64,000 nt of DNA from Candidatus Dietzia intestinipullorum (GTDB taxonomy: Bacteria > Actinomycetota > Actinomycetes > Mycobacteriales > Mycobacteriaceae). Made by a program: the position numbers and the translations under genes. The notes under the pieces were generated by a model that saw only the letters and a program-made list of their open reading frames with translations, did no database searches and was not told the DNA's origin. The stretch spans positions 1 to 64,000 of the forward strand of contig DWWP01000015.1 of assembly GCA_019119635.1 (NCBI GenBank). Reading direction: 5' to 3'. This document shows, one piece after another, positions 1-64,000 of this stretch (positions within the stretch are counted from its first letter, which is position 1; every line of letters starts with the position of its first letter).

Positions 1-804
1 ATGGATCCCGTCGCGCCTGAACAGCCATCCTCGTGGCTCTCTCCCGAAGCTCGTCCGGGTACTTCCTCGGTGCTGCCATGCTCCTCATCCTCCCGTGGAT
101 TCAGAGCCTCCACCAGACCCGGGGCGATTCAGAGCGCCGTCGCGCAGCAGCTGAGCAGCAGCGAGGTCGTGAAGCTGCCCGACGGGTCCTCGGTCACCAG
201 GGCGGACCTGGCCGCATACACGATGACGCAGAAGATCAGCGAAGAGTTGAAGACGACGACTTCAGCCTCGGCTGACCTCGCCGAGGCCGTCCGTAAGCGC
301 GGCAACGTCCGTATCGACACGGACAAGCTCACCGAGCACGCTGTGAAGGTGCTTGATCAATGTCTGGCGAAGGCTGTCGAGGCTCCAGTCCAGAGGGTCG
401 AGCAGACCGTCGCGGGGCTCGAAGATCGGGTGGGCAGGCTCGGCACTGAGAAGCTCGCTGAGGTGACCGGCCGCGCCCACGAGGTGGTCAGCGCCGTCGG
501 GCGGGCCGAGCGGCGGGTCGAGCGACTCTCGGCGAGGGTCACCTGGGCGACGGTCGGTCGTATGTGCCTTGCCCTCGTCCCGTTCACCGTCGCGTTCATC
601 ATGCTCGCGGGGATGGTCGGCGGGATCACGCAGATGCTCGGCCTCGGGCCACTGCTCGGATGGGCCTGGGACTCGTTCGCCACCGCGAGCACCTGGTGGG
701 CGAAGGGACTCATCGCTCTCGCCGCCCTAGGCGGATGCGCTCTGTTCGGTTGGCTGCTCTGGTGGCTCGGGAAGAAGCTGTACGAGAGCTATCGTGGCTG
801 GTAG
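1..804 (+). CDS. Coiled-coil membrane protein of mobile element, unknown function (5' end uncertain)
   Basis: Function not recognised. From about residue 42 the sequence looks like a genuine protein: a short element containing LPDGSSVTRADLAAYT, a long charged helical region rich in R, E, V and A (about 80-180) likely to be coiled coil, then hydrophobic segments at about 190-222 and 238-258 with a basic C-terminal tail. This layout resembles accessory membrane proteins found beside relaxases on actinobacterial plasmids, which is only a family-level impression. The first 40 residues are rich in S, P and R and do not look like coding sequence. Frame +3 over bases 30-120 is instead hydrophobic (FLGAAMLLILPW), so the true start may lie upstream of the window, or a frameshift may separate the two parts. 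A perfect hairpin follows the stop. Confidence 0.5.
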   Translation: MDPVAPEQPSSWLSPEARPGTSSVLPCSSSSRGFRASTRPGAIQSAVAQQLSSSEVVKLPDGSSVTRADLAAYTMTQKISEELKTTTSASADLAEAVRKRGNVRIDTDKLTEHAVKVLDQCLAKAVEAPVQRVEQTVAGLEDRVGRLGTEKLAEVTGRAHEVVSAVGRAERRVERLSARVTWATVGRMCLALVPFTVAFIMLAGMVGGITQMLGLGPLLGWAWDSFATASTWWAKGLIALAALGGCALFGWLLWWLGKKLYESYRGW

Positions 805-817
805 CCGAGAGAAAGTG

Positions 818-847
818 AGTGCCCCGTAGCCGAAGCTACGGGGCACT
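818..847 (+). terminator. Perfect 13-bp hairpin after the first ORF
   Basis: agtgccccgtagc and gctacggggcact pair perfectly around a cgaa tetraloop. It starts 14 bp after the stop of the upstream gene and lies just beyond the end of the minus-strand genes, so it may serve both directions. There is no T-tract. Confidence 0.7.
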
Positions 848-901
848 CTGAACTCAGTCGACTTCGGGGTCATCACCGAACAACTCGGCATCGGTGTCGT
901 A

Positions 902-1060
902 TTACCCGAGAAGGGCGCGCTGCTGGCGGATCAGTTCGACGGTTGCCTTGTGCAGGGCGAGCAGGTCATGGAGGTGAGCCTCCTCATCGCCCATCTCGGG
1001 GTTGCCGACCCACCAGCGAAACGATTCGGCGTGGCTGTAGGCGTTGGACTCAGCACTCAT
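902..1060 (-). CDS. Small 52-aa protein downstream of ardA, unknown function
   Basis: This short ORF starts MSAESNAYSHAESFRWW 11 bp after the ArdA stop, with an AAGGGA ribosome-binding site, so it is probably cotranscribed with ardA. The region containing WWVGNPEMGDEEAHLHDLLALH is a plausible small helical domain. I do not recognise a family. After its TAA stop the same frame continues with an acidic 15-residue stretch (YDTDAELFGDDPEVD) to a TGA at 854-856. The protein may therefore once have been 68 aa long. The ORF track only shows it as the tail of a longer shadow frame. Confidence 0.55.
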   Translation of the reverse strand: MSAESNAYSHAESFRWWVGNPEMGDEEAHLHDLLALHKATVELIRQQRALLG

Positions 1061-1071
1061 GATCGTTCCCT

Positions 1072-1626
1072 TCACAGGTCCCTGAAGACGTACACGGAGA
1101 TCGCGTCGGCTCGGACAACCGTGTAGTCGTGTTCGAGGTCGCGCGTCCAGGCATCCCAGTTGAAGTAACGCAGAAGCTGTTCCGGGGCGTCCTGCGGGAT
1201 GAGGCCGATCTCCTCGGCGAGGGTCTCGGCGTAGTCCCGGAAGCTGCCCCAGGTTCCGCAGAAGCGCTCTTCGAAGTCGGAAACAGACGGCAGGTCTCCA
1301 GTGCCTTCGGCGACGTAGCTGCCGGAGGCCGTCCAAGCGCACAGAGCATCGCGCTGGTGCTCGGGGACCCCGAGGAGGACACGTGCCCACTCTGCGGCTT
1401 CCGACGGGCTCATCTCGCCCGAGGTGGGGATGTTCTCGTGGTCCATCACCCACAGCTCCTCGCATCCAGGGCGCACGCGATGAGCGCCGCTGTGGACGTC
1501 AGCAAGGGTGACTTCGTCGGCGGTCTCGGCGTCGAACCATTCGCCGACGAGACGAGCGTTGTTGTAGCAGGCGAGGCAGCCGATCCAGGCTCGTGGAGTG
1601 TTGTCGGTGTTCGTTCGGGTGGTCAT
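1072..1626 (-). CDS. ardA: Antirestriction protein ArdA
   Basis: ArdA proteins are acidic DNA mimics that bind and block type I restriction enzymes, protecting incoming mobile DNA. The 184-aa product has the family pattern: WIGCLACYNN near the N-terminus, HENIP in the middle, GTWGSFRDYAETLAEEIG, then RYFNWDAWTRDLEHDYTVV near the C-terminus, and an excess of D and E throughout. The ATG at 1626 is chosen over the track start at 1719 because GGAGGAG sits 6-7 nt upstream and family homology begins right after it. A small ORF follows within 11 bp. Its presence supports the view that this region is a conjugative or mobilisable element, and it sits beside a type III R-M system that ArdA is not known to target. 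Confidence 0.9.
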   Translation of the reverse strand: MTTRTNTDNTPRAWIGCLACYNNARLVGEWFDAETADEVTLADVHSGAHRVRPGCEELWVMDHENIPTSGEMSPSEAAEWARVLLGVPEHQRDALCAWTASGSYVAEGTGDLPSVSDFEERFCGTWGSFRDYAETLAEEIGLIPQDAPEQLLRYFNWDAWTRDLEHDYTVVRADAISVYVFRDL

Positions 1627-1649
1627 GGCGGGTCTCCTCCGTGGTTGAG

Positions 1650-1717
1650 GAGAGCGGCGGGCGCGACAGGCAGTCGTGCTCGGTGAATCGACGCGCTTAC
1701 GCCACGTCGCCGCTCTC
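1650..1717. repeat. 10-bp inverted repeat in the ardA leader
   Basis: gagagcggcg (1650-1659) and cgccgctctc (1708-1717) are perfect inverted copies 48 bp apart, directly upstream of the ardA ribosome-binding site. It could be a regulator site or fold the ardA 5' leader. A small hairpin (gccacg/cgtggc, about 1732-1748) follows before the integrase stop. No other feature was seen in the 137-bp gap. Confidence 0.4.
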
Positions 1718-1763
1718 AAGAGGTCTCCCGGCCACGCTCCGCGTGGCTACCCAACCAGGTGGT

Positions 1764-3320
1764 CTACCTCCAGTTGACGACGACGGACTCGGTCCTGAAC
1801 CCCTTGCGCCCGCGCGGCTGCGGGAGAAGCGTGATCGTGGCGAGGGCGTCGATGGTCTGACGACGGAGGTCAAGTGACGCTTCCCGGAATGCTGCGGCAG
1901 GGTCATCGACGCCCAGGATCGGCGACAGCGCGCCCGCACGGCTTTGCATCAGCCTTTCGGCCTCCAGCTCCTGGATACGCGCTTCTGCAGCGTCCCGTAC
2001 GCGCTTGAGGTCGCGTGCCTCAATGATCTCGGAATCGTAGTCGGCCTCGGCTCGCAGGATGCGCGCCCTCTGGTTGCTGACCGCCGAGTCGATGCCTGCT
2101 GTGTGCGGCCCGCCGTCCGCGACCTCGACCATCACCCTCGCGTCCTTGCGCGCAAGACGCTTGGCGATGACCGTGGTGACGAAGTCGTCGATGGCGGCGC
2201 CCGAGCGGACGATGTGGCCCGCGCACTTGTACCCGCGCGGCGCCCCGGTTACTTTCCTCCCGCACACCTCGCCGGTCTCCTCGTCGGCGTATCCGCACCG
2301 GTAGAGCCCGCTCCCGAGGTGCTTGCGCTTGGTCGAGCCGGATGTGTTCGTCACCCGCTCCGTGTCGTCGAGGACTTGCTGAGCCTTCCACCACGTCTCG
2401 TCGTCGACGATCGGCTCCCACTGCCCTCGGATCGGCTCTCCGGCGTCGTCTCGGAGGATCTGTGCTTTCCACATCCGGCGTCGCTTCCCGTCGGCCTGGG
2501 CGAACTTCGGCGTGTAAGTGCTCAGCGCCGCATAACGCGGGTTGCGCAGGATGCCGAGCACGGTCGAGGGAGACCACGGACCGTCCTCGACGATCGGCCT
2601 AGGTTCGAGGCCCTGCTGCTCGCGGGCGGCGGCGCGCTCGACACTCACGGTGTGCGTGTGCTTGGGCAGTGGTGTGATCCCATCAATCTCCTCGGCGCCA
2701 CTGAGAGCCCGGGCAAGGGAGCGCAGCGACTCGGGGTGCTCGACCCTCGTGAACAGATCGTAGATCGCCCTCACGGCCTCAGCCTCGTGGCGGATTACAT
2801 CGCCGTCTACGGCGTAGCCGAGCGGTCGCATGCCCTTCGGAGCGCGGCCCTGCATAGCGCGCTAACGCTGGGCTGCAGACTGGCGGGCACTCTTGCGTTC
2901 CATCTCGGCCCGCGCCACAGCCGCCTTGATGCGTGCATACATACGCCCACCGTCGGTGGAGAGGTCCGCGTCACCGTTGGCTGTGACGAGGGCGAGTCCG
3001 CGCAGCTCGGCGGCGTCGATCCAGTCCTCCAGCTGTCGGGGCTGTCGGGTGAGCCTGTCGAGGTCGTAGCAGATGATCGCGTCGAACCGTCCGAGCAGGT
3101 AGTCGGCGACCATGCGGTCGTAGTCCGGGCGGATCGCTGTTCGGTCGGTGGCGCTCTTGGACTGGTCCACGTAGGTCTCGATGACGTCCCAGCGCCGGAA
3201 CTGGGCGAGGTTCTCGCAGTCCTCGCGCTGGCGTTCGATGGCGAGCCCGTCCATCTCGCGGTCCTGCGAGATGCGGAGGTAGATGGCTGCCTTACGGGGC
3301 GCGGTTGACGGCATGTTCAT
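1764..3320 (-). pseudogene. Large serine integrase interrupted by an in-frame amber codon
   Basis: Large serine recombinases integrate and excise phages and elements between short att sites. The frame holds the N-terminal resolvase domain (YLRISQDREMDG, in which the Ser of RIS is the expected nucleophile; IICYDLDRLTR), then the recombinase domain (GMRPLGYAV; ILRNPRYAA), a Cys-rich zinc ribbon (RCGYAD, EVCGRK, YKCAGH) and a C-terminal coiled coil (ARIQELEAERL). A TAG at 2862-2864 splits it into 2862-3320 (152 aa) and 1764-2855 (363 aa). Both parts are in the same frame, with only R-A between the TAG and the next ATG. Without the stop the protein would be about 519 aa, normal for the family. 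CAG (Gln) to TAG is the simplest explanation. Suppression or reinitiation cannot be excluded. An SD (GGGAGG) precedes the start. Confidence 0.85.
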
Positions 3321-3375
3321 GCATCCAGGCTACCTCCCAGACGTAAGTTGCGTACAGAACTCCATTGTATGCGAG

Positions 3376-6300
3376 TTAGAATATTCGCTGTTGTTGAGAA
3401 GTGCTTACCTTCCGGAGACGCGCATAGTTGAGGAGATCAGTCACGGAGGCATTCTTCTTATGCCATTCGTTCACGATGCTCTCCCCGAGCAACACGTATG
3501 CCCACTCCCGACCATCGCGTTGTTCTTCCGGCAACTCATTCACCTGCTCGCACCATGCCAACGCCGCTTTCTGCTTTCGCTGCACGTTCTCGTCACTGAG
3601 CGCCGATTGTGCTTTGGTCTCGACGACGTAGATGGTGAACGGTGTGCGGATGAGGAAGTCTGGCGAGTACTGCGCCGGCATGCCATCGGCTTTCAGGTAC
3701 GGCCGACGAAGAAAATCGTGCCGGTACTCGTGCACCTTGGCCAGGGCTTCGATGCCCGAGTCCTTGTCGGCCCAGCGGATGAAGCGTCGCTCAAGCCCTC
3801 CGCCGTGGGATGGGATCGGCAGTTTCGGATAGATGCACTTGTTGACTTCTTCGGCGGTGCTGCCACGAACCGGGATAGTGGTGACCTCAGACAGTGAGCG
3901 GTGCTGCACCTCGGCGGAAGCCACCACCTGGCTGTCCTGGAGTTCGACGAGCTTGGTGGCGAACGTTCCTGCGATGCTGTGCGCGACGTCGTCAAGCAGC
4001 AGCACGCGCCAGTTCTCTTCGCCCAGCGGGTCGAACTCTTGACCGAATAGGCGGTGACGGATGTAGCTGTCGAGCCAGCCGGTGAGCAGCGGGCGGTACG
4101 CCTGGAGAATTGGGAACTTTGCGTTCTCGTTGTACTTGCTCTGGCTTTTCGTCATCGTCCGGCCGAGCGCCTCGGTGATGCGCGTTGTCATACGCGAGAG
4201 GTAGTCGTTGTAGCCGGTGGCAGTGAGAACGCCGCCATCGACGCGGTAGTCACCGTACTGTGTACCCGTTTCGGCGTCGTGCGAGACGAACCGGTCGCCC
4301 TTGCCAACGGTCTTGATGATCAGGTCGAGCGGATACGGCGACGACGCAAGCTCGAGCGGATTGATGCTCGGCTGGCGCAATTCCTCGTCGGCATCGCGCA
4401 AGATGACAGGAATCTCGAAGTCGTACGCTTGGTAGCCAGGGCGCAGATCAACGTGCTCCAGGTCGCCGGTGGCACCGGTGCTCTCGGCGTCGTCACCGGA
4501 TTCGACCATGAGCCCGCCTCTGAGCAGTTCATCGTAGAAATCGCTGAACGCCGGGTGCTCGACGATGAACAGCACGTCGAAGTAGTTAGTCGGTTCCAGC
4601 CCCTTACTGATGCGCTCCCGAGTCTCCGCCTTAAGCTCGTCGATTGAGGGGTCGCCGCGCCACATCAGGCGCAGGCCCCGCCCAATCGTCTGCTCCAGCA
4701 GGATGGATGCCTGTGACGAGCGCAGCGGCACGATGACTGCGATATTGCTGACGTCGAATCCTTCACGGAGCATGAGCACCGAGACGATGACCTTGGGCTG
4801 CTTGTGCCGGTCGACGTCGAACAGTTTCTCACGGATCGGCTCCCAGTCCTTCGGACCAAGCTCGGCCTTGCGGCCGGAGTCGACACGCAGGATGTCGTCC
4901 TCAGAAAGTCCGGTGCTCTGGAGGTACTCGACGACGTGCGGTGTGACGTTGGTGTCCTCGCAGACCACCAGCAACTTCGGATGCTTGTCCGGATCGGCGT
5001 CGGCGAACTGTTCTTCGAGGATCTGGAGCTTCTTCAGTCCAGCCTGGAGCATGACACGCTGACCGTTCGACAGGCCGGTGACGCGCTTCTGCTCGTCGCG
5101 CTCTGCCTTGAAGTCCAGCGGTAGCGCCGCGATCTCCTTGCGCTTATCGAGCGCAAGCGACTTGACGAGTCCGGCACGCATGGCGGACTTGAGGTCAAAG
5201 TCAACAACGATGTGCGGGAAGTAAGCCTTGCCCTTCGAGCGCCCCGAGCCGACCTCGTTGTAGGGGGTTGCGGAAAAGTCGATCTGGATGAAACGGCGGC
5301 CCTTTGTCGAGGCGATCTCACTCAGGCTCTTCTGCCACTCGACGTCGGTGACCTCATCGGCCTTGCGCACCTCGTGGATGTGGTGTGCCTCGTCGTTGAA
5401 CACGACCAGGTCAGGCAGGTCTTTCAACGCTTGGAGTGGGCCGCCCCGCAGGAACCGCCGGTCCAGCACATCGAGCGCGTTCCCGGCGCTCTTGCCAGGA
5501 GTGACCGGGAAGAAACTCTCGACTGCAGCCTTCGGGTCGATTTCGGCGCCAGGCGCTTCGACCTCGTCATCGTCGAGGAAGTCGGGGTTTTCCTTGCCTG
5601 CGAGTAGATGCCAGTTTGTGATCGCGATCAGGCCCGATCCAGTAACCTTGCGACCGATCTCGGTCTTGGTGACCACAGACGACTGAAGGAACGTGAAGAC
5701 CTGCGTGCGGTAGGTGTCCGGGATAAACAGATCCTGCTGACGGTAGATGTCACTCGTGGCGAAGTCTCGCTCACCATTCTGTTCTTTGCCCTGGAACGAG
5801 TCCAGGAGCCGGTCGTACACGATGAGACCCGGCGCGACGAGCAGGAAGTTGCTGGAGAAGCGCGGATCCTGCGGGTTCGCGAGCTTGTTCAGGTACTGCC
5901 AGACCAGCAGGGCGTTCAGCACCCACGTCTTACCGGTGCCCGTGGCCATCTTCGCTGCATACTTCGGGTGGTCGTGGCGGTCGCGCGTCACCTCGCCGAG
6001 CACACCGCCCTCAAGCATCGCTTCCGGAGCGACTGACTCGAAGAGATCTCGCAGACGAGTCGTGCCGAGAACCTCGTGCGCGTAGATGATGTGGAGGATC
6101 GCGGCGCGTTGTCCAGCGTGGAAGTTCAGCTCACGGAGTTCGCAGTAGTCCTGCTGAAACCAGAAACGCAGCAGTTCGGCCGTCACCGGAGTGACCTGGT
6201 CGAGCAGCTTCGAACCGGTGCCAACGACGATGCCGGGGATCAGCGGGTCAACGGCCGCAGCGAGCCCCTTGGCAAGCGGGAAGTCAGCAAAACCACTCAC
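3376..6300 (-). CDS. res: Type III restriction endonuclease subunit Res
   Basis: Res subunits hydrolyse ATP, travel along DNA and cut when two unmethylated sites are engaged together with Mod. The 974-aa protein has the SF2 helicase core: Walker [10 protein letters not shown] at about 118-126, a DEAH box in [13 protein letters not shown], motif [11 protein letters not shown] and motif [11 protein letters not shown]. Near residues 870-890 it has a C-terminal PD-(D/E)xK nuclease signature, YSPDFLI followed by YVVETKAQ. Length and order fit type III Res. The ATG overlaps the mod stop as ATGA, which indicates translational coupling. All catalytic motifs are intact, so the enzyme is expected to be active. 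The gene ends 55 bp from the integrase start. Confidence 0.9.
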
Positions 6301-8264
6301 GGCTGCACCTCCACACCCGAGATGACGACTTCAGACTCGAAACCGAACACGTCAACCGCACGAACACAGACTGTGCGCGGACCATCTGCCTGGGGCAGAT
6401 CGAGTACTGCGGTCGTGACGACCCGCAGCTCATCGCCGTCATTTTCGGTGTTGCCCCGATAGTCCTGCCACACCGAGCGGAACACCTCGCCGTCGTAGTC
6501 GGGGTCGACCGCCCAGTACTCAATGAGCGCCAGCGGCTCGGAGTTCATCACATCCTGGAGCTTTGCTCGGTTTGCCTGATCGAGGTTGATCGCTTCTGGT
6601 GACAGCAGTACGTAATTCTGCAGGCTGACCGCCAAGGACTCGCGCTCACCGTCTGTGGTGCGCGCAACGACCTCGGCCTGTAGATATTGCAGGCTCGAGA
6701 AGCGCACATCAGAAGCGAGCCTGTCCGCCCCCTTCTTCTTCAAACGATCGAGCAGATCCGGCGGGATAACCAGCACCTCGAGGTTCGGATCATTGAGATC
6801 GTTGATGTCCTGACCGATGCCAGCAGAGAAGTTCCAGCCGAGCACCACTACTTTGTCGAAGCCGCCCATCTTGACGTCGCGGTACCCCTGTGCGCGTTTC
6901 AACGTGGAAATAGTGGTGAGACGCGATGGGCTGTCCGCATAAACGAGAATGCGCGTGCCGGGCAACCTGCCAAGGCTGCCGTTCACGTTCTCCTCGGGCG
7001 GCAGGGGAAGCGCACCGAAGAGGTCGAGCACGACCTTCGCAAGATCTCCGACACGGAACGAGCGCCCAAGCGTCGAACGTGCTTGCTCCATCTGGTAATC
7101 GCCGATGGCCTGGTAGAGGAACGGCTTCGCGTCCTGGTCGATGAGGCGCTTACGGGTGACCATCACTGCAGGTTTCCCCAGATCGGACACGATCCAGCGG
7201 CGACCACGCTTCTCTGCAGCTGCCGCAGTTGTCCCAGAGCCAGCGAAAAAATCAGCGACGAGCCCCCCTTCGGGACAGGATGCATCGATGATCCGTTCAA
7301 GGAGCTTCTCGGGCTTTTGCGTCGCGTAGTCCGTTCTCTCGTGCGCCTGAGAGTGGAGGAACTGAATGTCCGTCCAGACGTCGGGAGCAACTGTCTTAGA
7401 GCGATCGATGTATACGATTCGCCCGTACTTACTCGTGTCGAGTTTCCCAGCCGCTACCAGCGCATTGACCTTATCGCGATCATAGACGAGCAGCTGACGA
7501 ATCTTTCCGGCGGACGAGTTGACGACGTTGACGTTGTATCCCTTATCCAGCACCGCCTGTTGACTATCGGTCGCATCGACTTCAACGGGAGCAAAAGTAT
7601 ACCGGTCAGATTTCGTGTAAAAGAAGAGCGTGTCGTGCATGTTCTGATATCGACTGCTTCCAGCCGTCCAACGCCTGTAATGCCATACCACTTCGTTTCG
7701 AAAGTGTTCCTTACCGAACACCTCATCCATCACAAGCTTGACGTAGTGTCCGACGTGCCAATCAAGATGAACATAAATAGATCCGGTCTCTGACAAGAGC
7801 TCTCGCATGAGAATCAATCGAGGCACGATCATCGCTAAGTAAGAGGCAGTACCGTCCGCCCACGTGTCCGAGTACGCGAACTGCTCCAGCACGGTCGGCT
7901 TCTGGTCGATCGTTGTGCCCGGCAACGTGATTTTCGTCCGGTAGTCGGCCTTGGAGTCGAACGGCGGGTCGATGTAGATCAGATCGATCTTGCCGCGCAG
8001 GCTTGGCGCTTCCTCGTCGCCTGCGAGCAGCGCGGCCATCGCGAGGAGGTTGTCGCCATAGATCAGACGGTTGGGCATCTCAGACGCGTCGGCACCGTCG
8101 TTACCCCAAAAGTTAAAGCCACCGCGATCCTTCGATGGGATCACGAGCTCACGTGTCTGCAGACTGACACGGTTTCGCCCCTCCAGTTGCTCCAGGATCT
8201 GTACCGCTTGACGCTTACCTGCGGCGACGATGCCGGGAAGCTGCTCCAGTAGGGACTTACTCAT
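6297..8264 (-). CDS. mod: Type III DNA methyltransferase subunit Mod
   Basis: Mod recognises the site and methylates adenine, and is also needed for cleavage with Res. The 655-aa protein carries DPPF (motif IV) at about 99-102 in [11 protein letters not shown], and the AdoMet motif [10 protein letters not shown] about 240 residues later. This order is typical of beta-class N6/N4 methyltransferases. Between them lies the target-recognition region. [12 protein letters not shown] is the usual motif preceding FAGSG. GGAGGG lies upstream of the ATG. It is the first gene of the mod-res operon and starts 31 bp from the ychF stop, so the R-M operon sits directly against the chromosomal boundary. The target sequence cannot be read from sequence alone. 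Confidence 0.9.
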
Positions 8265-8295
8265 GTCCAGCCCTCCTCAGTGAAGTTGATGATAA

Positions 8296-9393
8296 TCACT
8301 TCTTACTCCCAGGCGTTAGTCCCGTCCGGAACTCCACCACGTCGCCGTCGACCATCACGTAGTCCTTACCCTCCATGCGCACCTTGCCCGCGGCCTTGGC
8401 CGCGGCCATCGAGCCCGCGGCGTCGAGCTCGGAGAACGACACGATCTCGGCCTTGATGAAGCCCTTCTCGAAGTCGGTGTGGATCACGCCAGCGGCCTTG
8501 GGGGCGGTGTCGCCCTTGCGGATGGTCCAGGCGCGGGCCTCCTTGGGCCCGGCGGTGAGGTAGGTCTGCAGTCCGAGAGTGTGGAACCCGGCGCGGGCCA
8601 GCCCCGACAGCCCGGGCTCGGTCTGGCCGATGGACTCGAGCAGTTCCATCGCGTCGTCGTCGTCCAGCTCCTGGAGCTCGGCCTCCACCTTGGCGTCCAG
8701 GAACACGGCGTCGGCGGGCGCCACCGCGGCGCTGAGCTCGGCCTTGCGCTCCTCACTGGTGAGGACGGCCTCGTCGGCGTTGAACACGTACAGGAACGGC
8801 TTGGCGGTCATCAGGTGCAGGTCACGGATCAGTCCGCGGTCGATCTCGTCCTGGGCCTGGAACAGCGTGCGCCCGTCCTCCAGGACCGCCTGCGCCTTGC
8901 GGATCTCATCGAGAACCGGCACCAGCGACTTGTCCTTGCGGGAGTCCTTCTCCATCCGCGGGACGGCCTTCTCGACGGTCTCCAGGTCCGCGAGGATCAG
9001 TTCGGTGGCGATCACCTCGATGTCCGCCATCGGGTCCACCTTGCCGTCGACGTGGATGACGTCCGGGTCGTCGAACACCCGCACCACCTGACAGATGGCG
9101 TCGGCCTCGCGGATGTTGGCGAGGAACTTGTTGCCCATCCCCTCACCGGTGCTCGCACCCTTGACGATGCCGGCGATGTCCACGAACGACACGGCGGCGG
9201 GCAGGATCCGCTCGGAGCCGAAGATCTCGGCGAGTCGGCTCAGCCGCGGGTCGGGGAGGTCGACTACACCGACGTTCGGCTCGATGGTGGCGAACGGATA
9301 GTTCGCCGCGAGGGCGTCGTTGTTCGTCAGGGCATTGATCAGGGTCGACTTGCCGACGTTGGGCAGTCCGACGATTCCGAGGGTGAGGCTCAC
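8296..9393 (-). CDS. ychF: Redox-regulated ATPase/GTPase YchF (Obg family) with atypical C-terminus
   Basis: YchF/OLA1 is a translation- and stress-associated P-loop ATPase that binds ribosomes. Visible are the P-loop NVGKST (12-17), the switch region [17 protein letters not shown] (G3), the family-specific NADE in place of NKxD, and a C-terminal TGS domain ([30 protein letters not shown]). I place the start at GTG 9393 because [17 protein letters not shown] matches the usual N-terminus and a TACACT box lies 8 nt upstream, which suggests a leaderless mRNA. The track's 9417 start adds eight non-homologous residues. The family normally ends FRFNV. Here the sequence becomes TGLTPGSKK after FR, exactly where the accessory region begins. 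Confidence 0.93.
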
Positions 9394-9489
9394 GGTCGGC
9401 CAGTGTACGGATCCCACACCGCCCGCTCACCCCGGCCACCGGCCCGCGATACAACGCACCACCGGGGAACCTCTGTCATCATTGGCGAC

Positions 9490-10992
9490 ATGAGCGACGA
9501 CGCGCGTCCCCAGACCTCGACGGAGACCGACGAACCCTATGTGGACCGGTCAGTCCTTCTCGGGATCGGTGGCCGGTGGATCACCGATTGGGCGCTGCGC
9601 CTGGCGATCATCCTCGTCGCCGGATGGCTCCTCTCCCGGATCGGTGGCGCCCTGTGGGTCGGCATCCTCCCGATCCTGCTGGCCCTGATCATCTCGACCG
9701 TGCTGTGGCCCCCCACCGGCTGGATGACACGGCACAAGGTCCCGGCCTCCCTCGCGGCGCTCGTCTCGGTCGTCGGCTCGCTGGGCGTGGTGGCCGGCAT
9801 CATCGCCCTCATCGCGCCCTCGATCGTCGAACAGAGCGTGCAGCTGGCAGATCAGACCTCGGAGGCGATCAGCAAGGTCCAGGACTGGCTGCGCGGTCCG
9901 CCGCTCAACATCCGCGACGAGCAGCTCGACAACGTGCTCAACCAGCTCAGTTCGACCCTCCAGGACCGGGGCGACCAGATCGCCACCGGGGTGTTCACCG
10001 GCGTGAGCGCGGTCGGCTCCTTTGTCGTCACGCTGGTCCTGGTCCTGGTCCTCACGTTCTTCTTCATCAAGGACGGCCCCAAGTTTCTGCCGTTCGTGCG
10101 CCGGATCGCCGGCCGCAATGCGGGCCGGCATCTCACGGAGGTCCTCACCCGCAGCTGGAACACGCTCGGCGGCTTCGTCCGCACGCAGGCGATCGTGTCG
10201 TTTGTCGACGCCTTCTTCATCGGTCTCGCCCTGGTGATCCTCGGCGTACCGCTGGCCTGGGCGCTCGCGGTGATCACGTTCCTCGCCGGCTTCATCCCGA
10301 TCGTCGGTGCGATCACCGCCGGGGCCCTGGCCGTGCTCATCGCCCTCGTGGCCAACGGGCTGACCACGGCCATCATCGTGCTGGTCGTGATCATCGCGGT
10401 GCAGCAGCTCGAGAGCAACATCCTCCAGCCCCTCCTGCAGTCCCGGGCGATGAACCTGCACCCGGTGGTCGTCCTACTGGGCGTGGCCGCCGGCGGCACC
10501 CTGTTCAACATCATCGGCGCGCTCCTCGCGGTCCCGGTGCTCGCGGTGGCGGCGGTGATCCTGCGATACATCGGCGAGCAGATCGATCTGCGCACCGGCG
10601 ACGTCACGGCCTCCGACCTCGCCTCCGCCACCGACGAGGGGCGTCTCACGGCCTGGCTCGGCGAGATGTCCAGCTCCCGGTTCGCGCCGCTGCGCAAGAG
10701 CAGCAACGCCATCATGGCCGGGCTGATGGACGCCAAGCCGGGCGACCCTCCCGTCAGCGGCGCGACCACGCCGGCGCCGGGCGGGGAGGTCAGCGACACC
10801 CAGCTCGCCGGGGTCGGTGACGACGACGAGTCCACCACCGTGGCGACCGAGGCGACCGCGGGGCGCGCAGTTCAGGCGCCCTCCGACCCCGAGCCCGGTG
10901 GCGAGGAGGACGGCCCGTCCGAGCCCGACGCTCACGCGACGCACCCGCTGCGCCGCTTCGGCCGATTCCTCGCCCGCCGCATGGACGGTTAG
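9490..10992 (+). CDS. AI-2E family membrane transporter
   Basis: This is a 500-residue polytopic membrane protein of the AI-2E/TqsA (PerM-like) family. Members export small molecules or act as ion antiporters, and the substrate cannot be assigned. Hydrophobic segments include LRLAIILVAGWLL, ILLALIISTVLW, two helices near VVTLVLVLVLTFFFIKDGP and four more through LFNIIGALLAVPVLAV. The FFIKDGP element and QQLESNILQPLLQSRAMNLHP are family hallmarks. The C-terminal 110 residues are an acidic disordered tail. The start MSDDARPQ is chosen because the long upstream extension in the track is a shadow of ychF. It is divergent from ychF across 96 bp. Confidence 0.85.
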   Translation: MSDDARPQTSTETDEPYVDRSVLLGIGGRWITDWALRLAIILVAGWLLSRIGGALWVGILPILLALIISTVLWPPTGWMTRHKVPASLAALVSVVGSLGVVAGIIALIAPSIVEQSVQLADQTSEAISKVQDWLRGPPLNIRDEQLDNVLNQLSSTLQDRGDQIATGVFTGVSAVGSFVVTLVLVLVLTFFFIKDGPKFLPFVRRIAGRNAGRHLTEVLTRSWNTLGGFVRTQAIVSFVDAFFIGLALVILGVPLAWALAVITFLAGFIPIVGAITAGALAVLIALVANGLTTAIIVLVVIIAVQQLESNILQPLLQSRAMNLHPVVVLLGVAAGGTLFNIIGALLAVPVLAVAAVILRYIGEQIDLRTGDVTASDLASATDEGRLTAWLGEMSSSRFAPLRKSSNAIMAGLMDAKPGDPPVSGATTPAPGGEVSDTQLAGVGDDDESTTVATEATAGRAVQAPSDPEPGGEEDGPSEPDAHATHPLRRFGRFLARRMDG

Positions 10993-10997
10993 AGTCT

Positions 10998-11471
10998 GTG
11001 GCCGTGGGTACACGAAGGAGCGGCAGAATCCCGGCGGACGAGCGGTCGGTCGTCTCGACGATCCGTGGGATCCCCGCGTGGACCGCGGTGCTCCTCGCTG
11101 TCGCGATCACCCTCTCCGGCGTGGCCATCGACTCCCTCTCGGGAGGACTCGGGGCCGGCTTCATCGTGGCGTTCTTCCTCGGCTGCCTGATCGCGGCGCT
11201 CGCAGTGGCGCGCCATTCGGTGTTCGTGGCCGGGATCCAGCCGCCGATCATCATGGCGATCCTGGTGCCGTTGGCCTACGTGATCGCCGACGTCGGCGGC
11301 GGAGCCGAGTTGTTCTCGCGCACCCAGATCATCTCGGTGGCCCTCCCCCTGGCCACGCGCTTCCCGGTGATGGTCACCACGACCATCGTCGTGGTCGCCG
11401 TCGCACTCATCCGGGCGTTCGTGCTGGAGCCCCGCAGCTCCCGCCGCGCACCGGGTGTCGCCCGCGGCTGA
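10998..11471 (+). CDS. DUF6542 integral membrane protein
   Basis: A 157-aa protein with four predicted membrane helices (AWTAVLLAVAITLSG, GFIVAFFLGCLIAALAV, QPPIIMAILVPLAYVIAD, MVTTTIVVVAVALI) and basic ends. It resembles the DUF6542 proteins next to ychF and lytB2 in mycobacteria (Rv1111c position), and the neighbours here agree. Function is unknown. The gene starts 5 bp after the AI-2E stop. GTG 11004 is an alternative start, with a TAGAGT box 8 nt upstream. Confidence 0.75.
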   Translation: MAVGTRRSGRIPADERSVVSTIRGIPAWTAVLLAVAITLSGVAIDSLSGGLGAGFIVAFFLGCLIAALAVARHSVFVAGIQPPIIMAILVPLAYVIADVGGGAELFSRTQIISVALPLATRFPVMVTTTIVVVAVALIRAFVLEPRSSRRAPGVARG

Positions 11472-11494
11472 CGCCGCCGCGTCACCGACGACAA

Positions 11495-11535
11495 CGCCCC
11501 CAGCCCGCTCACCGGAACGGTGCGGGATGGGGGCG
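11495..11535. terminator. Bidirectional hairpin between DUF6542 and ispH
   Basis: cgcccccagcccgc pairs with gcgggatgggggcg with one mismatch, and an inner caccg/cggtg extends the stem. It lies between two convergent genes, the usual place for a shared terminator. No T-tract is present. Confidence 0.65.
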
Positions 11536-11575
11536 TGCGTGTCCGGCCCGGCTCGAGCCTGCCGGGCAGGGCGCG

Positions 11576-12550
11576 TCAGGACTTGGTGCGGAGCTCGCGC
11601 GGCAGCGAGAACGTGATGGTCTCCTCCGCCGTGCGCACAGACGAGACGTCGCCGTAGCCGTGCTCGGCCAGCAGGTCGACGACCCCGCGCACGAGGATCT
11701 CCGGCACCGAGGCGCCGGACGTCACGCCGATCGTGTCGACGCCCTCGAACCACGAGGTGTCGATGTCCTTGGCGTAGTCCACGAGGTGCGCGGCCGACGC
11801 GCCCGCCTGCAGCGCCACCTCGACCAGACGGACCGAGTTGGACGAGTTCTCCGACCCCACCACGATCACCAGGTCACACTGTGGCGCCATGGCCTTGACG
11901 GCGCTCTGGCGGTTCTGGGTGGCGTAGCAGATGTCATCGGACGGCGGGTCGATGAGCGTGGGGTACTTCTCCTTGAGGCGGCGGACCGTCTGCATGGTCT
12001 CGTCCACGCTCAGCGTGGTCTGGGAGAGCCAGATGAGCTTCTCCGTATCCACCGGGATGTCGAGCTCGTCCACGGAATCGATGCCGTCGACCAACGTCAC
12101 CACGTCGGGGGCCTCCCCCGCCGTGCCCTCGACCTCCTCGTGGCCCTCGTGGCCCACCAGGAGGATCTGGTAGCCCTCCTTGGCGAAGCGCTTGACCTCG
12201 GTGTGCACCTTGGTCACCAGCGGGCAGGTCGCGTCGAACGTGTTGAGCTGGAGGTCGCGGGCACTGTCGCGGACCGCCGGCGAGACACCGTGGGCGGAGA
12301 AGACCATGTTGGCCCCGCGGGGGGCCTCGTCGGCCTCGTCGACAAAGATCACTCCCTTGTCGGTGAAGGTCTCGACCACGTACTTGTTGTGGACGATCTC
12401 CTTGCGCATGTACAGCGGCGCACCATGCTTTTCCAGGGCTTTCTCCACCGTCTCAACGGCGCGGTCGACTCCGGCGCAATAGCCGCGCGGTTCCGCGAGA
12501 AGCACCCGCTTGGTGGCCGGTTCGGCAATCATGTCGGTCTGCTCGGTCAT
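11576..12550 (-). CDS. ispH: 4-hydroxy-3-methylbut-2-enyl diphosphate reductase IspH (LytB)
   Basis: This is the last enzyme of the MEP isoprenoid pathway. It reduces HMBPP to IPP and DMAPP with a [4Fe-4S] cluster. The three cluster cysteines are visible in [14 protein letters not shown] and [10 protein letters not shown], and active-site regions [19 protein letters not shown] and VGSENSSNS are present. At 324 aa it has normal length. I choose ATG 12550 ([11 protein letters not shown]); the track's 400-aa version adds sequence antisense to the neighbouring gene. TACCCT ends 6 nt before the ATG, suggesting a leaderless transcript. Its neighbours match the lytB2 locus of mycobacteria. Confidence 0.96.
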
Positions 12551-12619
12551 GGCCCCAGGGTACGGTTCATAATGGGTTTCGACCACGACGCCTCCACGAC
12601 CCCGGGCAGGAAGGTTCCC

Positions 12620-13003
12620 ATGCTCCGTCCTTTCCTCCTCACGCGCGCCTCGATCGGCCTCGCCGCCACCGCCGCCGAGTACACGGCGGCCCTGCCCGGT
12701 CGCGCGGTCGAGGCCGTAGGCCTGCTGCCCGCGGTCCCGGTGCGCCTGGCGGGCGGCCTCGCGCAGTCCTACCTGCACGCCACCCAGACGCTGACGGACC
12801 TCGCGGTCAAGGGGGACAAGGTCATCGCGACCGTGGTGCCGACACGGGCCGACCAGCCGGAATGGGCGACGTTCGACGAGGACGAGACCGACGGGGGCGA
12901 GTCCCCGGACGTGTCCTACGTCGTGTACGGCTCGACCGGCCCGGGGGCCCCCGACGACGATCCCGACGTCCCGACCGGTCGCGTCGGACCGCGCACCCCG
13001 TGA
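12620..13003 (+). CDS. Lipid droplet-associated protein, Rv1109c family
   Basis: A 127-aa protein with an amphipathic, Ala/Leu/Val-rich N-terminal half ([35 protein letters not shown]) and an acidic C-terminal tail ([11 protein letters not shown]). The pattern and its location between lytB/ispH and xseA fit the Rv1109c-type lipid-droplet-associated family. Such proteins are thought to coat storage-lipid inclusions. The ATG at 12620 is preceded by AGGAAGG at good spacing. The stop overlaps the xseA GTG (GTGA), so the two genes are translationally coupled. The assignment rests on pattern and synteny. Confidence 0.7.
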
Positions 13004-14316
13004 CGACGGGCGCCGCGCGGACGCCCTCGAGCCCGGAGCAGCCGTGGCCGGTGCGCGTCGTCTCCGACCAGATCGCCGGCTGGATCCACCGCCTCGGCAC
13101 CGTGTGGGTGGAGGGGCAGATCACCCAGTTGAGCCTGCGGCCGGGCACGCGCACCGCGTTCCTCACCCTGCGCGATCCCTCCGTGGACAACTCCCTCACG
13201 CTCACCTGCCCGCCCAAGCTCGTCTCCGAGTCCCCCGTCCCCGTGACCGAGGGCAGCCGCGTGGTGGTCCGCGGCACGCCCCGCTTCTACACGGGCCGGG
13301 GCTCGTTCTCCCTCCAGGTCACCGAGATCCGCCCGGTGGGGGTCGGCGAACTCCTCGCCCGGATCGAACGCCTCAAGCAGGCCCTGACCGCCGAGGGACT
13401 GTTCAACCCCAGACTCAAGCGCCCGCTGCCGTTCCTCCCGGGGCGCGTCGGGCTGATCACCGGGCGGGCGAGCGCCGCCGAGCGGGACGTGGTCGAGGTG
13501 GCCCGCAGCCGGTGGCCGGACGTGCGGTTCGAGATCCGCAACACCGCCGTCCAGGGCCCGTCGGCTGTGCCGCAGGTGCTCGACGCGCTCGCCGAGCTGG
13601 AGGCGGACCCGGCTGTCGACGTGATCATCCTCGCGCGCGGCGGTGGCTCCGTCGAGGACCTGCTGCCGTTCTCCGACGAGGCCCTCATCCGCGCGGTCTC
13701 ACGCTGCCGCACCCCGGTCGTCAGCGCGATCGGCCACGAACCCGACTCCCCGCTGTCCGACCTGGTGGCCGACCTGCGCGCCGCCACGCCGACCGATGCG
13801 GCCAAGCGCGTGGTCCCGGACGTCGCCGAGGAGCGCCGCCGGATCGCGGAGGCCCGCACCCGCACCGCCCGCGCGCTGCGCGGATGGGTCGACAGGGAAC
13901 AGCACCAGCTGGCCGCGATCCGGTCGCGACCGGTGATGGCGGATCCGCACGTGCTGGTCGAGGCGCGAGCGGAGATCGTGGACCAGGCCGTGCGGGCGCT
14001 GCGGCGGGAGATCAACCTCGTCGTCGTCACCGAGACCACCTCGCTCGGGCACCTCTCGGCGCGGTTGACCACCCTCGGCCCCGCGGCGACCCTCGCCCGC
14101 GGCTACGCGGTGGTGCAGTCCGTGGCCGGCGAGCACGACGGTCGCGTGGTGTCGTCGATCGACCACGCCCCGGCCGGGTCGCAACTGCGCATCCGGGTGA
14201 CCGACGGCGCGCTGTCGGCCGCGGTTCTCGGCACCACCCCGGCCGCGGGCCGCACCGCCGGCGACACCGATCCGACCACCGATCCCGACGATCCCCACAC
14301 CGAGGAGCAGTCCTGA
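13000..14316 (+). CDS. xseA: Exodeoxyribonuclease VII large subunit
   Basis: XseA with XseB degrades single-stranded DNA in both directions. Seen are the N-terminal OB-fold ([25 protein letters not shown]), the catalytic-region motifs [38 protein letters not shown] and [27 protein letters not shown], then a long helical region and a terminal ARGYAVVQS element. The start is GTG 13000, overlapping the previous stop. The product is then 438 aa, normal for actinobacteria, while the longer track version starts inside the upstream gene. The stop overlaps the xseB start by one base. Confidence 0.96.
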
Positions 14317-14543
14317 TGTCCGACGAGCAGACCCCCGTCGCCGAACTCGGCTACGAGCAGGCCCGCGACGAGCTGATCGAGGTGGTCCGGATCCTCGAGG
14401 CCGGAGGGCAGGACCTGGACTCGTCGCTCGCGCTCTGGGAGCGGGGCGAAGAGCTCGCCGCCCGGTGCTCCGAGCACCTCGACGGCGCGCGCACACGCAT
14501 CGACAAGGCCCTCGGCGGGGACGAGAACATGGACGAGGGCTGA
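14316..14543 (+). CDS. xseB: Exodeoxyribonuclease VII small subunit
   Basis: A 75-aa partner of XseA. It is a small helical hairpin with the family pattern [37 protein letters not shown] and LDGARTRID. It starts at ATG 14316, whose A is the last base of the xseA TGA (TGATG), so translation is tightly coupled. It ends with an acidic tail 14 bp before the convergent DUF4245 gene. Confidence 0.95.
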
Positions 14544-14557
14544 CCCGGGCGCGGGGG

Positions 14558-15121
14558 TCAGCCCTGCGCGGTTAGCGGTTCGGCGCCCTGCGCCGCTACC
14601 GCGAGCGACTCGAAGTCCGAAGTCGCGGCCGAGCCGGTGACCGCCACGCGGGCGTCACCCAGATCGAGCACCCACACCGGGCGCACGTCGTCGCCGTCGA
14701 AGACGGTCCACTCCTGCCCGTGGACGGGGATCATGCTCCTGTCGGGCCGCGGCCCCCCGTTGAGGTTCCGGAAGGCCTCGAGTGGAGCGTCGGACTGGAC
14801 CAGTTCGACGTAGCTGCGCTCCCCGGTCACCCACCCGACGTGGCTCGACGTGGTGTCCGCGAACCCCTGCACCCGGCCCGAGTTGGACGTCCAGCCCTCG
14901 GGCACCTCGGGCGAGCGGATGGGGAACGGCAGGCTGCGCGCGTCCTGCTCCAGGGATGCCCGGGCGTCGAAGTCCGGGACCGGCCCCTGCTCGGGGCCGG
15001 ACGGGCTGAACGTGCACTGCCCGGCGATCCCGGCGAACGCGGCACAGATCACCAGGAGCACCGCCAGCGACCAGAACATGTCGCGGTTGCCCTGCAGGAT
15101 TCTCGGTTTGGGTTCGGCCAC
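14558..15121 (-). CDS. DUF4245 membrane-anchored protein
   Basis: A 187-aa protein with a single N-terminal membrane helix (MFWSLAVLLVICAAFAGIAG) after a short basic cytoplasmic segment, and an exported domain with TSNSGRVQGF, SHVGWVTGERSYVELVQS and WTVFDGDDVRPVWV. These fit the DUF4245 family (Rv1100 position), whose function is unknown. The GTG at 15121 (VAEPKPRILQ) is chosen. The 1022-aa track ORF is a shadow of fumC and glpX read on the other strand. It is divergent from glpX across 144 bp. Confidence 0.75.
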   Translation of the reverse strand: MAEPKPRILQGNRDMFWSLAVLLVICAAFAGIAGQCTFSPSGPEQGPVPDFDARASLEQDARSLPFPIRSPEVPEGWTSNSGRVQGFADTTSSHVGWVTGERSYVELVQSDAPLEAFRNLNGGPRPDRSMIPVHGQEWTVFDGDDVRPVWVLDLGDARVAVTGSAATSDFESLAVAAQGAEPLTAQG

Positions 15122-15265
15122 GGCTGCGAGTATCCCACCCTCCCGCGGCGCGCCCGACGCACGGGCCACGACCAGACCCCCGACGTGGAAGAATGACGTG
15201 CACACCCCACCCGAACCGCGCGCGCTATCGCGCTGTGCGGAGCTGAACGAGGAGCCCGACACCAC

Positions 15266-16267
15266 ATGTCCGACGCCCAACATCCCGACCGAAACCTCGC
15301 CATGGAGCTCGTCCGAGTCACCGAGGCCGCCGCGCTCGCCGCCGGCCGCTGGGTGGGACGTGGCGACAAGATCGGTGGCGACGGCGCGGCGGTCGACGCC
15401 ATGCGTTCGCTCATCGGCACGGTGGAGATGGACGGCACGGTGGTGATCGGCGAGGGTGAGAAGGACGAGGCGCCCATGCTCTTCAACGGCGAGAAGGTGG
15501 GCACCGGCTCGGGCCCCGCCGTCGACGTGGCGGTCGACCCGATCGACGGCACGCGTCTCATGGCCGAGGGACGACCCAACTCGATCGCCGTGATCGCGGT
15601 CGCCGAACGCGGGGCGATGTTCGACCCGTCCGCCGTGTTCTACATGCGCAAGATCGCGGTCGGCCCCCAGGCTGTCGGCCGGATCGACCTGAGCAGGTCC
15701 ACCGAGTGGAACATCCGGTCCGTGGCCGAGGCCAAGAACATCGACGTCGGCGACATGAGCGTGTGCGTGCTCGACCGCCCCCGGCACGCCGAGCTCATCG
15801 CCGAGATCCGCGCCGCCGGCGCCAAGGTGCGTCTGATCATGGACGGCGACGTTGCCGGGGCCGTCGCCGCGGCCAGCGACGACAGCTCCGTGGACATGCT
15901 CATGGGCATCGGCGGCACCCCGGAGGGCATCATCACCGCCTGCGCCATGCAGTGCATGGGCGGCGAGATCCAGGGCCAGCTCTGGCCGGAGTCCGACGCC
16001 GAGCGGCAGAAGGCCGTCGACGCCGGACTCGACGTGGACGCGTTCCTGGGCACGGCGGACCTGGTCAAGGGCGACAACAGCTTCTTCGCCGCCACCGGCA
16101 TCACCAACGGCGACATGGTGCGCGGGGTGAGCTACCGCGCCAACGGCGCCGTCACCCGGTCGCTGGTCATGCGGTCCAAGTCCGGCACCGTCCGCCACGT
16201 CGAGGCGCGGCACCAGATGGAGAAGCTGCGCGAGTTCTCCGCCGTCGACTACGGCCAGGGGGACTGA
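15266..16267 (+). CDS. glpX: Class II fructose-1,6-bisphosphatase GlpX
   Basis: This enzyme hydrolyses fructose-1,6-bisphosphate to fructose-6-phosphate, the committed step of gluconeogenesis, and is the only FBPase type in most mycobacteria-like actinobacteria. Metal and substrate motifs are visible: [41 protein letters not shown] and GIGGTPEGI. At 333 aa it is of normal length. The ATG is at 15266. A strong GC hairpin follows the stop, then the fumarase gene in the same direction. The pair glpX-fumC is conserved in related genomes. Confidence 0.96.
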
Positions 16268-16292
16268 CCCCCACCGGCCCCGGCCGGTCGCG

Positions 16293-16338
16293 GGCGGGCC
16301 CGCGGTGCCGTGTTGCTGCGCGGCGCCGCGGGCCCGCC
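16293..16338 (+). terminator. 18-bp GC hairpin between glpX and fumC
   Basis: ggcgggcccgcggtgccg and cggcgccgcgggcccgcc pair with one mismatch around a 10-nt loop. It ends directly before the TACGCT box of fumC, so it probably ends glpX transcripts while fumC starts its own. Confidence 0.65.
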
Positions 16339-16351
16339 TACGCTTGCGGGT

Positions 16352-17758
<1,407 letters not shown>

Positions 17759-17781
17759 CGACGGGCCGGCCGGGGCGCCGG

Positions 17782-18384
17782 CTATCCGTCGTGGTCGAGG
17801 ACCCGGACAGCCTCGTCCTCAAGCCGGATCTGGCCGTGCTGGAAGTCGGAGAAGATGATCCCGTCCTCCTCCGTCTCGTCCCCGATCGGCCACCCGAGAC
17901 GCCCGGTGGGGCCCCCGTTCTCTTGGTAGGTCTCCAGGATCCGCCCGCGCACGATGGTCGCCCCGGTGTCCGGGTGCCAGTAGATCTCGCCGTCCCGGAA
18001 ATCCTGCTTCCTGCCGTCGGCGATCTCCTCGGCCGGCGCCACCGGGGCCACCAGGTCCAGGGGCCCGCCCTTGGCCGCGTCGTAGTGACGGTAGATGCCC
18101 ATGGTGGTGGGGTACTCGTCCTCGCCGATCTTCACGACGATCGGGTCCTCCGGGTCACCCCCGGTCGGCACCTCGTCGCTCGTCGCCGGCCCGTCCTGCT
18201 CGGCGTCCGGCGCAGCGTCAGGTGAGGAATCCTGCCCCTGCCCGGTCGCCTGCTCCGCCGCCTGCTCGGAGCCCTGCGCATCGGCGGACATCCCGCCCGG
18301 GGTCTGCTCGCCACAGGCGGTGACCATCACCATGCATGCGAGAGCGACAGGCGGCAGGAGTGCCAGGTGCGTGCGACGAGCCAT
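17782..18384 (-). CDS. LGFP-repeat lipoprotein
   Basis: A 200-aa exported lipoprotein. The N-terminus is a type II signal with lipobox VTAC (Cys 24). Residues 25-80 form a low-complexity acidic, Q/A/D-rich linker. The C-terminal domain contains GEIYWHPDTGATIVRGRI and GGPTGRLGWPIGDET, which match the LGFP repeat found in cell-wall proteins of mycolate-containing actinobacteria. These repeats are thought to anchor or organise proteins at the arabinogalactan-mycolate layer. The specific function is unknown. It lies in the position of Rv1097c relative to fumC but I cannot claim orthology. Confidence 0.7.
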   Translation of the reverse strand: MARRTHLALLPPVALACMVMVTACGEQTPGGMSADAQGSEQAAEQATGQGQDSSPDAAPDAEQDGPATSDEVPTGGDPEDPIVVKIGEDEYPTTMGIYRHYDAAKGGPLDLVAPVAPAEEIADGRKQDFRDGEIYWHPDTGATIVRGRILETYQENGGPTGRLGWPIGDETEEDGIIFSDFQHGQIRLEDEAVRVLDHDG

Positions 18385-18441
18385 GCCCCGAGCATCTCAC
18401 GCCCGGAGTCCCCGTCAGCGCCGTCCGGGATGTTCAGGCGT

Positions 18442-19797
18442 TCAGGCGGCGTGGATCCGACGCAGCGCGCCCGGCTGGGCACCCGGGTGCCCTTCCTCGA
18501 GCATCTCGGTGACGAGCTCGGCGATCGGCGAGCGCTCCGAGCGGTTGAGCGTGACGTGGGCGAACAGCGGATGCCCCTTGAGCTTCTCGACCACCGCCTG
18601 GATCCCGTCGTGCCGGCCGACCCTGAGGTTGTCCCGCTGCGCGACGTCGTGGGTGAGCACCACCCGCGAGCCGGCGCCCAGCCGGGAGAGCACCGTGAGC
18701 AGGACGTTGCGCTCGAGCGACTGCGCCTCGTCGACGATCACGAACGAGTCGTGGAGACTGCGGCCGCGGATGTGGGTGAGCGGCAGGACCTCGAGGATGT
18801 CGCGGTCCATCACCTCGTCGATCACGTTCTCGCTGACCAGGCCTTCGAGCGTGTCGAAGACGGCCTGCGACCACGGCGACATCTTCTCCGACTCGCTGCC
18901 CGGCAGGTACCCCAGCTCCTGGCCACCGACGGCGTACAGCGGGCGGAACACCACGATCTTGCGGTGCCGGCGGCGCTCCAGCACGGACTCCAGGCCCGCG
19001 CAGAGGGCGAGGGCCGACTTCCCGGTCCCGGCGCGCCCGCCGAGGGAGGTGATCCCGACGGACTCGTCGAGCAGGCAGTCGATCGCGATCCGCTGCTCGG
19101 CGGAGCGGCCCCGCAGGCCGAACACCTCGACGTCGCCCCTGATCAGTTTCAGGCCACCGTCGTCGGTGACGCGGGCCAGTGCCGACGACGACTCGGTCTG
19201 CACCCGGACGCCACAGTGCACGGGCGCCTCGGGGTCGAGTCCCGCGGCGCGGGCGGCCAGGGGGGCGACGGCCCCGTCGGAGAAGAGGGAGTCCACCAGT
19301 GGCTGGGTGGCGGGCAGGTCGGTCATCCCGCTGTAGCCGGTGAGGACGACGTCTTGGGCGTGGTACTCGTCGGCGGGGAGCCCGACGGATCCGGCCTTCA
19401 CCCGCAAGGGCACGTCCTTGGAGACCAGGACGGTCTCCGCGCCCTCGGCCCGCAGGTTGAGGGCGCAGGCGAGGATCCGCGAGTCGTTGCCGGTGTTCCG
19501 GAACCCCGCGGGGAGCACGGTCTGATCGGTGTGGTTGAGCTCCACGCGGACCGTGCCGCCCTGCTGGGTCACCGTGAGGTCGCCGTCGAGGCGGCCGTGG
19601 CGCAGGCGGAGGTCCTCGAGGAGCCGGAGCGCCTCGCGGGCGAAGTAGCCCAGCTCCGGGTGCTGACGCTTGGCCTCGAGCTCCCCGATCACCGCGATCG
19701 GCAGGACCACGTGGTGTTCGGCGAAGCGGGTGACGGCCCACGGATCGGACAGCAGAACCGAGGTGTCGAGGACGAAGGTACGAGCGGTGTCGGTCAC
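18442..19797 (-). CDS. phoH2: PIN domain-PhoH fusion ATPase (PhoH2)
   Basis: PhoH2 couples an N-terminal PIN ribonuclease domain to a C-terminal PhoH RNA-helicase-like ATPase. The PIN part has [13 protein letters not shown] (acidic residue D11) with [12 protein letters not shown] and NDSRILACA. The PhoH part has Walker [13 protein letters not shown], Walker [12 protein letters not shown] and [14 protein letters not shown]. At 451 aa it has the expected length. In mycobacteria a small phoAT antitoxin ORF overlaps phoH2 upstream. I could not support such an ORF here. The 223 bp before the gene contain only a hairpin (acggtcgg/ccgaccgt, 19930-19953). Confidence 0.92.
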
Positions 19798-20020
19798 GGC
19801 GAGCTCCTCGCCCGCGGCACCCGCGGGCGTGTTGGGATGGACCGGTCGGCCCGGGTCGCCCGGTGGCGACGGGGCCGGGTGCCGGCCCCCTCCCGATCGT
19901 CAAGAGCGATCATCGGCTGGGACCTCCCGACGGTCGGCTTCCCCACCGACCGTTGACCGTGACGCTACGCCGCAGAGATGTTAATCACATGACTGTGAGT
20001 TAACGTGTCATGAATTCCCG

Positions 20021-20473
20021 TCACCCGACCATCAACCGGATCGCCTCGGCCACGAGGGCCGGCCTGTCACCGCCCTCGATCTCCACGGTCACCAGCGTGG
20101 TGAGCTGCGCCCCTGCGGGCTTGCGGGCGAGCGCCGTCAGTTCCACACCCGCGCGCACACGCGAGCCCACGGGGACCGGGGCGGGGAACCGCACCTTGTC
20201 GCTGCCGTAGTTGATCATGGCCGAGAAACCGCGGATGTCCAGGACCTCCTCGACCAGCACCGGAAGCATCGACAGGGTGAGGTAGCCGTGCGCGATGGTC
20301 GCCCCGTACGGTCCGGCCGCCGCGCGTTCCGGGTCCACGTGGATCCACTGGTGATCGCCCGTGGCGTCGGCGAAGGCGTCGATCCGCTCCTGGGTGATCT
20401 CCCACCACGAGCCGTAACCCACGTGCTCACCGATCGACGCCTCGATCTGGTCCAGTCCCTCGAATACCCGCAT
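20021..20473 (-). CDS. MaoC-like (R)-enoyl-CoA hydratase
   Basis: A single hot-dog domain of 150 aa. FADATGDHQWIHVDPERA is the hydratase motif with the catalytic Asp/His pair, followed by GATIAHGYLTLSMLP. Such enzymes hydrate 2-enoyl-CoA to (R)-3-hydroxyacyl-CoA. It is the last gene of the minus-strand catabolic cluster, 97 bp after the SDR. Its stereochemistry may pair with the upstream SDR acting as 3-hydroxyacyl-CoA dehydrogenase, although that is inference. GAGGAGG is present just upstream of the ATG. Confidence 0.85.
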   Translation of the reverse strand: MRVFEGLDQIEASIGEHVGYGSWWEITQERIDAFADATGDHQWIHVDPERAAAGPYGATIAHGYLTLSMLPVLVEEVLDIRGFSAMINYGSDKVRFPAPVPVGSRVRAGVELTALARKPAGAQLTTLVTVEIEGGDRPALVAEAIRLMVG

Positions 20474-20570
20474 CGTGTCCTCCTCGTTCTCGGGGCTCGC
20501 CCCCCGCGGTCGTCGTCAGGCTCGCCCCCACAGTCGTCGTCGGGATGGCCCGCGACGCCCGTGTCAGTGG

Positions 20571-21311
20571 TCAGATGTGCCGCCCGCCGGTGATCTCCAG
20601 GACGGTCCCCGTCATGTAGCTCGACAGGTCGCTGGCCAGGAACAGCACGACGTTCGCGACCTCGGCCGGCTCGGCCGCGCGCCCCATGGGGATCTCGGCC
20701 ATCTTCTCGTCCCACACGTGCTGCGGCATGGCCAACGTCATCGCGGTACGGATCAGGCCCGGTTGCACCGCGTTGACCCGGACTCCGGCGAACGCGACCT
20801 CCTTGGCGGCCGACTTGGTCAGGCCCACGATCCCGGCCTTGGCCGCCGAGTAGTTGGTCTGCCCCACGAGCCCGACCTTGCCGGAGATCGAGGAGAGGTT
20901 GACGATCGCGCCACCGCCGTGTTCCCGCATCCGGGAGGCCGCCGCACGGGTGCCGTTCCAGGTGCCCTTGAGGTGGATCGCGATGATCTCGTCGAACTGC
21001 TCCTCGGTCATCTTCCGCATGGTGGCGTCCCTGGTCACGCCGGCGTTGTTGACAAACACGCCGAGCGGCCCGAACGCGTCCTCCGCCGCGTCGATCACGG
21101 CCTCGACCGCCGATCCGTCGCGGACGTCGCACCGCCGGTACCGCACCACGTCCTCGCCGCCGAGCTCGGCGACCGCCGCCGCGCCGGCCTCGTCGTCGAT
21201 GTCCCCGATCATCACCCGGGCCCCGGCGTCGATGAACGTCCTCGCGATCTCGAACCCGATGCCGCGTGCGGCCCCGGTGATCACGGCCGTGCGCCCGTCA
21301 AGCATCCCCAT
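20571..21311 (-). CDS. SDR oxidoreductase, FabG/3-hydroxyacyl-CoA dehydrogenase-like
   Basis: A 246-aa classical short-chain dehydrogenase. TGAARGIG is the nucleotide-binding motif and NNAG follows the Rossmann strand. The catalytic set is Ser in LSSISGKVG, with Tyr and Lys in [11 protein letters not shown] at the end of strand 2 suggests NAD preference. Its start overlaps the end of the acyl-CoA dehydrogenase gene by 14 bp, indicating coupling. In this cluster the likely role is oxidation of a 3-hydroxyacyl-CoA made by the MaoC hydratase, or reduction of a ketoacyl-CoA. Confidence 0.85.
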
Positions 21312-22554
21312 GGTGTGCGTCCTTCCCTCGTGAGTGCGGGCCCCGGCCGGCCCCGGCCTGGCCGCTCACCGCGTTCGCGCGGCGGATCAGCCCGCCGCCG
21401 ACGATCAGGCGTTGGATCTCGCTGGTCCCCTCGTACAGCCGGAGGAGTCTGATGTCGCGGTAGATCCGCTCGACCGCGACCCCGCGCATGTAGCCGCTGC
21501 CGCCGTGGATCTGCACGGCCAGGTCGGCGACGTCGCCCGCCATCTCGGTGCAGTACAGCTTGGCGGCGGAGGGCGCGATCCGCCGGTCCTCCCCCGAGTC
21601 GTATGCCGCGGCCGTCTCCCGCACCAGCGCACGGCCGGCCGCGACCCCGGCGTACTGGTCGGCGAGCATGGCCTGGACCAGCTGGAAGCCACCGATGGGT
21701 GTGCCGCCCTGCTCGGTGGCGGCCGCGTGCGCGACCGACTCGTCGTGCGCCCGCTGCGCCGCCCCCACCGCCACCGCCGCGATGTGAGCACGCCCGCGGG
21801 CGAGCGAGGTCATCGCGGCGCGGTAGCCGGCATCGACGTCGCCACCTACCAGCGCCGAGCCGGGAACCCGCACGCCCTGCAGAGCGACCTCCGCCGTGAG
21901 GGCGCCCTCCTGTCCCATCTTGCGGTCGGGCGGGCCCACGCTCAGCCCCGGGGCGTCGCCCGGGACGAGGAACACCGCGATCCCCGGCCCGCTCTCGTCG
22001 GCGGGACGGGTGCGGGCGAACACCACGAACAGGTCGGCGAGCGGGGCGTTGGTGATGAACCGTTTGGTCCCGTCGAGCACCCAGTCGTCGCCGTCCCGGA
22101 CCGCCCGCGTGGTGAGGCCGGCCGGGTTCGACCCCGCCCCGTCCTCGGTGAGCGCGAACGAGGCGATCACGCCGCCGGAGGCCAGCCGCGGCAGCCACCG
22201 GTCCCGCTGCTGGTCGGTACCGAAGTTCACCAGGACCTGGCCGGCGATCCCGTTGTTGGTGCCGAAGAGGGAACGCACCGCCAGGCTGGTGTAGCCGAAC
22301 TCCATGGCCAGCTCGACGTCCTGTCGCAGATCCAGGCCCAGTCCGCCCCACCGCTGCGGGATCGCGTACCCGAACAGTCCCATGTCGGCCAGACCCGAAC
22401 GGATGTCCGCAGGGACCTCGTCGGCGTCGGCGATCTCCTGCTCCCGCGGGACGACCGCGGTACGGATGAACCCGCGGGTGGCCGCCACGATGTCCGCGAA
22501 GTCCTCCGCGGACACCTCGGATGTCGCCGCGTCCGCTCGGTCGCGCATCGTCAC
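21298..22554 (-). CDS. Acyl-CoA dehydrogenase (canonical, Glu base)
   Basis: FAD-dependent alpha,beta-dehydrogenase of 418 aa. It shows [19 protein letters not shown] and [18 protein letters not shown] from the FAD/acyl pocket, [11 protein letters not shown], and [12 protein letters not shown], in which the Glu is the usual catalytic base. It therefore looks like an ordinary oxidative acyl-CoA dehydrogenase, unlike the second dehydrogenase in this cluster. It follows the thiolase gene after a 93-bp gap that contains a hairpin, so it may also have its own promoter. The 441-aa overlapping ORF is a shadow. Confidence 0.9.
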
Positions 22555-22610
22555 ACCTCTTTCGTCCTCCGGAGGATAACCCCGGGGGACGCGCCGGATG
22601 AGGCATCTCG

Positions 22611-22645
22611 CGAGCCCCGACCGCGTCCGCGGCGGCCGGGGCTCG
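22611..22645 (-). terminator. Hairpin directly downstream of thiolase
   Basis: cgagccccg and cggggctcg form a perfect 9-bp stem just after the thiolase stop. It may end or attenuate transcription between the promoter-proximal six genes and the distal three. No T-tract. Confidence 0.4.
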
Positions 22646-22647
22646 GG

Positions 22648-23790
22648 TCAGAGCAGCTCGATGATGGTGGCGTTGGCCTGGCCGCCGCCCTCACACATCG
22701 TCTGCAGTCCGTACTTGACGCCCTGCGCCCGCATGTGGGCGATCATGTCCGACATGATCCGCGCGCCGGAGCCGCCGAGGGGGTGCCCGAGCGCGATCGC
22801 GCCGCCGTTGGGGTTGACCCTGGCCGGATCGGCGCCGGTCTCGGCGAGCCACGCCAGCGGCACCGAGGCGAAGGCCTCGTTGACCTCGAACACCCCGATG
22901 TCGTCGATCGACAGTCCCGACTTCTGCAACACCTTGGCGGTGGCCGGGATCGGGGCGGTGAGCATGATGACCGGGTCGTCGCCGGCCAGCGTGGCGGTGT
23001 GCACCCGCGCGAGGGGCGTGCACCCGTTCCTGGCGGCGGCCTCCTCGCTCATCACCAGGATCGCCGCGGACCCGTCGGAGATCTGCGAGGCGTTGCCGGC
23101 GCTGATGACCCCGCCCTCCTTGAACGGGGTCTTGAGCCCGGCCAGTGCCTCGACCGTGCTCCCCCGCCGGATGCCCTCGTCGGTGTCCATGACGCCGTCC
23201 GGGGTCTGCACGGGGACGATGTGCCCGGCAAAGAATCCGGCGTCCTGCGCCGCGGCCGCCTTGGAGTGTGATGCCACCGCGAACTCGTCGAGCTGGCCGC
23301 GGCCGAAGCCCCACCGCTCGGCGATCATCTCGGCGCCCACGCCCTGGTCGGGGGCGACGCCGTCGTAGCGCTCCAGGAATTTCTCCCCGTAGGGGAACGA
23401 GTCGGAGGAGATGTGCGAGCCCATCGGCACGCGCGTCATGGACTCGACGCCGCCGGCCACCACGACGTCGTGGTATCCGGACTCGACGACGGCGACGGCG
23501 AAGCTCAGTGCCTGCTGCGACGAGCCGCACTGGCGGTCGATCGTCACGCCGTTGACCGTCTCCGGCCAGCCCGCCGACAGTGCTGCCGTCCGCGCGATGT
23601 CGCCGGCCTGCTCACCGCCCTGTGTCACGCAGCCCCAGATCACGTCCTCGACGACGGACGGGTCGACACCCGCGCGCTCGACGAGCCCGTTCAACACGGT
23701 CGCCGACAGGTCGGCCGGGTGGACGCCCGCCAGGCCTCCCTTGCGCTTGCCCACCGCGCTGCGCACGGCCTCCACGATCACTGCACCCAT
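22648..23790 (-). CDS. Acetyl-CoA acyltransferase (thiolase)
   Basis: A 380-aa thiolase with the nucleophilic Cys in DRQCGSSQQA, the His motif VFEVNEAFA and NPNGGAIALGHPLGGSGAR, and the C-terminal catalytic Cys in CEGGGQANA. It cleaves 3-ketoacyl-CoA with CoA to acetyl-CoA or propionyl-CoA plus a shortened acyl-CoA. It lies 54 bp downstream of the ACAD11-like dehydrogenase in the same operon, which fits the last step of a beta-oxidation spiral. It differs in sequence from the second thiolase at 52147. Confidence 0.92.
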   Translation of the reverse strand: MGAVIVEAVRSAVGKRKGGLAGVHPADLSATVLNGLVERAGVDPSVVEDVIWGCVTQGGEQAGDIARTAALSAGWPETVNGVTIDRQCGSSQQALSFAVAVVESGYHDVVVAGGVESMTRVPMGSHISSDSFPYGEKFLERYDGVAPDQGVGAEMIAERWGFGRGQLDEFAVASHSKAAAAQDAGFFAGHIVPVQTPDGVMDTDEGIRRGSTVEALAGLKTPFKEGGVISAGNASQISDGSAAILVMSEEAAARNGCTPLARVHTATLAGDDPVIMLTAPIPATAKVLQKSGLSIDDIGVFEVNEAFASVPLAWLAETGADPARVNPNGGAIALGHPLGGSGARIMSDMIAHMRAQGVKYGLQTMCEGGGQANATIIELL

Positions 23791-23844
23791 GTTCTTCTCT
23801 CCTTGATCCGGTCGTCCCCCGACGATTGTCTGTACATCCTGGTA

Positions 23845-25050
23845 TCAGCCGACGTAGGGCGGCGTGCGGCGGAGTTCACCGCGCGCGATCGTCCGGCGGT
23901 GCACCGCATCGGGCCCGTCGACGATCCGCAGTGCGCGCGCCCACGCGTAGAAGTACGCGAGCGGGGTGTCCCCGGAGACGCCCGCGCCGCCGAATATCTC
24001 GATGGCCCGGTCGATCACCGTGCACGCCACCCGGGGCGCGATCACCTTGATCGCCGAGATCTCGAAGCGCGCGTCCTTGGCGCCGACGGTGTCGATCATC
24101 CAGGCGCAGTGCTGTACCTGCAGCCGCGCCTGGTCGATCTCGATCCGCGAGTTGGCGATGTGTTCCTGCACCACACCCTGCTCGGACAGGTACCCGCCGA
24201 ACGCGTGGCGGGATTTGGCGCGGTCGACCATCAGTGCCAGCGCGCGCTCGGCCATGCCGATCGCCCGCATGGCGTGGTGGATGCGGCCGGGCCCCAGGCG
24301 GGCCTGGGCGATCGCGAAGCCGGCGCCCTCGTCGCCGAGCAGGTTCTCGGCGGGCACCCGGACGTCGTCGAACACGAGCTCGCAGTGCCCGTGCTGGTCC
24401 TGATAGCCGAACAGGGGGAGGTTGCGCTCGATGGTCAGCCCCGGGGTGTCCCGCGGCACGAGGACCATCGACTGCTGCCGGTGGGTCTCGGCGTCCGGGT
24501 CAGTCTTGCCCATGACGATGAGGATCTCGCAGCGCGTGTCTGCCACGCCGGTGATCCACCACTTGCGGCCGTTGATCACGTACTCGTCGCCCTCGCGGCG
24601 GATCACCGTCTGGACGTTGGTCGCGTCGGAGGACGCGACGTCGGGCTCGGTCATGGCGTACGCCGAGCGCATCGTGCCCTCCTTGAGCGGCTCGAGGTAC
24701 TCGGCCTTCTGCGCGTCGGTGCCGAACAGGTGGAGGGTCTCCATGTTGCCGGTGTCGGGCGCCTGGGAGTTGATGGCCTCGGGCGCGATGACGGGCGACC
24801 AGCCGGTGATCTCCGAGACCGAGGCGAACTCGAGGTTGGAGATGCCGGACCACTCGGGCAGGAAGAGGTTCCACAGCCCGCGGCGGCGGGCCTCGTCCTT
24901 GAGGTCCTCCATCACCGGCGGGTAGGCGTTGTCGCCGTGCTCGCGCAGGTACTCGCGCCACACCGGCTCCGCGGGGAACACATGCTCACGCATGAACTCC
25001 CACATGTTCTCCTGCAGCTCCACGCTGCGCTGGCTGTATGCGAATTCCAT
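23845..25050 (-). CDS. ACAD10/11- or LvaC-like acyl-CoA dehydrogenase family protein
   Basis: A 401-aa acyl-CoA dehydrogenase fold: YAMTEPDVASSDATNVQT and WWITGVADTRCEILIVMGKTD in the flavin pocket, IFGGAGVSGDTPLAYFYAWARALRI near the end. Where ordinary dehydrogenases have an EGT-type Glu motif, it reads RIVDGPDAVHRR, the pattern of the ACAD10/11 subgroup. In that subgroup (LvaC, ACAD11) the reaction reported is conversion of 4-phosphoacyl-CoA to an enoyl-CoA, not simple oxidation. An APH-fold kinase gene lies two genes upstream in the same operon, which supports that reading. Direct biochemical role is inference. Confidence 0.85.
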   Translation of the reverse strand: MEFAYSQRSVELQENMWEFMREHVFPAEPVWREYLREHGDNAYPPVMEDLKDEARRRGLWNLFLPEWSGISNLEFASVSEITGWSPVIAPEAINSQAPDTGNMETLHLFGTDAQKAEYLEPLKEGTMRSAYAMTEPDVASSDATNVQTVIRREGDEYVINGRKWWITGVADTRCEILIVMGKTDPDAETHRQQSMVLVPRDTPGLTIERNLPLFGYQDQHGHCELVFDDVRVPAENLLGDEGAGFAIAQARLGPGRIHHAMRAIGMAERALALMVDRAKSRHAFGGYLSEQGVVQEHIANSRIEIDQARLQVQHCAWMIDTVGAKDARFEISAIKVIAPRVACTVIDRAIEIFGGAGVSGDTPLAYFYAWARALRIVDGPDAVHRRTIARGELRRTPPYVG

Positions 25051-25093
25051 GGTTCTACTCCTGTCGAGGGCGAAGTGGGTGTCGGTTAGCGCG

Positions 25094-25933
25094 TCAGTGC
25101 ATGGTCATGCCGCCGTCGACGGTGAGGGTGGTCGCGGTGATGAACGACGCCGCGTCCGAGGCCAGGAAGACGAGGGCGGCGTCGAGCTCGGGCTGCAGCC
25201 CGAGCCTGCCGAACACGGTGCTCGACGTGATGTCGTCGAGCATGGGCGCGGGGATCTCGTCGGTCATCTCGGAGGCGAAGTACCCGGGAGCCAGCGCGTT
25301 GACGCGGATCCCCCGCCTGCTCCCCCACTGCGCCGCGAGGTCGCGGGTCAGCCCGAGCACCGCGGCCTTGGTGGCCGAGTACGCGGCCTGGGGCGCGAAG
25401 CCGGCGGTGAGCCCCAGGACGCTGGCGATGTTGACGATGCTCGATCCCGGCCCCATCACGGCAGCGCACTCCTTGGCCGCCCAGTACGCACCGCTCAAGT
25501 TCACGTCCACCACGGAACGGAACTGCTCGGGGCTCTCCTTGAGCGCGGGCACAGCGGTCCCCAGTCCGGCGTTGTTGACCAGGATGTCGAGACGACCGTG
25601 CTCCTCCGTCGCGGCGCGGGCCATGGCCGCGCACTGCTCGGGGTCGGCCACGTCGCAGCTCACGGTGGAGGCGCGCCCTCCGGCGCCCCGGATCTCGTCG
25701 GCGAGCGCCTCGAGGCGCTCCTTCCTGCGGGCGGCGAGCACGACCGTCGCCCCTGCCGAGGACAGAGCGCGGGCGAAGCCGGCGCCCAGCCCTGACGAGG
25801 CGCCGGTGACGATCGCGACCCGGCCGTCCAGACGGAACCGGTCGAGAACCGGGACGCGGGCGCCGGAGACGTCGCCCGTGCGGGGATCCACGGGCGCGGG
25901 CTGGTCGGTCATGTACTCCTCCATCGCGGTCAT
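25094..25933 (-). CDS. SDR oxidoreductase
   Basis: A 279-aa short-chain dehydrogenase with GASSGLGAGFA, AARRKERL after strand 2 (suggesting NADP), NNAG, and the Ser/Tyr/Lys set in NIASVLG and AYSATKAA. ATG 25933 forms an ATGA overlap with the stop of the phosphotransferase gene, so it is translated with it. A second ATG at 25912 (MTDQPAPV) is possible. Sitting between kinase and LvaC-like genes it occupies the role of LvaD, the SDR reducing a 4-ketoacyl-CoA to 4-hydroxyacyl-CoA. That role is inferred from context. Confidence 0.85.
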   Translation of the reverse strand: MTAMEEYMTDQPAPVDPRTGDVSGARVPVLDRFRLDGRVAIVTGASSGLGAGFARALSSAGATVVLAARRKERLEALADEIRGAGGRASTVSCDVADPEQCAAMARAATEEHGRLDILVNNAGLGTAVPALKESPEQFRSVVDVNLSGAYWAAKECAAVMGPGSSIVNIASVLGLTAGFAPQAAYSATKAAVLGLTRDLAAQWGSRRGIRVNALAPGYFASEMTDEIPAPMLDDITSSTVFGRLGLQPELDAALVFLASDAASFITATTLTVDGGMTMH

Positions 25934-27006
25934 GCTCCGCGGGTGTCGAGAATCGAGTGGCCGTATTCGACCAGCTCACGGATCTGCGGGCCGATGTCGC
26001 CGAAGTCCTGACCCGCCATGTCGCCGGCCTCGGAACGGGTGGCCACCCCCTGGGCGATCGCGGCGAACTTGAAGGTGGCGAATCCCAGGTACCAGGGCAG
26101 CTCCTCCGGGTCGGTGCCGGTGGCCGCGCAGTACCGGTCCAGCAGCCGCCGCGGCCCGGGCCACCCCGGCCCGGTGGTCAGGCTCGGGATGAGCGGCACC
26201 TCCGGGCCGTCCGGATCGCCCCAGTACAGGACCGTCTGGGCCAGGTCCGCCACCGGGTCACCGAGGGTGGACAGCTCCCAGTCGAGGATCGCCTTGATGC
26301 GTCCCGGGTCGTCGGGGTCGACCACGCAGTTGTCCATGCGGTAGTCACCGTGGATGATCCGCGACGACGGCGAGGTGGGCATGTCCTGTCGGAGCCGCTC
26401 CGCGAGCACGGGGAGCCGGTCTGCGCGGACGGAGTCGGTGGCCTTCTCCGACTGGCCCAGCCAGCGCCTCAGCTGTCGTTCCAGATAGCCGTCCGGGCGA
26501 CCGAGGTCCCCCAGCCCCACGGCGTCCTGGTCGACGGCGTGGAGCGCGACCAGCGCGTCGATCTGGGCGTCGGCCATGGCGGCCTTGTCGTCGTCGTCCT
26601 CGGCGTAGCCCTCCGGCAGCCGGTCGCGGATGACGTGGCCGTCCACCTTCTCCATCACGTAGTACGGCACCCCGAGATCCTCCCCGGAGGTCTCGCTGAG
26701 CAGGATCTTCGCGACCGGGACGTCGGTCGATGCCAGCCCCTGCTGGATGCGGGCCTCGCGGGCCATGTCGTGCGCGCTGGGCAGGAGGTCGCCGGTGGGC
26801 GGCCGGCGCAGGATCAGTTCGCCGGCGTCGGAGCGCAGGGTGAAGGTGAGGTTGGACTTGCCGCCCGCGATGAGTTCGGCGGTGAAGTCGGTCCAGGCCC
26901 CCTCGCCCGTGGCGGCGGCGATCCTGGGGCCGACGAGGTCGGGGCGGAGCAGTTCGTCGACGGGGAGATCGGTGGTCTGTGCGTCTGGGTCTGTCATCAG
27001 CCTCAT
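25930..27006 (-). CDS. APH-fold phosphotransferase, candidate 4-hydroxyacyl-CoA kinase (LvaA-like)
   Basis: A 358-aa aminoglycoside-phosphotransferase-fold kinase. GGKSNLTFTLRSDAGELILRRPP is the N-lobe typical of the ACAD10/11-type kinase subgroup. HGDYRMDNCVV is the catalytic loop with its Asp and Asn, and ILDWELSTLGDPVADLA has the metal-binding Asp. In Pseudomonas LvaA and mammalian ACAD10/11 such kinases phosphorylate the 4-hydroxyl of 4-hydroxyacyl-CoA. The surrounding synthetase, permease, SDR and LvaC-like genes fit this better than antibiotic resistance. No LvaB-like small partner gene is visible. Confidence 0.85.
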   Translation of the reverse strand: MRLMTDPDAQTTDLPVDELLRPDLVGPRIAAATGEGAWTDFTAELIAGGKSNLTFTLRSDAGELILRRPPTGDLLPSAHDMAREARIQQGLASTDVPVAKILLSETSGEDLGVPYYVMEKVDGHVIRDRLPEGYAEDDDDKAAMADAQIDALVALHAVDQDAVGLGDLGRPDGYLERQLRRWLGQSEKATDSVRADRLPVLAERLRQDMPTSPSSRIIHGDYRMDNCVVDPDDPGRIKAILDWELSTLGDPVADLAQTVLYWGDPDGPEVPLIPSLTTGPGWPGPRRLLDRYCAATGTDPEELPWYLGFATFKFAAIAQGVATRSEAGDMAGQDFGDIGPQIRELVEYGHSILDTRGA

Positions 27007-27042
27007 CCTCGCAATTCGTCAGCGGTCGGGGTTGTCATCTGC

Positions 27043-28386
27043 CTAGTCCTGGCCGACCCGGTGCAGGTCGCCGCCCTTTGTCTCCTTCATGAGCGCCGTC
27101 GCGATGACGGTGCAGACGCAGAGCGCGATGATGTAGGCGCTGATCATCCAGTAGACGTCCCACTGGATGAACGGGGCGTTGAGGTACGGCGCGCTGCCGC
27201 CGAAGACCGCGACGCTCAGGGAGTAGGCGAACCCGATGCCGGCCGAGCGCATCTTGGTGGGGAACGCCTCGGACATGAACGACGAGAGGATCGAGCCGGC
27301 GGCGGCGACGAAGGTCATGGCGATCAGCGAGGCCACGAAGAGGGTCCACGGCTCGTCCGTGATCATCCCCATGAGCGAATGCGTGGTGAGGATGGTGCCC
27401 GCGGCGAAGATGTAGATCACCGGGCGGCGGCCGATCTTGTCCGAGAGCAGGCCCCACAGCGGCAGGGTGCACAGGGCGACCAGCTGGCTGGCGAAGATCG
27501 CCCAGAACGCGCTGCCCGAATCCATGTCCTGCTGGGTGATGGCGAACGTGGAGGCGTACGAGCTCCAGGTGTAGTGGGCGACGGTGATGCCGGAGACCAT
27601 GGCCACGACGAGGGCGATGGCGCGGGCCATCCGGCCCTTGGAGAACGTCACGACCGGGGAGTCCTGGTCCGCGGCGGCGACGGTCTCGGCCTTGTCGAAC
27701 ACGTCCGACTCCTCCATGCCCGCACGCAGGTACAGGACGAAGAGCGCGAACACCGCACCGAGCCAGAACGGGATGCGCCAACCCCACTCGCCGACGGCGG
27801 ATTCGGAGAGCACCTCGGTGATACCGCCGCCGATGCCGTAGGCGATCACGGTGCCGCCCATGATGGCGACAAAGACGAGGCTCCCCCACATGCCGCGACG
27901 GTGCGGGGGCGCGATCTCGGCGACGTAGCTGTACGCGGTGGCGGACTCGCCGCCGTGCGCGAACCCCTGGACCATCCGGCACAGCAGGAGCAGCAGGGAG
28001 GCGAAGACGCCGAGCGTCTCGTAGCTGGGCAGCAGGCCGATGAGCAGGCTCGCGCTGGCCATCATGAGCATCGTGAAGATGAGGACGTACTTGCGGCCCT
28101 TGACGTCGGCGACGCGGCCGAACACGATCCCGCCGAGCGGACGCATGAGGAAGCCGACCGCGAACACGGCCAGGGTGGCCAGGAGCGCTGAGACCGGGTT
28201 CTCGTTGTTGAACATCACGGCGGCGATGTACGGCGCGAACACCGCATACGCGGTCCACTCGTACCACTCGAACAGCTGCCCGGTGGTGCTGGCGGCCAAT
28301 GAGCGGAGGGCGTTGGTGTTGCCGCGCGTGGACTGCGTCGGGCTTCCCTCTGCGGGCAGGTCGGGGTGGGAGGTGGCCTCGGCCAT
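27043..28386 (-). CDS. MFS transporter, metabolite:H+ symporter (MHS) family
   Basis: A 447-aa twelve-helix permease. FEWYEWTAYAVFAPYIAAVMF is the start typical of MHS-family carriers, followed by RPLGGIVFGRVADVKGRKYVL (the A-motif) and RMVQGFAHGGESATAYSYVAEIAPPHRRG. MHS members take up organic acids such as alpha-ketoglutarate, shikimate or proline-betaine. Between the acyl-CoA synthetase and kinase genes it most likely imports the carboxylic acid that the pathway degrades. Substrate identity cannot be read from sequence. Confidence 0.9.
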   Translation of the reverse strand: MAEATSHPDLPAEGSPTQSTRGNTNALRSLAASTTGQLFEWYEWTAYAVFAPYIAAVMFNNENPVSALLATLAVFAVGFLMRPLGGIVFGRVADVKGRKYVLIFTMLMMASASLLIGLLPSYETLGVFASLLLLLCRMVQGFAHGGESATAYSYVAEIAPPHRRGMWGSLVFVAIMGGTVIAYGIGGGITEVLSESAVGEWGWRIPFWLGAVFALFVLYLRAGMEESDVFDKAETVAAADQDSPVVTFSKGRMARAIALVVAMVSGITVAHYTWSSYASTFAITQQDMDSGSAFWAIFASQLVALCTLPLWGLLSDKIGRRPVIYIFAAGTILTTHSLMGMITDEPWTLFVASLIAMTFVAAAGSILSSFMSEAFPTKMRSAGIGFAYSLSVAVFGGSAPYLNAPFIQWDVYWMISAYIIALCVCTVIATALMKETKGGDLHRVGQD

Positions 28387-28434
28387 GTCGATTCCCTTCG
28401 GGGTGGGTTCAGGAGCTGTGAGGGCGGGGGCGGT

Positions 28435-30105
28435 TCAGGAGCTGCGGGAGGGGCTGTGCTCGTCGCGGAGTTCGCGACGACGGATCTTGCCGGTCTGGGT
28501 CTTGGGCAGTTCCGCGACCACGTGGACCTCGACCGGGCGCTTGTAGGCGGCGAGCCTGGAGCCGGCGAAGGCGATCAGCTCGTCCTCCGTGGCGGCCCGG
28601 CCGGCCTTGAGGGAGGCGAAGGCGACCACCTTCTCGCCGCGGTACTCGTCGGGGAGCCCGACGACGGCGGCCTCGAAGACCGCGTCGTGCTCGTACAGTG
28701 CGTCCTCGACCTCGCGAGGCCAGACCTTGTAGCCGGAGGAGTTGATCTGGTCCTTGAGCCTGTCCACGAGGTAGACCCACCCGTCGGAGTCCATGACGGC
28801 GACGTCCCCGGTGTGGAGCCGGCCGCCGGGCATGGTCGACCGCGTGGCCTCCTCGTTGCGCCAGTAGCCGGAGACGATCTGCGGCCCGGACAGGACCAGC
28901 TCGCCCTGCTCGCCGGGGCTGACGGTCCGGCCGTCGAGGCCCACCACCTGTGCGTCGATCCCCGGCAGCGGGACCCCGATGGACAGCGTGCCGCTCGACT
29001 CGTCGACGGGCGCTCGCGCCCCGGGCGGCACGGCGATGACCCCGGAGGTCGTCTCGGTCATCCCGTAGCCGTTGTGGATGTAGTGCCCGAAGCGCTGCCG
29101 GAAGCGGTCGACGGTCGATGGCGGGATCGGCGCCCCGCCGCTGTAGAGCGTCTTGACCGAGGCGAAGTGCTCCGGCCCCGCCTCCTCCAGTCGCATCAGC
29201 GCGTTGTAGGCGGTGATCGACCCGATCGTGTAGGTGACGCCGTGTTCGGAGAACGCGTCGAGCGTGACCTCGGGCCGGAAGCGTCCGGCGAAGACGAGCG
29301 TGGCGTCCTCGATGAGCCCGAGGGTCGCGTTGATGACCGCGCCGGTGATGTGGAACAGCGGAGCGATCGCCAGGACGACGTCGCCGGGCACGACCCCGAC
29401 GAAGTCGGCGAAGCTGCGGGCCACGGCCGCGACGTTGGCGTGGGAGTTCATCGCGCCCTTGGGCGGGCCGGTCGTCCCGGAGGTGTATGTCAGAAGTGCG
29501 AGATCGTCCGGGGAGATCGTGACGGGCTCCGGGCTCCGCCCCGCGTTCTCGCTGATGACGGTCATCAGGTCGCCGTCAACCGAGGCGTCCACCGTCTGGC
29601 CGGGGGCGAACGCCCGGGGGTCGTTCCTGGTCTGCAGATCCCGTTCGCTGGTGCTCAGGATCCAGCCGGCGCGGGTCCCGGCCACGCTGTCGCGGATCGC
29701 GGGCACGTCCGCGTCGGTCGCGATGATCCCGACGGCACCGGAGTCCTCGACCGGCATGCGCAGTTCGCGGCCGAAATACATGGGGTTGAGCACCACCGCC
29801 GCGGCGCCGATCTTCCACAGCGCGAGCATGGCGATCGCGTATTGCGGGACGTTCTGCAGGTGGATGCCGACGTGCTCGCCGGACCCGACGCCCCGGTCCT
29901 GCAACGCTGCGCCGAGCGCGTCGGACATCCGGTCGACCTCGCGCGCGGTCAGGGCCGTGTCGAAGTAGGCGATGGCGACGCGGTCGGGCGCGGCGTCGAC
30001 CCGGCGGCGCCACGCCTCGACCAGCGATGTCGGCTGCAGCACGGCACTCTCGTCGAGGCCCGGGCGGTACAGCGCCCGCCACGGACGCGACTCGTCTCGG
30101 GTCAT
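28435..30105 (-). CDS. AMP-forming acyl-CoA synthetase
   Basis: A 556-aa ANL-superfamily ligase that activates a carboxylic acid to its CoA thioester. TYTSGTTGPPKGAM is the P-loop motif, NGYGMTETTSG the A5 motif, GRLHTGDVAVMDSDGWVYLVDRLKDQINSSG the hinge region, and PKTQTGKIRRRELRD carries the catalytic Lys. ATG 30105 has a GGAGG site, and the 633-aa track version runs across the promoter. It is the first gene of the catabolic operon and is divergent from the TetR regulator gene. Confidence 0.92.
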   Translation of the reverse strand: MTRDESRPWRALYRPGLDESAVLQPTSLVEAWRRRVDAAPDRVAIAYFDTALTAREVDRMSDALGAALQDRGVGSGEHVGIHLQNVPQYAIAMLALWKIGAAAVVLNPMYFGRELRMPVEDSGAVGIIATDADVPAIRDSVAGTRAGWILSTSERDLQTRNDPRAFAPGQTVDASVDGDLMTVISENAGRSPEPVTISPDDLALLTYTSGTTGPPKGAMNSHANVAAVARSFADFVGVVPGDVVLAIAPLFHITGAVINATLGLIEDATLVFAGRFRPEVTLDAFSEHGVTYTIGSITAYNALMRLEEAGPEHFASVKTLYSGGAPIPPSTVDRFRQRFGHYIHNGYGMTETTSGVIAVPPGARAPVDESSGTLSIGVPLPGIDAQVVGLDGRTVSPGEQGELVLSGPQIVSGYWRNEEATRSTMPGGRLHTGDVAVMDSDGWVYLVDRLKDQINSSGYKVWPREVEDALYEHDAVFEAAVVGLPDEYRGEKVVAFASLKAGRAATEDELIAFAGSRLAAYKRPVEVHVVAELPKTQTGKIRRRELRDEHSPSRSS

Positions 30106-30129
30106 CGTTGGCCTCCGTTCCTTCGCCTC

Positions 30130-30147
30130 ACCGAACGATCGCTCGGT
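30130..30147. promoter_or_regulatory. TetR-type operator palindrome
   Basis: accgaacgatcgctcggt is an 18-bp palindrome with one mismatched pair, located in the 124-bp divergent promoter region between the synthetase and TetR genes. ACCGA-N-CGATCG-N-TCGGT resembles operators of fatty-acid-type TetR regulators. Probably the binding site by which the TetR protein represses both directions. Confidence 0.7.
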
Positions 30148-30229
30148 CTGTTGTAGTGTTGCGTGAGACACACCACATGTCAAGCGCGGGATGCCGACGT
30201 TGACGCGACGATCGAGGAGAATCCATCCG

Positions 30230-30859
30230 ATGAGCGAGTGGCGAGAGTTCGGACCCGACAGCCTGTCCCCACCGCTCCGGGCTGCTCTGGGCGTGTTTGC
30301 GCAGCACGGATACCACGGCGCCTCGATCCGGAGCATCGCCGAGGCGGCCGGATTGTCGGTGCCCGGTCTCTATCACCACCACCGGTCCAAGCAGGCGATC
30401 CTGGCGGCCGTGGTGGATGCCGCGATGCGGGAGATGATCGAGCACACCAGCGCGGCCGTCGATGACGCCGGGGAGGATCCCGTGTCGCGCTTCGAGAACC
30501 TGGTGGAGTGCCTGGCCCGCTTCCACATGGCCCGGCGTGACCACGCGTTCGTGGCGTCCACCGAGATGCGGAGCATGGCGCCCGACGTCCGGGCCCATCA
30601 CATCGGTCAGCGCGACCGCCAGCAGGCGATGATCGAGGAGACCATCCGGGACGGCGTCGCCTCGGGCGAGTTCTCGTGTGCGTACCCGGAGGACGCCGCC
30701 CGGGCCATCGCCTCCCTGTGCGTGGCGATCGCGACCTGGTACCGGCCGGACGGCCCCGCGACCGCCGACGAGGTGGTGGCCCGCCATCTGGGGTTCGCCC
30801 GCGGCATGGTCGGCGCCGAGACGACCGCGCCCGCCGGGCCCCCCGGAGCGCGCTCCTAA
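30230..30859 (+). CDS. TetR/AcrR family transcriptional regulator
   Basis: A 209-aa regulator. The N-terminal HTH reads ALGVFAQHGYHGASIRSIAEAAGLSVPGLYHHHRSKQAIL, the canonical TetR layout, and the C-terminal ligand-binding domain is helical with FHMARRDHAFVASTEMRS. ATG 30230 is preferred to ATG 30191 because GAGGAG lies 9 nt upstream. Divergent from the catabolic operon and beside a palindromic operator, it is likely the local repressor, released by an acyl-CoA intermediate. Its stop overlaps the convergent downstream gene by 4 bp. Confidence 0.9.
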   Translation: MSEWREFGPDSLSPPLRAALGVFAQHGYHGASIRSIAEAAGLSVPGLYHHHRSKQAILAAVVDAAMREMIEHTSAAVDDAGEDPVSRFENLVECLARFHMARRDHAFVASTEMRSMAPDVRAHHIGQRDRQQAMIEETIRDGVASGEFSCAYPEDAARAIASLCVAIATWYRPDGPATADEVVARHLGFARGMVGAETTAPAGPPGARS

Positions 30860-31593
30860 CGACGCCGCCGGCGCCGCCCCGTGTCCCGCGGACTCCGCCC
30901 CGCCACCTGCGCACCGCGCTGCGATCGCGCCCCGGCCTTCGCCGCCGCCTTGTCCCGAGCGTTGCGCTTTGCCGCCGGCGCCTCAGCCCCGCCGCGGGAC
31001 GTCGACGCGGTGCGCCCGCGGACGATCCCCACGAACTCGTCGATCAGCTCGTCGCCCTCGCGAGCGGGCGACCACGCGATCCCCATCCGCGTGGCCCGTA
31101 CGCCCTCCAGGGGCCGCTCCACCACGTCACGGCGGCTCAGCGAGCGGGCGTACGGCAACGGCAGGACCAGGAGACCGGCCCCGGCCGCGACCACGTCCAC
31201 GGCCCCCGAGACCTCGTCGATGCTCGCGGAGACCGCGTCGACCGGGTCGAGCCACCGCTCGCCCTCGAGGTCCGCCGGGGTCAGGGTCGCGAACGCCGCG
31301 AGCGGGTGGTCCTTCTCCGCGAGCACCGCCATCGTCTCGGTGTACAGCGGCACCCTGAGCAGACCGGGCGGGGCGGACCTCGGGGCGTCGCCGGGCTCCC
31401 GCAGGAAGAGCACGTCGAAGCCGTGGTCCCCCGAACTCTGGGCCAGCCCTGATCGCGGATCACCGACGCGGCGCGCCGAGACCGGCACGTCGGGGCGGCG
31501 TTCGCGCCAACGGGTCAGCCACTTGTCGGGCTGGACGCCGGGGACGAAGCCGACGCGCAGGCGGGGGCCGGTGCCCGCGCTGTGATCGGTCAT
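30856..31593 (-). CDS. Stand-alone LysR-type substrate-binding domain protein
   Basis: A 245-aa protein starting directly with a periplasmic-binding-like fold: RLRVGFVPGVQPDKWLTRW, FDVLFLREP, RVPLYTETMAVLAEKDHPLA, and VVAAGAGLLVLPLPYARSL. These are the effector-domain hallmarks of LysR regulators, but there is no N-terminal HTH and no room for one upstream, since it begins at MTDHSAGTG. The C-terminal 45 residues are very basic (AAKAGARSQRGAQ, ending in a run of Arg), which could contact nucleic acid. Function unknown. It ends convergent with the TetR gene and starts 32 bp from the glyA stop. Confidence 0.75.
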   Translation of the reverse strand: MTDHSAGTGPRLRVGFVPGVQPDKWLTRWRERRPDVPVSARRVGDPRSGLAQSSGDHGFDVLFLREPGDAPRSAPPGLLRVPLYTETMAVLAEKDHPLAAFATLTPADLEGERWLDPVDAVSASIDEVSGAVDVVAAGAGLLVLPLPYARSLSRRDVVERPLEGVRATRMGIAWSPAREGDELIDEFVGIVRGRTASTSRGGAEAPAAKRNARDKAAAKAGARSQRGAQVAGRSPRDTGRRRRRR

Positions 31594-31625
31594 CGGCCCC
31601 CGCCCGTCGTCCCGCGTCGCGGCTC

Positions 31626-32930
31626 TCAGCCCAGGATCTGCCAGTCCTCCAGCCCCTCGTACAGCGGCTTCGCCTTGGCGAGGACGCTCACGCGGTCGCG
31701 CAGCGCGGCGACGTCGGCGTCCTTCCCGCCGGCCAGCGCGGTGCCGATGACGTCGGCGACCTCGCGGAACTCCTCGGCCCCGAATCCGCGGGTGGCCAGC
31801 GCCGGGGTCCCGATCCGCAGGCCCGAGGTGACCATCGGCGGGCGCGGATCGAACGGCACGGCGTTGCGGTTGACCGTGATCCCCACCTCGTGCAGGAGGT
31901 CCTCCGCCTGCTGGCCGTCCAGCTGCGAGTTCCGCAGGTCCACCAGCACGAGGTGGACGTCGGTGCCGCCGGTGAGGACGGAGACGCCCGCGTCCGTGCA
32001 GTCCTGCTCGGTCAGCCGCTCCGCGAGGATCCGAGCGCCCTCCACCGTCCGCTGCTGGCGCTCACGGAACTGCTCGGTGCCGGCGATCTTCATGGCGGTG
32101 GCCTTGGCCGCGATCGCGTGCATGAGCGGGCCGCCCTGCTGCCCCGGGAAGACGGCGGAGTTGAGCTTCTTGAACAGCTCGAGGTCGTTGGTGAGGATCA
32201 TGCCCGAGCGGGGCCCGCCCAGCGTCTTGTGCACCGTCGTGGACACGACGTCGGCGTACGGCACCGGGCTGGGGTGCAGGCCCGCGGCCACCAGGCCCGC
32301 GAAGTGGGCCATGTCCACCCAGAGCTTGGCGCCCACCTCGTCGGCGATCGCGCGGAACGCCGCGAAATCCTGGGTGCGCGGGTAGGCGGACCACCCGGCG
32401 ATGAGGACGTCCGGCTTCTCCGCCAGCGCCATCTCGCGGACCGTGTCCATGTCCACCTGCATGGTCTCCGCGTCGACCTCGTAGGCCACCACGTCGTAGA
32501 GCTTGCCCGAGAAGTTGAGCTTCATCCCGTGCGTCAGGTGGCCGCCGTGTGCCAGCGACAGTCCCATGATCTTGGAGCCGGGAGCGGCCAGCGCCATGAG
32601 CACGGCGGCGTTGGCCTGCGCGCCCGCGTGCGGCTGCACGTTGGCGTACTTCGCACCGAAGACCTCCTTGGCGCGGTCGCGCGCGAGGTTCTCCACCACG
32701 TCCACGTGCTCACAGCCGCCGTAGTAGCGACGCCCCGGATAGCCCTCGGCGTACTTGTTGGTCAGCACCGACCCCTGCGCCTGGAGCACCGAGCGCGGCA
32801 CGAAGTTCTCCGAGGCGATCATCTCGAGGGTGTCCCGCTGCCGGGCCAGCTCGCCCGCCATCGCCTGGGCGACCTCCGGGTCCAGCTCGGACAGAGAGGC
32901 GGAGAACACGTCGGTATTCGGGTCGGTCAT
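31626..32930 (-). CDS. glyA: Serine hydroxymethyltransferase
   Basis: PLP enzyme interconverting serine and glycine with tetrahydrofolate, the main source of one-carbon units. The 434-aa protein shows [20 protein letters not shown], the PLP-lysine motif [14 protein letters not shown] and [16 protein letters not shown] 32930 is preceded by GAGGAG. The track adds 43 codons that lack homology. Divergent from coaA over 167 bp, in which I see no riboswitch or other clear element. Confidence 0.96.
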
Positions 32931-33097
32931 CGGTGCAGCTCCTCGCGTGTGGGCGTTCGCGACGGGGATCACGGGCAGGCCACTGAACACCTCGTCGTCG
33001 TCGACCCTCAGTCTAGTGCCCCCGCACCCGGGCTCCGCTTCCGCGTGATCGCCTGCCACAATCAGCGCATGGACTACGGCACCCCGAGGGCTCGGCC

Positions 33098-34030
33098 GTG
33101 AGCAGACATTCCGGCGACTACTCCCCCTACGTCGAGTTCGACCGTCGCAGCTGGCGACGCCTCCGACGCGCGATGCCCATGGTGCTCACCGAGCATGACC
33201 TCGAGGGGCTGCGCGGACTGGGCGAGCACCTGGACCTCGACGAGATCGCGGAGATCTACCTCCCCCTCAGCCGGCTCATCCACCTCCAGGTGGCCGCGCG
33301 GCACCGGCTCTTCCAATCCACGAACCTCTTCCTCGGCGAGGCCGAAGACGCCCCGATGCCGTTCGTGATCGGGGTGGCCGGCTCCGTGGCGGTGGGCAAA
33401 TCCACCTCCGCGCGTGTGCTGCGGGCACTGCTCACCCGGTGGGACTCCCACCCCCGCGTGGACCTCATCACCACCGACGGCTTCCTCTACCCCAACCGCG
33501 AACTGCAGCGTCGGCAGATCATGCACCGCAAGGGCTACCCGGAGTCCTACGACCGCCGGGCCCTGCTGAGGTTCGTCACCGAGGTCAAGTCCGGAGCGCC
33601 CGTCGTCCGCGCGCCGGTGTACTCGCACACCAAATACGACATCGTCCCTAACGAGCACATCGAGGTCCGGCGCCCGGACATCCTCATCGTCGAGGGACTC
33701 AACGTCCTGCAGACCGGTCCCCGGCTCATGGTGTCGGACCTGTTCGACTTCTCGCTCTACGTGGACGCCAAGATCGACGACATCGAGAACTGGTACATCG
33801 AGCGGTTCCTCGAGTTGCGCAGCACATCCTTCTCGAACCCGCACTCGCACTTCGCGCACTACGCCGACCTGTCCGACCAGGCGGCCCGACTGGCCGCGAG
33901 CGAGATCTGGAACTCCATCAACCGGCCCAACCTCGTGGAGAACATCCTGCCCACGCGGCCGCGCGCGACCCTGGTACTGCGCAAGAACTCCGACCACTCG
34001 ATCCAGCGCCTGCGCCTGCGCAAGATCTGA
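33098..34030 (+). CDS. coaA: Type I pantothenate kinase
   Basis: First enzyme of CoA biosynthesis, phosphorylating pantothenate. The 310-aa protein has P-loop [17 protein letters not shown] at about 93-109, [26 protein letters not shown] and the pantothenate-site element [12 protein letters not shown], and ends in RLRLRKI. The GTG start at 33098 gives the normal N-terminus ([15 protein letters not shown]). Right after its stop, in the same frame, lies a fragment of an unrelated HIT-family gene. Confidence 0.96.
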
Positions 34031-34033
34031 GCC

Positions 34034-34147
34034 CGCGCGGCGGCCCTGGGCAAGGCCGTCCTCCAGGGATTCGGGGCGTCACGTGCCGGCTACCTCATCG
34101 CCGGCTTCGAGGTCCCGCACACGCACATCCACGTCTTCCCCGCCAAC
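34034..34147 (+). pseudogene. Remnant of a HIT-family hydrolase gene
   Basis: Frame +2 directly after the coaA stop reads [20 protein letters not shown] followed by [14 protein letters not shown]. The H-T-H-I-H-V-F is the histidine triad that defines HIT nucleotide hydrolases. The N-terminal two thirds of the gene and the part after PAN are missing. There is no start codon. The fragment ends where a 53-bp palindrome begins. It is not in the ORF track. The gene was probably lost by deletion or by insertion of the palindromic element. Confidence 0.75.
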
Positions 34148-34151
34148 CCCG

Positions 34152-34204
34152 ACCCTCGCGGTGCGCTGCCGGATTGGTCCAATCCGCCAGCGCACCGCGA
34201 GGGT
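34152..34204. repeat. 53-bp near-perfect palindrome
   Basis: Centred on T34178, 26-bp arms pair with a single c/c mismatch: accctcgcggtgcgctg, then cggattgg, t, ccaatccg, and cagcgcaccgcgagggt. It directly follows the HIT remnant. It could form a very stable cruciform or RNA hairpin. There is no T-tract, so a simple terminator is less likely than a palindromic mobile or repeat element. Confidence 0.85.
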
Positions 34205-34289
34205 CCGCGTACAAACCCGCAACGCGCCCCGGAGGGTGCCACTCCAGCGCGCTCGCCGCCCCCGCACTGACCGAAACCCGTGACAATCG

Positions 34290-34335
34290 TTGACGCCCCC
34301 GTCGGTCCAATGGTTAACTACTCGAGTAACTAACC
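34290..34335 (+). promoter_or_regulatory. Promoter and palindromic operator of the first GntR-ABC operon
   Basis: TTGACG (34290-34295) and TTAACT (34314-34319) form a -35/-10 pair with 18-bp spacing. The -10 lies in the 24-bp palindrome ggttaactactcgagtaac..taacc (34312-34335), which has 20 of 24 bases symmetric around CTCGAG. An operator placed like this suits autorepression by the downstream YtrA-type regulator. Confidence 0.65.
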
Positions 34336-34359
34336 GACCAACCGAAGGGGGTGGCGCCC

Positions 34360-34722
34360 GTGGATGACGGCAGACCGCTCTTCGTGCAGATCGCCGTACA
34401 GATCGAGGCCTCGGTCCTGGACGGCTCCCTCGCGGAGGGCGAACGCGCGCCGTCGACCAACGAACTCGCGAGCTTCCACCGCATCAATCCGGCCACCGCG
34501 GCCAAGGGGATCAATCTCCTCGTGGATCGCGGCATCCTCGTCAAACGTAGAGGCCTGGGGATGTTCGTCGCCGAGGGTGCCCGGGACCTATTGCGAGGAG
34601 AACGACAGCAGCGCTTCGCGGATCACTTCGTCGCCCCGATGCTCGCCGAGGCCCGTGCCATCGGGCTGAGCCCGGAGGACGTCGTCGACCTGATCCGCAC
34701 CCACCAACCACTTCCCCGGTGA
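34360..34722 (+). CDS. GntR family regulator, YtrA subfamily
   Basis: A 120-aa winged-helix repressor. PLFVQIAVQIEASVLDGSLAEGERAPSTNELASFHRINPATAAKGINLLVDRGILVKRRGLGMFV is the GntR DNA-binding domain, followed by a short helical tail (DHFVAPMLAEARAIGLSPEDVVDLI), the mark of the YtrA subgroup, which usually controls adjacent ABC transporters. GTG 34360 is chosen because GAAGGGGG is then 7 nt upstream. The track GTG 34351 would lie inside that site. First gene of a three-gene operon. Confidence 0.88.
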   Translation: MDDGRPLFVQIAVQIEASVLDGSLAEGERAPSTNELASFHRINPATAAKGINLLVDRGILVKRRGLGMFVAEGARDLLRGERQQRFADHFVAPMLAEARAIGLSPEDVVDLIRTHQPLPR

Positions 34723-34736
34723 AGGAGAAGGCGTCC

Positions 34737-35678
34737 ATGAACAACGCCGTCGAGGTCACAGACCTCACACGCAGACACAAGTCCTCCATTGCACTCGACG
34801 GCGTGAGCGTGTCGCTGCAGGACGGGGTCATCCACGGCCTTCTCGGCCGCAACGGCGCCGGCAAGACCTCGCTCATGTCGATCGCGTCAGGCCAGGACTG
34901 GCCCACCTCGGGCACGGTCACGGTCTTCGGCGACCGCCCACACGAGAACGAACACGTACTCCCCCGCATCTGCTTTGTCCGCGAGGACCAGAAGTACATC
35001 GAGGACTCGTACGCACGCCACGCGTTCGCGGCAGCCGCCATGGCCTTCCCGAATTGGGACGAGGCTTTGGCCGACCGCCTGGCCCGGGACTTCGGGATTC
35101 CGCAGAAGACGCGCATCAAGAAGATGTCGCGTGGCCAGCGGTCGGCGGTCGCGGTGACCATCGGGATCGCCTCCCGCGCCGACGTCACCTTCTTCGACGA
35201 GCCCTACATGGGCCTGGACGCCGTCGCCCGGCAGTTGTTCTACGACCGACTGCTCTCCGACTACGCCGAGCACCCCCGCACCATCGTCCTGTCCTCCCAC
35301 CTCATCGACGAGATCGCGCACCTGATCGAGAACGTGGTGCTCATCGACCGCGGCCGGATCATGCTCGACGAGCCTGTCGACGAGCTGCGGGGACGCGCGG
35401 TCACGCTCATCGGCGCCGAGGACACCGTCCGCGAGCTCACCGACTTCCGGCAGGTCCTGCACTCCGAGTCCCTGGGCCGCATGGCCAGGACCACCGTGCT
35501 GGGCGCGCTGGAGGATCACGAGCAGGAACGCGCCCGAGCCCGCGGGGTCGAGGTACTCCCGGTGTCCCTGCAGCAGCTGATCGTCCACCTGACGTCCGGC
35601 GCCGGAACCGACGGGTCGGAGCCCGGTGACGCGGCGGCAGCCCATCTCACCCGCACTGACTCGGAGGTCGCATCATGA
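34737..35678 (+). CDS. ABC transporter ATP-binding protein
   Basis: A 313-aa ATPase with Walker A GRNGAGKTS, Q-loop region FVREDQKY, a divergent signature KMSRGQRSA, Walker B VTFFDEPYMGLD and the H-loop LSSHLIDE. An extra domain of 90 residues follows the ATPase core. ATG 34737 has AAGGAGAAGG upstream; the GTG at 34719 would overlap the GntR stop. It pairs with the downstream permease through an ATGA overlap. Such YtrA-linked exporters often respond to cell-envelope antibiotics. The substrate is unknown. Confidence 0.88.
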   Translation: MNNAVEVTDLTRRHKSSIALDGVSVSLQDGVIHGLLGRNGAGKTSLMSIASGQDWPTSGTVTVFGDRPHENEHVLPRICFVREDQKYIEDSYARHAFAAAAMAFPNWDEALADRLARDFGIPQKTRIKKMSRGQRSAVAVTIGIASRADVTFFDEPYMGLDAVARQLFYDRLLSDYAEHPRTIVLSSHLIDEIAHLIENVVLIDRGRIMLDEPVDELRGRAVTLIGAEDTVRELTDFRQVLHSESLGRMARTTVLGALEDHEQERARARGVEVLPVSLQQLIVHLTSGAGTDGSEPGDAAAAHLTRTDSEVAS

Positions 35679-36448
35679 GCGCCACCACCACCGCCGGCCC
35701 GGCCGCCGGCACCGCCCCCGCCACGTGGGCGTCGCGGATCCCGGCCGCGTTCCGGCTACAGTTCGTCGTCTCCAGCAACTTCCTGTTCGTCCCCGCCGTC
35801 GTGTTCGTTCTGGTCTGGGCGATCGCGATCGGGGTCACACTGTGGGTCCACGAGCTCGCCGACGGTCGCGTTCCGGCCGAGGAGCCGATGTACGGCGGCG
35901 CCTCCCAGGCCGCGGTGTGGACGCTGGGGTTCATGGCCGCGTACACGGTCACGCAGACACTGCCGTTCGCCATGGCGCTCAGCTTCAGCCGCCGGACGTT
36001 CGTCGTGGGCGCGTACCTGGCGTTCGCGGCGGTGTCGGTGGGATTCGGCGTGGCGTACACAGCCGCAGCCTGGATCGAGCGGGTGACCGACGGGTTCGGC
36101 ATCCACGCCTACCAGTTCGACCTGCCGTTCATGACCGCCGGTCACGGCCTGCCCGGGGCGGGCCTGCTCGCCGCGACGCTGACCTTCGCTGTCATGGTCG
36201 TGGCCTTCCTTGTTGCCGCGGTGTTCCGTCGCGTCTCGGTCCTGAGCTTCTGGACACTGACCATAGCGATCGGGGCCGCGCTCGCCGCGGCGGTGCTCCT
36301 GCTGGTCCAGAACGTCGGATGGTCCGCGATCGGGGAATGGTTCACGGCGCAGACGGCGCTGACCGGCTCGGCGTACTTCCTCGGTGTCGCCGCGGTCGCC
36401 GCCGTGCTCGGATACCTGGCCCTGCGCAGGGCGACCCCGGTGAGCTGA
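35675..36448 (+). CDS. ABC transporter permease
   Basis: A 257-aa membrane protein with six predicted helices (FLFVPAVVFVLVWAIAIGVTLWV, AAVWTLGFMAAYTVTQTLPFAMALSF, and four more) and no ATPase motif. The SFSRRTFVVGAYLAF loop is seen in YtrC/D-type permeases. It starts as ATGA with the ATPase stop, so the two subunits are coupled. Likely an integral part of the same exporter. Confidence 0.82.
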   Translation: MSATTTAGPAAGTAPATWASRIPAAFRLQFVVSSNFLFVPAVVFVLVWAIAIGVTLWVHELADGRVPAEEPMYGGASQAAVWTLGFMAAYTVTQTLPFAMALSFSRRTFVVGAYLAFAAVSVGFGVAYTAAAWIERVTDGFGIHAYQFDLPFMTAGHGLPGAGLLAATLTFAVMVVAFLVAAVFRRVSVLSFWTLTIAIGAALAAAVLLLVQNVGWSAIGEWFTAQTALTGSAYFLGVAAVAAVLGYLALRRATPVS

Positions 36449-36467
36449 CGGGCACCGCCGTACCCGG

Positions 36468-37544
36468 CTACTGCGGCGCCGCGCAGATCGCCCCGGGCGG
36501 CACACCGCGGCGACGCAGTTCGCGCTCGGCCCGCTCGAGCCCACCGTGTTCGAGGGCGGCCAGCGTGCTGCGGCCGGACCAGACCGGGCGCCCGAAGCGG
36601 CTCACCTCGACGTCCAGCTCACTGGCCAGGTGCTCGATCGCGCCCGCGGTGTTGCGCCCCTCCGACGGCAGTGGCACGGGCAGGACGTGGGCCCGCCCGA
36701 GCGGTGCCCGGCCGGTCACGCGGACCCGCCAGCCGTAGCCGCGCCCGTCGAGCAGCCAGTGGTCGTCGGCCACGTCGGCCCTCACCGGGGACAGGCCCGG
36801 GTTGCCCAGCCGCAGGACCCGCCCGTCGGGCAGTCGCACCACGAGTGCGGTCACCTCGGTGTGCACCGGCCCGGCGTAGACCTGCCCGCCGGCGAACGCC
36901 ACGACCGCCCCCGGATCGGCGAACCCGTGCGCCTGCCCCCACCACCACGAGCCCGGGAACCCCTCGCGGCCCCAGTTCTTCTCGCCGTAGACGTCGGCAC
37001 CGTCGAACTCCCACCGCTCGCCGTCGAGCTCGGCCCAGCCGCGTGCGGACCCGCCAAGCAGCCACGGGTGCCAGTACTGGTTGAGCCCCGGGATCACCTG
37101 CGCCGCGCTCGAGCCACCGACCAGCGGGTTCGGCCAGGGCACCGGGTCGGTCACCGTCACGTGCAGCCGCGCGCCCTCGCCCAGGTCCACCCGCACCCCG
37201 TCGGCGTCGTAGTGGAACAGCTCACCGGACCGGGCGCCCAGCCTGTCGGGGTCGGCCCAGCCGTGCGGCGCGGCCTCGACCCGCAGGGACGACGACAGAG
37301 GTGACGACGACGAGGTCCGCGCGCCCTCTCCCGCAGCTCCGCCGATCGCGTGCGACCCCAGCCCGAGCGTGGCCCAGTGCCCCTCCGGCCCCCGGTTGAC
37401 GCCGATGAGCGCGATCACGACCCGCCCGCGCTCGTGATCGGTCACCCGGAGGAAGTAGCCCTCCATCGCCACCCCGTGCGCGCGCAGCGGGTCGCCGAGG
37501 GGCGGGTCCGCCCCGCTCGCTCGGTAGCGTCGCACCAGGCTCAT
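36468..37544 (-). CDS. Tocopherol cyclase-like family protein
   Basis: A 358-aa protein with the Trp/Gly-rich beta-structure of the tocopherol-cyclase-like family: MEGYFLRVTD, LIGVNRG, NQYWHPWLLGGSARGWAELDGERWEF, YGEKNWGREGFPGSWWWGQAHGF and VYAGPVHTEVTALVVRLPDG. In plants the homologue makes the chromanol ring. Bacterial members are uncharacterised, so no activity should be assumed. ATG 37544 (MSLVRRYRASG) is chosen where homology begins. A start at 37580 is possible. Convergent with the ABC permease gene. Confidence 0.7.
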   Translation of the reverse strand: MSLVRRYRASGADPPLGDPLRAHGVAMEGYFLRVTDHERGRVVIALIGVNRGPEGHWATLGLGSHAIGGAAGEGARTSSSSPLSSSLRVEAAPHGWADPDRLGARSGELFHYDADGVRVDLGEGARLHVTVTDPVPWPNPLVGGSSAAQVIPGLNQYWHPWLLGGSARGWAELDGERWEFDGADVYGEKNWGREGFPGSWWWGQAHGFADPGAVVAFAGGQVYAGPVHTEVTALVVRLPDGRVLRLGNPGLSPVRADVADDHWLLDGRGYGWRVRVTGRAPLGRAHVLPVPLPSEGRNTAGAIEHLASELDVEVSRFGRPVWSGRSTLAALEHGGLERAERELRRRGVPPGAICAAPQ

Positions 37545-37738
37545 GCCCCAACCGTCGCACAGTCCGGGCGGCCTCTCCATCGAAAAGACGGTTCCGCAGG
37601 CCCGCCTCCCGGGCGACCTGTGTGAGACGCCCTTCTGGACGGGCGGCTCGACCTGGACGGGGCGTTTCCGGCCGACTGTGGCGGCACATAGGGTGGAGCC
37701 GTGAACCTCTCCCGCCCCGCACTCCCGGACCCCACCGC

Positions 37739-38230
37739 ATGACCGCCGCGCAGACCGGACTCGGCCTGCGCCCACCACGTGAGCGCGTGGACCTTCGCTG
37801 CCGGCGCTGGTGGACGGCACAGGTGGCGATCTGGATGGTGGCGCCCGTCCCGGTCCTGCTCGTGGCGACGTTCTTCACGCCCGTGTTCGTCCTGGTCGCC
37901 GCGATCTGGGTGGTGGCGGCCATCGCCGCGCTGGTCGTGGTGCCCCGCGTGCGGTGGGCGATCCACCGCTGGGAGGCCACCGACCAGGCCATCTACAGCC
38001 GTAGTGGCTTGTTCTGGGAGGAGTGGCGGGCCGCTCCCCTGTCCCGGGTCCAGACGGTCGACAAGACGCGCGGGCCGCTGCAGCGGCTGTTCGGACTGGC
38101 GACGGTCGTGGTGACCACGGCCTCGTCCAAGGGCGCGGTCCGCATCAGCGCCCTGGACGCCGACGCGGCCGAGGAGATGGTCGACCGACTCACCCTGCTC
38201 GCCGAGGACGACCAGCGGGACGCCACATGA
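37739..38230 (+). CDS. PH domain-containing membrane protein (YdbS/DUF304-like)
   Basis: A 163-aa protein with two adjacent membrane helices (AIWMVAPVPVLLVATFFTPVFVLVAAIWVVAAIAALVVV in outline) followed by a bacterial PH domain: YSRSGLFWEEWRAAPLSRVQTVDKTRGPLQRLFGLATVVVTTASSKGAVRISALD. It pairs with the larger PH protein downstream through an ATGA overlap, the arrangement of Bacillus YdbS-YdbT. That pair is linked to envelope stress. Function here unknown. Confidence 0.82.
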   Translation: MTAAQTGLGLRPPRERVDLRCRRWWTAQVAIWMVAPVPVLLVATFFTPVFVLVAAIWVVAAIAALVVVPRVRWAIHRWEATDQAIYSRSGLFWEEWRAAPLSRVQTVDKTRGPLQRLFGLATVVVTTASSKGAVRISALDADAAEEMVDRLTLLAEDDQRDAT

Positions 38231-39807
38231 GCCGGCCGGCAGAACCGCCCTGGACACCCGCCGACCCCGCCGGGGCCCCCGCCGATCCTCCTGCGGGACC
38301 GTGGCGCGCGCCCACTGGTCCCACCCGTGCGCCCGACGATCCCACCGAGGACTGGCGGCGTCTGGACCCGCGCACCATCTCCGCGTCCGCCGTCCTCGCC
38401 GCGGGCGCCCTGGTCGTCGCCGCGGTCCCCGTCGGGCTCGGCCTGCTGCTCGGCGGCGTCGGCATCGGCTGGGTGCTGCTGTGGACGATCGGCGGGGTGC
38501 TCCTGGGCTCCGCGGCGACCGCGGTAGCCGAGGCGATCCGTCTGGCCGTCACCGGCTACCGCGTCGACGCGCACCGCATCGACCGGCGTGTCCGGTTCCT
38601 GTCCAGCACCACCAACAGCATCTCCACCGGCCGGGTGCGCAACGTCGAGATCACCGCCGACGTGGTCCAGCGCCGGCTGGGGATCGCCACGGTCAAGCTG
38701 GCCAGCGGAGAGACGGACGGCTCTCGCCTCACGCTGGCCGCGCTGGATCGCGCCACGGCCGAGGAGCTGCGCACCCACGTGCTGGCCGGGCGCGCCGGGG
38801 CGGAGACCTCCGAGATCGCCCGACTGGACCCGGGCTGGGTCCGCTACGCCCCCGCGAGCCTGATGACGCCGCTGTTCGGTCTCGTCGGCATCGGCCTGGT
38901 ATTCCAGGTGGCGAGCTGGTTCAACGCCGTCCCCGCACTGGTGGACTGGGTCTGGGAGCGGATCGGCACGCTGCCGTGGGCGCTCATCGGCGTGGGCGGC
39001 GTGGCCCTGGCCGCGGTGGTCGGGGTGGTCACCTCGGTCGTGATCTTCGTGGAGAGCTGGTGGGGCCTGCGCCTGGACCACCACCGGGACGGCTCCCTCG
39101 AACTGCGGCGCGGCCTGCTGGTGGGCCGGCACACCTCGTTCGACGGCACCCGGATCCGCGGCGCCACGTTGTACGAACCGCCGGGTTTTCGCGCCCTGGG
39201 CGCCGCCCGGCTCGACGTGATCGCCACGGGCGTCGGCACAGGTAAGGACGAGAGCGGCAAGCAGAAGCAGAGTCCGGCGTTGATCCCCGCCTCGCCGCGC
39301 GATGTGCCCGCGGGGGTGGCCGCGACGGTCCTCGGCGAGCCGGTCCCCACCCTGTTCCGCGCGCATCCCCCCGCGGCCCGACGACGACGAGCCGTCCGCG
39401 CACTCGCCGCGACCCTGGCGCTCACGGTGCTCGGCCTCGTGCCCGCGCTTATCTGGCCGTGGCTGTGGTGGGTCCCGGTGGCGGTCCTCGCGGTCAGCTC
39501 GGCCGTGGCGGCCTGGGTGGTGATCGATAACTACCGCGGCCTGGGCCACGCGACCACCGACTCCACGGTCGCGCTGCGGAAGGGCTCGGTCCTGCGTGGC
39601 ACCGACCTGTTGCGCCGGGAGGGCGTGCTGGGCTGGAATCTGCGGCGCACCCCGTTCCAGAAGCGGGCCGGGCTGGTGACCATGGTGGCCACCTCCGCGG
39701 GCGGGACCGGGGCGTTCCGCCTCCCCGACGTGGGCGAGGGCGACGCCCGCGGCATCGCGGCGACCGCCGGGGACGTCTGGGAGCACCTCCGGGAACCGCA
39801 GGCCTGA
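38227..39807 (+). CDS. PH domain-containing membrane protein (YdbT-like)
   Basis: A 526-aa protein with a Pro-rich N-terminal 45 residues, three groups of paired membrane helices (around 65-105, 220-280 and 385-430) and repeated bacterial PH domains, recognised by YRVDAHRIDRRVRFLSSTTNSISTGRVRNVEITADVVQRRLGIATVKL in outline and by GLRLDHHRDGSLELRRGLLVGRHTSFDGTRI. ATG 38227 overlaps the previous stop. The track extension is a shadow. Works most likely as a complex with the upstream small PH protein. Confidence 0.82.
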   Translation: MSRPAEPPWTPADPAGAPADPPAGPWRAPTGPTRAPDDPTEDWRRLDPRTISASAVLAAGALVVAAVPVGLGLLLGGVGIGWVLLWTIGGVLLGSAATAVAEAIRLAVTGYRVDAHRIDRRVRFLSSTTNSISTGRVRNVEITADVVQRRLGIATVKLASGETDGSRLTLAALDRATAEELRTHVLAGRAGAETSEIARLDPGWVRYAPASLMTPLFGLVGIGLVFQVASWFNAVPALVDWVWERIGTLPWALIGVGGVALAAVVGVVTSVVIFVESWWGLRLDHHRDGSLELRRGLLVGRHTSFDGTRIRGATLYEPPGFRALGAARLDVIATGVGTGKDESGKQKQSPALIPASPRDVPAGVAATVLGEPVPTLFRAHPPAARRRRAVRALAATLALTVLGLVPALIWPWLWWVPVAVLAVSSAVAAWVVIDNYRGLGHATTDSTVALRKGSVLRGTDLLRREGVLGWNLRRTPFQKRAGLVTMVATSAGGTGAFRLPDVGEGDARGIAATAGDVWEHLREPQA

Positions 39808-39811
39808 CCCC

Positions 39812-39886
39812 GCCCGAGGGCAGGCCGGGCGGCGCCCGGGGCCGGCCGCCCGTCGTCCGGGGACGAGCCGCGCACCGCCCTCGGGC
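39812..39886. terminator. Structured convergent intergenic region
   Basis: gcccgagggc (39812-39821) and gccctcgggc (39877-39886) are perfect inverted repeats, and the sequence between is GC-rich with further pairing. It fills the whole gap between the convergent PH and MOSC genes and probably ends both transcripts. Confidence 0.55.
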
Positions 39887-40558
39887 TCAGTCGGCGTCGG
39901 TGGGGCGCACGTCCGTCGCCGGGTCGAGCTTGCGCAGGAGGCTCGGCGCGAGCTCCTTCTGGTCGATCTCGGCGAGCAGGCGGCGCGCCTCGTCGTCGTC
40001 GACCCCCTCGAAGATCCTCCCGATGGTCACCCCGTGCGCGGGCACGGAGACCACGGTGACCTCGTCGCCGGCCGAGACCGGCCCGGCGGCGAGCACGCGC
40101 GCGTACGCGCCCGGGCGGCCCTCCTCGGTGAACCGGCGCACCCACCTGGGGCGCTCGACGCGGCGGGCGAACGTCTGGCACGGGATGCGCGGCGTGGTGA
40201 TCTCCAGGGTCGGCCCCGCCGCACCCACCCGGAGCACCGTCCCGATCACCAGGCGCGAGGTGTCCACGTCGTCGAGGCGGAGGTTCTCACCGAAGTAGCC
40301 GGGCGGGATGGGGCCGCCGAATTCCCCGGACCAGGGCGCGACATCGGAATCCGACAGGAGGTAGACGGCCTTCCACGGCCCGCCGTGGTGCTCGCGGTCC
40401 GCCTGGACGTCGCCGTGCAGGCCGTACTCGCGGACGTGCACCGGCCCCTCGACCGGGCGCTTGTCGATCGCCGTCACTCCGACTCGCCCGCTGTCCGGGA
40501 GCAACTGCTCCACCACGCACACCGAGCGCACCGCGAACGACTGCCCTGCTGTGGTCAT
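39887..40558 (-). CDS. MOSC domain-containing protein
   Basis: A 223-aa MOSC (Moco sulfurase C-terminal) protein of the YiiM type. Motifs are KRPVEGPVHVREYGLHGDVQADREHHGG, GYFGENLRLDD and TPRIPCQTFARR, with the conserved Cys that in YiiM-like enzymes supports molybdenum-dependent N-oxide reduction. ATG 40558 overlaps the uppS stop (ATGA), so the two genes are cotranscribed. Role in this organism is unknown. Confidence 0.88.
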   Translation of the reverse strand: MTTAGQSFAVRSVCVVEQLLPDSGRVGVTAIDKRPVEGPVHVREYGLHGDVQADREHHGGPWKAVYLLSDSDVAPWSGEFGGPIPPGYFGENLRLDDVDTSRLVIGTVLRVGAAGPTLEITTPRIPCQTFARRVERPRWVRRFTEEGRPGAYARVLAAGPVSAGDEVTVVSVPAHGVTIGRIFEGVDDDEARRLLAEIDQKELAPSLLRKLDPATDVRPTDAD

Positions 40559-41322
40559 TTGCCGAATCTCCTGTTCCGCGCGCCGTAGTCCCGCAACGCC
40601 CGCAGAAAATCCACGCGGCGGAACGACGGCCAGTACGCCTCGGTGAACCAGATCTCCGAGTACGCGCTCTGCCACAACATGAAGCCGGACAGTCGCTGTT
40701 CCCCGGAGGTGCGGATCACCAGGTCGGGATCCGGCTGCCCGGAGGTGTACAGGTGCTCGCCGATCGCCTCGACGGTGATCCCCTCGACCAGTTCCGCACC
40801 GGTCCTGCCCTCCGCGAGCAGCCGCTCCACCAGGTCCCTGGCGGCGTCGGCGATCTCGTGCCGGCCCCCGTACCCGATCGCCACGTTGACCTTGCACCCC
40901 GGCCGGCCCGCGCTGGTGCGCTCGGCCGCCTGGAGTCGCTCGGCCATCCAGTCGGGCAGGATCTCCGGGCGACCGACGGGCCGCACCTCCCAGTTGCGTT
41001 CGGGGCCGGTGATCTCGTCCACCACGTCCGCGATCACCTGGAGCAGCTCGTCGATCTCCTGCTGGTCGCGCGCCAGGTTCTCGGTGCTCAGCAGGTAGAT
41101 GGTGACCACCTCGACGCCGAGCTCGTCGCACCAGCCCAGCATCTCGGCGATCTTGACGGCCCCCGCCCGGTAGCCCTGGGCGACGTCGGTGAAGCCGGCC
41201 TCCTTGGCCCACCGCCGGTTGCCGTCCGCCATCACGGCGACGTGCCGGGGCAGCCTGGACTCGTCGAGCGAGGCGCGCAGGCGTTTCTCGTAGAGCGAGT
41301 ACAGAGGATGGGAGGCGACCAC
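40555..41322 (-). CDS. uppS: Short-chain Z-isoprenyl diphosphate synthase (UppS family)
   Basis: cis-Prenyltransferase of 255 aa. The catalytic Asp is in HVAVMADGNRRWAKEAGF, and LLSTENLARDQQEIDELL, GYGGRHEIADAARDL and DLVIRTSGEQRLSGFMLWQSAYSEIWF are family motifs. By position near coaA and mca it corresponds to mycobacterial Rv1086, which makes Z,E-farnesyl diphosphate, the precursor for decaprenyl phosphate. The GTG start follows TAGAAT by 6 nt, implying a leaderless mRNA. The TAG of that box is the stop codon of the upstream DAHP synthase gene. Confidence 0.93.
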   Translation of the reverse strand: MVASHPLYSLYEKRLRASLDESRLPRHVAVMADGNRRWAKEAGFTDVAQGYRAGAVKIAEMLGWCDELGVEVVTIYLLSTENLARDQQEIDELLQVIADVVDEITGPERNWEVRPVGRPEILPDWMAERLQAAERTSAGRPGCKVNVAIGYGGRHEIADAARDLVERLLAEGRTGAELVEGITVEAIGEHLYTSGQPDPDLVIRTSGEQRLSGFMLWQSAYSEIWFTEAYWPSFRRVDFLRALRDYGARNRRFGK

Positions 41323-41331
41323 GCGGAGATT

Positions 41332-42414
<1,083 letters not shown>

Positions 42415-42517
42415 GGCGTTCCAGCTCCTGGTGCTCTCGGTGCGACGGGCCGGATGCCGTGGTCCCTCGGTGCCCTCGACCGCACCCGGGCCCGCCTGGT
42501 TCTTCCAAATGGCGGAA

Positions 42518-42614
42518 GGCGGCGACCATGTGGTCACCGCCTCTGGGCTCCGGGTGTCGGGACGTCCGTCTAGCGGACGCGTGCGCTCGCGGCGCGGGCT
42601 CCACCCGGAGCCCA
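42518..42614 (-). promoter_or_regulatory. Putative attenuator upstream of DAHP synthase
   Basis: On the minus strand TGGGCTCCGGGTG (42614-42602) can pair perfectly over 13 bp with CACCCGGAGCCCA (42556-42544), or its GGGCTCC part with the adjacent GGAGCCC (42602-42596). The two options exclude each other. A separate CGTCCG/CGGACG hairpin (42579-42563) lies at the leader stop. A 10-bp stem GGCGGTGACC/GGTCGCCGCC with loop ACAT (42541-42518) could be the terminator. The first pairing segment includes the Trp codon of the leader peptide. Confidence 0.7.
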
Positions 42615-42647
42615 CATAAAGCGCCAATATGCGCGAGCGTTCGACAT
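42570..42647 (-). CDS. Aromatic amino-acid leader peptide of DAHP synthase
   Basis: A 25-codon ORF too short for the track. It begins MSNARAYWRFMWAPGG and ends in RVR-TAG. Codons 7-12 are Tyr, Trp, Arg, Phe, Met, Trp: four aromatic residues in six positions, including both rare Trp codons, just before the pairing segments of the putative attenuator. GGTGGA lies about 6 nt upstream of the ATG. It is located 155 nt upstream of the aroG start. Ribosome stalling here when aromatic tRNAs are uncharged would sense all three end products of the pathway. Expression is inferred. Confidence 0.75.
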   Translation of the reverse strand: MSNARAYWRFMWAPGGARAASARVR

Positions 42648-42738
42648 GCGATCCACCGTAGCAGGGATCCGCCGTGCGCGCCGTCGACGGTCGGAGGGCC
42701 CCACGGGTGACGGGGAATACCATCGCCGTCCCTTTTGT

Positions 42739-42749
42739 TTGACATGTCA
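42739..42749 (+). promoter_or_regulatory. TGACATGTCA palindrome in the promoter of the flavin oxidoreductase operon
   Basis: A perfect 10-bp palindrome (42740-42749) overlaps a TTGACA -35-like hexamer, 44 bp before the LLM oxidoreductase start. Likely an operator for a MarR- or TetR-type protein, but no such regulator gene lies next to it. Confidence 0.4.
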
Positions 42750-42792
42750 GCAAGTTAGGATGAAGCACGACAACCGACGGAAGGCCATCACC

Positions 42793-44043
42793 ATGCAGTT
42801 CGGAATCTTCTCCATCACCGACATGACCCCGGACCCCCACACGGGGCGGGTACCCACCGAACACGAGCGGCTCGAGCAGGTGGTGGACTACGCGGTCCAG
42901 GCCGAGCAGGTGGGCCTCGACGTCTTCGCCCTGGGCGAGCACCACAACCCGCCCTTCGTCACCTCCTCCCCCACCACCACGCTGGGCTACATCGCGGGCA
43001 GGACCTCGGAGATCCTCCTGTCCACGGCGACCACGCTGATCACCACCAACGACCCGGTGAAGATCGCCGAGGACTACGCCATGCTGCAGCACCTGTCCGG
43101 CGGCCGCGTCGACCTGACCATGGGACGCGGCAACACCGGCCCGGTCTACCCCTGGTTCGGGCAGGACATCCGCGAGGGCCTGCCGCTGGCCATCGAGAAC
43201 TACGACCTGCTCCACCGGCTGTGGCACGAGGACGTGGTGAACTGGGAGGGCAAGTACCGCACACCGCTGCAGCAGTTCACGTCCACCCCGCGGCCGATGG
43301 ACGGCGTCGCACCGTTCGTGTGGCACGGCTCCATCCGCTCGCCACAGATCGCCGAGCAGGCCGCCTATTACGGCGACGGCTTCTTCCACAACAACATCTT
43401 CTGGCCGATCAGCCACACCAAGCAGATGGTGGAGCTGTACCGGCGCCGCTACGAGCACTACGGCCACGGCGCGGCAGACCAGGCGATCGTCGGCCTCGGC
43501 GGGCAGTTCTTCGCGCGCGCCAACAGCCAGGACGCCGTGGACGAGTTCCGCCCCTACTTCGACAACGCCCCCGTCTACGGCCACGGCCCGTCGATGGAGG
43601 ACTTCACCGCGCAGACCCCGCTCACCGTGGGATCCCCGCAGCAGGTGATCGACCGCTACATGACCATGCGCGAGCACGTCGGCGACTTCCAGCGCCAGAT
43701 GTTCCTCGTCGACCACGCGGGCCTGCCCCGCAAGACGGTCATGGAGCAGATCGAGATCCTCGGTACCGAGATCGTCCCGGTCCTGCGCCGCGAGCTGGAC
43801 GCCCTGCGCCCGGCCCACGTGCCGGAGGGTCCGACGCACGCGGCGCGCGTGGCCGCCCGGGACGCCGACCTGGCAGCGTCCGGCGAGCCCGCCTACTCCG
43901 ATGCCTACCGCTTCGGCACCGGCGACAACTGGACCGGCCTGACCGTCGAGGGGGGCCGGCGCGCCCGCGAGGAGTCGCTCGCCCGCGCCCGTCGTTCCGA
44001 GGCCCGCCTGTCGGAGGCGCCGGCCGGAAAGGAGACCAAGTGA
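42793..44043 (+). CDS. LLM-class flavin-dependent monooxygenase, CE1758 family
   Basis: A 416-aa bacterial luciferase-like TIM-barrel protein that uses reduced FMN from a partner reductase. Seen are FALGEHHNPPFVTSSPTTTLGYIAGRT, LLSTATTLITTNDPVKIAEDYAMLQHLSGGRVDLTMGRGNT and FVWHGSIRSPQIAEQAAYYGDGFFHNN, in outline the family motifs. ATG 42793 has GGAAGG upstream; the track start lies in the divergent promoter region. Its stop overlaps the start of the FMN reductase gene (GTGA). Substrate unknown. This gene pair is widespread in corynebacteria and relatives. Confidence 0.88.
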   Translation: MQFGIFSITDMTPDPHTGRVPTEHERLEQVVDYAVQAEQVGLDVFALGEHHNPPFVTSSPTTTLGYIAGRTSEILLSTATTLITTNDPVKIAEDYAMLQHLSGGRVDLTMGRGNTGPVYPWFGQDIREGLPLAIENYDLLHRLWHEDVVNWEGKYRTPLQQFTSTPRPMDGVAPFVWHGSIRSPQIAEQAAYYGDGFFHNNIFWPISHTKQMVELYRRRYEHYGHGAADQAIVGLGGQFFARANSQDAVDEFRPYFDNAPVYGHGPSMEDFTAQTPLTVGSPQQVIDRYMTMREHVGDFQRQMFLVDHAGLPRKTVMEQIEILGTEIVPVLRRELDALRPAHVPEGPTHAARVAARDADLAASGEPAYSDAYRFGTGDNWTGLTVEGGRRAREESLARARRSEARLSEAPAGKETK

Positions 44044-44720
44044 GCAACGCACGACGCCTGAACCTGGTGGTGGTGTCGGCCGGCACGTCGGTGCCCTCGA
44101 GCACCCGCATGCTGGCGGACCGTCTCACCACGGACACCCGTGACGCCCTCGAGCGGGGCGGGCAGGAGGTGTCCACGACGGTGCTCGAGGTCCGCGAGCT
44201 GGCCCACGAGGTCGTCGACGCGACCATCACCCGATTCCCCGGTGAGAGTCTCAAGGCCGCGATCGACGCCCTCGGCAGCGCGGACGGGATCATCGCCACG
44301 ACGCCGATCTACAACCAGTCGTTCTCCGGCCTGTTCAAGTCCCTGTTCGACGTGGTCGAGCCCGGCACCCTCGCCGGTGTCCCGGTGGCGCTCGGCGCGA
44401 CCGGTGGGACGGCGCGGCACTCGTTGGCGATCGACTACGCGCTCCGCCCGATGTTCGCCTACCTCAAGGCGGACGTGGTCCCCACCACGGTGTTCGCCGC
44501 ATCGGAGGACTTCGGCGCGGTCACCACGACCGCGGACGAGGACTCCCTGGGGGCGCGCACGGGGCGCGTCGGCACCGAGCTCGCCGACTACATGCTGCGG
44601 TTCGCCGGCGTCACCGCCGGTGCGGTGGCCCCGACCCGCGCCGACGGTGGATCCGGCAGGAGGACCGACGACGACGAGTTCGGCGACTTCGTCCCGATGG
44701 GCGACCTCCTGGGTCGCTGA
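44040..44720 (+). CDS. NAD(P)H-dependent FMN reductase, CE1759 family
   Basis: A 226-aa flavodoxin-like reductase: LNLVVVSAGTSVPSSTRMLADRL at the N-terminus, then TPIYNQSFSGLFKSLFDVVEP, and LGATGGTARHSLAIDYALRPMFAYLKADVVPT. These are the FMN-binding loops of the MsuE/CE1759 type. GTG 44040 overlaps the monooxygenase stop, so the pair is coupled and the reductase most likely supplies FMNH2 to its neighbour. The C-terminal 30 residues are acidic and disordered. Confidence 0.9.
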   Translation: MSNARRLNLVVVSAGTSVPSSTRMLADRLTTDTRDALERGGQEVSTTVLEVRELAHEVVDATITRFPGESLKAAIDALGSADGIIATTPIYNQSFSGLFKSLFDVVEPGTLAGVPVALGATGGTARHSLAIDYALRPMFAYLKADVVPTTVFAASEDFGAVTTTADEDSLGARTGRVGTELADYMLRFAGVTAGAVAPTRADGGSGRRTDDDEFGDFVPMGDLLGR

Positions 44721-44724
44721 ACGG

Positions 44725-45060
44725 TCAGTGCGGCTGGCTCTCGGGCCCGGGCTCGCTGCCCGACCCCGCGGCGTCGACACCCGCCCGGTCGGTGCCCTCA
44801 TCGGCCAACTGGTCCGGCTCGGGATTGTCGGCGTCGAAGCTGTCCGGCAGGTTCTTGATGCGCTTGTTCATATTCCGCACCAACAGCACGGTGGCGATCA
44901 TCAGCAGCAGGACCAGGGGGATGCCGATCGGCGAGGCCTTGCCGAACTCCGGGCCCATCGGCCCGTCGTTGTAGCCGGGCGTCCCCGGCGACTGGTGCTG
45001 GGCGAGGACCATCGACGCCTCGTGGGCGAGGATCTGGACGTCCGGTCCCAGGCTGGTCAT
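44725..45060 (-). CDS. Small single-pass membrane protein downstream of mca
   Basis: A 111-aa protein with one membrane helix ([29 protein letters not shown]) between a hydrophilic outer part and an acidic C-terminus. ATG 45060 overlaps the mca stop as ATGA. In mycobacteria a similar small membrane gene (Rv1083) follows mca, so the association is conserved. Function unknown. Confidence 0.75.
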
Positions 45061-45980
45061 CGCGCGTCCTCACTCGTGCTCGGGCCGACGGGGAGATCGA
45101 CGTTCGGGTCGACCCCCTCGAACAGGTCTGCCTCGTAGTCTCCCTCAGCCCGCTCCGGTACCGCCACCCGGCTGGCCGCGAGCTCAAACTCCTCGGTGGG
45201 CCAGACCCGCTGCTGCATCTCGACCGGGGCGGCGAAGAACCAGCCGTTGGGGTCGATCTGGGTGGCGTGCGCGAGCAGGGCCAGGTTGCGCTGCTCGAAG
45301 TAGGCCGAGCATTCGACCTGCGTGGTCACGCGCTCCATGACGTCGGGCCGGCCCCGCCACCGGGAGAGCATCTCCTCGAAGTGCCGGACCCCGTCGCGGG
45401 CGTACAGCTCGTCGTCCAGCAGCTCGAGACGACGCCGCGGGAAGCCGTGCGTGTAGTACACCTTGGCCACCGCCCACGGCTCACCCGCATCGGGGAAGCG
45501 CGACGGGTCCGCCGCGGCCTCGTATGCGGCCATCGACGCCGTGTGCACCTTGAGGTGGTCCGGGTGCGGGTACCCGCCGTTCTCGTCGTACGTGATGAGG
45601 ACGTGCGGGCGGAACTCCCGGATCCGGGCCACCAGGGCGCGGGTGGCCACCTCGTCGTCGACGAGCGCGAAGCACCCCTCCGGCAACGGGGGCTTGGGGT
45701 CGCCCTCGGGGAGCCCGGAATCGATGAAGCCCGTCCAGTGGTGTGCCACACCGAGCACCGATGCCGCGCGGGCCATCTCGCGGCGCCGCACCGCCGGGAG
45801 GTCGGCGACCACGTCCGGGCGATCCATCGCGGGGTTGAGGATGCTCCCGGCCTCGCCACCCGTGCACGTCTCCACCAGGACGCGCACGCCCTCGGCGGCG
45901 TACCGTGCCATGGTCGCCGAACCTTTCGACGACTCGTCGTCGGGGTGCGCGTGCACCGCCATGAGCCGCAAACCGGCCAT
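45057..45980 (-). CDS. mca: Mycothiol S-conjugate amidase
   Basis: Zinc amidase that cleaves mycothiol adducts to mercapturic acids for export, a detoxification route found only in mycothiol-making actinobacteria. The 307-aa protein has [23 protein letters not shown] with the zinc ligands, [34 protein letters not shown] and [25 protein letters not shown] 45980 ([15 protein letters not shown]) is chosen. The longer track version adds 30 non-homologous residues. Mca is preferred to MshB by the extended C-terminus. Confidence 0.93.
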
Positions 45981-46139
45981 CGTCACACCTGTCGTTCCTG
46001 GAAGTCGATTCGGTTGGACGCCGGCGCCACACTCGCCACGAGAGGGCGCGCGTCCGCGTCTGCCCACCATTCTATGGTCGCGCCGCCGTCACGCGCCCCC
46101 GGCCCGCCCCCCACCGCCACCCCGGATACTCTTGTGGGC

Positions 46140-46598
46140 ATGAACGAGCCGAGGTCGGACGCCGGGTCACCGCCCCCCACGCCCCCGCCCGGCAGGTACG
46201 ACGCCGAACGCCCCCTCGGCTCGACGCTCATGGGCAAGTCCCTGGCCGTGTTCCTCGGCGTGCTGGTCCTCGCGCTCGTGGTGGCCGCCGCGTTCGCGGT
46301 CTACCGGATCACCTCGACCCCCTCCATCACAGGTGAGCAGATCGGCGTCGACGTGATCGACGACGAGCGCACCGACATCGTCATCGACGTGACCCGGGAC
46401 GAGCCCGAGACGGCCGTCTACTGCATCGTCCGCGGCCTGGACTCCGGCAAGGGCGAGCTCGGCCGTCGCGAGGTGTACGTCCCGCCGTCCGAGCACACCT
46501 CGGTGCGCATCGAGGCGCCCATCGCCACCACCGAGCGCGCCTATATCGCCGATGTCTACGGCTGCGGCGCGGACGTCCCCGACTACCTGCGCCGATGA
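46140..46598 (+). CDS. DUF4307 membrane protein
   Basis: A 152-aa protein with a Pro-rich N-terminus, one membrane helix (SLAVFLGVLVLALVVAAAFAVYRI) and an extracytoplasmic beta domain with DVTRDEPETAVYCIVRGLDSGKGELGRREVYVPPSEHTSVRIEAP in outline, the DUF4307 pattern. It lies between mca and greA as in mycobacteria (Rv1081c). TACTCT ends 7 nt before the ATG, suggesting a leaderless mRNA. Function unknown. Confidence 0.82.
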   Translation: MNEPRSDAGSPPPTPPPGRYDAERPLGSTLMGKSLAVFLGVLVLALVVAAAFAVYRITSTPSITGEQIGVDVIDDERTDIVIDVTRDEPETAVYCIVRGLDSGKGELGRREVYVPPSEHTSVRIEAPIATTERAYIADVYGCGADVPDYLRR

Positions 46599-46655
46599 CC
46601 GCCCCCGTGTGACCCACGCCTCGCCGGCGAGACGGCCCGCAGGTCACGGCTGTGT

Positions 46656-46701
46656 TAGCATCGGCGCATCAGCACGGCTCCCTTTCGTGGGGCCGTGTTT
46701 T
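46656..46701 (+). promoter_or_regulatory. greA promoter and intrinsic terminator-like leader hairpin
   Basis: TAGCAT (46656-46661) is a good -10. A few bases after the expected start, cacggc and gccgtg (with ccc/ggg inside) form a hairpin at 46673-46697 followed by TTTT. This would release a transcript of about 35 nt before greA. It might also end readthrough from DUF4307. The greA ATG follows 50 nt later. Confidence 0.6.
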
Positions 46702-46750
46702 GCGTCCGCCACCTGTGCGGGCGCGTACCGCAGACAGATTGGAGCGCCCC

Positions 46751-47248
46751 ATGGCCAACGACTCGCAGGTCACCTGGTTGACCCAGGAATCTTTCGAGCG
46801 CCTCACGGCGGAGAAGGAGGCGCTGATCGCCAATCGTCCCGCGATCGCGTTCGAGATCAACGAGCGGCGCGAGGAGGGCGACCTCAAGGAGAACGCCGGC
46901 TACCACGCCGCGCGTGAGCAGCAGGGCCAGGAAGAGGCCCGGATCCGGCAGCTCGACGACCTGCTGGCCACGGCCCAGGTCGGCGAGACTCCCACCGAGT
47001 CCGGCGTCGCGCTGGTCGGCTCCGTGGTCCGCGCCTACTACAACGGCAAGCAGGACACCCAGGAGACCTTCCTGCTGGGCACCCGTGGCGAGGGCTCCGG
47101 CAAGGACGATCTGGAGATCTACTCGCCCGACTCGCCGCTGGGCCAGGCCATCCTCGGGGCCAAGGTCGACGAGACCCGCGAGTACACGGCACCCAACGGC
47201 AAGACGGTCTCCGTCACCGTCGTCACCGCGGAGCCGTACCACAGCTGA
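46751..47248 (+). CDS. greA: Transcription elongation factor GreA
   Basis: GreA rescues backtracked RNA polymerase by stimulating transcript cleavage. The 165-aa protein has the N-terminal coiled coil with the acidic tip [19 protein letters not shown], then the FKBP-like C-terminal domain ([38 protein letters not shown]). ATG 46751 gives the standard N-terminus ending in [12 protein letters not shown] hairpin follows the stop. The track start at 46652 lies in the leader. Confidence 0.95.
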
Positions 47249-47260
47249 CCGCAGCGCACA

Positions 47261-47309
47261 CCGGGTCGGCAGTCGGTCCCGCAGATCGCGGGGCCGGCCT
47301 CCGACCCGG
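47261..47309 (+). terminator. Hairpin downstream of greA
   Basis: ccgggtcgg/ccgacccgg form a 9-bp outer stem and cggtcccgc/gcggggccg an inner stem with one wobble pair. It follows greA and precedes the mcrB promoter region; no T-tract. Confidence 0.6.
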
Positions 47310-47378
47310 TGGTACGTTCAGTCACGGATAACGGGCCCCGGCCGGGGCCCGACAGCGCCGGCAACGCAGGAGACGCAC

Positions 47379-49607
47379 GTGTCAGACGGTTCCCACGACA
47401 GGCCCGACGGACCGGCCCCGAAGATCGAATCGGCGGCCGCCCGGGTCCTGGGGCCGGCCCTGCGCACGGGACAGTCGCCGTTCGAGGACGGCCTCTACAC
47501 CTGGACCCCCGAGGTCGCCGAGGAACTGGCCCGCCGCCTCGACGCCGACCCCGCGGAGGAGTCCGGCGACTCGAGCCGGTCGCCGGTCATGCAGGCCCTG
47601 CACGACCAGCTCGAGGGCGCGCCCCGGCCGGTGATCCTGCTGGCCGCCGAGCTCCTCTACGTGCAGCAACTCCCCCTGTCCACGGTGACCGCGCGGCTCA
47701 AGCGTGGCCGGGTCCGCGACGTGCTCTCGTGGATGCCCGACGCGCCGGGGATCCCCGCGGAGCTGGACGCCGCCCTCGGCGAGAAGGGCCCGCTCACCGG
47801 CGGACTGGGGTTCAACGTGCAGATGCGCGAGCACCTGCGGTGGCTCTGCGCCTTCGTCATCCACTGGGCCGAGCTCGACGCCGCCGAGCGCGACGCCGCC
47901 CTCACCGACCCGTGGGAGTTCCAGCGCGCCGCACGGTCGACCCCCGGAGACTGGCGCGCCATCCGCTACAGCCTGCAGTACCTGACCTGGCCCGGGTACT
48001 TCCAGCCGATCGTCAAGCACGACCACAAGACCCGGATCCGCGACGCCTTCGCCGACCTCATCGGCGGCCCCGCCGGGATCGACGAGCTGGACATCGAGCA
48101 GGACCTGCACCGCATCTCCGAGATCCTCTCCGCCCAGGTCGGGCACCCCGTGGACTGGTACCGCGGCTCGGTGGCCACGCAGTGGCAGCGGCACCGCGAT
48201 GACCACTCCCGGCGCGCCTGGCTCGTGCGCCCGGGTCGGGGTGGGGCCGGCCGCTCCGGCCAGTGGCTCACCCAGAACCGCATAGCCCTGCCCGCCTCGC
48301 ACCTGCCCCGCATCCCCGCACACGCGAGCCGCCTCGAGGTCTCGCAGGCCGTCGAACAGGGCTACCCACACCTGGACTACCAGGCGCGCTTCCAGCTCAC
48401 CGCCGAGCTGCACACCTTCCTGTCGCGGATGAACCCGCAGGACGTGGTGGCCACGGTCGCCGACGCCACCCTGCACCTGGGCACCCTCACCGACGACCTG
48501 GGGTACGTGGAGGACGGCGGACAGCAGCTCGAACGGTCGGTGCGCTGGAGCTCCGCGACCCTGACCCTGGACGAGCTGCCCAGCCCGATCTCCGAGCTCA
48601 TCGGCGAGCCGGGCACCGTCGTGGACCTCACCGACGGCCTCGACGCGCTGTTGGCGGTGATGCACCCCGGCCGGCATTCTGCCGAGTCGCAGGTGGCCGA
48701 GGCCCCCGCCGCCGGCACCGTGCCCACCCTGCCCGCGGTCACCGACGACCTCGCCGACGGCCTGCACATGCCCCGCGAGGAGCTGCAGCAGTTCGTCGAC
48801 GTGCTGCAGCAGCGGCAGCAGATCGTGTTCTACGGCCCGCCCGGCACCGGCAAGACGTACCTGGCACAGGAGCTCGCGCGGTTCCTCGCGGGGCCCGACG
48901 ACCCGAGCCGGGTGCAGCTGGTGCAGTTCCACCCCAGCTACGCCTACGAGGACTTCTTCGAGGGCTACCGGCCCACCCTCACCGAGTCCGGGCAGCCGGG
49001 TTTCGCGCTGCAGGCCGGGCCGCTGCGCCGCCAGGCCGCCCGCGCGACGTCGGATTCGGGTCGCGAGCACCCGAGCTTCCTCATCATCGACGAGATGAAC
49101 CGCGCCGACCTCGCGCGCGTGTTCGGCGAGATGTACTTCCTGCTGGAGTACCGCGACCGCACGGTGCTGCCCCAGTACAGCCCGGAGTCGTCGTTCCGGC
49201 TCCCGCGCAACCTGTTCATCATCGGGACCATGAACACGGCCGACCGGTCCATCGCGATGGTCGATGCCGCCATCCGCCGCCGGTTCGCCTTTGTCGAGCT
49301 GCACCCGGACGCCCCGCCGGTGGCGGGCGTGCTGCGGCGCCACCTCGCGGCGGCCGGGGCCGACACAGAGCCCGCAGAGCTGCTCGAGGCGCTCAACTCC
49401 GAGATCGACGACTCCGACCGCGACCTGCGCATCGGGCCGTCGTACTTCATGAAGCCCGAGGCGACCGGGCCCGGCGGGCTCGAGGCGATCTGGCGCTACG
49501 ACCTGCTGCCGTTGCTCGAGGAGCACTACTACGGGCGCATGTCCCGCGCCGAGGTCCACGAGAGGTTCGGCCTGGCCACCCTGCGCCGGAAGATCGGGCG
49601 GGCATGA
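47379..49607 (+). CDS. McrB-like AAA+ GTPase/ATPase of a restriction-like system
   Basis: A 742-aa protein whose C-terminal 290 residues form an AAA+ domain of the McrB type: Walker A FYGPPGTGKTYLAQELA, HPSYAYEDFFEGYRP, Walker B FLIIDEMNRADLARVFGE and sensor motif NLFIIGTMNTADRSIAMVDAAIRRRF. The first 450 residues are a separate region without a recognisable methyl-DNA-binding fold. It may define target specificity. The GTG at 47379 has AGGAGA upstream. The next gene, an McrC-like partner, starts in an ATGA overlap. The pair sits between greA and a conserved SGNH gene, so it is inserted relative to the core order. Confidence 0.85.
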   Translation: MSDGSHDRPDGPAPKIESAAARVLGPALRTGQSPFEDGLYTWTPEVAEELARRLDADPAEESGDSSRSPVMQALHDQLEGAPRPVILLAAELLYVQQLPLSTVTARLKRGRVRDVLSWMPDAPGIPAELDAALGEKGPLTGGLGFNVQMREHLRWLCAFVIHWAELDAAERDAALTDPWEFQRAARSTPGDWRAIRYSLQYLTWPGYFQPIVKHDHKTRIRDAFADLIGGPAGIDELDIEQDLHRISEILSAQVGHPVDWYRGSVATQWQRHRDDHSRRAWLVRPGRGGAGRSGQWLTQNRIALPASHLPRIPAHASRLEVSQAVEQGYPHLDYQARFQLTAELHTFLSRMNPQDVVATVADATLHLGTLTDDLGYVEDGGQQLERSVRWSSATLTLDELPSPISELIGEPGTVVDLTDGLDALLAVMHPGRHSAESQVAEAPAAGTVPTLPAVTDDLADGLHMPREELQQFVDVLQQRQQIVFYGPPGTGKTYLAQELARFLAGPDDPSRVQLVQFHPSYAYEDFFEGYRPTLTESGQPGFALQAGPLRRQAARATSDSGREHPSFLIIDEMNRADLARVFGEMYFLLEYRDRTVLPQYSPESSFRLPRNLFIIGTMNTADRSIAMVDAAIRRRFAFVELHPDAPPVAGVLRRHLAAAGADTEPAELLEALNSEIDDSDRDLRIGPSYFMKPEATGPGGLEAIWRYDLLPLLEEHYYGRMSRAEVHERFGLATLRRKIGRA

Positions 49608-50914
49608 CGACGACCTCGACGGACCCGGCGGTGTCGGAGTCCCTCGAGTTCGACGAATTCGATCGGCGCGGCGGACTCGTCACCCTGAGCTGGGAGGGCG
49701 CCCAGCGACTGTCGCAGACCGGGCTGGTGGAGGTCCTGCCGTCGGGACGCGACACGTGGCGGCTGCTGCCCAACGGCCGCGTCGGGTCCGTCAAGGTCGA
49801 GGGCCTGTCCGTGAGGGTGCTGCCCGCGGCCAGCCTCGGCCTGACGCAGCTGTTCTTCCTGCTCGACCACGCGGCCGACGACCCGTTCCTCGGCTCGGCC
49901 GTGCCCGCGCGGGACGACGACGAGCTGTGGATCTCCGTGGCCGAATCCCTGGCGGCGCTCGCCCATGCCGCCCTCGCCGCCGGGCCCCTGCGCGGCTACC
50001 GCCGGGTCGACGAGGCCCTCACCACGGTGCGTGGGCGGATCCGGCTGGGCGACCAGATCCGCAGGCATCCGGGGATGACGCTCCCCCTGGAGGTCACCTA
50101 CTCGGAGTTCACCCCGGACATCGCCGAGAACCGCATCCTGCGCACGGCCGCGCACCGCCTGCAGTTCCTGCCCGACCTGCCCGACACCACCCGGCGACGC
50201 CTGGCGATGGTGGACGCCCGCCTCGCGGAAGCCACCCTCATCGGCCAGGGCGCCCCGGTCCCCCAGTGGACACCGACGCGGCTCAACGCCCGCTTCCAGG
50301 ACGCTCTCGCGCTCGCGGACCGGATCGTGCGGAGGATCTCCGTCGAGGTCGAGGACGGGCACGCCTCGTCGGCGGCGTTCGTCACCGAGATGCCGTCACT
50401 GTTCGAGCGGTTCGTCGCCGCCGAACTGACGGCCGTCCTCGATGGGCCGGGCAGCCGACTGCTCGCCGATCCCGTCGTCAACCTCGATTCCGGTTCCGAG
50501 GACGACGGCGAGCCCTCCACCGGACGTCACCGCGCGCCCTCCGACGGCGACCACATCCCCGTGCGCACCGGGCTGGTGTACGAGGTCGACGACGAACCCG
50601 TCACGACCTTCGTCGCCACCTACCCCACCGATCGCCGGGCCCGCGCGGCCGACCACTACCGACTGCTCGCCGCCTGCACGGCGCTCGGCGTGGACCGCGC
50701 CTACCTGGTCTATCCCGCCCAACGCCGGGGTGACACCCCGCTGCCGCGGCGGATCGTGCACACCGACATCTCGATCATCGAATACCCCGTCGACCTCTCG
50801 GGCGGGCCCGCCGCGAGCCGCGCGGCTATCGTCGAACTCGCCGGGCAGGCGCGCGATCTCGCCACCGCACCCACCGCCCGGCACCGGAGACAGGGGAGGA
50901 GACACGCTCGATGA
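49604..50914 (+). CDS. McrC-like protein with degenerate nuclease motif
   Basis: A 436-aa McrC-family partner of the upstream AAA+ protein. The N-terminal part (GLVEVLPSGRDTWRLLPNGRVGSVKVEGLSVRVLP in outline) and central part (TTVRGRIRLGDQIRRHPG; YSEFTPDIAENRILRTAAHRL) match the family. Active McrC carries a PD-(D/E)xK site of the form RPDxVxE...DAKY. Here the aligned stretch reads RTGLVYEVDDEPVTTFVATY, so the Asp of PD, the Asp and the Lys are Gly, Val and Thr. The following ADHYRLLAACTALG helix is kept. Cleavage by this subunit is therefore unlikely. Its stop overlaps the next gene. Confidence 0.82.
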   Translation: MTTTSTDPAVSESLEFDEFDRRGGLVTLSWEGAQRLSQTGLVEVLPSGRDTWRLLPNGRVGSVKVEGLSVRVLPAASLGLTQLFFLLDHAADDPFLGSAVPARDDDELWISVAESLAALAHAALAAGPLRGYRRVDEALTTVRGRIRLGDQIRRHPGMTLPLEVTYSEFTPDIAENRILRTAAHRLQFLPDLPDTTRRRLAMVDARLAEATLIGQGAPVPQWTPTRLNARFQDALALADRIVRRISVEVEDGHASSAAFVTEMPSLFERFVAAELTAVLDGPGSRLLADPVVNLDSGSEDDGEPSTGRHRAPSDGDHIPVRTGLVYEVDDEPVTTFVATYPTDRRARAADHYRLLAACTALGVDRAYLVYPAQRRGDTPLPRRIVHTDISIIEYPVDLSGGPAASRAAIVELAGQARDLATAPTARHRRQGRRHAR

Positions 50915-52104
50915 GTCAGCCCGGTGAGCCGGCGAAGCGCATCATCGTCAACCTCGCGTTGGTTGCGGCGGGGACCGCCGGCGCCTCCCGCGGGGCCTAC
51001 GAACTGCTGACCCAGCAGGCCCGGATCGCCCGCAGTGTGATCCCCAAGCCCACGTCGCGCCCCTACGACGGCGACGGCCTCTACCGGCCCGGCGCCGTGC
51101 GCGCGGCACCGTGGCGCCCGGGGATGGAGTGCGACGTCCACATGATGATCTTCGGCGATTCCCTGGCCGCCGGCCTGGGCGCCGACTCCCCCGACGAGCT
51201 GCCCGGCGTGCTGCTGGCCCGTGGCCTCGCCGAGGAGTCCGGACTGAACGTGCGGCTGAGCATCAAGGCGATCGTCGGCGCCACCTCCAAGGGGCTGGCC
51301 GGGCAGATCGAGGCCATGCAGATCGCGCGTGGTCAGCCCGATATCTCCGTGATCCTCATCGGCGGCAACGACATCACCTCCCGCAACGCGATCGGCCCCT
51401 CGGCACGGCGTGTGGGCGAGGCGGTGGCGGCGCTGCGCCGCGAGGGGTCCCTGGTCGTGGTGGGCACGTGCCCGGACCTGGGGATCATCAAACCCGTCCC
51501 CCAGCCGCTGCGGTCGGTGATGGCAGCGCTCAGCCGCCGACTCGCGGCCGCGCAGACCGTCCGGGTCCGCAGGGCGGGCGGCGTGCCCGTGTCGCTGGCC
51601 GAGACGCTGTCGCCCGAGTTCCACAAGCGCGGCGAGAGCCTGTTCTCCCCCGACCGCTTCCACCCCAACTCCGACGGGTACGAGCTCGCCGCCGGCCTGC
51701 TCCTGCCGGCCGTGTGTACGACGCTGGGCGTCTGGGACGAGCCGCAGGAGCCGGAAGCCCCCGGCCCGGAGGCTCAGGAAGCGGAGGCGGAAGCGCGGGA
51801 GGCTCAGGAGGCGGAAGCGCGGGAGTCGGAGGGCTCCGGCTCCGACGTCGTTCCCGACGACGAGGACTCGACGCCTGACGAGCCGCGCGGCACCGTCGTG
51901 ATGCGCCTCACGCGCCGTCTCACCGAGTTCGTCCGCGCCCACGAGGACGCGGACGGAACCCCGGAGGAGTCCGCCCTGCATAATGAGGATGTGGACGGCG
52001 ACCCCGAGAGCACCGGGGACGCCCGCGAGGCGGCGGACACGCTCCGCCGCCGGAGCCGGATCCTGCGCAGGGACCCCTCACCGCGGGACCCCGATGACAG
52101 CTAG
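50911..52104 (+). CDS. SGNH/GDSL hydrolase
   Basis: Esterase-fold enzyme of 397 aa with block I FGDSLAAGLGADS (catalytic Ser), block III GGNDI, and the Asp/His dyad in DRFHPNSDGYELAAGLLLPAV. An N-terminal hydrophobic segment (IIVNLALVAAGTAGASRGAYELL) may anchor it in the membrane. The last 140 residues are an acidic linker with E-A-Q-E-A-E-A repeats encoded by repeated GC-rich DNA. It corresponds in position to the Rv1075c esterase next to a fadA-type thiolase. ATG overlaps the McrC stop (ATGA), an unexpected coupling with a defence gene. Substrate unknown. Confidence 0.87.
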   Translation: MSQPGEPAKRIIVNLALVAAGTAGASRGAYELLTQQARIARSVIPKPTSRPYDGDGLYRPGAVRAAPWRPGMECDVHMMIFGDSLAAGLGADSPDELPGVLLARGLAEESGLNVRLSIKAIVGATSKGLAGQIEAMQIARGQPDISVILIGGNDITSRNAIGPSARRVGEAVAALRREGSLVVVGTCPDLGIIKPVPQPLRSVMAALSRRLAAAQTVRVRRAGGVPVSLAETLSPEFHKRGESLFSPDRFHPNSDGYELAAGLLLPAVCTTLGVWDEPQEPEAPGPEAQEAEAEAREAQEAEARESEGSGSDVVPDDEDSTPDEPRGTVVMRLTRRLTEFVRAHEDADGTPEESALHNEDVDGDPESTGDAREAADTLRRRSRILRRDPSPRDPDDS

Positions 52105-52146
52105 CCACCCCACACACAGCACCCACATGACACGAAGGAGCTCTCC

Positions 52147-53367
52147 ATGCCGGAAGCCGTGATCGTCTCGTACGCCCGCTCCCCGATCGGCCGCGCCAAC
52201 AAGGGGTCCCTCGCGGGCATCCGCTCGGACGACCTCACCGCGCAGATGGTCAAGGCCGCGCTCGACAAGGTCCCCTCGCTCGATCCCACCCAGATCGACG
52301 ACCTCATGCTGGGCAACGGCCTGCCCGGCGGCGAGCAGGGCTTCAACATGGCCCGCGTCGTCTCCGTGCTCGCCGGCATGGACACCGTCCCCGGTACCAC
52401 GGTCAACCGCTACTGCTCGTCGTCGCTGCAGACCACCCGCATGGCCATGCACGCCATCAAGGCCGGTGAGGGCGACGTGTTCATCTCGGCCGGTGTCGAG
52501 ACCGTCTCCAACTTCGCCAAGGGCACCTCGGACCACATCCCGGACACGCACAACCCCGTGTTCGCCGACGCCGAGGCCCGCACCGCCGCGCGCGCCGAGG
52601 GCGGCGCCCCCACGTGGACCGACCCGCGCGAGGACGGCCTCCTGCCCGACGTCTACATCCCCATGGGCCAGACCGCCGAGAACGTCGCCCAGATGACCGG
52701 CATCACCCGTGAGGACCAGGACCACTGGGGCGTGCGCTCGCAGAACCGCGCCGTCGACGCCGTCGAGCGCGGCCACTTCGCCAATGAGATCACCCCGGTC
52801 ACCATGCCCGACGGCACCGTCGTGACCGCCGACGACGGCCCGCGGCCCGGCACCACCTACGAGAAGGTCTCGCAGCTCAAGCCGGTCTTCCGCCCCGACG
52901 GCACCGTCAACGCCGGCAACTGCTGCCCGCTCAACGACGGCGCCGCCGCCCTGGTGATCATGTCCGACGTCAAGGCCAAGGAGCTCGGCCTCACGCCGCT
53001 CGCCCGCGTCGTGTCCACCGGCGTCTCCGGCCTGTCGCCCGAGATCATGGGCCTCGGCCCGATCCAGGCCGTCAAGAACGCCCTGAAGATCGCCGGCAAG
53101 CAGGTCTCCGACATCGACCTGTTCGAGATCAATGAGGCGTTCGCCGTCCAGGTCCTCGGCTCCGCGCGCGAGCTCGGCATCGAGGAGGACAAGCTCAACA
53201 TCAACGGTGGCGCCATCGCTCTGGGCCACCCCTTCGGCATGACGGGTGCCCGCATCACCGCGTCGCTCCTCAACAACCTGCAGGCCGAGGACAAGCAGTT
53301 CGGTGTCGAGACCATGTGTGTCGGCGGCGGCCAGGGCATGGCGATGGTGCTCGAGCGCCTCAGCTGA
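52147..53367 (+). CDS. Acetyl-CoA C-acetyltransferase (thiolase, FadA3-like)
   Basis: A 406-aa thiolase: nucleophile in TVNRYCSSSLQTTRMAM, INEAFAVQVLG, INGGAIALGHPFGMTGARI and C-terminal Cys in MCVGGGQGMAMV. Its place after the SGNH hydrolase gene matches the fadA3 locus of mycobacteria. It catalyses thiolytic cleavage of 3-ketoacyl-CoA or the reverse condensation. AAGGAG precedes the ATG. Codons are extremely GC-rich and the gene ends at a strong intrinsic terminator. Confidence 0.93.
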   Translation: MPEAVIVSYARSPIGRANKGSLAGIRSDDLTAQMVKAALDKVPSLDPTQIDDLMLGNGLPGGEQGFNMARVVSVLAGMDTVPGTTVNRYCSSSLQTTRMAMHAIKAGEGDVFISAGVETVSNFAKGTSDHIPDTHNPVFADAEARTAARAEGGAPTWTDPREDGLLPDVYIPMGQTAENVAQMTGITREDQDHWGVRSQNRAVDAVERGHFANEITPVTMPDGTVVTADDGPRPGTTYEKVSQLKPVFRPDGTVNAGNCCPLNDGAAALVIMSDVKAKELGLTPLARVVSTGVSGLSPEIMGLGPIQAVKNALKIAGKQVSDIDLFEINEAFAVQVLGSARELGIEEDKLNINGGAIALGHPFGMTGARITASLLNNLQAEDKQFGVETMCVGGGQGMAMVLERLS

Positions 53368-53451
53368 CTCCGCGCCCGCGGCGCCGACGCGCCCCCGGCC
53401 CCAGGCCTCCGGTTCCTGGCCCCGGCCCCGGGCCTCCGGCGCCCGATTGAG

Positions 53452-53505
53452 AAGAGCGTCCCGCTCACCCCGCCTCACAGGCAGGTGAGCGGGACGCTCT
53501 TTTTG
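53452..53505 (+). terminator. Strong intrinsic terminator after thiolase
   Basis: aagagcgtcccgctcacc and ggtgagcgggacgctctt form a perfect 18-bp stem around a 14-nt loop, followed by TTTT. One of the few classical rho-independent terminators in the window. Confidence 0.92.
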
Positions 53506-53666
53506 CTGCACCCCGCGGTCCCGCTGATCTTCCACTGCACTCCCGGGGCTTTAGCCGCAGGCCCAGGTCCGTCGGCGCACGCCCTACTCCCCGCCATCGC
53601 ACCTATGCGGCATCCGCGTCGGCGGCATGATGCTCGATCCGAGCTCTACGAGACCGCCCCGACGGG

Positions 53667-53730
53667 TGTGCACTCTCGAGGTCGACCACGCCGACCCCAA
53701 GCGGCCTGCGGTCGACCTCGAGAGCGCACA
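53667..53730. repeat. Intergenic 21-bp inverted repeat
   Basis: tgtgcactctcgaggtcgacc and ggtcgacctcgagagcgcaca are inverted copies with one mismatch and a 22-nt spacer, in the 505-bp gap between convergent genes. It is separate from the terminators on either side. The rest of this gap holds no credible ORF. Confidence 0.75.
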
Positions 53731-53792
53731 ACCTGCCTGGCCGCCCGCTGCGAACGGCCCCCACGCTGCAAGCGGGTCCTTCCCGGAAAATG

Positions 53793-53832
53793 CCGGCGGC
53801 CCCGCCTCCGGGGATGGAGGCGGGGCCGCCGG
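53793..53832 (-). terminator. Terminator of the Bax-inhibitor gene
   Basis: ccggcggccccgcctcc and ggaggcggggccgccgg form a perfect 17-bp stem with a 6-nt loop, 40 bp after the minus-strand gene ends. AAAAT on the plus strand gives a T-tract on the minus strand, a few bases beyond the stem. Confidence 0.85.
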
Positions 53833-53872
53833 ATGTTCGGGCTGTGCTACTGCTGCGGAGCAGCCGCGCGGG

Positions 53873-54730
53873 TCAGTCGCGGAAGTAGCTCATCAGACGC
53901 AGGATCTCGACGTACAGCCAGACCAGCGTCACGGTCAGGCCGAGCGCCACGCCCCAGGCGGACTTGGCGGGAGCGCCGGCCCGCACCAGACGGTCGGCGT
54001 TGTCGAAGTCCAGCAGGAAGCTGAAGGCGGCGAGGCCGATGCACAGGAGGCAGAAGCCGATCGCGATGGGGCCACCGTCGTAGAGCGGGTTGGAGCCACC
54101 GGTGAAGAAGCTCAGGACGATGCTGCCGAGGGCGGCGAAGAGCACACCCACGATCCCGGCCGTGATGAACCGCGTGAACTTGGGCGTCACGCGGATCGCG
54201 CCGGTCTTGTAAACCACGAGCATGCCCACGAACACGCCGATGGTGCCGAGGATCGCACTACCGACGGCACCGAGGATGGCGCTGCCCTGCACACCATCGC
54301 CAACGGTGAAAAGGTACGTCGCTGCCCCGACGAACAGCCCCTCGAATGCGCCGTAGGTCAGCGTGACGGGCGCGGAGTCCATCTTGCGGCCGAAGGTCGC
54401 GATGAGGACCGTGATCAGACCGCCGATGCCGCCGACCAGAAGGAGCGGCATCATCAGGCCAGGGTTCGTGGAGATGAGGTAGAACGCGACCACACCGACG
54501 ATGCTGAGCAGGCCCAGGGTGATGGCGGTCTTGGTGACGATGTCGTCGATCGTCATGGGGCGCGTCTCGTCACCGGACTGCGGGTGGGCCTGCGGGGCGG
54601 CGAAGCCCCCGCCCTGCTGGCCGTACTGGCCCTGGTGGAAGGCGGCCCGGCCGGCGCCACCGAGCTGGGTGGCTCCTTGGGCGCTCGACTGTGACAGTGA
54701 GCTGAAGACCGGGTTGCTGCTAGTGCGCAT
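53873..54730 (-). CDS. Bax inhibitor-1/YccA family membrane protein
   Basis: A 285-aa protein with a Q/G-rich cytoplasmic N-terminus of 55 residues, then seven predicted helices, including ITLGLLSIVGVVAFYLIS, LMMPLLLVGGIGGLITVLIATF, YGAFEGLFVGAATYLF and WGVALGLTVTLVWLYVEILRLMSYF. TYGAFEGLFVG is the family motif. Members are pH-sensitive calcium leak channels or protease modulators. The role in actinobacteria is not established. Confidence 0.88.
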   Translation of the reverse strand: MRTSSNPVFSSLSQSSAQGATQLGGAGRAAFHQGQYGQQGGGFAAPQAHPQSGDETRPMTIDDIVTKTAITLGLLSIVGVVAFYLISTNPGLMMPLLLVGGIGGLITVLIATFGRKMDSAPVTLTYGAFEGLFVGAATYLFTVGDGVQGSAILGAVGSAILGTIGVFVGMLVVYKTGAIRVTPKFTRFITAGIVGVLFAALGSIVLSFFTGGSNPLYDGGPIAIGFCLLCIGLAAFSFLLDFDNADRLVRAGAPAKSAWGVALGLTVTLVWLYVEILRLMSYFRD

Positions 54731-54989
54731 CGGGGTCCCTTCGAGAGTGTCGGGGAAGGTCGATCGTCGAGTGTCCCCGCCGGGTCACCGACGACTCACT
54801 CGTAGTTGTACAACGCGCGGGACCACCTGAGTGTTCCCGCTGTTGTCACCCATTCTGCCTGAGAAATCGTCGACCGTGGGTGGCACACCTCCCCACTTGA
54901 CTAGTGTCAGGTTCATTGACGGGCAGTGCGCGGTCCCCGCGACCACCGCACGGACCGCCGGCGGATACCGACGAGGCAAGGGATGGGCG

Positions 54990-56558
54990 ATGACGCAGGA
55001 CAACATGGAGTTCGACGGAGAGTACGACGTGATCGTGGTGGGCTCGGGCGTGGCCGCCCTGTTCGGCGCGGCCGCCGCCACCTCGCGCGGGCTGACCACC
55101 TGCGTCGTCGAGAAGACGGACCGCTTCGGCGGCACGTCGGCATACTCGGGCGGCGCGGTCTGGCTACCGGGCAACCAGATCCTCGCCCGGGACGGTCTCG
55201 ACGACTCGGTCGAGCGGGGCCTGGAGTATTTCCGCGCGGTGGTCGGCGACCGGACCGACGACGACCTGCAGCGCGCGTTCCTCCACACGGGCCCGCGCGT
55301 GGTGGAGTTCCTCACGGACACCCTCGGCATCCCGACGCGCTACCAGCCGTTCCCCGACTACTTCGACGCCCCCGGCCGCCAAGACGCGGGACGGGCGATC
55401 TTCCCCAAACCAGTCCGAGGGGACGAGGCGGGCGAGCGGCTCCACGACATCCGTCGGGCCGTCCCCGCGGACCAGTTCGGTGCGCCCGAGGACACCCGCA
55501 GGCTGGAGGGCGGCCGGGCATGGGTGTGGCGTCTACTCCTCGCGCTCGACGCCACGGACAGGGCCGACCTGCGCCTGAACACCGCCGCGCGGGAGCTCCT
55601 GCGCGACGCCGACGGCCGCGTGGTGGGGGTCCGGGTCCACGACGACGACGGCGAGCACCGGCTCGCCGCCCGCAAGGGGGTGCTCCTGGCGGCGGGCGGC
55701 TTCGAGCGGTCCCCCGACCTCCGCAGGCGCCACCAGCAGATGCCCACGTCCGACTGGTCCGCCTCCCACCCGGAGACCGGATCCGGGGACGCCGTCCGCA
55801 TGGTCGAGGGGGTCGGCGCGGAGCTGGACCTGCTCGACCAGTCGTGGTGGTGCCCCGCGACGCTCTTCCCCAACGGGCACGCCGCGTTCACGCTGGGATT
55901 CCGCTCGGGGATCATCGTGGACGGCACCGGACGCCGCTTCGCCGACGAGCTCCTGCCGTACGACCAGATGGGCAGGCAGATGCGCGCGCGGATAGCGGCG
56001 GGTGCGGGCGAGGAGTTCTGGTTGGTGTTCGACGACGCCGAGCGGGGCCGCTTCCCCGCGATCTGCGTGCCGGAGCCGGAGGCGGACGACCTACGCGCTG
56101 CCGGGCTGTGGCACTCGGCCTCCACCATCGAGGAGCTCGCCGGCCACATCGGGCTCGATCCCTCTGCCCTCACCGACACCGTCGAGCGGTTCAACGCCTT
56201 CGCCGCCGCGGGCCGCGACGAAGACTTCCATCGCGGGGAGGACCCGTACGGCCGCTACTTCCTCAGCGCCTCCACGCCCGAGGAGTGCGTCCGTCCGGTG
56301 GGCGGCGAGACGGTCCACGCCGTGCGCCTGGTGCTGGGTGACCTCGGCACCAAGGGTGGGGCCGTGATCGATCGCGACGGGGCCGTGCGCCGTGCGGACG
56401 GGTCGACGGTCCCGGGCCTCTACGCCGCCGGCAACTCCTCGGCCTCGGTCTCCGGCGAGGCGTACCCGGGGCCCGGCGTCCCGCTCGGCTCGGGCATGGC
56501 CTTCGCGTTCCGCGCCGTGGCGCACATGGCCGGAGAGCCCCTGCCGCTCGAGGGTTAA
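54990..56558 (+). CDS. FAD-dependent dehydrogenase, 3-ketosteroid Delta1-dehydrogenase-like (KstD)
   Basis: A 522-aa flavoprotein: FAD-binding DVIVVGSGVAALFGAAAATSRG, VEKTDRFGGTSAYSGGAVWLPGN, GVLLAAGGFERSPDLRR, and C-terminal GLYAAGNSSASVSGEAYPGPGVPLGSGMAFAFRA with the Tyr-Pro-Gly element used by KstD enzymes. KstD introduces the 1,2 double bond into 3-ketosteroids. Some relatives are fumarate-reductase-like or act on other ketones, and there are no other steroid genes in this window. ATG 54990 (MTQDNMEFDG) is chosen, and the 53 preceding codons lie in the promoter region. Confidence 0.8.
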   Translation: MTQDNMEFDGEYDVIVVGSGVAALFGAAAATSRGLTTCVVEKTDRFGGTSAYSGGAVWLPGNQILARDGLDDSVERGLEYFRAVVGDRTDDDLQRAFLHTGPRVVEFLTDTLGIPTRYQPFPDYFDAPGRQDAGRAIFPKPVRGDEAGERLHDIRRAVPADQFGAPEDTRRLEGGRAWVWRLLLALDATDRADLRLNTAARELLRDADGRVVGVRVHDDDGEHRLAARKGVLLAAGGFERSPDLRRRHQQMPTSDWSASHPETGSGDAVRMVEGVGAELDLLDQSWWCPATLFPNGHAAFTLGFRSGIIVDGTGRRFADELLPYDQMGRQMRARIAAGAGEEFWLVFDDAERGRFPAICVPEPEADDLRAAGLWHSASTIEELAGHIGLDPSALTDTVERFNAFAAAGRDEDFHRGEDPYGRYFLSASTPEECVRPVGGETVHAVRLVLGDLGTKGGAVIDRDGAVRRADGSTVPGLYAAGNSSASVSGEAYPGPGVPLGSGMAFAFRAVAHMAGEPLPLEG

Positions 56559-56607
56559 CGATATGTCGTTGACATTCGCGAGATCAGCGACGCGCTGCGG
56601 CGCGGCC

Positions 56608-56640
56608 GCAGGGCGTCTGCAGGGCGTCTGCAGGGCGTCC
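56608..56640. repeat. Three tandem 11-bp repeats
   Basis: gcagggcgtct occurs twice and gcagggcgtcc once in direct succession, followed by a degenerate fourth copy (gcggggcgatt). It lies in the 164-bp gap between the KstD-like gene and the secreted-protein gene. Confidence 0.8.
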
Positions 56641-56722
56641 GCGGGGCGATTTCCCGGAACAGCTATGTCGGCGGCCCCGGTGGGATATAAGTGACATCCA
56701 ACACTGTGGAAGTGGTGGGCGC

Positions 56723-58003
56723 GTGGGCAAGGCGATCAGGACACCGATGGCGGCGCTCCTCGTCGTCGTCATGGCGCTCTCCCCCGGCGCGGCCTCGGCC
56801 GCGGTCGGCGGTTCACCCGTGGCCAGCGCCGTGCCGGTCACCGCACCGGAGGTCGTCGAGGACAACCCCCACGGCGAACACAGCGGGGGCTTCGCCTCCG
56901 CACTGCCCACAGATTCTGCGACGCTGCGGGCCGCGCTCGAGCGGGCCCGGGCGTCTGGTGCCGCGCCGCATGCCTACGGGACGGTGACGCGCCAGTACTG
57001 GCTGGCAGTGGGCGCCGAGAACGCCGGGATCGACCTCGAGCAGTGGGACCCCGAGCGCGGACTCACCGCGAACCTCGACACCGTCGACAAGGTGTACGTG
57101 AACTACCTGCGGCTCGCGAATTCGCGACCGGACTACTACTGGGCCGGCATGGCGGGACTCGCGGGGATGTCGTTCGCGGCCGGATTCTGGGACCTCGACG
57201 AGATCGGCCGGCTGCTCACGGTGCCGGCCGTGCATCAGATGGGGCTCGCGGTCGGCGGCGCGCTCGACGACCTGCCGTGGCAGCTCGCGCGCGACATGCC
57301 CAGGGACCTCCACCTGCTGGCCACCGTCGGCCCCACGCTCACCCGGGCGGACATCGACTGGTACCTGCACCGCCTGCTGGTGATGCAACGGCACATCTTC
57401 ATGGACATGATCCCGCTCCACGAGGCGTACGCGGCCGAGGGGATGCCCGCGGTCGAGGAGCTGGCGGCGAGCGGGGCGTACGACGACTACGTGATCGACG
57501 CCTGGCGGATGCTCGACGCCGGTGGCGCCGCGGACCTCGCCGAGGCACTGGTGCGGATGGCCTCGCGGGAACAGAACCAGATCATCGCGGATCAGTGGGA
57601 TGCCACCGCGGCGGGCCACGACCCCGGGGCGGCCGCGGGCCGCGGGGCCGTCGGGCGGGTGCTCACCTACATCACCACGGTCGGCGGCAGCCCCGACATC
57701 CCGGGCGCGCGCAGTCTGGGGCGGTTCCGCCCGCTGACCGTGCGCGCGCAGGTGGACGGGCAGCCGATGGCGGTCCACACTCCCCTGCCCGCGTTCAACT
57801 GGGCCGACCGCGAACCGCGGTGGGAGTACATCGAGCAGGAGCTCGTGCCGCGCCACCGCGAGCTGGTCCAGGACCGGCCCGCCGAGGCGCAGCAGGTGCT
57901 CGGCGTGGAGTTCCGCGAACGTGCCGAGCAGAACCGGATCCTGCAGCGACTGCCGCAGTTCATCGCGGAGATGACGAACGGCTGGGTGGTCACTCCGGAC
58001 TGA
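56723..58003 (+). CDS. Secreted protein of unknown function
   Basis: A 426-aa protein with a Sec signal: basic start MGKAIR, hydrophobic AALLVVVMALSPGAASA and an AXA cleavage site near residue 26. The mature protein is helical and rich in Trp, Asp and Arg, with NYLRLANSRPDYYWAGMAGLAGMSFAAGF, DLDEIGRLLTVP, WYLHRLLVMQRHIFMDMIPLHEAY and MASREQNQIIADQWD. I do not recognise a family and see no enzyme motif with certainty; the HRLLVMQRH and DMIPLHEA regions could hold conserved polar residues. GTG 56723 is used; no good SD is seen. Confidence 0.72.
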   Translation: MGKAIRTPMAALLVVVMALSPGAASAAVGGSPVASAVPVTAPEVVEDNPHGEHSGGFASALPTDSATLRAALERARASGAAPHAYGTVTRQYWLAVGAENAGIDLEQWDPERGLTANLDTVDKVYVNYLRLANSRPDYYWAGMAGLAGMSFAAGFWDLDEIGRLLTVPAVHQMGLAVGGALDDLPWQLARDMPRDLHLLATVGPTLTRADIDWYLHRLLVMQRHIFMDMIPLHEAYAAEGMPAVEELAASGAYDDYVIDAWRMLDAGGAADLAEALVRMASREQNQIIADQWDATAAGHDPGAAAGRGAVGRVLTYITTVGGSPDIPGARSLGRFRPLTVRAQVDGQPMAVHTPLPAFNWADREPRWEYIEQELVPRHRELVQDRPAEAQQVLGVEFRERAEQNRILQRLPQFIAEMTNGWVVTPD

Positions 58004-58086
58004 GGCGTGGGCGTTTCCGCGGCAGCGCGCGATCGACCCGGAGCAGCACCGAGATGATGCGACCCAGGTGACGGGGGCACGCCCCG

Positions 58087-58908
58087 TCAGGCCAGCGCGA
58101 CCTTCCGGTTCCACGAGCGCGCCGTCCGCCAGGCGCAGAACGCCAGCAGCAGGCCCATGGGCACCAGGAAGCCGAGGGGCATCACCTCACCGTCGGTGGC
58201 CCCGGCCGCCATCTCCCCCAGCACGTGGAAGGAGACCACCCCGACGGTGTCGCCGTCCATCCCCACGCCGAACGGGATGACGACCATGCCGATGAACGAC
58301 GCGACCTGAATACAGATGTAGAGCACCACGAACACCACGACCGGGCCGGCCGGCCCCATGCCGGCGAAGCGGCTCTCGTGACCCACGGACACGGCGAAGT
58401 AGTAGTAGATCGGCCAGATCAGGAACGAGGCGACCATGAGCACGGCGCCCACGACGATCATCCACACCGGGGCGACCTCTCGGATGGTGGACCAGAAACC
58501 ACCGAGCTCGGTGAGCGACGGCGTGTTGATCTGCCCCTGGAGCGACACCGCCCACCAGGCCGCCAGGCCGAGCACGACCGTGAGCACCAGCGCCGCGAAC
58601 GACGCGATGATCGCCCACGCCAACTTGGCCCGGAAGATGGTCGCCCCTCGCGCCGGGATCGAGTGCGTGAAGTAGCCGGTGCGGCCGTACCCCGACCGCC
58701 AGTAGTCCGCGGTCAGCAGGAGCTGCGTGGCCGGGACCAGGACGAACAACCCGAGCATGGCGAGCAGGACCCCCAGCTCGGACAGGAGCGGCCACCCCGT
58801 GGCAGCCAGCAGAGCGCCCAGGATCACGACCAGCGCGAGGATCCCGAACAGCATCCCGAGCGTGCCGCGCGTGCGCAGCCATTCGTGCTTGAGCAGTGTG
58901 GTGGTCAT
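58087..58908 (-). CDS. ABC transporter permease
   Basis: A 273-aa membrane protein with six predicted helices (LGMLFGILALVVILGALLA, ELGVLLAMLGLFVLVPATQLLLT, WAIIASFAALVLTVVLGLAAWWAV, VAPVWMIVVGAVLMVASFLIWPIYYYF, VVFVVLYICIQVASFIGMVVIPFGV and a final one). It overlaps the ATPase gene by 4 bp (ATGA). It belongs to the second YtrA-type GntR/ABC module of the window. Substrate unknown. Confidence 0.83.
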   Translation of the reverse strand: MTTTLLKHEWLRTRGTLGMLFGILALVVILGALLAATGWPLLSELGVLLAMLGLFVLVPATQLLLTADYWRSGYGRTGYFTHSIPARGATIFRAKLAWAIIASFAALVLTVVLGLAAWWAVSLQGQINTPSLTELGGFWSTIREVAPVWMIVVGAVLMVASFLIWPIYYYFAVSVGHESRFAGMGPAGPVVVFVVLYICIQVASFIGMVVIPFGVGMDGDTVGVVSFHVLGEMAAGATDGEVMPLGFLVPMGLLLAFCAWRTARSWNRKVALA

Positions 58909-59624
58909 CGGTACGTCTCCCTAAAGATCTGATCGAGGCTGGCTGCGTGCGTGCCGCGCAGGTCGTCGGCGTCGCCCTGCAGCTGGACGCGGCCGTGGCG
59001 CATCATCACCACGGCGTCGAGGATCGGCTCGAGGTCGTGCACCAGGTGCGTGGAGATCAGCAGGAGCGAGTCCTCGGACAGGGTGCGCAGGATGCCGTCG
59101 AGGATGAGCTGCCGGGCGGCCGGGTCGACGCCCGAGATGGGCTCGTCGAGCAGGAACACCCGCGCGTCGCGGGACATGGCCAGTGAGATCTGCACCTTCT
59201 CGCGCATGCCCTTGGACATCTCCTTGAGCCTGCTGGTCTCGGAGAGCCCGAAGAACCCGATGAGGTCACGCGCCTTCTCGACCTGGAAATCGGCGAAGAA
59301 GTCGCGGTACAGCTCCAGGCAGTAGCTCACCCGCGCGGCGTCGGGCAGGAAGCTGGTGTCGGACAGGAAGGACACGAGCGCCTTGGACCGCGGCCCCGGC
59401 TCGTGTCCGCCGATCCGCACCTCGCCCTCGTATCCGGAGAGCACGCCGGCGAGGATCTTGAGCAGCGTGGTCTTGCCGCAGCCGTTCTCGCCCAGCAGAC
59501 CCACGACCTGCCCGGGCCCGAGCGAGACGTCGAACCCGTCGAGGGCGGCGATGCTGCCGTAGCGCTTGGTCAGGCCGGTCGCCTCGACGAGCGGGGCTGC
59601 GAGCGGGCTGGTGGATTCGCTCAT
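58905..59624 (-). CDS. ABC transporter ATP-binding protein
   Basis: A 239-aa ATPase: Walker A GENGCGKTTLL, a divergent signature EMSKGMREKVQ in place of LSGGQ, Walker B RVFLLDEPISGVD, H-loop ISTHLVHD. MSESTSP at 59624 is preferred because GGAGGAG lies about 8 nt upstream; the track start at 59669 would overlap the regulator gene by 44 bp. Works with the downstream permease and is probably controlled by the GntR protein encoded 1 bp upstream. Confidence 0.9.
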   Translation of the reverse strand: MSESTSPLAAPLVEATGLTKRYGSIAALDGFDVSLGPGQVVGLLGENGCGKTTLLKILAGVLSGYEGEVRIGGHEPGPRSKALVSFLSDTSFLPDAARVSYCLELYRDFFADFQVEKARDLIGFFGLSETSRLKEMSKGMREKVQISLAMSRDARVFLLDEPISGVDPAARQLILDGILRTLSEDSLLLISTHLVHDLEPILDAVVMMRHGRVQLQGDADDLRGTHAASLDQIFRETYR

Positions 59625-59625
59625 G

Positions 59626-60039
59626 TCAGGCTCCTCCGCGGTCCGGTACGTCAGTGGTGTGGTGGTCATGTCCGTCCTGCCTCTCGCCGTTCCATCTCTC
59701 CTCCAGAAGTTCGCGCGCCCGGGAGCGCTCCATCTTCAGTCCGCGGGCCCGGCGGATGAACTCGTCGGCGGCATCACTCGCGAGCTCGGCGCGCGTGGAG
59801 TCGATGCGCTCCTCGCTTCCGGTGACGAACCGGCCGCTCGCCCGTTCTGACCTGCACAGTTCGCGTCGCTCGAGTTCGGCCAGCGCGCGTTGCGCGGTGT
59901 TCGGATTGACGCCCAGGTCGGCCGCCAGCTCCCGGACGCCGGGCATCTTGCTGCCCGCCGCCCACTCCCCGGTGACGATGCGTCGCGAGAACTCCTCGAC
60001 GAGCTGCATCCAGATCGGGGATGAGGTGTCGAACTGCAT
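59626..60039 (-). CDS. GntR family regulator, YtrA subfamily
   Basis: A 137-aa regulator with SPIWMQLVEEFSRRIVTGEWAAGSKMPGVRELAADLGVNPNTAQRALAELERRELCRSERASGRFV, the GntR winged helix, and a short C-terminal helical tail (ADEFIRRARGLKMERSRARELLEE) typical of YtrA. First gene of the operon with the ABC exporter. A perfect TGTATTA-N6-TAATACA palindrome lies 21 bp upstream of the ATG. Related in layout to the regulator at 34360. Confidence 0.9.
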   Translation of the reverse strand: MQFDTSSPIWMQLVEEFSRRIVTGEWAAGSKMPGVRELAADLGVNPNTAQRALAELERRELCRSERASGRFVTGSEERIDSTRAELASDAADEFIRRARGLKMERSRARELLEERWNGERQDGHDHHTTDVPDRGGA

Positions 60040-60060
60040 CGGCGCCCCCGTCCGTGTTGG

Positions 60061-60080
60061 TGTATTAGTACCTTAATACA
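60061..60080. promoter_or_regulatory. Operator of the second GntR-ABC operon
   Basis: tgtatta-gtacct-taataca has perfect 7-bp arms. This AT-rich island in GC-rich DNA, just before the GntR gene, is likely both the -10 region and the autorepressor site. Confidence 0.72.
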
Positions 60081-60163
60081 GTGACACGACGAGGCGTCGA
60101 GGTCAAGAGTTGCCGGGTCAGGAGCGGGCGCCCGCCCACCCCCGCGAGCGCACACTCACCCGA

Positions 60164-60278
60164 TCGACCGCGTTTCTGGAGGCATCGGCCGAGTAGCCGT
60201 CACCAGAAACGCGGTCGACTTTCACGATTCGCGGTCGATACTCAAAGTTCGCGGTCGGTTCTCGCGGTTCGCGGTCGA
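60164..60278. repeat. 16-bp inverted repeat followed by 20-bp tandem GCGGTCGA boxes
   Basis: tcgaccgcgtttctgg (60164-60179) and ccagaaacgcggtcga (60203-60218) are perfect inverted copies with a 23-nt loop. From 60211 the box gcggtcga recurs at 60231, 60251 (as gcggtcgg) and 60271, exactly every 20 bp, each unit ending in ttc except the last. This lies in the 357-bp gap between the GntR operator and the hydroxylase-family gene. No ORF is credible here. Confidence 0.85.
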
Positions 60279-60283
60279 TCAGC

Positions 60284-60412
60284 AGACGGAGCGGGGCGGC
60301 GGACGCAGCGGGTGCGGCGGGGGCGGCGGACGCAGCGGACGCAGCGGGGACGGCGGGCGGCGGACGGAGCGGGGGCAGCAGGTGCGGCGGGGGCAGCAGA
60401 TGCGCCGGTCGG
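60284..60412. repeat. G-rich low-complexity tract
   Basis: About 130 bp of imperfect repeats built from ggcggacgcagc, ggtgcggcgg and gggggcagca, with several runs of four or five G on the plus strand. It lies just beyond the stop of the hydroxylase-family gene. The Ala/Pro-rich ORFs across it are artefacts of composition. Confidence 0.7.
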
Positions 60413-60437
60413 AGCAGGCCGTCGACCCGCGATGGGG

Positions 60438-61601
60438 TCACGCCTCGTATGCCGCCGTCTGCTGGGCCGACCACCCCGGCCCGCGCAACAGGTGCGAGAC
60501 GCGATCCCGCCACGTCCGCGCCCTGAAGACATCCCGGGCGATGCCCGCCCACTCGTGCGTGGCGATCCGCAGCGGGCTGAACGTGTCGATGTTCGTCGTG
60601 AGCCCGTAGACCACCTGGTCCGCCTCCGGCTCGAACGTGCCGAACAGGCGGTCCCACAGGATGAGGATGCTCCCGTGGTTGCGGTCGAGGTACTCGCGGT
60701 TGCTGCCGTGGTGCACCCGGTGGTGCGCGGGCGAGTTGAACACCTTCTCGAGCGGCCCGATCGAGCGGATGACCTCGGTGTGGATCCAGAACTGGTAGAT
60801 CAGGTTGACGGCGCGGGCGTCCTGGACGAGCGCGGGCCGCACGCCGAGCAGCGACAGCAGGCCGTACGGCACGGAGATGGTCAGCGCCTCGGCCACGGGC
60901 TGCCGCAGGGCGGTCGAGAGGTTGTAGCGCTCGCTAGAGTGATGCACGACGTGCATGGCCCACAGCCAGCGACTCTCGTGGTCGAGGCGGTGGTTCCAGT
61001 AGTAGAGGAAGTCCCAGCCGAGGATCGCGACCGCGTAGGCGAGCGGTCCCTTCCCTAGGTCGAACGGGCTGAGCCGGAACAGCTTCCTGCTCGCGGTCTC
61101 GGCGCTCCACAGCGTCGACACGGTGACGACGGTCGAGGCGAGCGCGGTGACCGCCGAGCTCCCGGTGATCCGGCGCAGTGCCGGCGGGAGCATGTGCTGG
61201 GCGTCCGGAACGGCCCGCTCGTCGTCGTCGCCCCCGAGGTCAGCATCGGATGCCCCGATCCGGGGGCTCGACGACGACAAGGTGCCCGCATCGAGCAGCC
61301 CGGTCGTCCGGGTGCGTCGCACGACGTCTCCCACGGTCGCGATGCCGGCGCCGGCCAGCGAGAGCCCCATAAGCACTGTGGCGTACCGGCCGGTGCGCGG
61401 TGTGACCGGGGCGAGCAGCGCACCGGTGATGTACGGAGCGACCAGGCTGCCCACGCCCATGGTGAGGCTGGCCATGGTGTCGGCGAACTCGTAGTCGCCC
61501 GCACGCCTCCCGCCGACCGGGTGGCGTCGCTGCCACGCGAACTCACCCGCCATCGCGGCGACGAACCCCGGGACGGCAAGGACCGTCAGATCAACCTTCA
61601 C
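60438..61601 (-). CDS. Fatty acid hydroxylase/sterol desaturase family protein
   Basis: A 387-aa di-iron membrane oxygenase fold. The histidine clusters are in NHRLDHE, MHVVHHSSERYN and HHRVHHGSNREYLDRNHG. Hydrophobic segments lie at the N-terminus (LAVPGFVAAMAGEF; GSLVAPYITGALLAP) and around YAVAILGWDFLYYWNH. Members hydroxylate or desaturate lipids; the substrate is unknown. I prefer GTG 61601 to the track GTG 61628 because TATCCT ends 7 nt upstream, matching other leaderless starts in this window. Confidence 0.85.
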   Translation of the reverse strand: MKVDLTVLAVPGFVAAMAGEFAWQRRHPVGGRRAGDYEFADTMASLTMGVGSLVAPYITGALLAPVTPRTGRYATVLMGLSLAGAGIATVGDVVRRTRTTGLLDAGTLSSSSPRIGASDADLGGDDDERAVPDAQHMLPPALRRITGSSAVTALASTVVTVSTLWSAETASRKLFRLSPFDLGKGPLAYAVAILGWDFLYYWNHRLDHESRWLWAMHVVHHSSERYNLSTALRQPVAEALTISVPYGLLSLLGVRPALVQDARAVNLIYQFWIHTEVIRSIGPLEKVFNSPAHHRVHHGSNREYLDRNHGSILILWDRLFGTFEPEADQVVYGLTTNIDTFSPLRIATHEWAGIARDVFRARTWRDRVSHLLRGPGWSAQQTAAYEA

Positions 61602-61717
61602 ACGGTCCAGGATAGTGACAAGCGCCACTACTCATGCTCACGAATCGGGGGGGGAGTACCGACTCGCACACCGCGACGGCTCTCCCCAGCGCGAACCGCG
61701 GCTCCTGACGCTGTCGA

Positions 61718-63211
61718 TCAGGCCTCCGCCTCGGCCGCCTCCTCGGCGAGCGCCTCCGCCACCGGAGCCTCGGTCTGACCGGTGTTGCGGAGGAACCACA
61801 CCCCCACCACGGTGATCAGCGAGATGGCGGCGCCGGCGATCAGGGCGTTGTGGACGCCGTTCATCTGCGCGCCGAGCTCGTCCCCGCTCTCGGCGCCGGC
61901 GACCTGGCCGAGCGTCATCACCGTGATGAACAGGGCCGTGCCGGAGGCGGCGGCGACCTGCTGCAGCGTGGTGAGCAGCGCGGAGCCGTGCGAGTAGAGG
62001 TGCGGCGGGAGCGAGCCGAGCGCCGACGTCATGAGCGGCGAGAAGAGCAGGGCCAGACCCACGGTCAGGGTCACGTGGAAGGCCACCACCATGCCGAGCG
62101 ACGAGTCCGCGCCGAGGGTCGTCATCCCCCACAGGCCCGCGGACGCGAGGATCGATCCGGGGATGATCAGGGGGCGCGGGCCGACCTTGTCGTAGAGGCG
62201 ACCGACAAACCAGCCGAGAACGCCCATCACCAGCCCGCCGGGCAGCAGCACGAGGCCGGCCTCGAGCGTGGTGGAGCCGAGCACCTGCTGCATGTAGATC
62301 GGCAGCAGGATCAGGACGCCGAACAGCGACATCATGGCGATGAGCATGAGCACCAGCGCCACGGTGAACGTCGGGGACGCGAACGCCCGCACGTCGAGGA
62401 GCGCGTTGTCCTTGAGCGCGAGCTGGCGCCACACGAACACCGAGAGCGAGAGTGCGCCCACGATCACGGGGATCCACGGCGAGATCAGGGCATTGCCCAT
62501 CGCGGCCTCGCCGATCGAGCTCAGGCCGTAGATCAGGCCGGCGAACCCGAGGGCGGACAGGACGCCCGAGAAGATGTCGAGCGGGACCTCGCGGGTCTCG
62601 GTGACGTTGCGGATCAGGGCGCCGCCGGCGACCAGGGCCAGCACCGCGATCGGCAGGACCGACCAGAACATCCAGCGCCAGCTCAGCGAGTCCAGGACCA
62701 CGCCGCCGACGGTCGGGCCGATGGCCGGGGCCACGGCGATGACGATCGAGATCACGCCCATGGTCCGGCCTCGACGGTCGGCGGGCACCACGTTGAGCAC
62801 GGTGGTCATGAGCAGCGGCATCATGATCGCGGTGCCGACGGCCTGGACCACGCGGCCGGCGACGAGCATCGGGAACACCACCGCCAGCGAGGCCAACACG
62901 GTGCCTGCGGTGAACGTGCTCATCGCGATGATGAAGACCGTCCGCAGCGGCAGCCGCACGAGCATCCACCCCGTGAACGGGATGACCACGGCCATCGTCA
63001 ACATGAACGCGGTGGTGAGCCACTGCGCGGTGGCGGCGGTGACCTCGAACTCGACCATCAGGTCGGGAAGCGCCACCGACATGATGGTCTCGTTGAGGAT
63101 CACCACGAACGCGGCGGCCACGAGCAGCGCGATCAGTCGGATGGTGGCGCCGGGCAGGGGCGCGGAGTCCGCGGCGCTGGTGCGATCGGCGGCTGTGGAC
63201 TGAGACGTCAC
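61718..63211 (-). CDS. MFS transporter, DHA2 (EmrB/QacA-type) drug exporter
   Basis: A 497-aa fourteen-helix proton antiporter. LNETIMSVALPDLMVEFEVTAATAQWLTTAFMLTMAVVIPFTGWM is in outline the DHA2 start, and GRVVQAVGTAIMMPLLMTTV and APAIGPTVGGVVLDSLSWRWMFW are motif C and its neighbours. Members export dyes, antibiotics or other amphiphiles. An acidic Ala/Glu-rich tail follows the last helix. No regulator gene is adjacent inside the window. The 177 bp upstream hold no recognised element. Confidence 0.92.
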   Translation of the reverse strand: MTSQSTAADRTSAADSAPLPGATIRLIALLVAAAFVVILNETIMSVALPDLMVEFEVTAATAQWLTTAFMLTMAVVIPFTGWMLVRLPLRTVFIIAMSTFTAGTVLASLAVVFPMLVAGRVVQAVGTAIMMPLLMTTVLNVVPADRRGRTMGVISIVIAVAPAIGPTVGGVVLDSLSWRWMFWSVLPIAVLALVAGGALIRNVTETREVPLDIFSGVLSALGFAGLIYGLSSIGEAAMGNALISPWIPVIVGALSLSVFVWRQLALKDNALLDVRAFASPTFTVALVLMLIAMMSLFGVLILLPIYMQQVLGSTTLEAGLVLLPGGLVMGVLGWFVGRLYDKVGPRPLIIPGSILASAGLWGMTTLGADSSLGMVVAFHVTLTVGLALLFSPLMTSALGSLPPHLYSHGSALLTTLQQVAAASGTALFITVMTLGQVAGAESGDELGAQMNGVHNALIAGAAISLITVVGVWFLRNTGQTEAPVAEALAEEAAEAEA

Positions 63212-63388
63212 GGGTCGTCCTTATGGGGAATTCGTACTGCGGTAAGGGTGCAAAACCAGGGGCGACGCCACGCCGCGCACACCGGACGCACGCAATCTAC
63301 ACGAACACTCCCGGCCGACGCCCGTCAAGTGACCAGCATTACCGCGCGACATCGCCTGCGGCAGCGGACCGCTCCCCCAACCGGGACG

Positions 63389-64000
63389 TCAGGACGGTGA
63401 CGGGAGCAGAGCCGTGCGTCCGCCGTCGAGCACGATGATCTCCCCCGTGAGGAATCCGGCCTTCTCGCTCGCGAGGAAGACAGCCAGGTCGCCCACGTCG
63501 GTGGGGCGCCCGGTCCGGCCGACCGGATGGAGGGCCGCGAGTGCCGCGCGCGCAGCCACCGGGTCGGGGTTCGAGTCGAGGTAGGTCTCGCTGAGGTCCG
63601 AATCGATCCACCCCGGCGCGATGGCGTTGCACCGGATGCCGTCGGAGCCCAGATCCACGGCGAGGGCACGCGTCATGCCGTGGATGCCGGCCTTGCTGGC
63701 GCAGTAGGCCGCGTGCTGGGGGTTCGCCCCCAGCCCCTCGATCGACCCGATGTTGATGATGCTCCCGCCGCCCCGCGCCGTCATCAGCGGTGCGACCGCC
63801 CGGGCCAGGAACAGGGGCGCCTGCAGGTTCACCGCGGCCATGAGTTGCCATTCCTGCGGCGTGATCTCGGCCAGGGTGCGCTCGAACATGATCCCGGCGT
63901 TGTTGACCGCGATGTCCACCCCGCCGAAGCGCTCGACGACCTCGTCCACGGCGTGCGGGATCGCCGCGGGGTCGCCGAGGTCGGCGACGATCCCGGCGAC
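63389..64000 (-). CDS. SDR oxidoreductase (partial, 5' end beyond window)
   Basis: C-terminal 203 residues of a short-chain dehydrogenase. NNAGIMFERTLAEITPQEW, the Ser in NIGSIEGLGANPQH, Tyr/Lys in YCASKAGIHG and TGEIIVLDGGRTA are present; the nucleotide-binding GxxxGxG must lie beyond position 64000. The frame is open to the edge (VAGIVADLGDPAAIPH upstream of the track start), so the ATG at 63949 given in the track is internal. Confidence 0.85.
   Translation of the reverse strand, partial: VAGIVADLGDPAAIPHAVDEVVERFGGVDIAVNNAGIMFERTLAEITPQEWQLMAAVNLQAPLFLARAVAPLMTARGGGSIINIGSIEGLGANPQHAAYCASKAGIHGMTRALAVDLGSDGIRCNAIAPGWIDSDLSETYLDSNPDPVAARAALAALHPVGRTGRPTDVGDLAVFLASEKAGFLTGEIIVLDGGRTALLPSPS

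Follow-up and report, generated by a model that had tools for sequence, protein, structure and literature searches.

Canonical McrBC type IV restriction systems, as described for E. coli and T. gammatolerans, are encoded by a two-gene operon and combine an AAA+ GTPase with the signature MNxxDRS with a McrC protein that contains a finger with a GAP arginine or lysine. The catalytic trio of E. coli McrC consists of D244, D257, and K259 (PMC6624300), and Arg263 of T. gammatolerans McrC stimulates GTP hydrolysis, with no stimulation by the corresponding alanine mutant (PMC7680126). McrC homologs with a dead PD-(D/E)xK fold have been described for CoCoNuTs, whose McrB carries an NxD motif and coiled coils and whose loci include genes for HEPN or other nucleases (PMC11090510). 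A further related case is PcdA of Staphylococcus, a lineage-restricted McrB-family protein whose function shifted from restriction to cell biology; this coopted protein has EVE domains and a degraded Walker A motif, and it lost McrC and much of the nucleotide site (PMC10602043).

The Dietzia pair analyzed here shares the operon, the GTPase signature, the finger, and the predicted McrC fold with the canonical systems, but all three PD-(D/E)xK residues are missing from its McrC, the N-terminal domains of its McrB are unrelated to known readers by sequence search, and it is core and syntenic, whereas canonical McrBC genes are patchy defense genes. With the inactivated CoCoNuTs it has the dead nuclease fold in common, but its McrB is of the NxxD type (NTAD) and no nuclease gene is found next to it. 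Unlike PcdA, it has kept intact GTPase motifs and an adjoining mcrC gene. We found no report of a Dietzia McrBC or of an inactive McrC in the NxxD branch in the literature covered, which comprised few subscription journals and main texts without supplements.

The window, a 64,000-nucleotide stretch of contig DWWP01000015.1 of Candidatus Dietzia intestinipullorum, contains the pair between greA and a gene for an SGNH hydrolase. Both reading frames are open and intact; mcrB starts with GTG and overlaps mcrC by 4 bp (ATGA).

46751-47248, + strand: greA, neighbor upstream of mcrB, outside the system (Pfam GreA_GreB_N and GreA_GreB; synteny)
47306-47318, + strand: CCGGTGGTACGTT upstream of mcrB, with a TAnnnT box that resembles a -10 element (18 upstream regions aligned)
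47379-49607, + strand: mcrB, McrB-family AAA+ GTPase, 742 aa (structure, phmmer and NCBIfam matches)
49604-50914, + strand: mcrC, McrC-family protein with a dead PD-(D/E)xK domain, 436 aa (Pfam PF10117, fold match)
50911-52104, + strand: SGNH/GDSL hydrolase gene with a 4-bp overlap with mcrC, an older neighbor dispensable to the pair (order-wide presence)

In the alignment of the 18 upstream regions, the element CCGGTGGTAGGTT is conserved 5' of mcrB in most Dietzia, and this element with its -10-like box suggests that mcrB may have its own promoter. A scan for the sigma-70 consensus upstream of mcrB gave no match. The greA-mcrB interval of the window also contains a strong RNA hairpin (z -4.7), and seven further Dietzia showed nothing comparable (z +0.7 to -1.7).

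McrB shares 36% identity with the AAA+ chain 6hz4_A of E. coli McrB (Foldseek E 3.5e-15) and was also recognized by phmmer (E 4.7e-44) and by the NCBIfam McrB model, with a score of 144 bits that is below the equivalog cut-off of 637. The following features were assigned:

47379-48203, + strand: all-helical N-terminal domain, McrB residues 1-275 (alignment, model, order search with the domain profile)
48207-48698, + strand: alpha/beta domain, McrB residues 277-440, probable DNA-reader position (PADLOC PDC-S02 match)
48834-48857, + strand: Walker A GPPGTGKT, residues 486-493 (invariant columns)
49083-49103, + strand: Walker B and adjacent residues IIDEMNR, residues 569-575, with D571, E572, N574, and R575 invariant (invariant columns)
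49230-49250, + strand: McrB signature MNTADRS of the NxxD type, residues 618-624, with N619 and D622 invariant (invariant columns)
49275-49283, + strand: arginine finger/sensor II arginines RRR, residues 633-635 (invariant columns)

Walker A, Walker B, the MNxxDRS signature (NxxD), and the arginine fingers are invariant across all 29 aligned McrB rows. The initial annotation ascribed a full motif set to the AAA+ partner, but "GTPase" is a better label than its "ATPase", as MNTADRS matches the MNxxDRS signature that marks McrB GTPases. The N-terminal 450 residues, which had been considered unassigned, comprise two domains, both of which are common to McrB proteins with an intact McrC partner. 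Against PDB and Pfam, both domains retrieved only matches at chance level or driven by repeats, and residues 1-275 received no assignment. The middle domain at about 277-440 matches the N-terminal part of PDC-S02, a candidate defense family of PADLOC (E 1.5e-9), while sequence searches detected no PDB relative and no known modified-DNA reader; this domain probably takes the position of the DNA reader. It has DGGQQLERSV in Dietzia versus DGRSNLRRxV in relatives. A HEPN-type nuclease in the N-terminus was rejected, as inspection of the invariant columns by eye revealed no conserved RxxxxH.

The Pfam McrBC model (PF10117) matched McrC with 124 bits (E 6.5e-36), but only at residues 59-279, with the nuclease part outside the match. 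The positions relevant for activation and cleavage were located as follows:

49919-50368, + strand: finger (GTPase-activating) region, McrC residues 106-255 (alignment, model)
50279-50281, + strand: R226, counterpart of T. gammatolerans McrC Arg263 (alignment)
50474-50557, + strand: low-confidence, species-variable linker, residues 291-318 (alignment, model, pN/pS)
50558-50848, + strand: inactivated PD-(D/E)xK domain, residues 319-415 (alignment, model, pN/pS)
50570-50572, + strand: G323 at a catalytic Asp position, E. coli D244 (profile alignment)
50612-50614, + strand: V337 at a catalytic Asp position, E. coli D257 (profile alignment)
50618-50620, + strand: T339 at the catalytic Lys position, E. 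coli K259 (profile alignment)
50660-50662, + strand: R353 where the Q..Y motif has its conserved Gln (alignment)

In a profile alignment with solved McrC chains, D244, D257, and K259 of E. coli McrC fall on G323, V337, and T339, and the first reading of the gene with Asp-to-Gly, Asp-to-Val, and Lys-to-Thr exchanges was therefore exact. We examined these positions in 18 aligned Dietzia rows and 18 rows of relatives. Position 323 is G in all 18 Dietzia rows, position 337 is V, A, or L, and position 339 is T or A, whereas the relatives have D, D, and K without exception (18/18 each). The Q..Y motif is also gone, with R at 353 and A at 357 in the Dietzia rows (n=18) in place of the Q and Y of all 18 others. 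R226 of the finger, which aligns with T. gammatolerans R263, is invariant in all 36 McrC rows. The AlphaFold model of McrC, built with 36 sequences and of modest confidence (pLDDT 77.6), had T. gammatolerans McrC 6ut7_G as its top fold match (E 4.0e-17, TM 0.62/0.65), and according to this model the McrC fold appears to be retained. Neither the aligned rows nor the model revealed a conserved D..DxK set in the nuclease domain that could represent an intact site elsewhere in the protein.

An ortholog of the pair is present in all 23 Dietzia genomes and thus in every sampled species, which rules out an isolated mutant or a sequencing error. No close homolog with the catalytic residues occurs in the genus; relatives that have them share only about 28-36% identity with the Dietzia protein, and one such intact McrC lies in a restriction context, next to a phage integrase and an Eco57I-type methylase. 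In the McrC tree, Dietzia forms a single clade (100/100, stem 0.74) that is nested among intact McrCs. The gene order mca-greA-mcrB-mcrC-SGNH-thiolase is conserved across Dietzia, and five relatives from outside Dietzia have about 4-8 kb between greA and the SGNH gene, an interval that contains no mcrBC match. Coupling to GreA was rejected, as the greA-mcrB adjacency is not absolute: two genomes have an acyltransferase/SGNH-like gene in between. With regard to the SGNH gene, the initially described overlap is correct (4 bp, at 50911), but a functional link is not supported. The gene is old: of 61 genomes sampled across the order, 56 carry it, and two Dietzia with mcrBC have it cut down to the last ~50 codons. 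As these two have lost SGNH but keep mcrBC, the hydrolase is an older neighbor and not an obligate partner.

The pair is under purifying selection, with dN/dS values in Dietzia of 0.09 for mcrB and 0.15 for mcrC, in comparison to 0.155 for greA. Constraint on the dead nuclease domain equals that on the finger (pN/pS 0.148 versus 0.146), and McrB identity across Dietzia, outside the deep branch G022, is as high as that of GreA (88-92% and 85-90%). The proposal that the nuclease site was lost without frameshift and that the gene is selected in this state is borne out by the genus-wide loss, the dN/dS of mcrC, and the equal constraint on both domains.

With residue loss, intact GTPase and GAP residues, fixation at a fixed locus, and purifying selection all evident at the sequence level, we consider the pair to be best explained as a GTP-driven McrBC motor that was domesticated for a core role in the cell and no longer cleaves, with a probability of about 0.62. 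On the stem leading to Dietzia, a restriction-type McrBC complex would have entered the interval between greA and the SGNH gene, lost the DNA-cutting site, and stayed as a core machine. The N-terminal domains of McrB would bind a nucleic-acid site, McrB would assemble as a GTP-hydrolyzing hexamer, and McrC would insert its finger with R226 and thereby accelerate GTP hydrolysis. The pseudo-nuclease domain would not cut but may still join complexes or dock a partner. The output would be motion on, or remodeling of, nucleoprotein without cleavage, serving a normal cell function. We infer the hexamer and its motor activity, non-cleavage, DNA as the client, and a cellular rather than a defense role.

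A dead restriction system that is merely carried along by its position could also have lost its nuclease site, and the fast evolution of the McrC linker (residues 291-318, pN/pS 0.476) and of the C-terminal tail would fit such decay. This view is strongly disfavored by the invariant GTPase residues, the constraint on the dead domain, and the lack of any stop within the mcrC match in the 23 genomes; the dN/dS values of 0.09 and 0.15 likewise argue against it and rule out a pseudogene. It is very improbable that relocated metal-binding residues still permit the domain to cut. The fold is kept in the model, and H386, D388, E393, and D397, the last of which is conserved family-wide, do not vary among the Dietzia proteins; they lie close to the C-terminal end of the domain, which leaves some room for a relocated metal site. 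However, there is no conserved D..DxK arrangement, the helix glutamate E268 is missing in one species, and the Q..Y motif has disappeared as well.

If the domain itself does not cut, it could recruit a separate nuclease, as proposed for CoCoNuTs, in which inactive McrC accompanies HEPN or other nucleases (PMC11090510). A docking face could be formed by the newly invariant H351, R353, R375, R382, and R383 and by a GRHxAP-like motif of the linker, which is found in nearly all Dietzia, is duplicated in some, and is absent from relatives with intact McrC. Such recruitment nevertheless seems improbable, as the pair is flanked by greA and the SGNH hydrolase gene with no adjoining nuclease gene, and as its McrB is of the NxxD and not the NxD type. 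The initial suggestion of a non-cleaving defense or stress system deserves more weight but is still unlikely in our view. Such a system would recognize modified or foreign DNA and either block it, through binding, translocation, or arrest of transcription, or trigger a response. Descent from restriction systems, the PDC-S02 match of the McrB middle domain, and the intact GTPase and GAP residues agree with this possibility, and a defense role fixed throughout the genus would leave much the same signature as a core role. However, no methylase or other defense gene adjoins the pair, which is universal, confined to a single locus, and slowly evolving in Dietzia, whereas its relatives are patchy (28 of 278 family genomes outside Dietzia; 55 of 398 order genomes). 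The presence in 23/23 genomes, the fixed locus, and a McrB conservation equal to that of GreA fit better to a core cellular role.

A second set of eroded McrC genes was found in Flexivirga and related genera of another actinobacterial family (L092, L162, L192-L205), with a DUF445 neighbor in 8 of 14 loci. As in Dietzia, catalytic Lys/Asp residues of McrC are eroded while the GTPase and the RLN motif are intact, but these proteins have a separate place in the McrC tree and a different McrB N-terminus, and their erosion is graded, with some members still intact. The erosion of the same site is independent in the two groups. We tentatively raise the possibility, which we consider somewhat short of an even chance, that Actinobacteria domesticated complete McrBC motors of the ordinary NxxD type on at least two occasions (in Dietzia and in Flexivirga with related genera), in that cleavage was lost, McrC was kept as GTPase activator, and the complex now serves as a core, non-defense, GTP-driven AAA+ nucleoprotein motor. 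The intermediate stages in the Flexivirga group let the order of events be traced.

McrC is both a nuclease and a GTPase activator, and Dietzia represents a natural separation of these two functions, with the activator kept and the nuclease erased genus-wide. The Dietzia pair makes the concept of McrBC as a non-cutting motor directly testable, and the genus would clearly exemplify the conversion of a restriction system into a core gene with McrC retained.

The mcrBC pair of the window is flanked by greA and an SGNH hydrolase gene:

47379-49607, + strand, mcrB, overlapping mcrC by 4 bp
49604-50914, + strand, mcrC, overlapping the downstream SGNH hydrolase gene by 4 bp

McrB carries the signature MNTADRS, Walker A (GPPGTGKT), Walker B (IIDE), and three arginines (RRR), and its AAA+ part is 36% identical to E. 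coli McrB. The Pfam McrBC match of McrC covers the N-terminal and finger regions, and the best fold match of its predicted model, which is of modest confidence, is T. gammatolerans McrC (6ut7_G, E 4.0e-17). Profile alignment to solved McrC chains placed G323, V337, and T339 at the positions of E. coli D244, D257, and K259, confirming the exchanges Asp to Gly, Asp to Val, and Lys to Thr claimed in the initial annotation.

With one genome sampled per species, an McrC match was found in 23/23 Dietzia genomes examined, and the contigs carrying an McrC orthologue in a named collection were almost all from Dietzia, which places the window in this genus. We compared 18 aligned Dietzia orthologues with 18 other rows, among which the second McrBC copy of a Dietzia genome (L055) was counted. 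The first catalytic Asp is G in all 18 orthologues but D in all 18 other rows; the second is V, A, or L instead of D, the catalytic Lys is T or A instead of K, and the Q..Y motif has R for Gln and A for Tyr. The additional McrBC L055 (genome G011, contig C71) lies at a different locus and has an intact DAKYK site. In further McrC relatives from order and class samples, the catalytic motif is retained with few exceptions, the clear ones in the class sample being L092 and L162, both of a second, Flexivirga-type lineage; the McrC of locus L190, also in the class sample, reads DLKNK at the site.

Within Dietzia, with the deep branch G022 left out, the median pairwise dN/dS (Nei-Gojobori) was 0.09 for mcrB, 0.15 for mcrC, 0.155 for greA, and 0.20 for the SGNH gene. 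In mcrC, the pN/pS values of the finger (0.146) and the dead nuclease domain (0.148) agree closely, and the linker reaches 0.476. The dead domain is therefore held by selection and is not drifting, in line with the earlier proposal that mcrC is selected without nuclease function. All McrB catalytic motifs are invariant across the alignment, as is McrC R226 (36/36 rows), the equivalent of T. gammatolerans Arg263, which reorients the McrB signature loop and whose exchange to Ala abolishes stimulation (PMC7680126). The linker is very variable in length, and nearly all Dietzia have a GRHxAP-like motif in it, some in two copies. The codons for the conserved McrC C-terminus GRRHAR (50894-50914) share sequence with AGGAGA, the ribosome-binding site of the SGNH gene; this overlap is the probable reason why the C-terminus is conserved. 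The mcrB gene of the G013 bin (L068 5630-7903) is open throughout yet aligns piecewise (606/742 residues), perhaps because of compensating frameshifts or assembly errors.

In a tree built from McrC without its nuclease part, Dietzia forms one clade (100/100), whose stem is long, at 0.74 changes per column, and which branches among proteins with intact sites; the intact site is therefore ancestral and was lost on the Dietzia stem. In one relative, the intact McrC has a restriction-modification setting, with an Eco57I-type methylase and a phage integrase as neighbours. The McrC tree separates the lineage of Flexivirga and related genera from Dietzia, although L092 forms a long branch in it. This Flexivirga McrC (6848-8047) has GNVAY where DxK is expected, and orthologues with at least 47% identity occur in 15/80 genomes of its family. 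The sites of the lineage form a graded series.

Site sequences of McrC loci in the Flexivirga lineage
GDAKY, intact: L201-L204
GDASY: L198-L200
GDVSY or GDVVY: L193-L196
GNVAY: L092, the same gene as L192
LQARH, LGTCY, IGTRY, clearly dead: L197, L162, L205

RLN is kept in all of them, the fetched McrB genes retain all GTPase motifs, and dN/dS of near pairs was 0.07-0.19. This lineage eroded the McrC catalytic residues stepwise and independently of Dietzia, with McrB and RLN intact. A DUF445 gene lies near 8/14 loci examined, not counting a more distant pair (L209 and L210 in genomes G999 and G1044), which has INATY at the DxK site (D to N, K to T).

The order mca, greA, mcrB, mcrC, SGNH gene, thiolase is found genus-wide where contigs are long enough. 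On the fetched stretches of nine relatives outside Dietzia, no mcrBC match was found, and in five of them a single stretch contains both greA and the SGNH gene, separated by about 4-8 kb; therefore, the pair entered an old chromosomal neighbourhood. The one such interval whose genes were read contains NlpC/P60-like and cystathionine-synthase-like genes, as named from sequence and not by family search. The SGNH gene is present in 56/61 sampled genomes, and the Dietzia genomes G002 and G016 have only its last ~50 codons left while retaining mcrBC. The suggested coupling of this gene to the pair was hence not borne out: it adjoins the pair but is not part of it. In the greA-mcrB interval, two Dietzia genomes, G022 and G002, carry an acyltransferase-3-like gene with an SGNH-like end (L058 11431-13287 and L054 2344-4257), and G002 combines this upstream insert with the loss downstream of mcrC. 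In the same interval of the window (47240-47385), a very stable RNA hairpin is predicted (z -4.7), and no comparable signal was found in seven other Dietzia.

The predicted McrB N-terminus comprises an all-helical domain (residues 1-275) and an alpha/beta domain (277-440), both common to McrB proteins paired with intact McrC. A sequence search found no solved relative of either. The second domain is the likeliest candidate for a reader because of its match to PDC-S02, a candidate defence family (E 1.5e-9); its motif DGRSNLRR is changed to DGGQQLER in Dietzia.

The CoCoNuT census reported inactive McrC domains too, but these belong to the NxD branch and have HEPN or other nucleases in their vicinity (PMC11090510), an arrangement that differs from that of Dietzia. 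PcdA is an McrB that was recruited to cell division, lacks an McrC, and has degraded nucleotide motifs (PMC10602043), whereas Dietzia keeps McrC and intact McrB motifs. In the open-access literature searched, neither work describes the Dietzia arrangement.

To the residues, fixation, locus, and selection observed here, we add the mechanism that we consider most likely, all of whose biochemical steps are inferred from the anatomy of the pair. McrB would bind its site and form a GTP-hydrolysing ring, which McrC would activate via R226, and the complex would move on or remodel nucleoprotein without cutting, the dead McrC domain being retained to join complexes or to dock. As the distribution is universal in the genus and McrB is as slow-evolving as GreA, we prefer a cellular role of the pair over one in defence.
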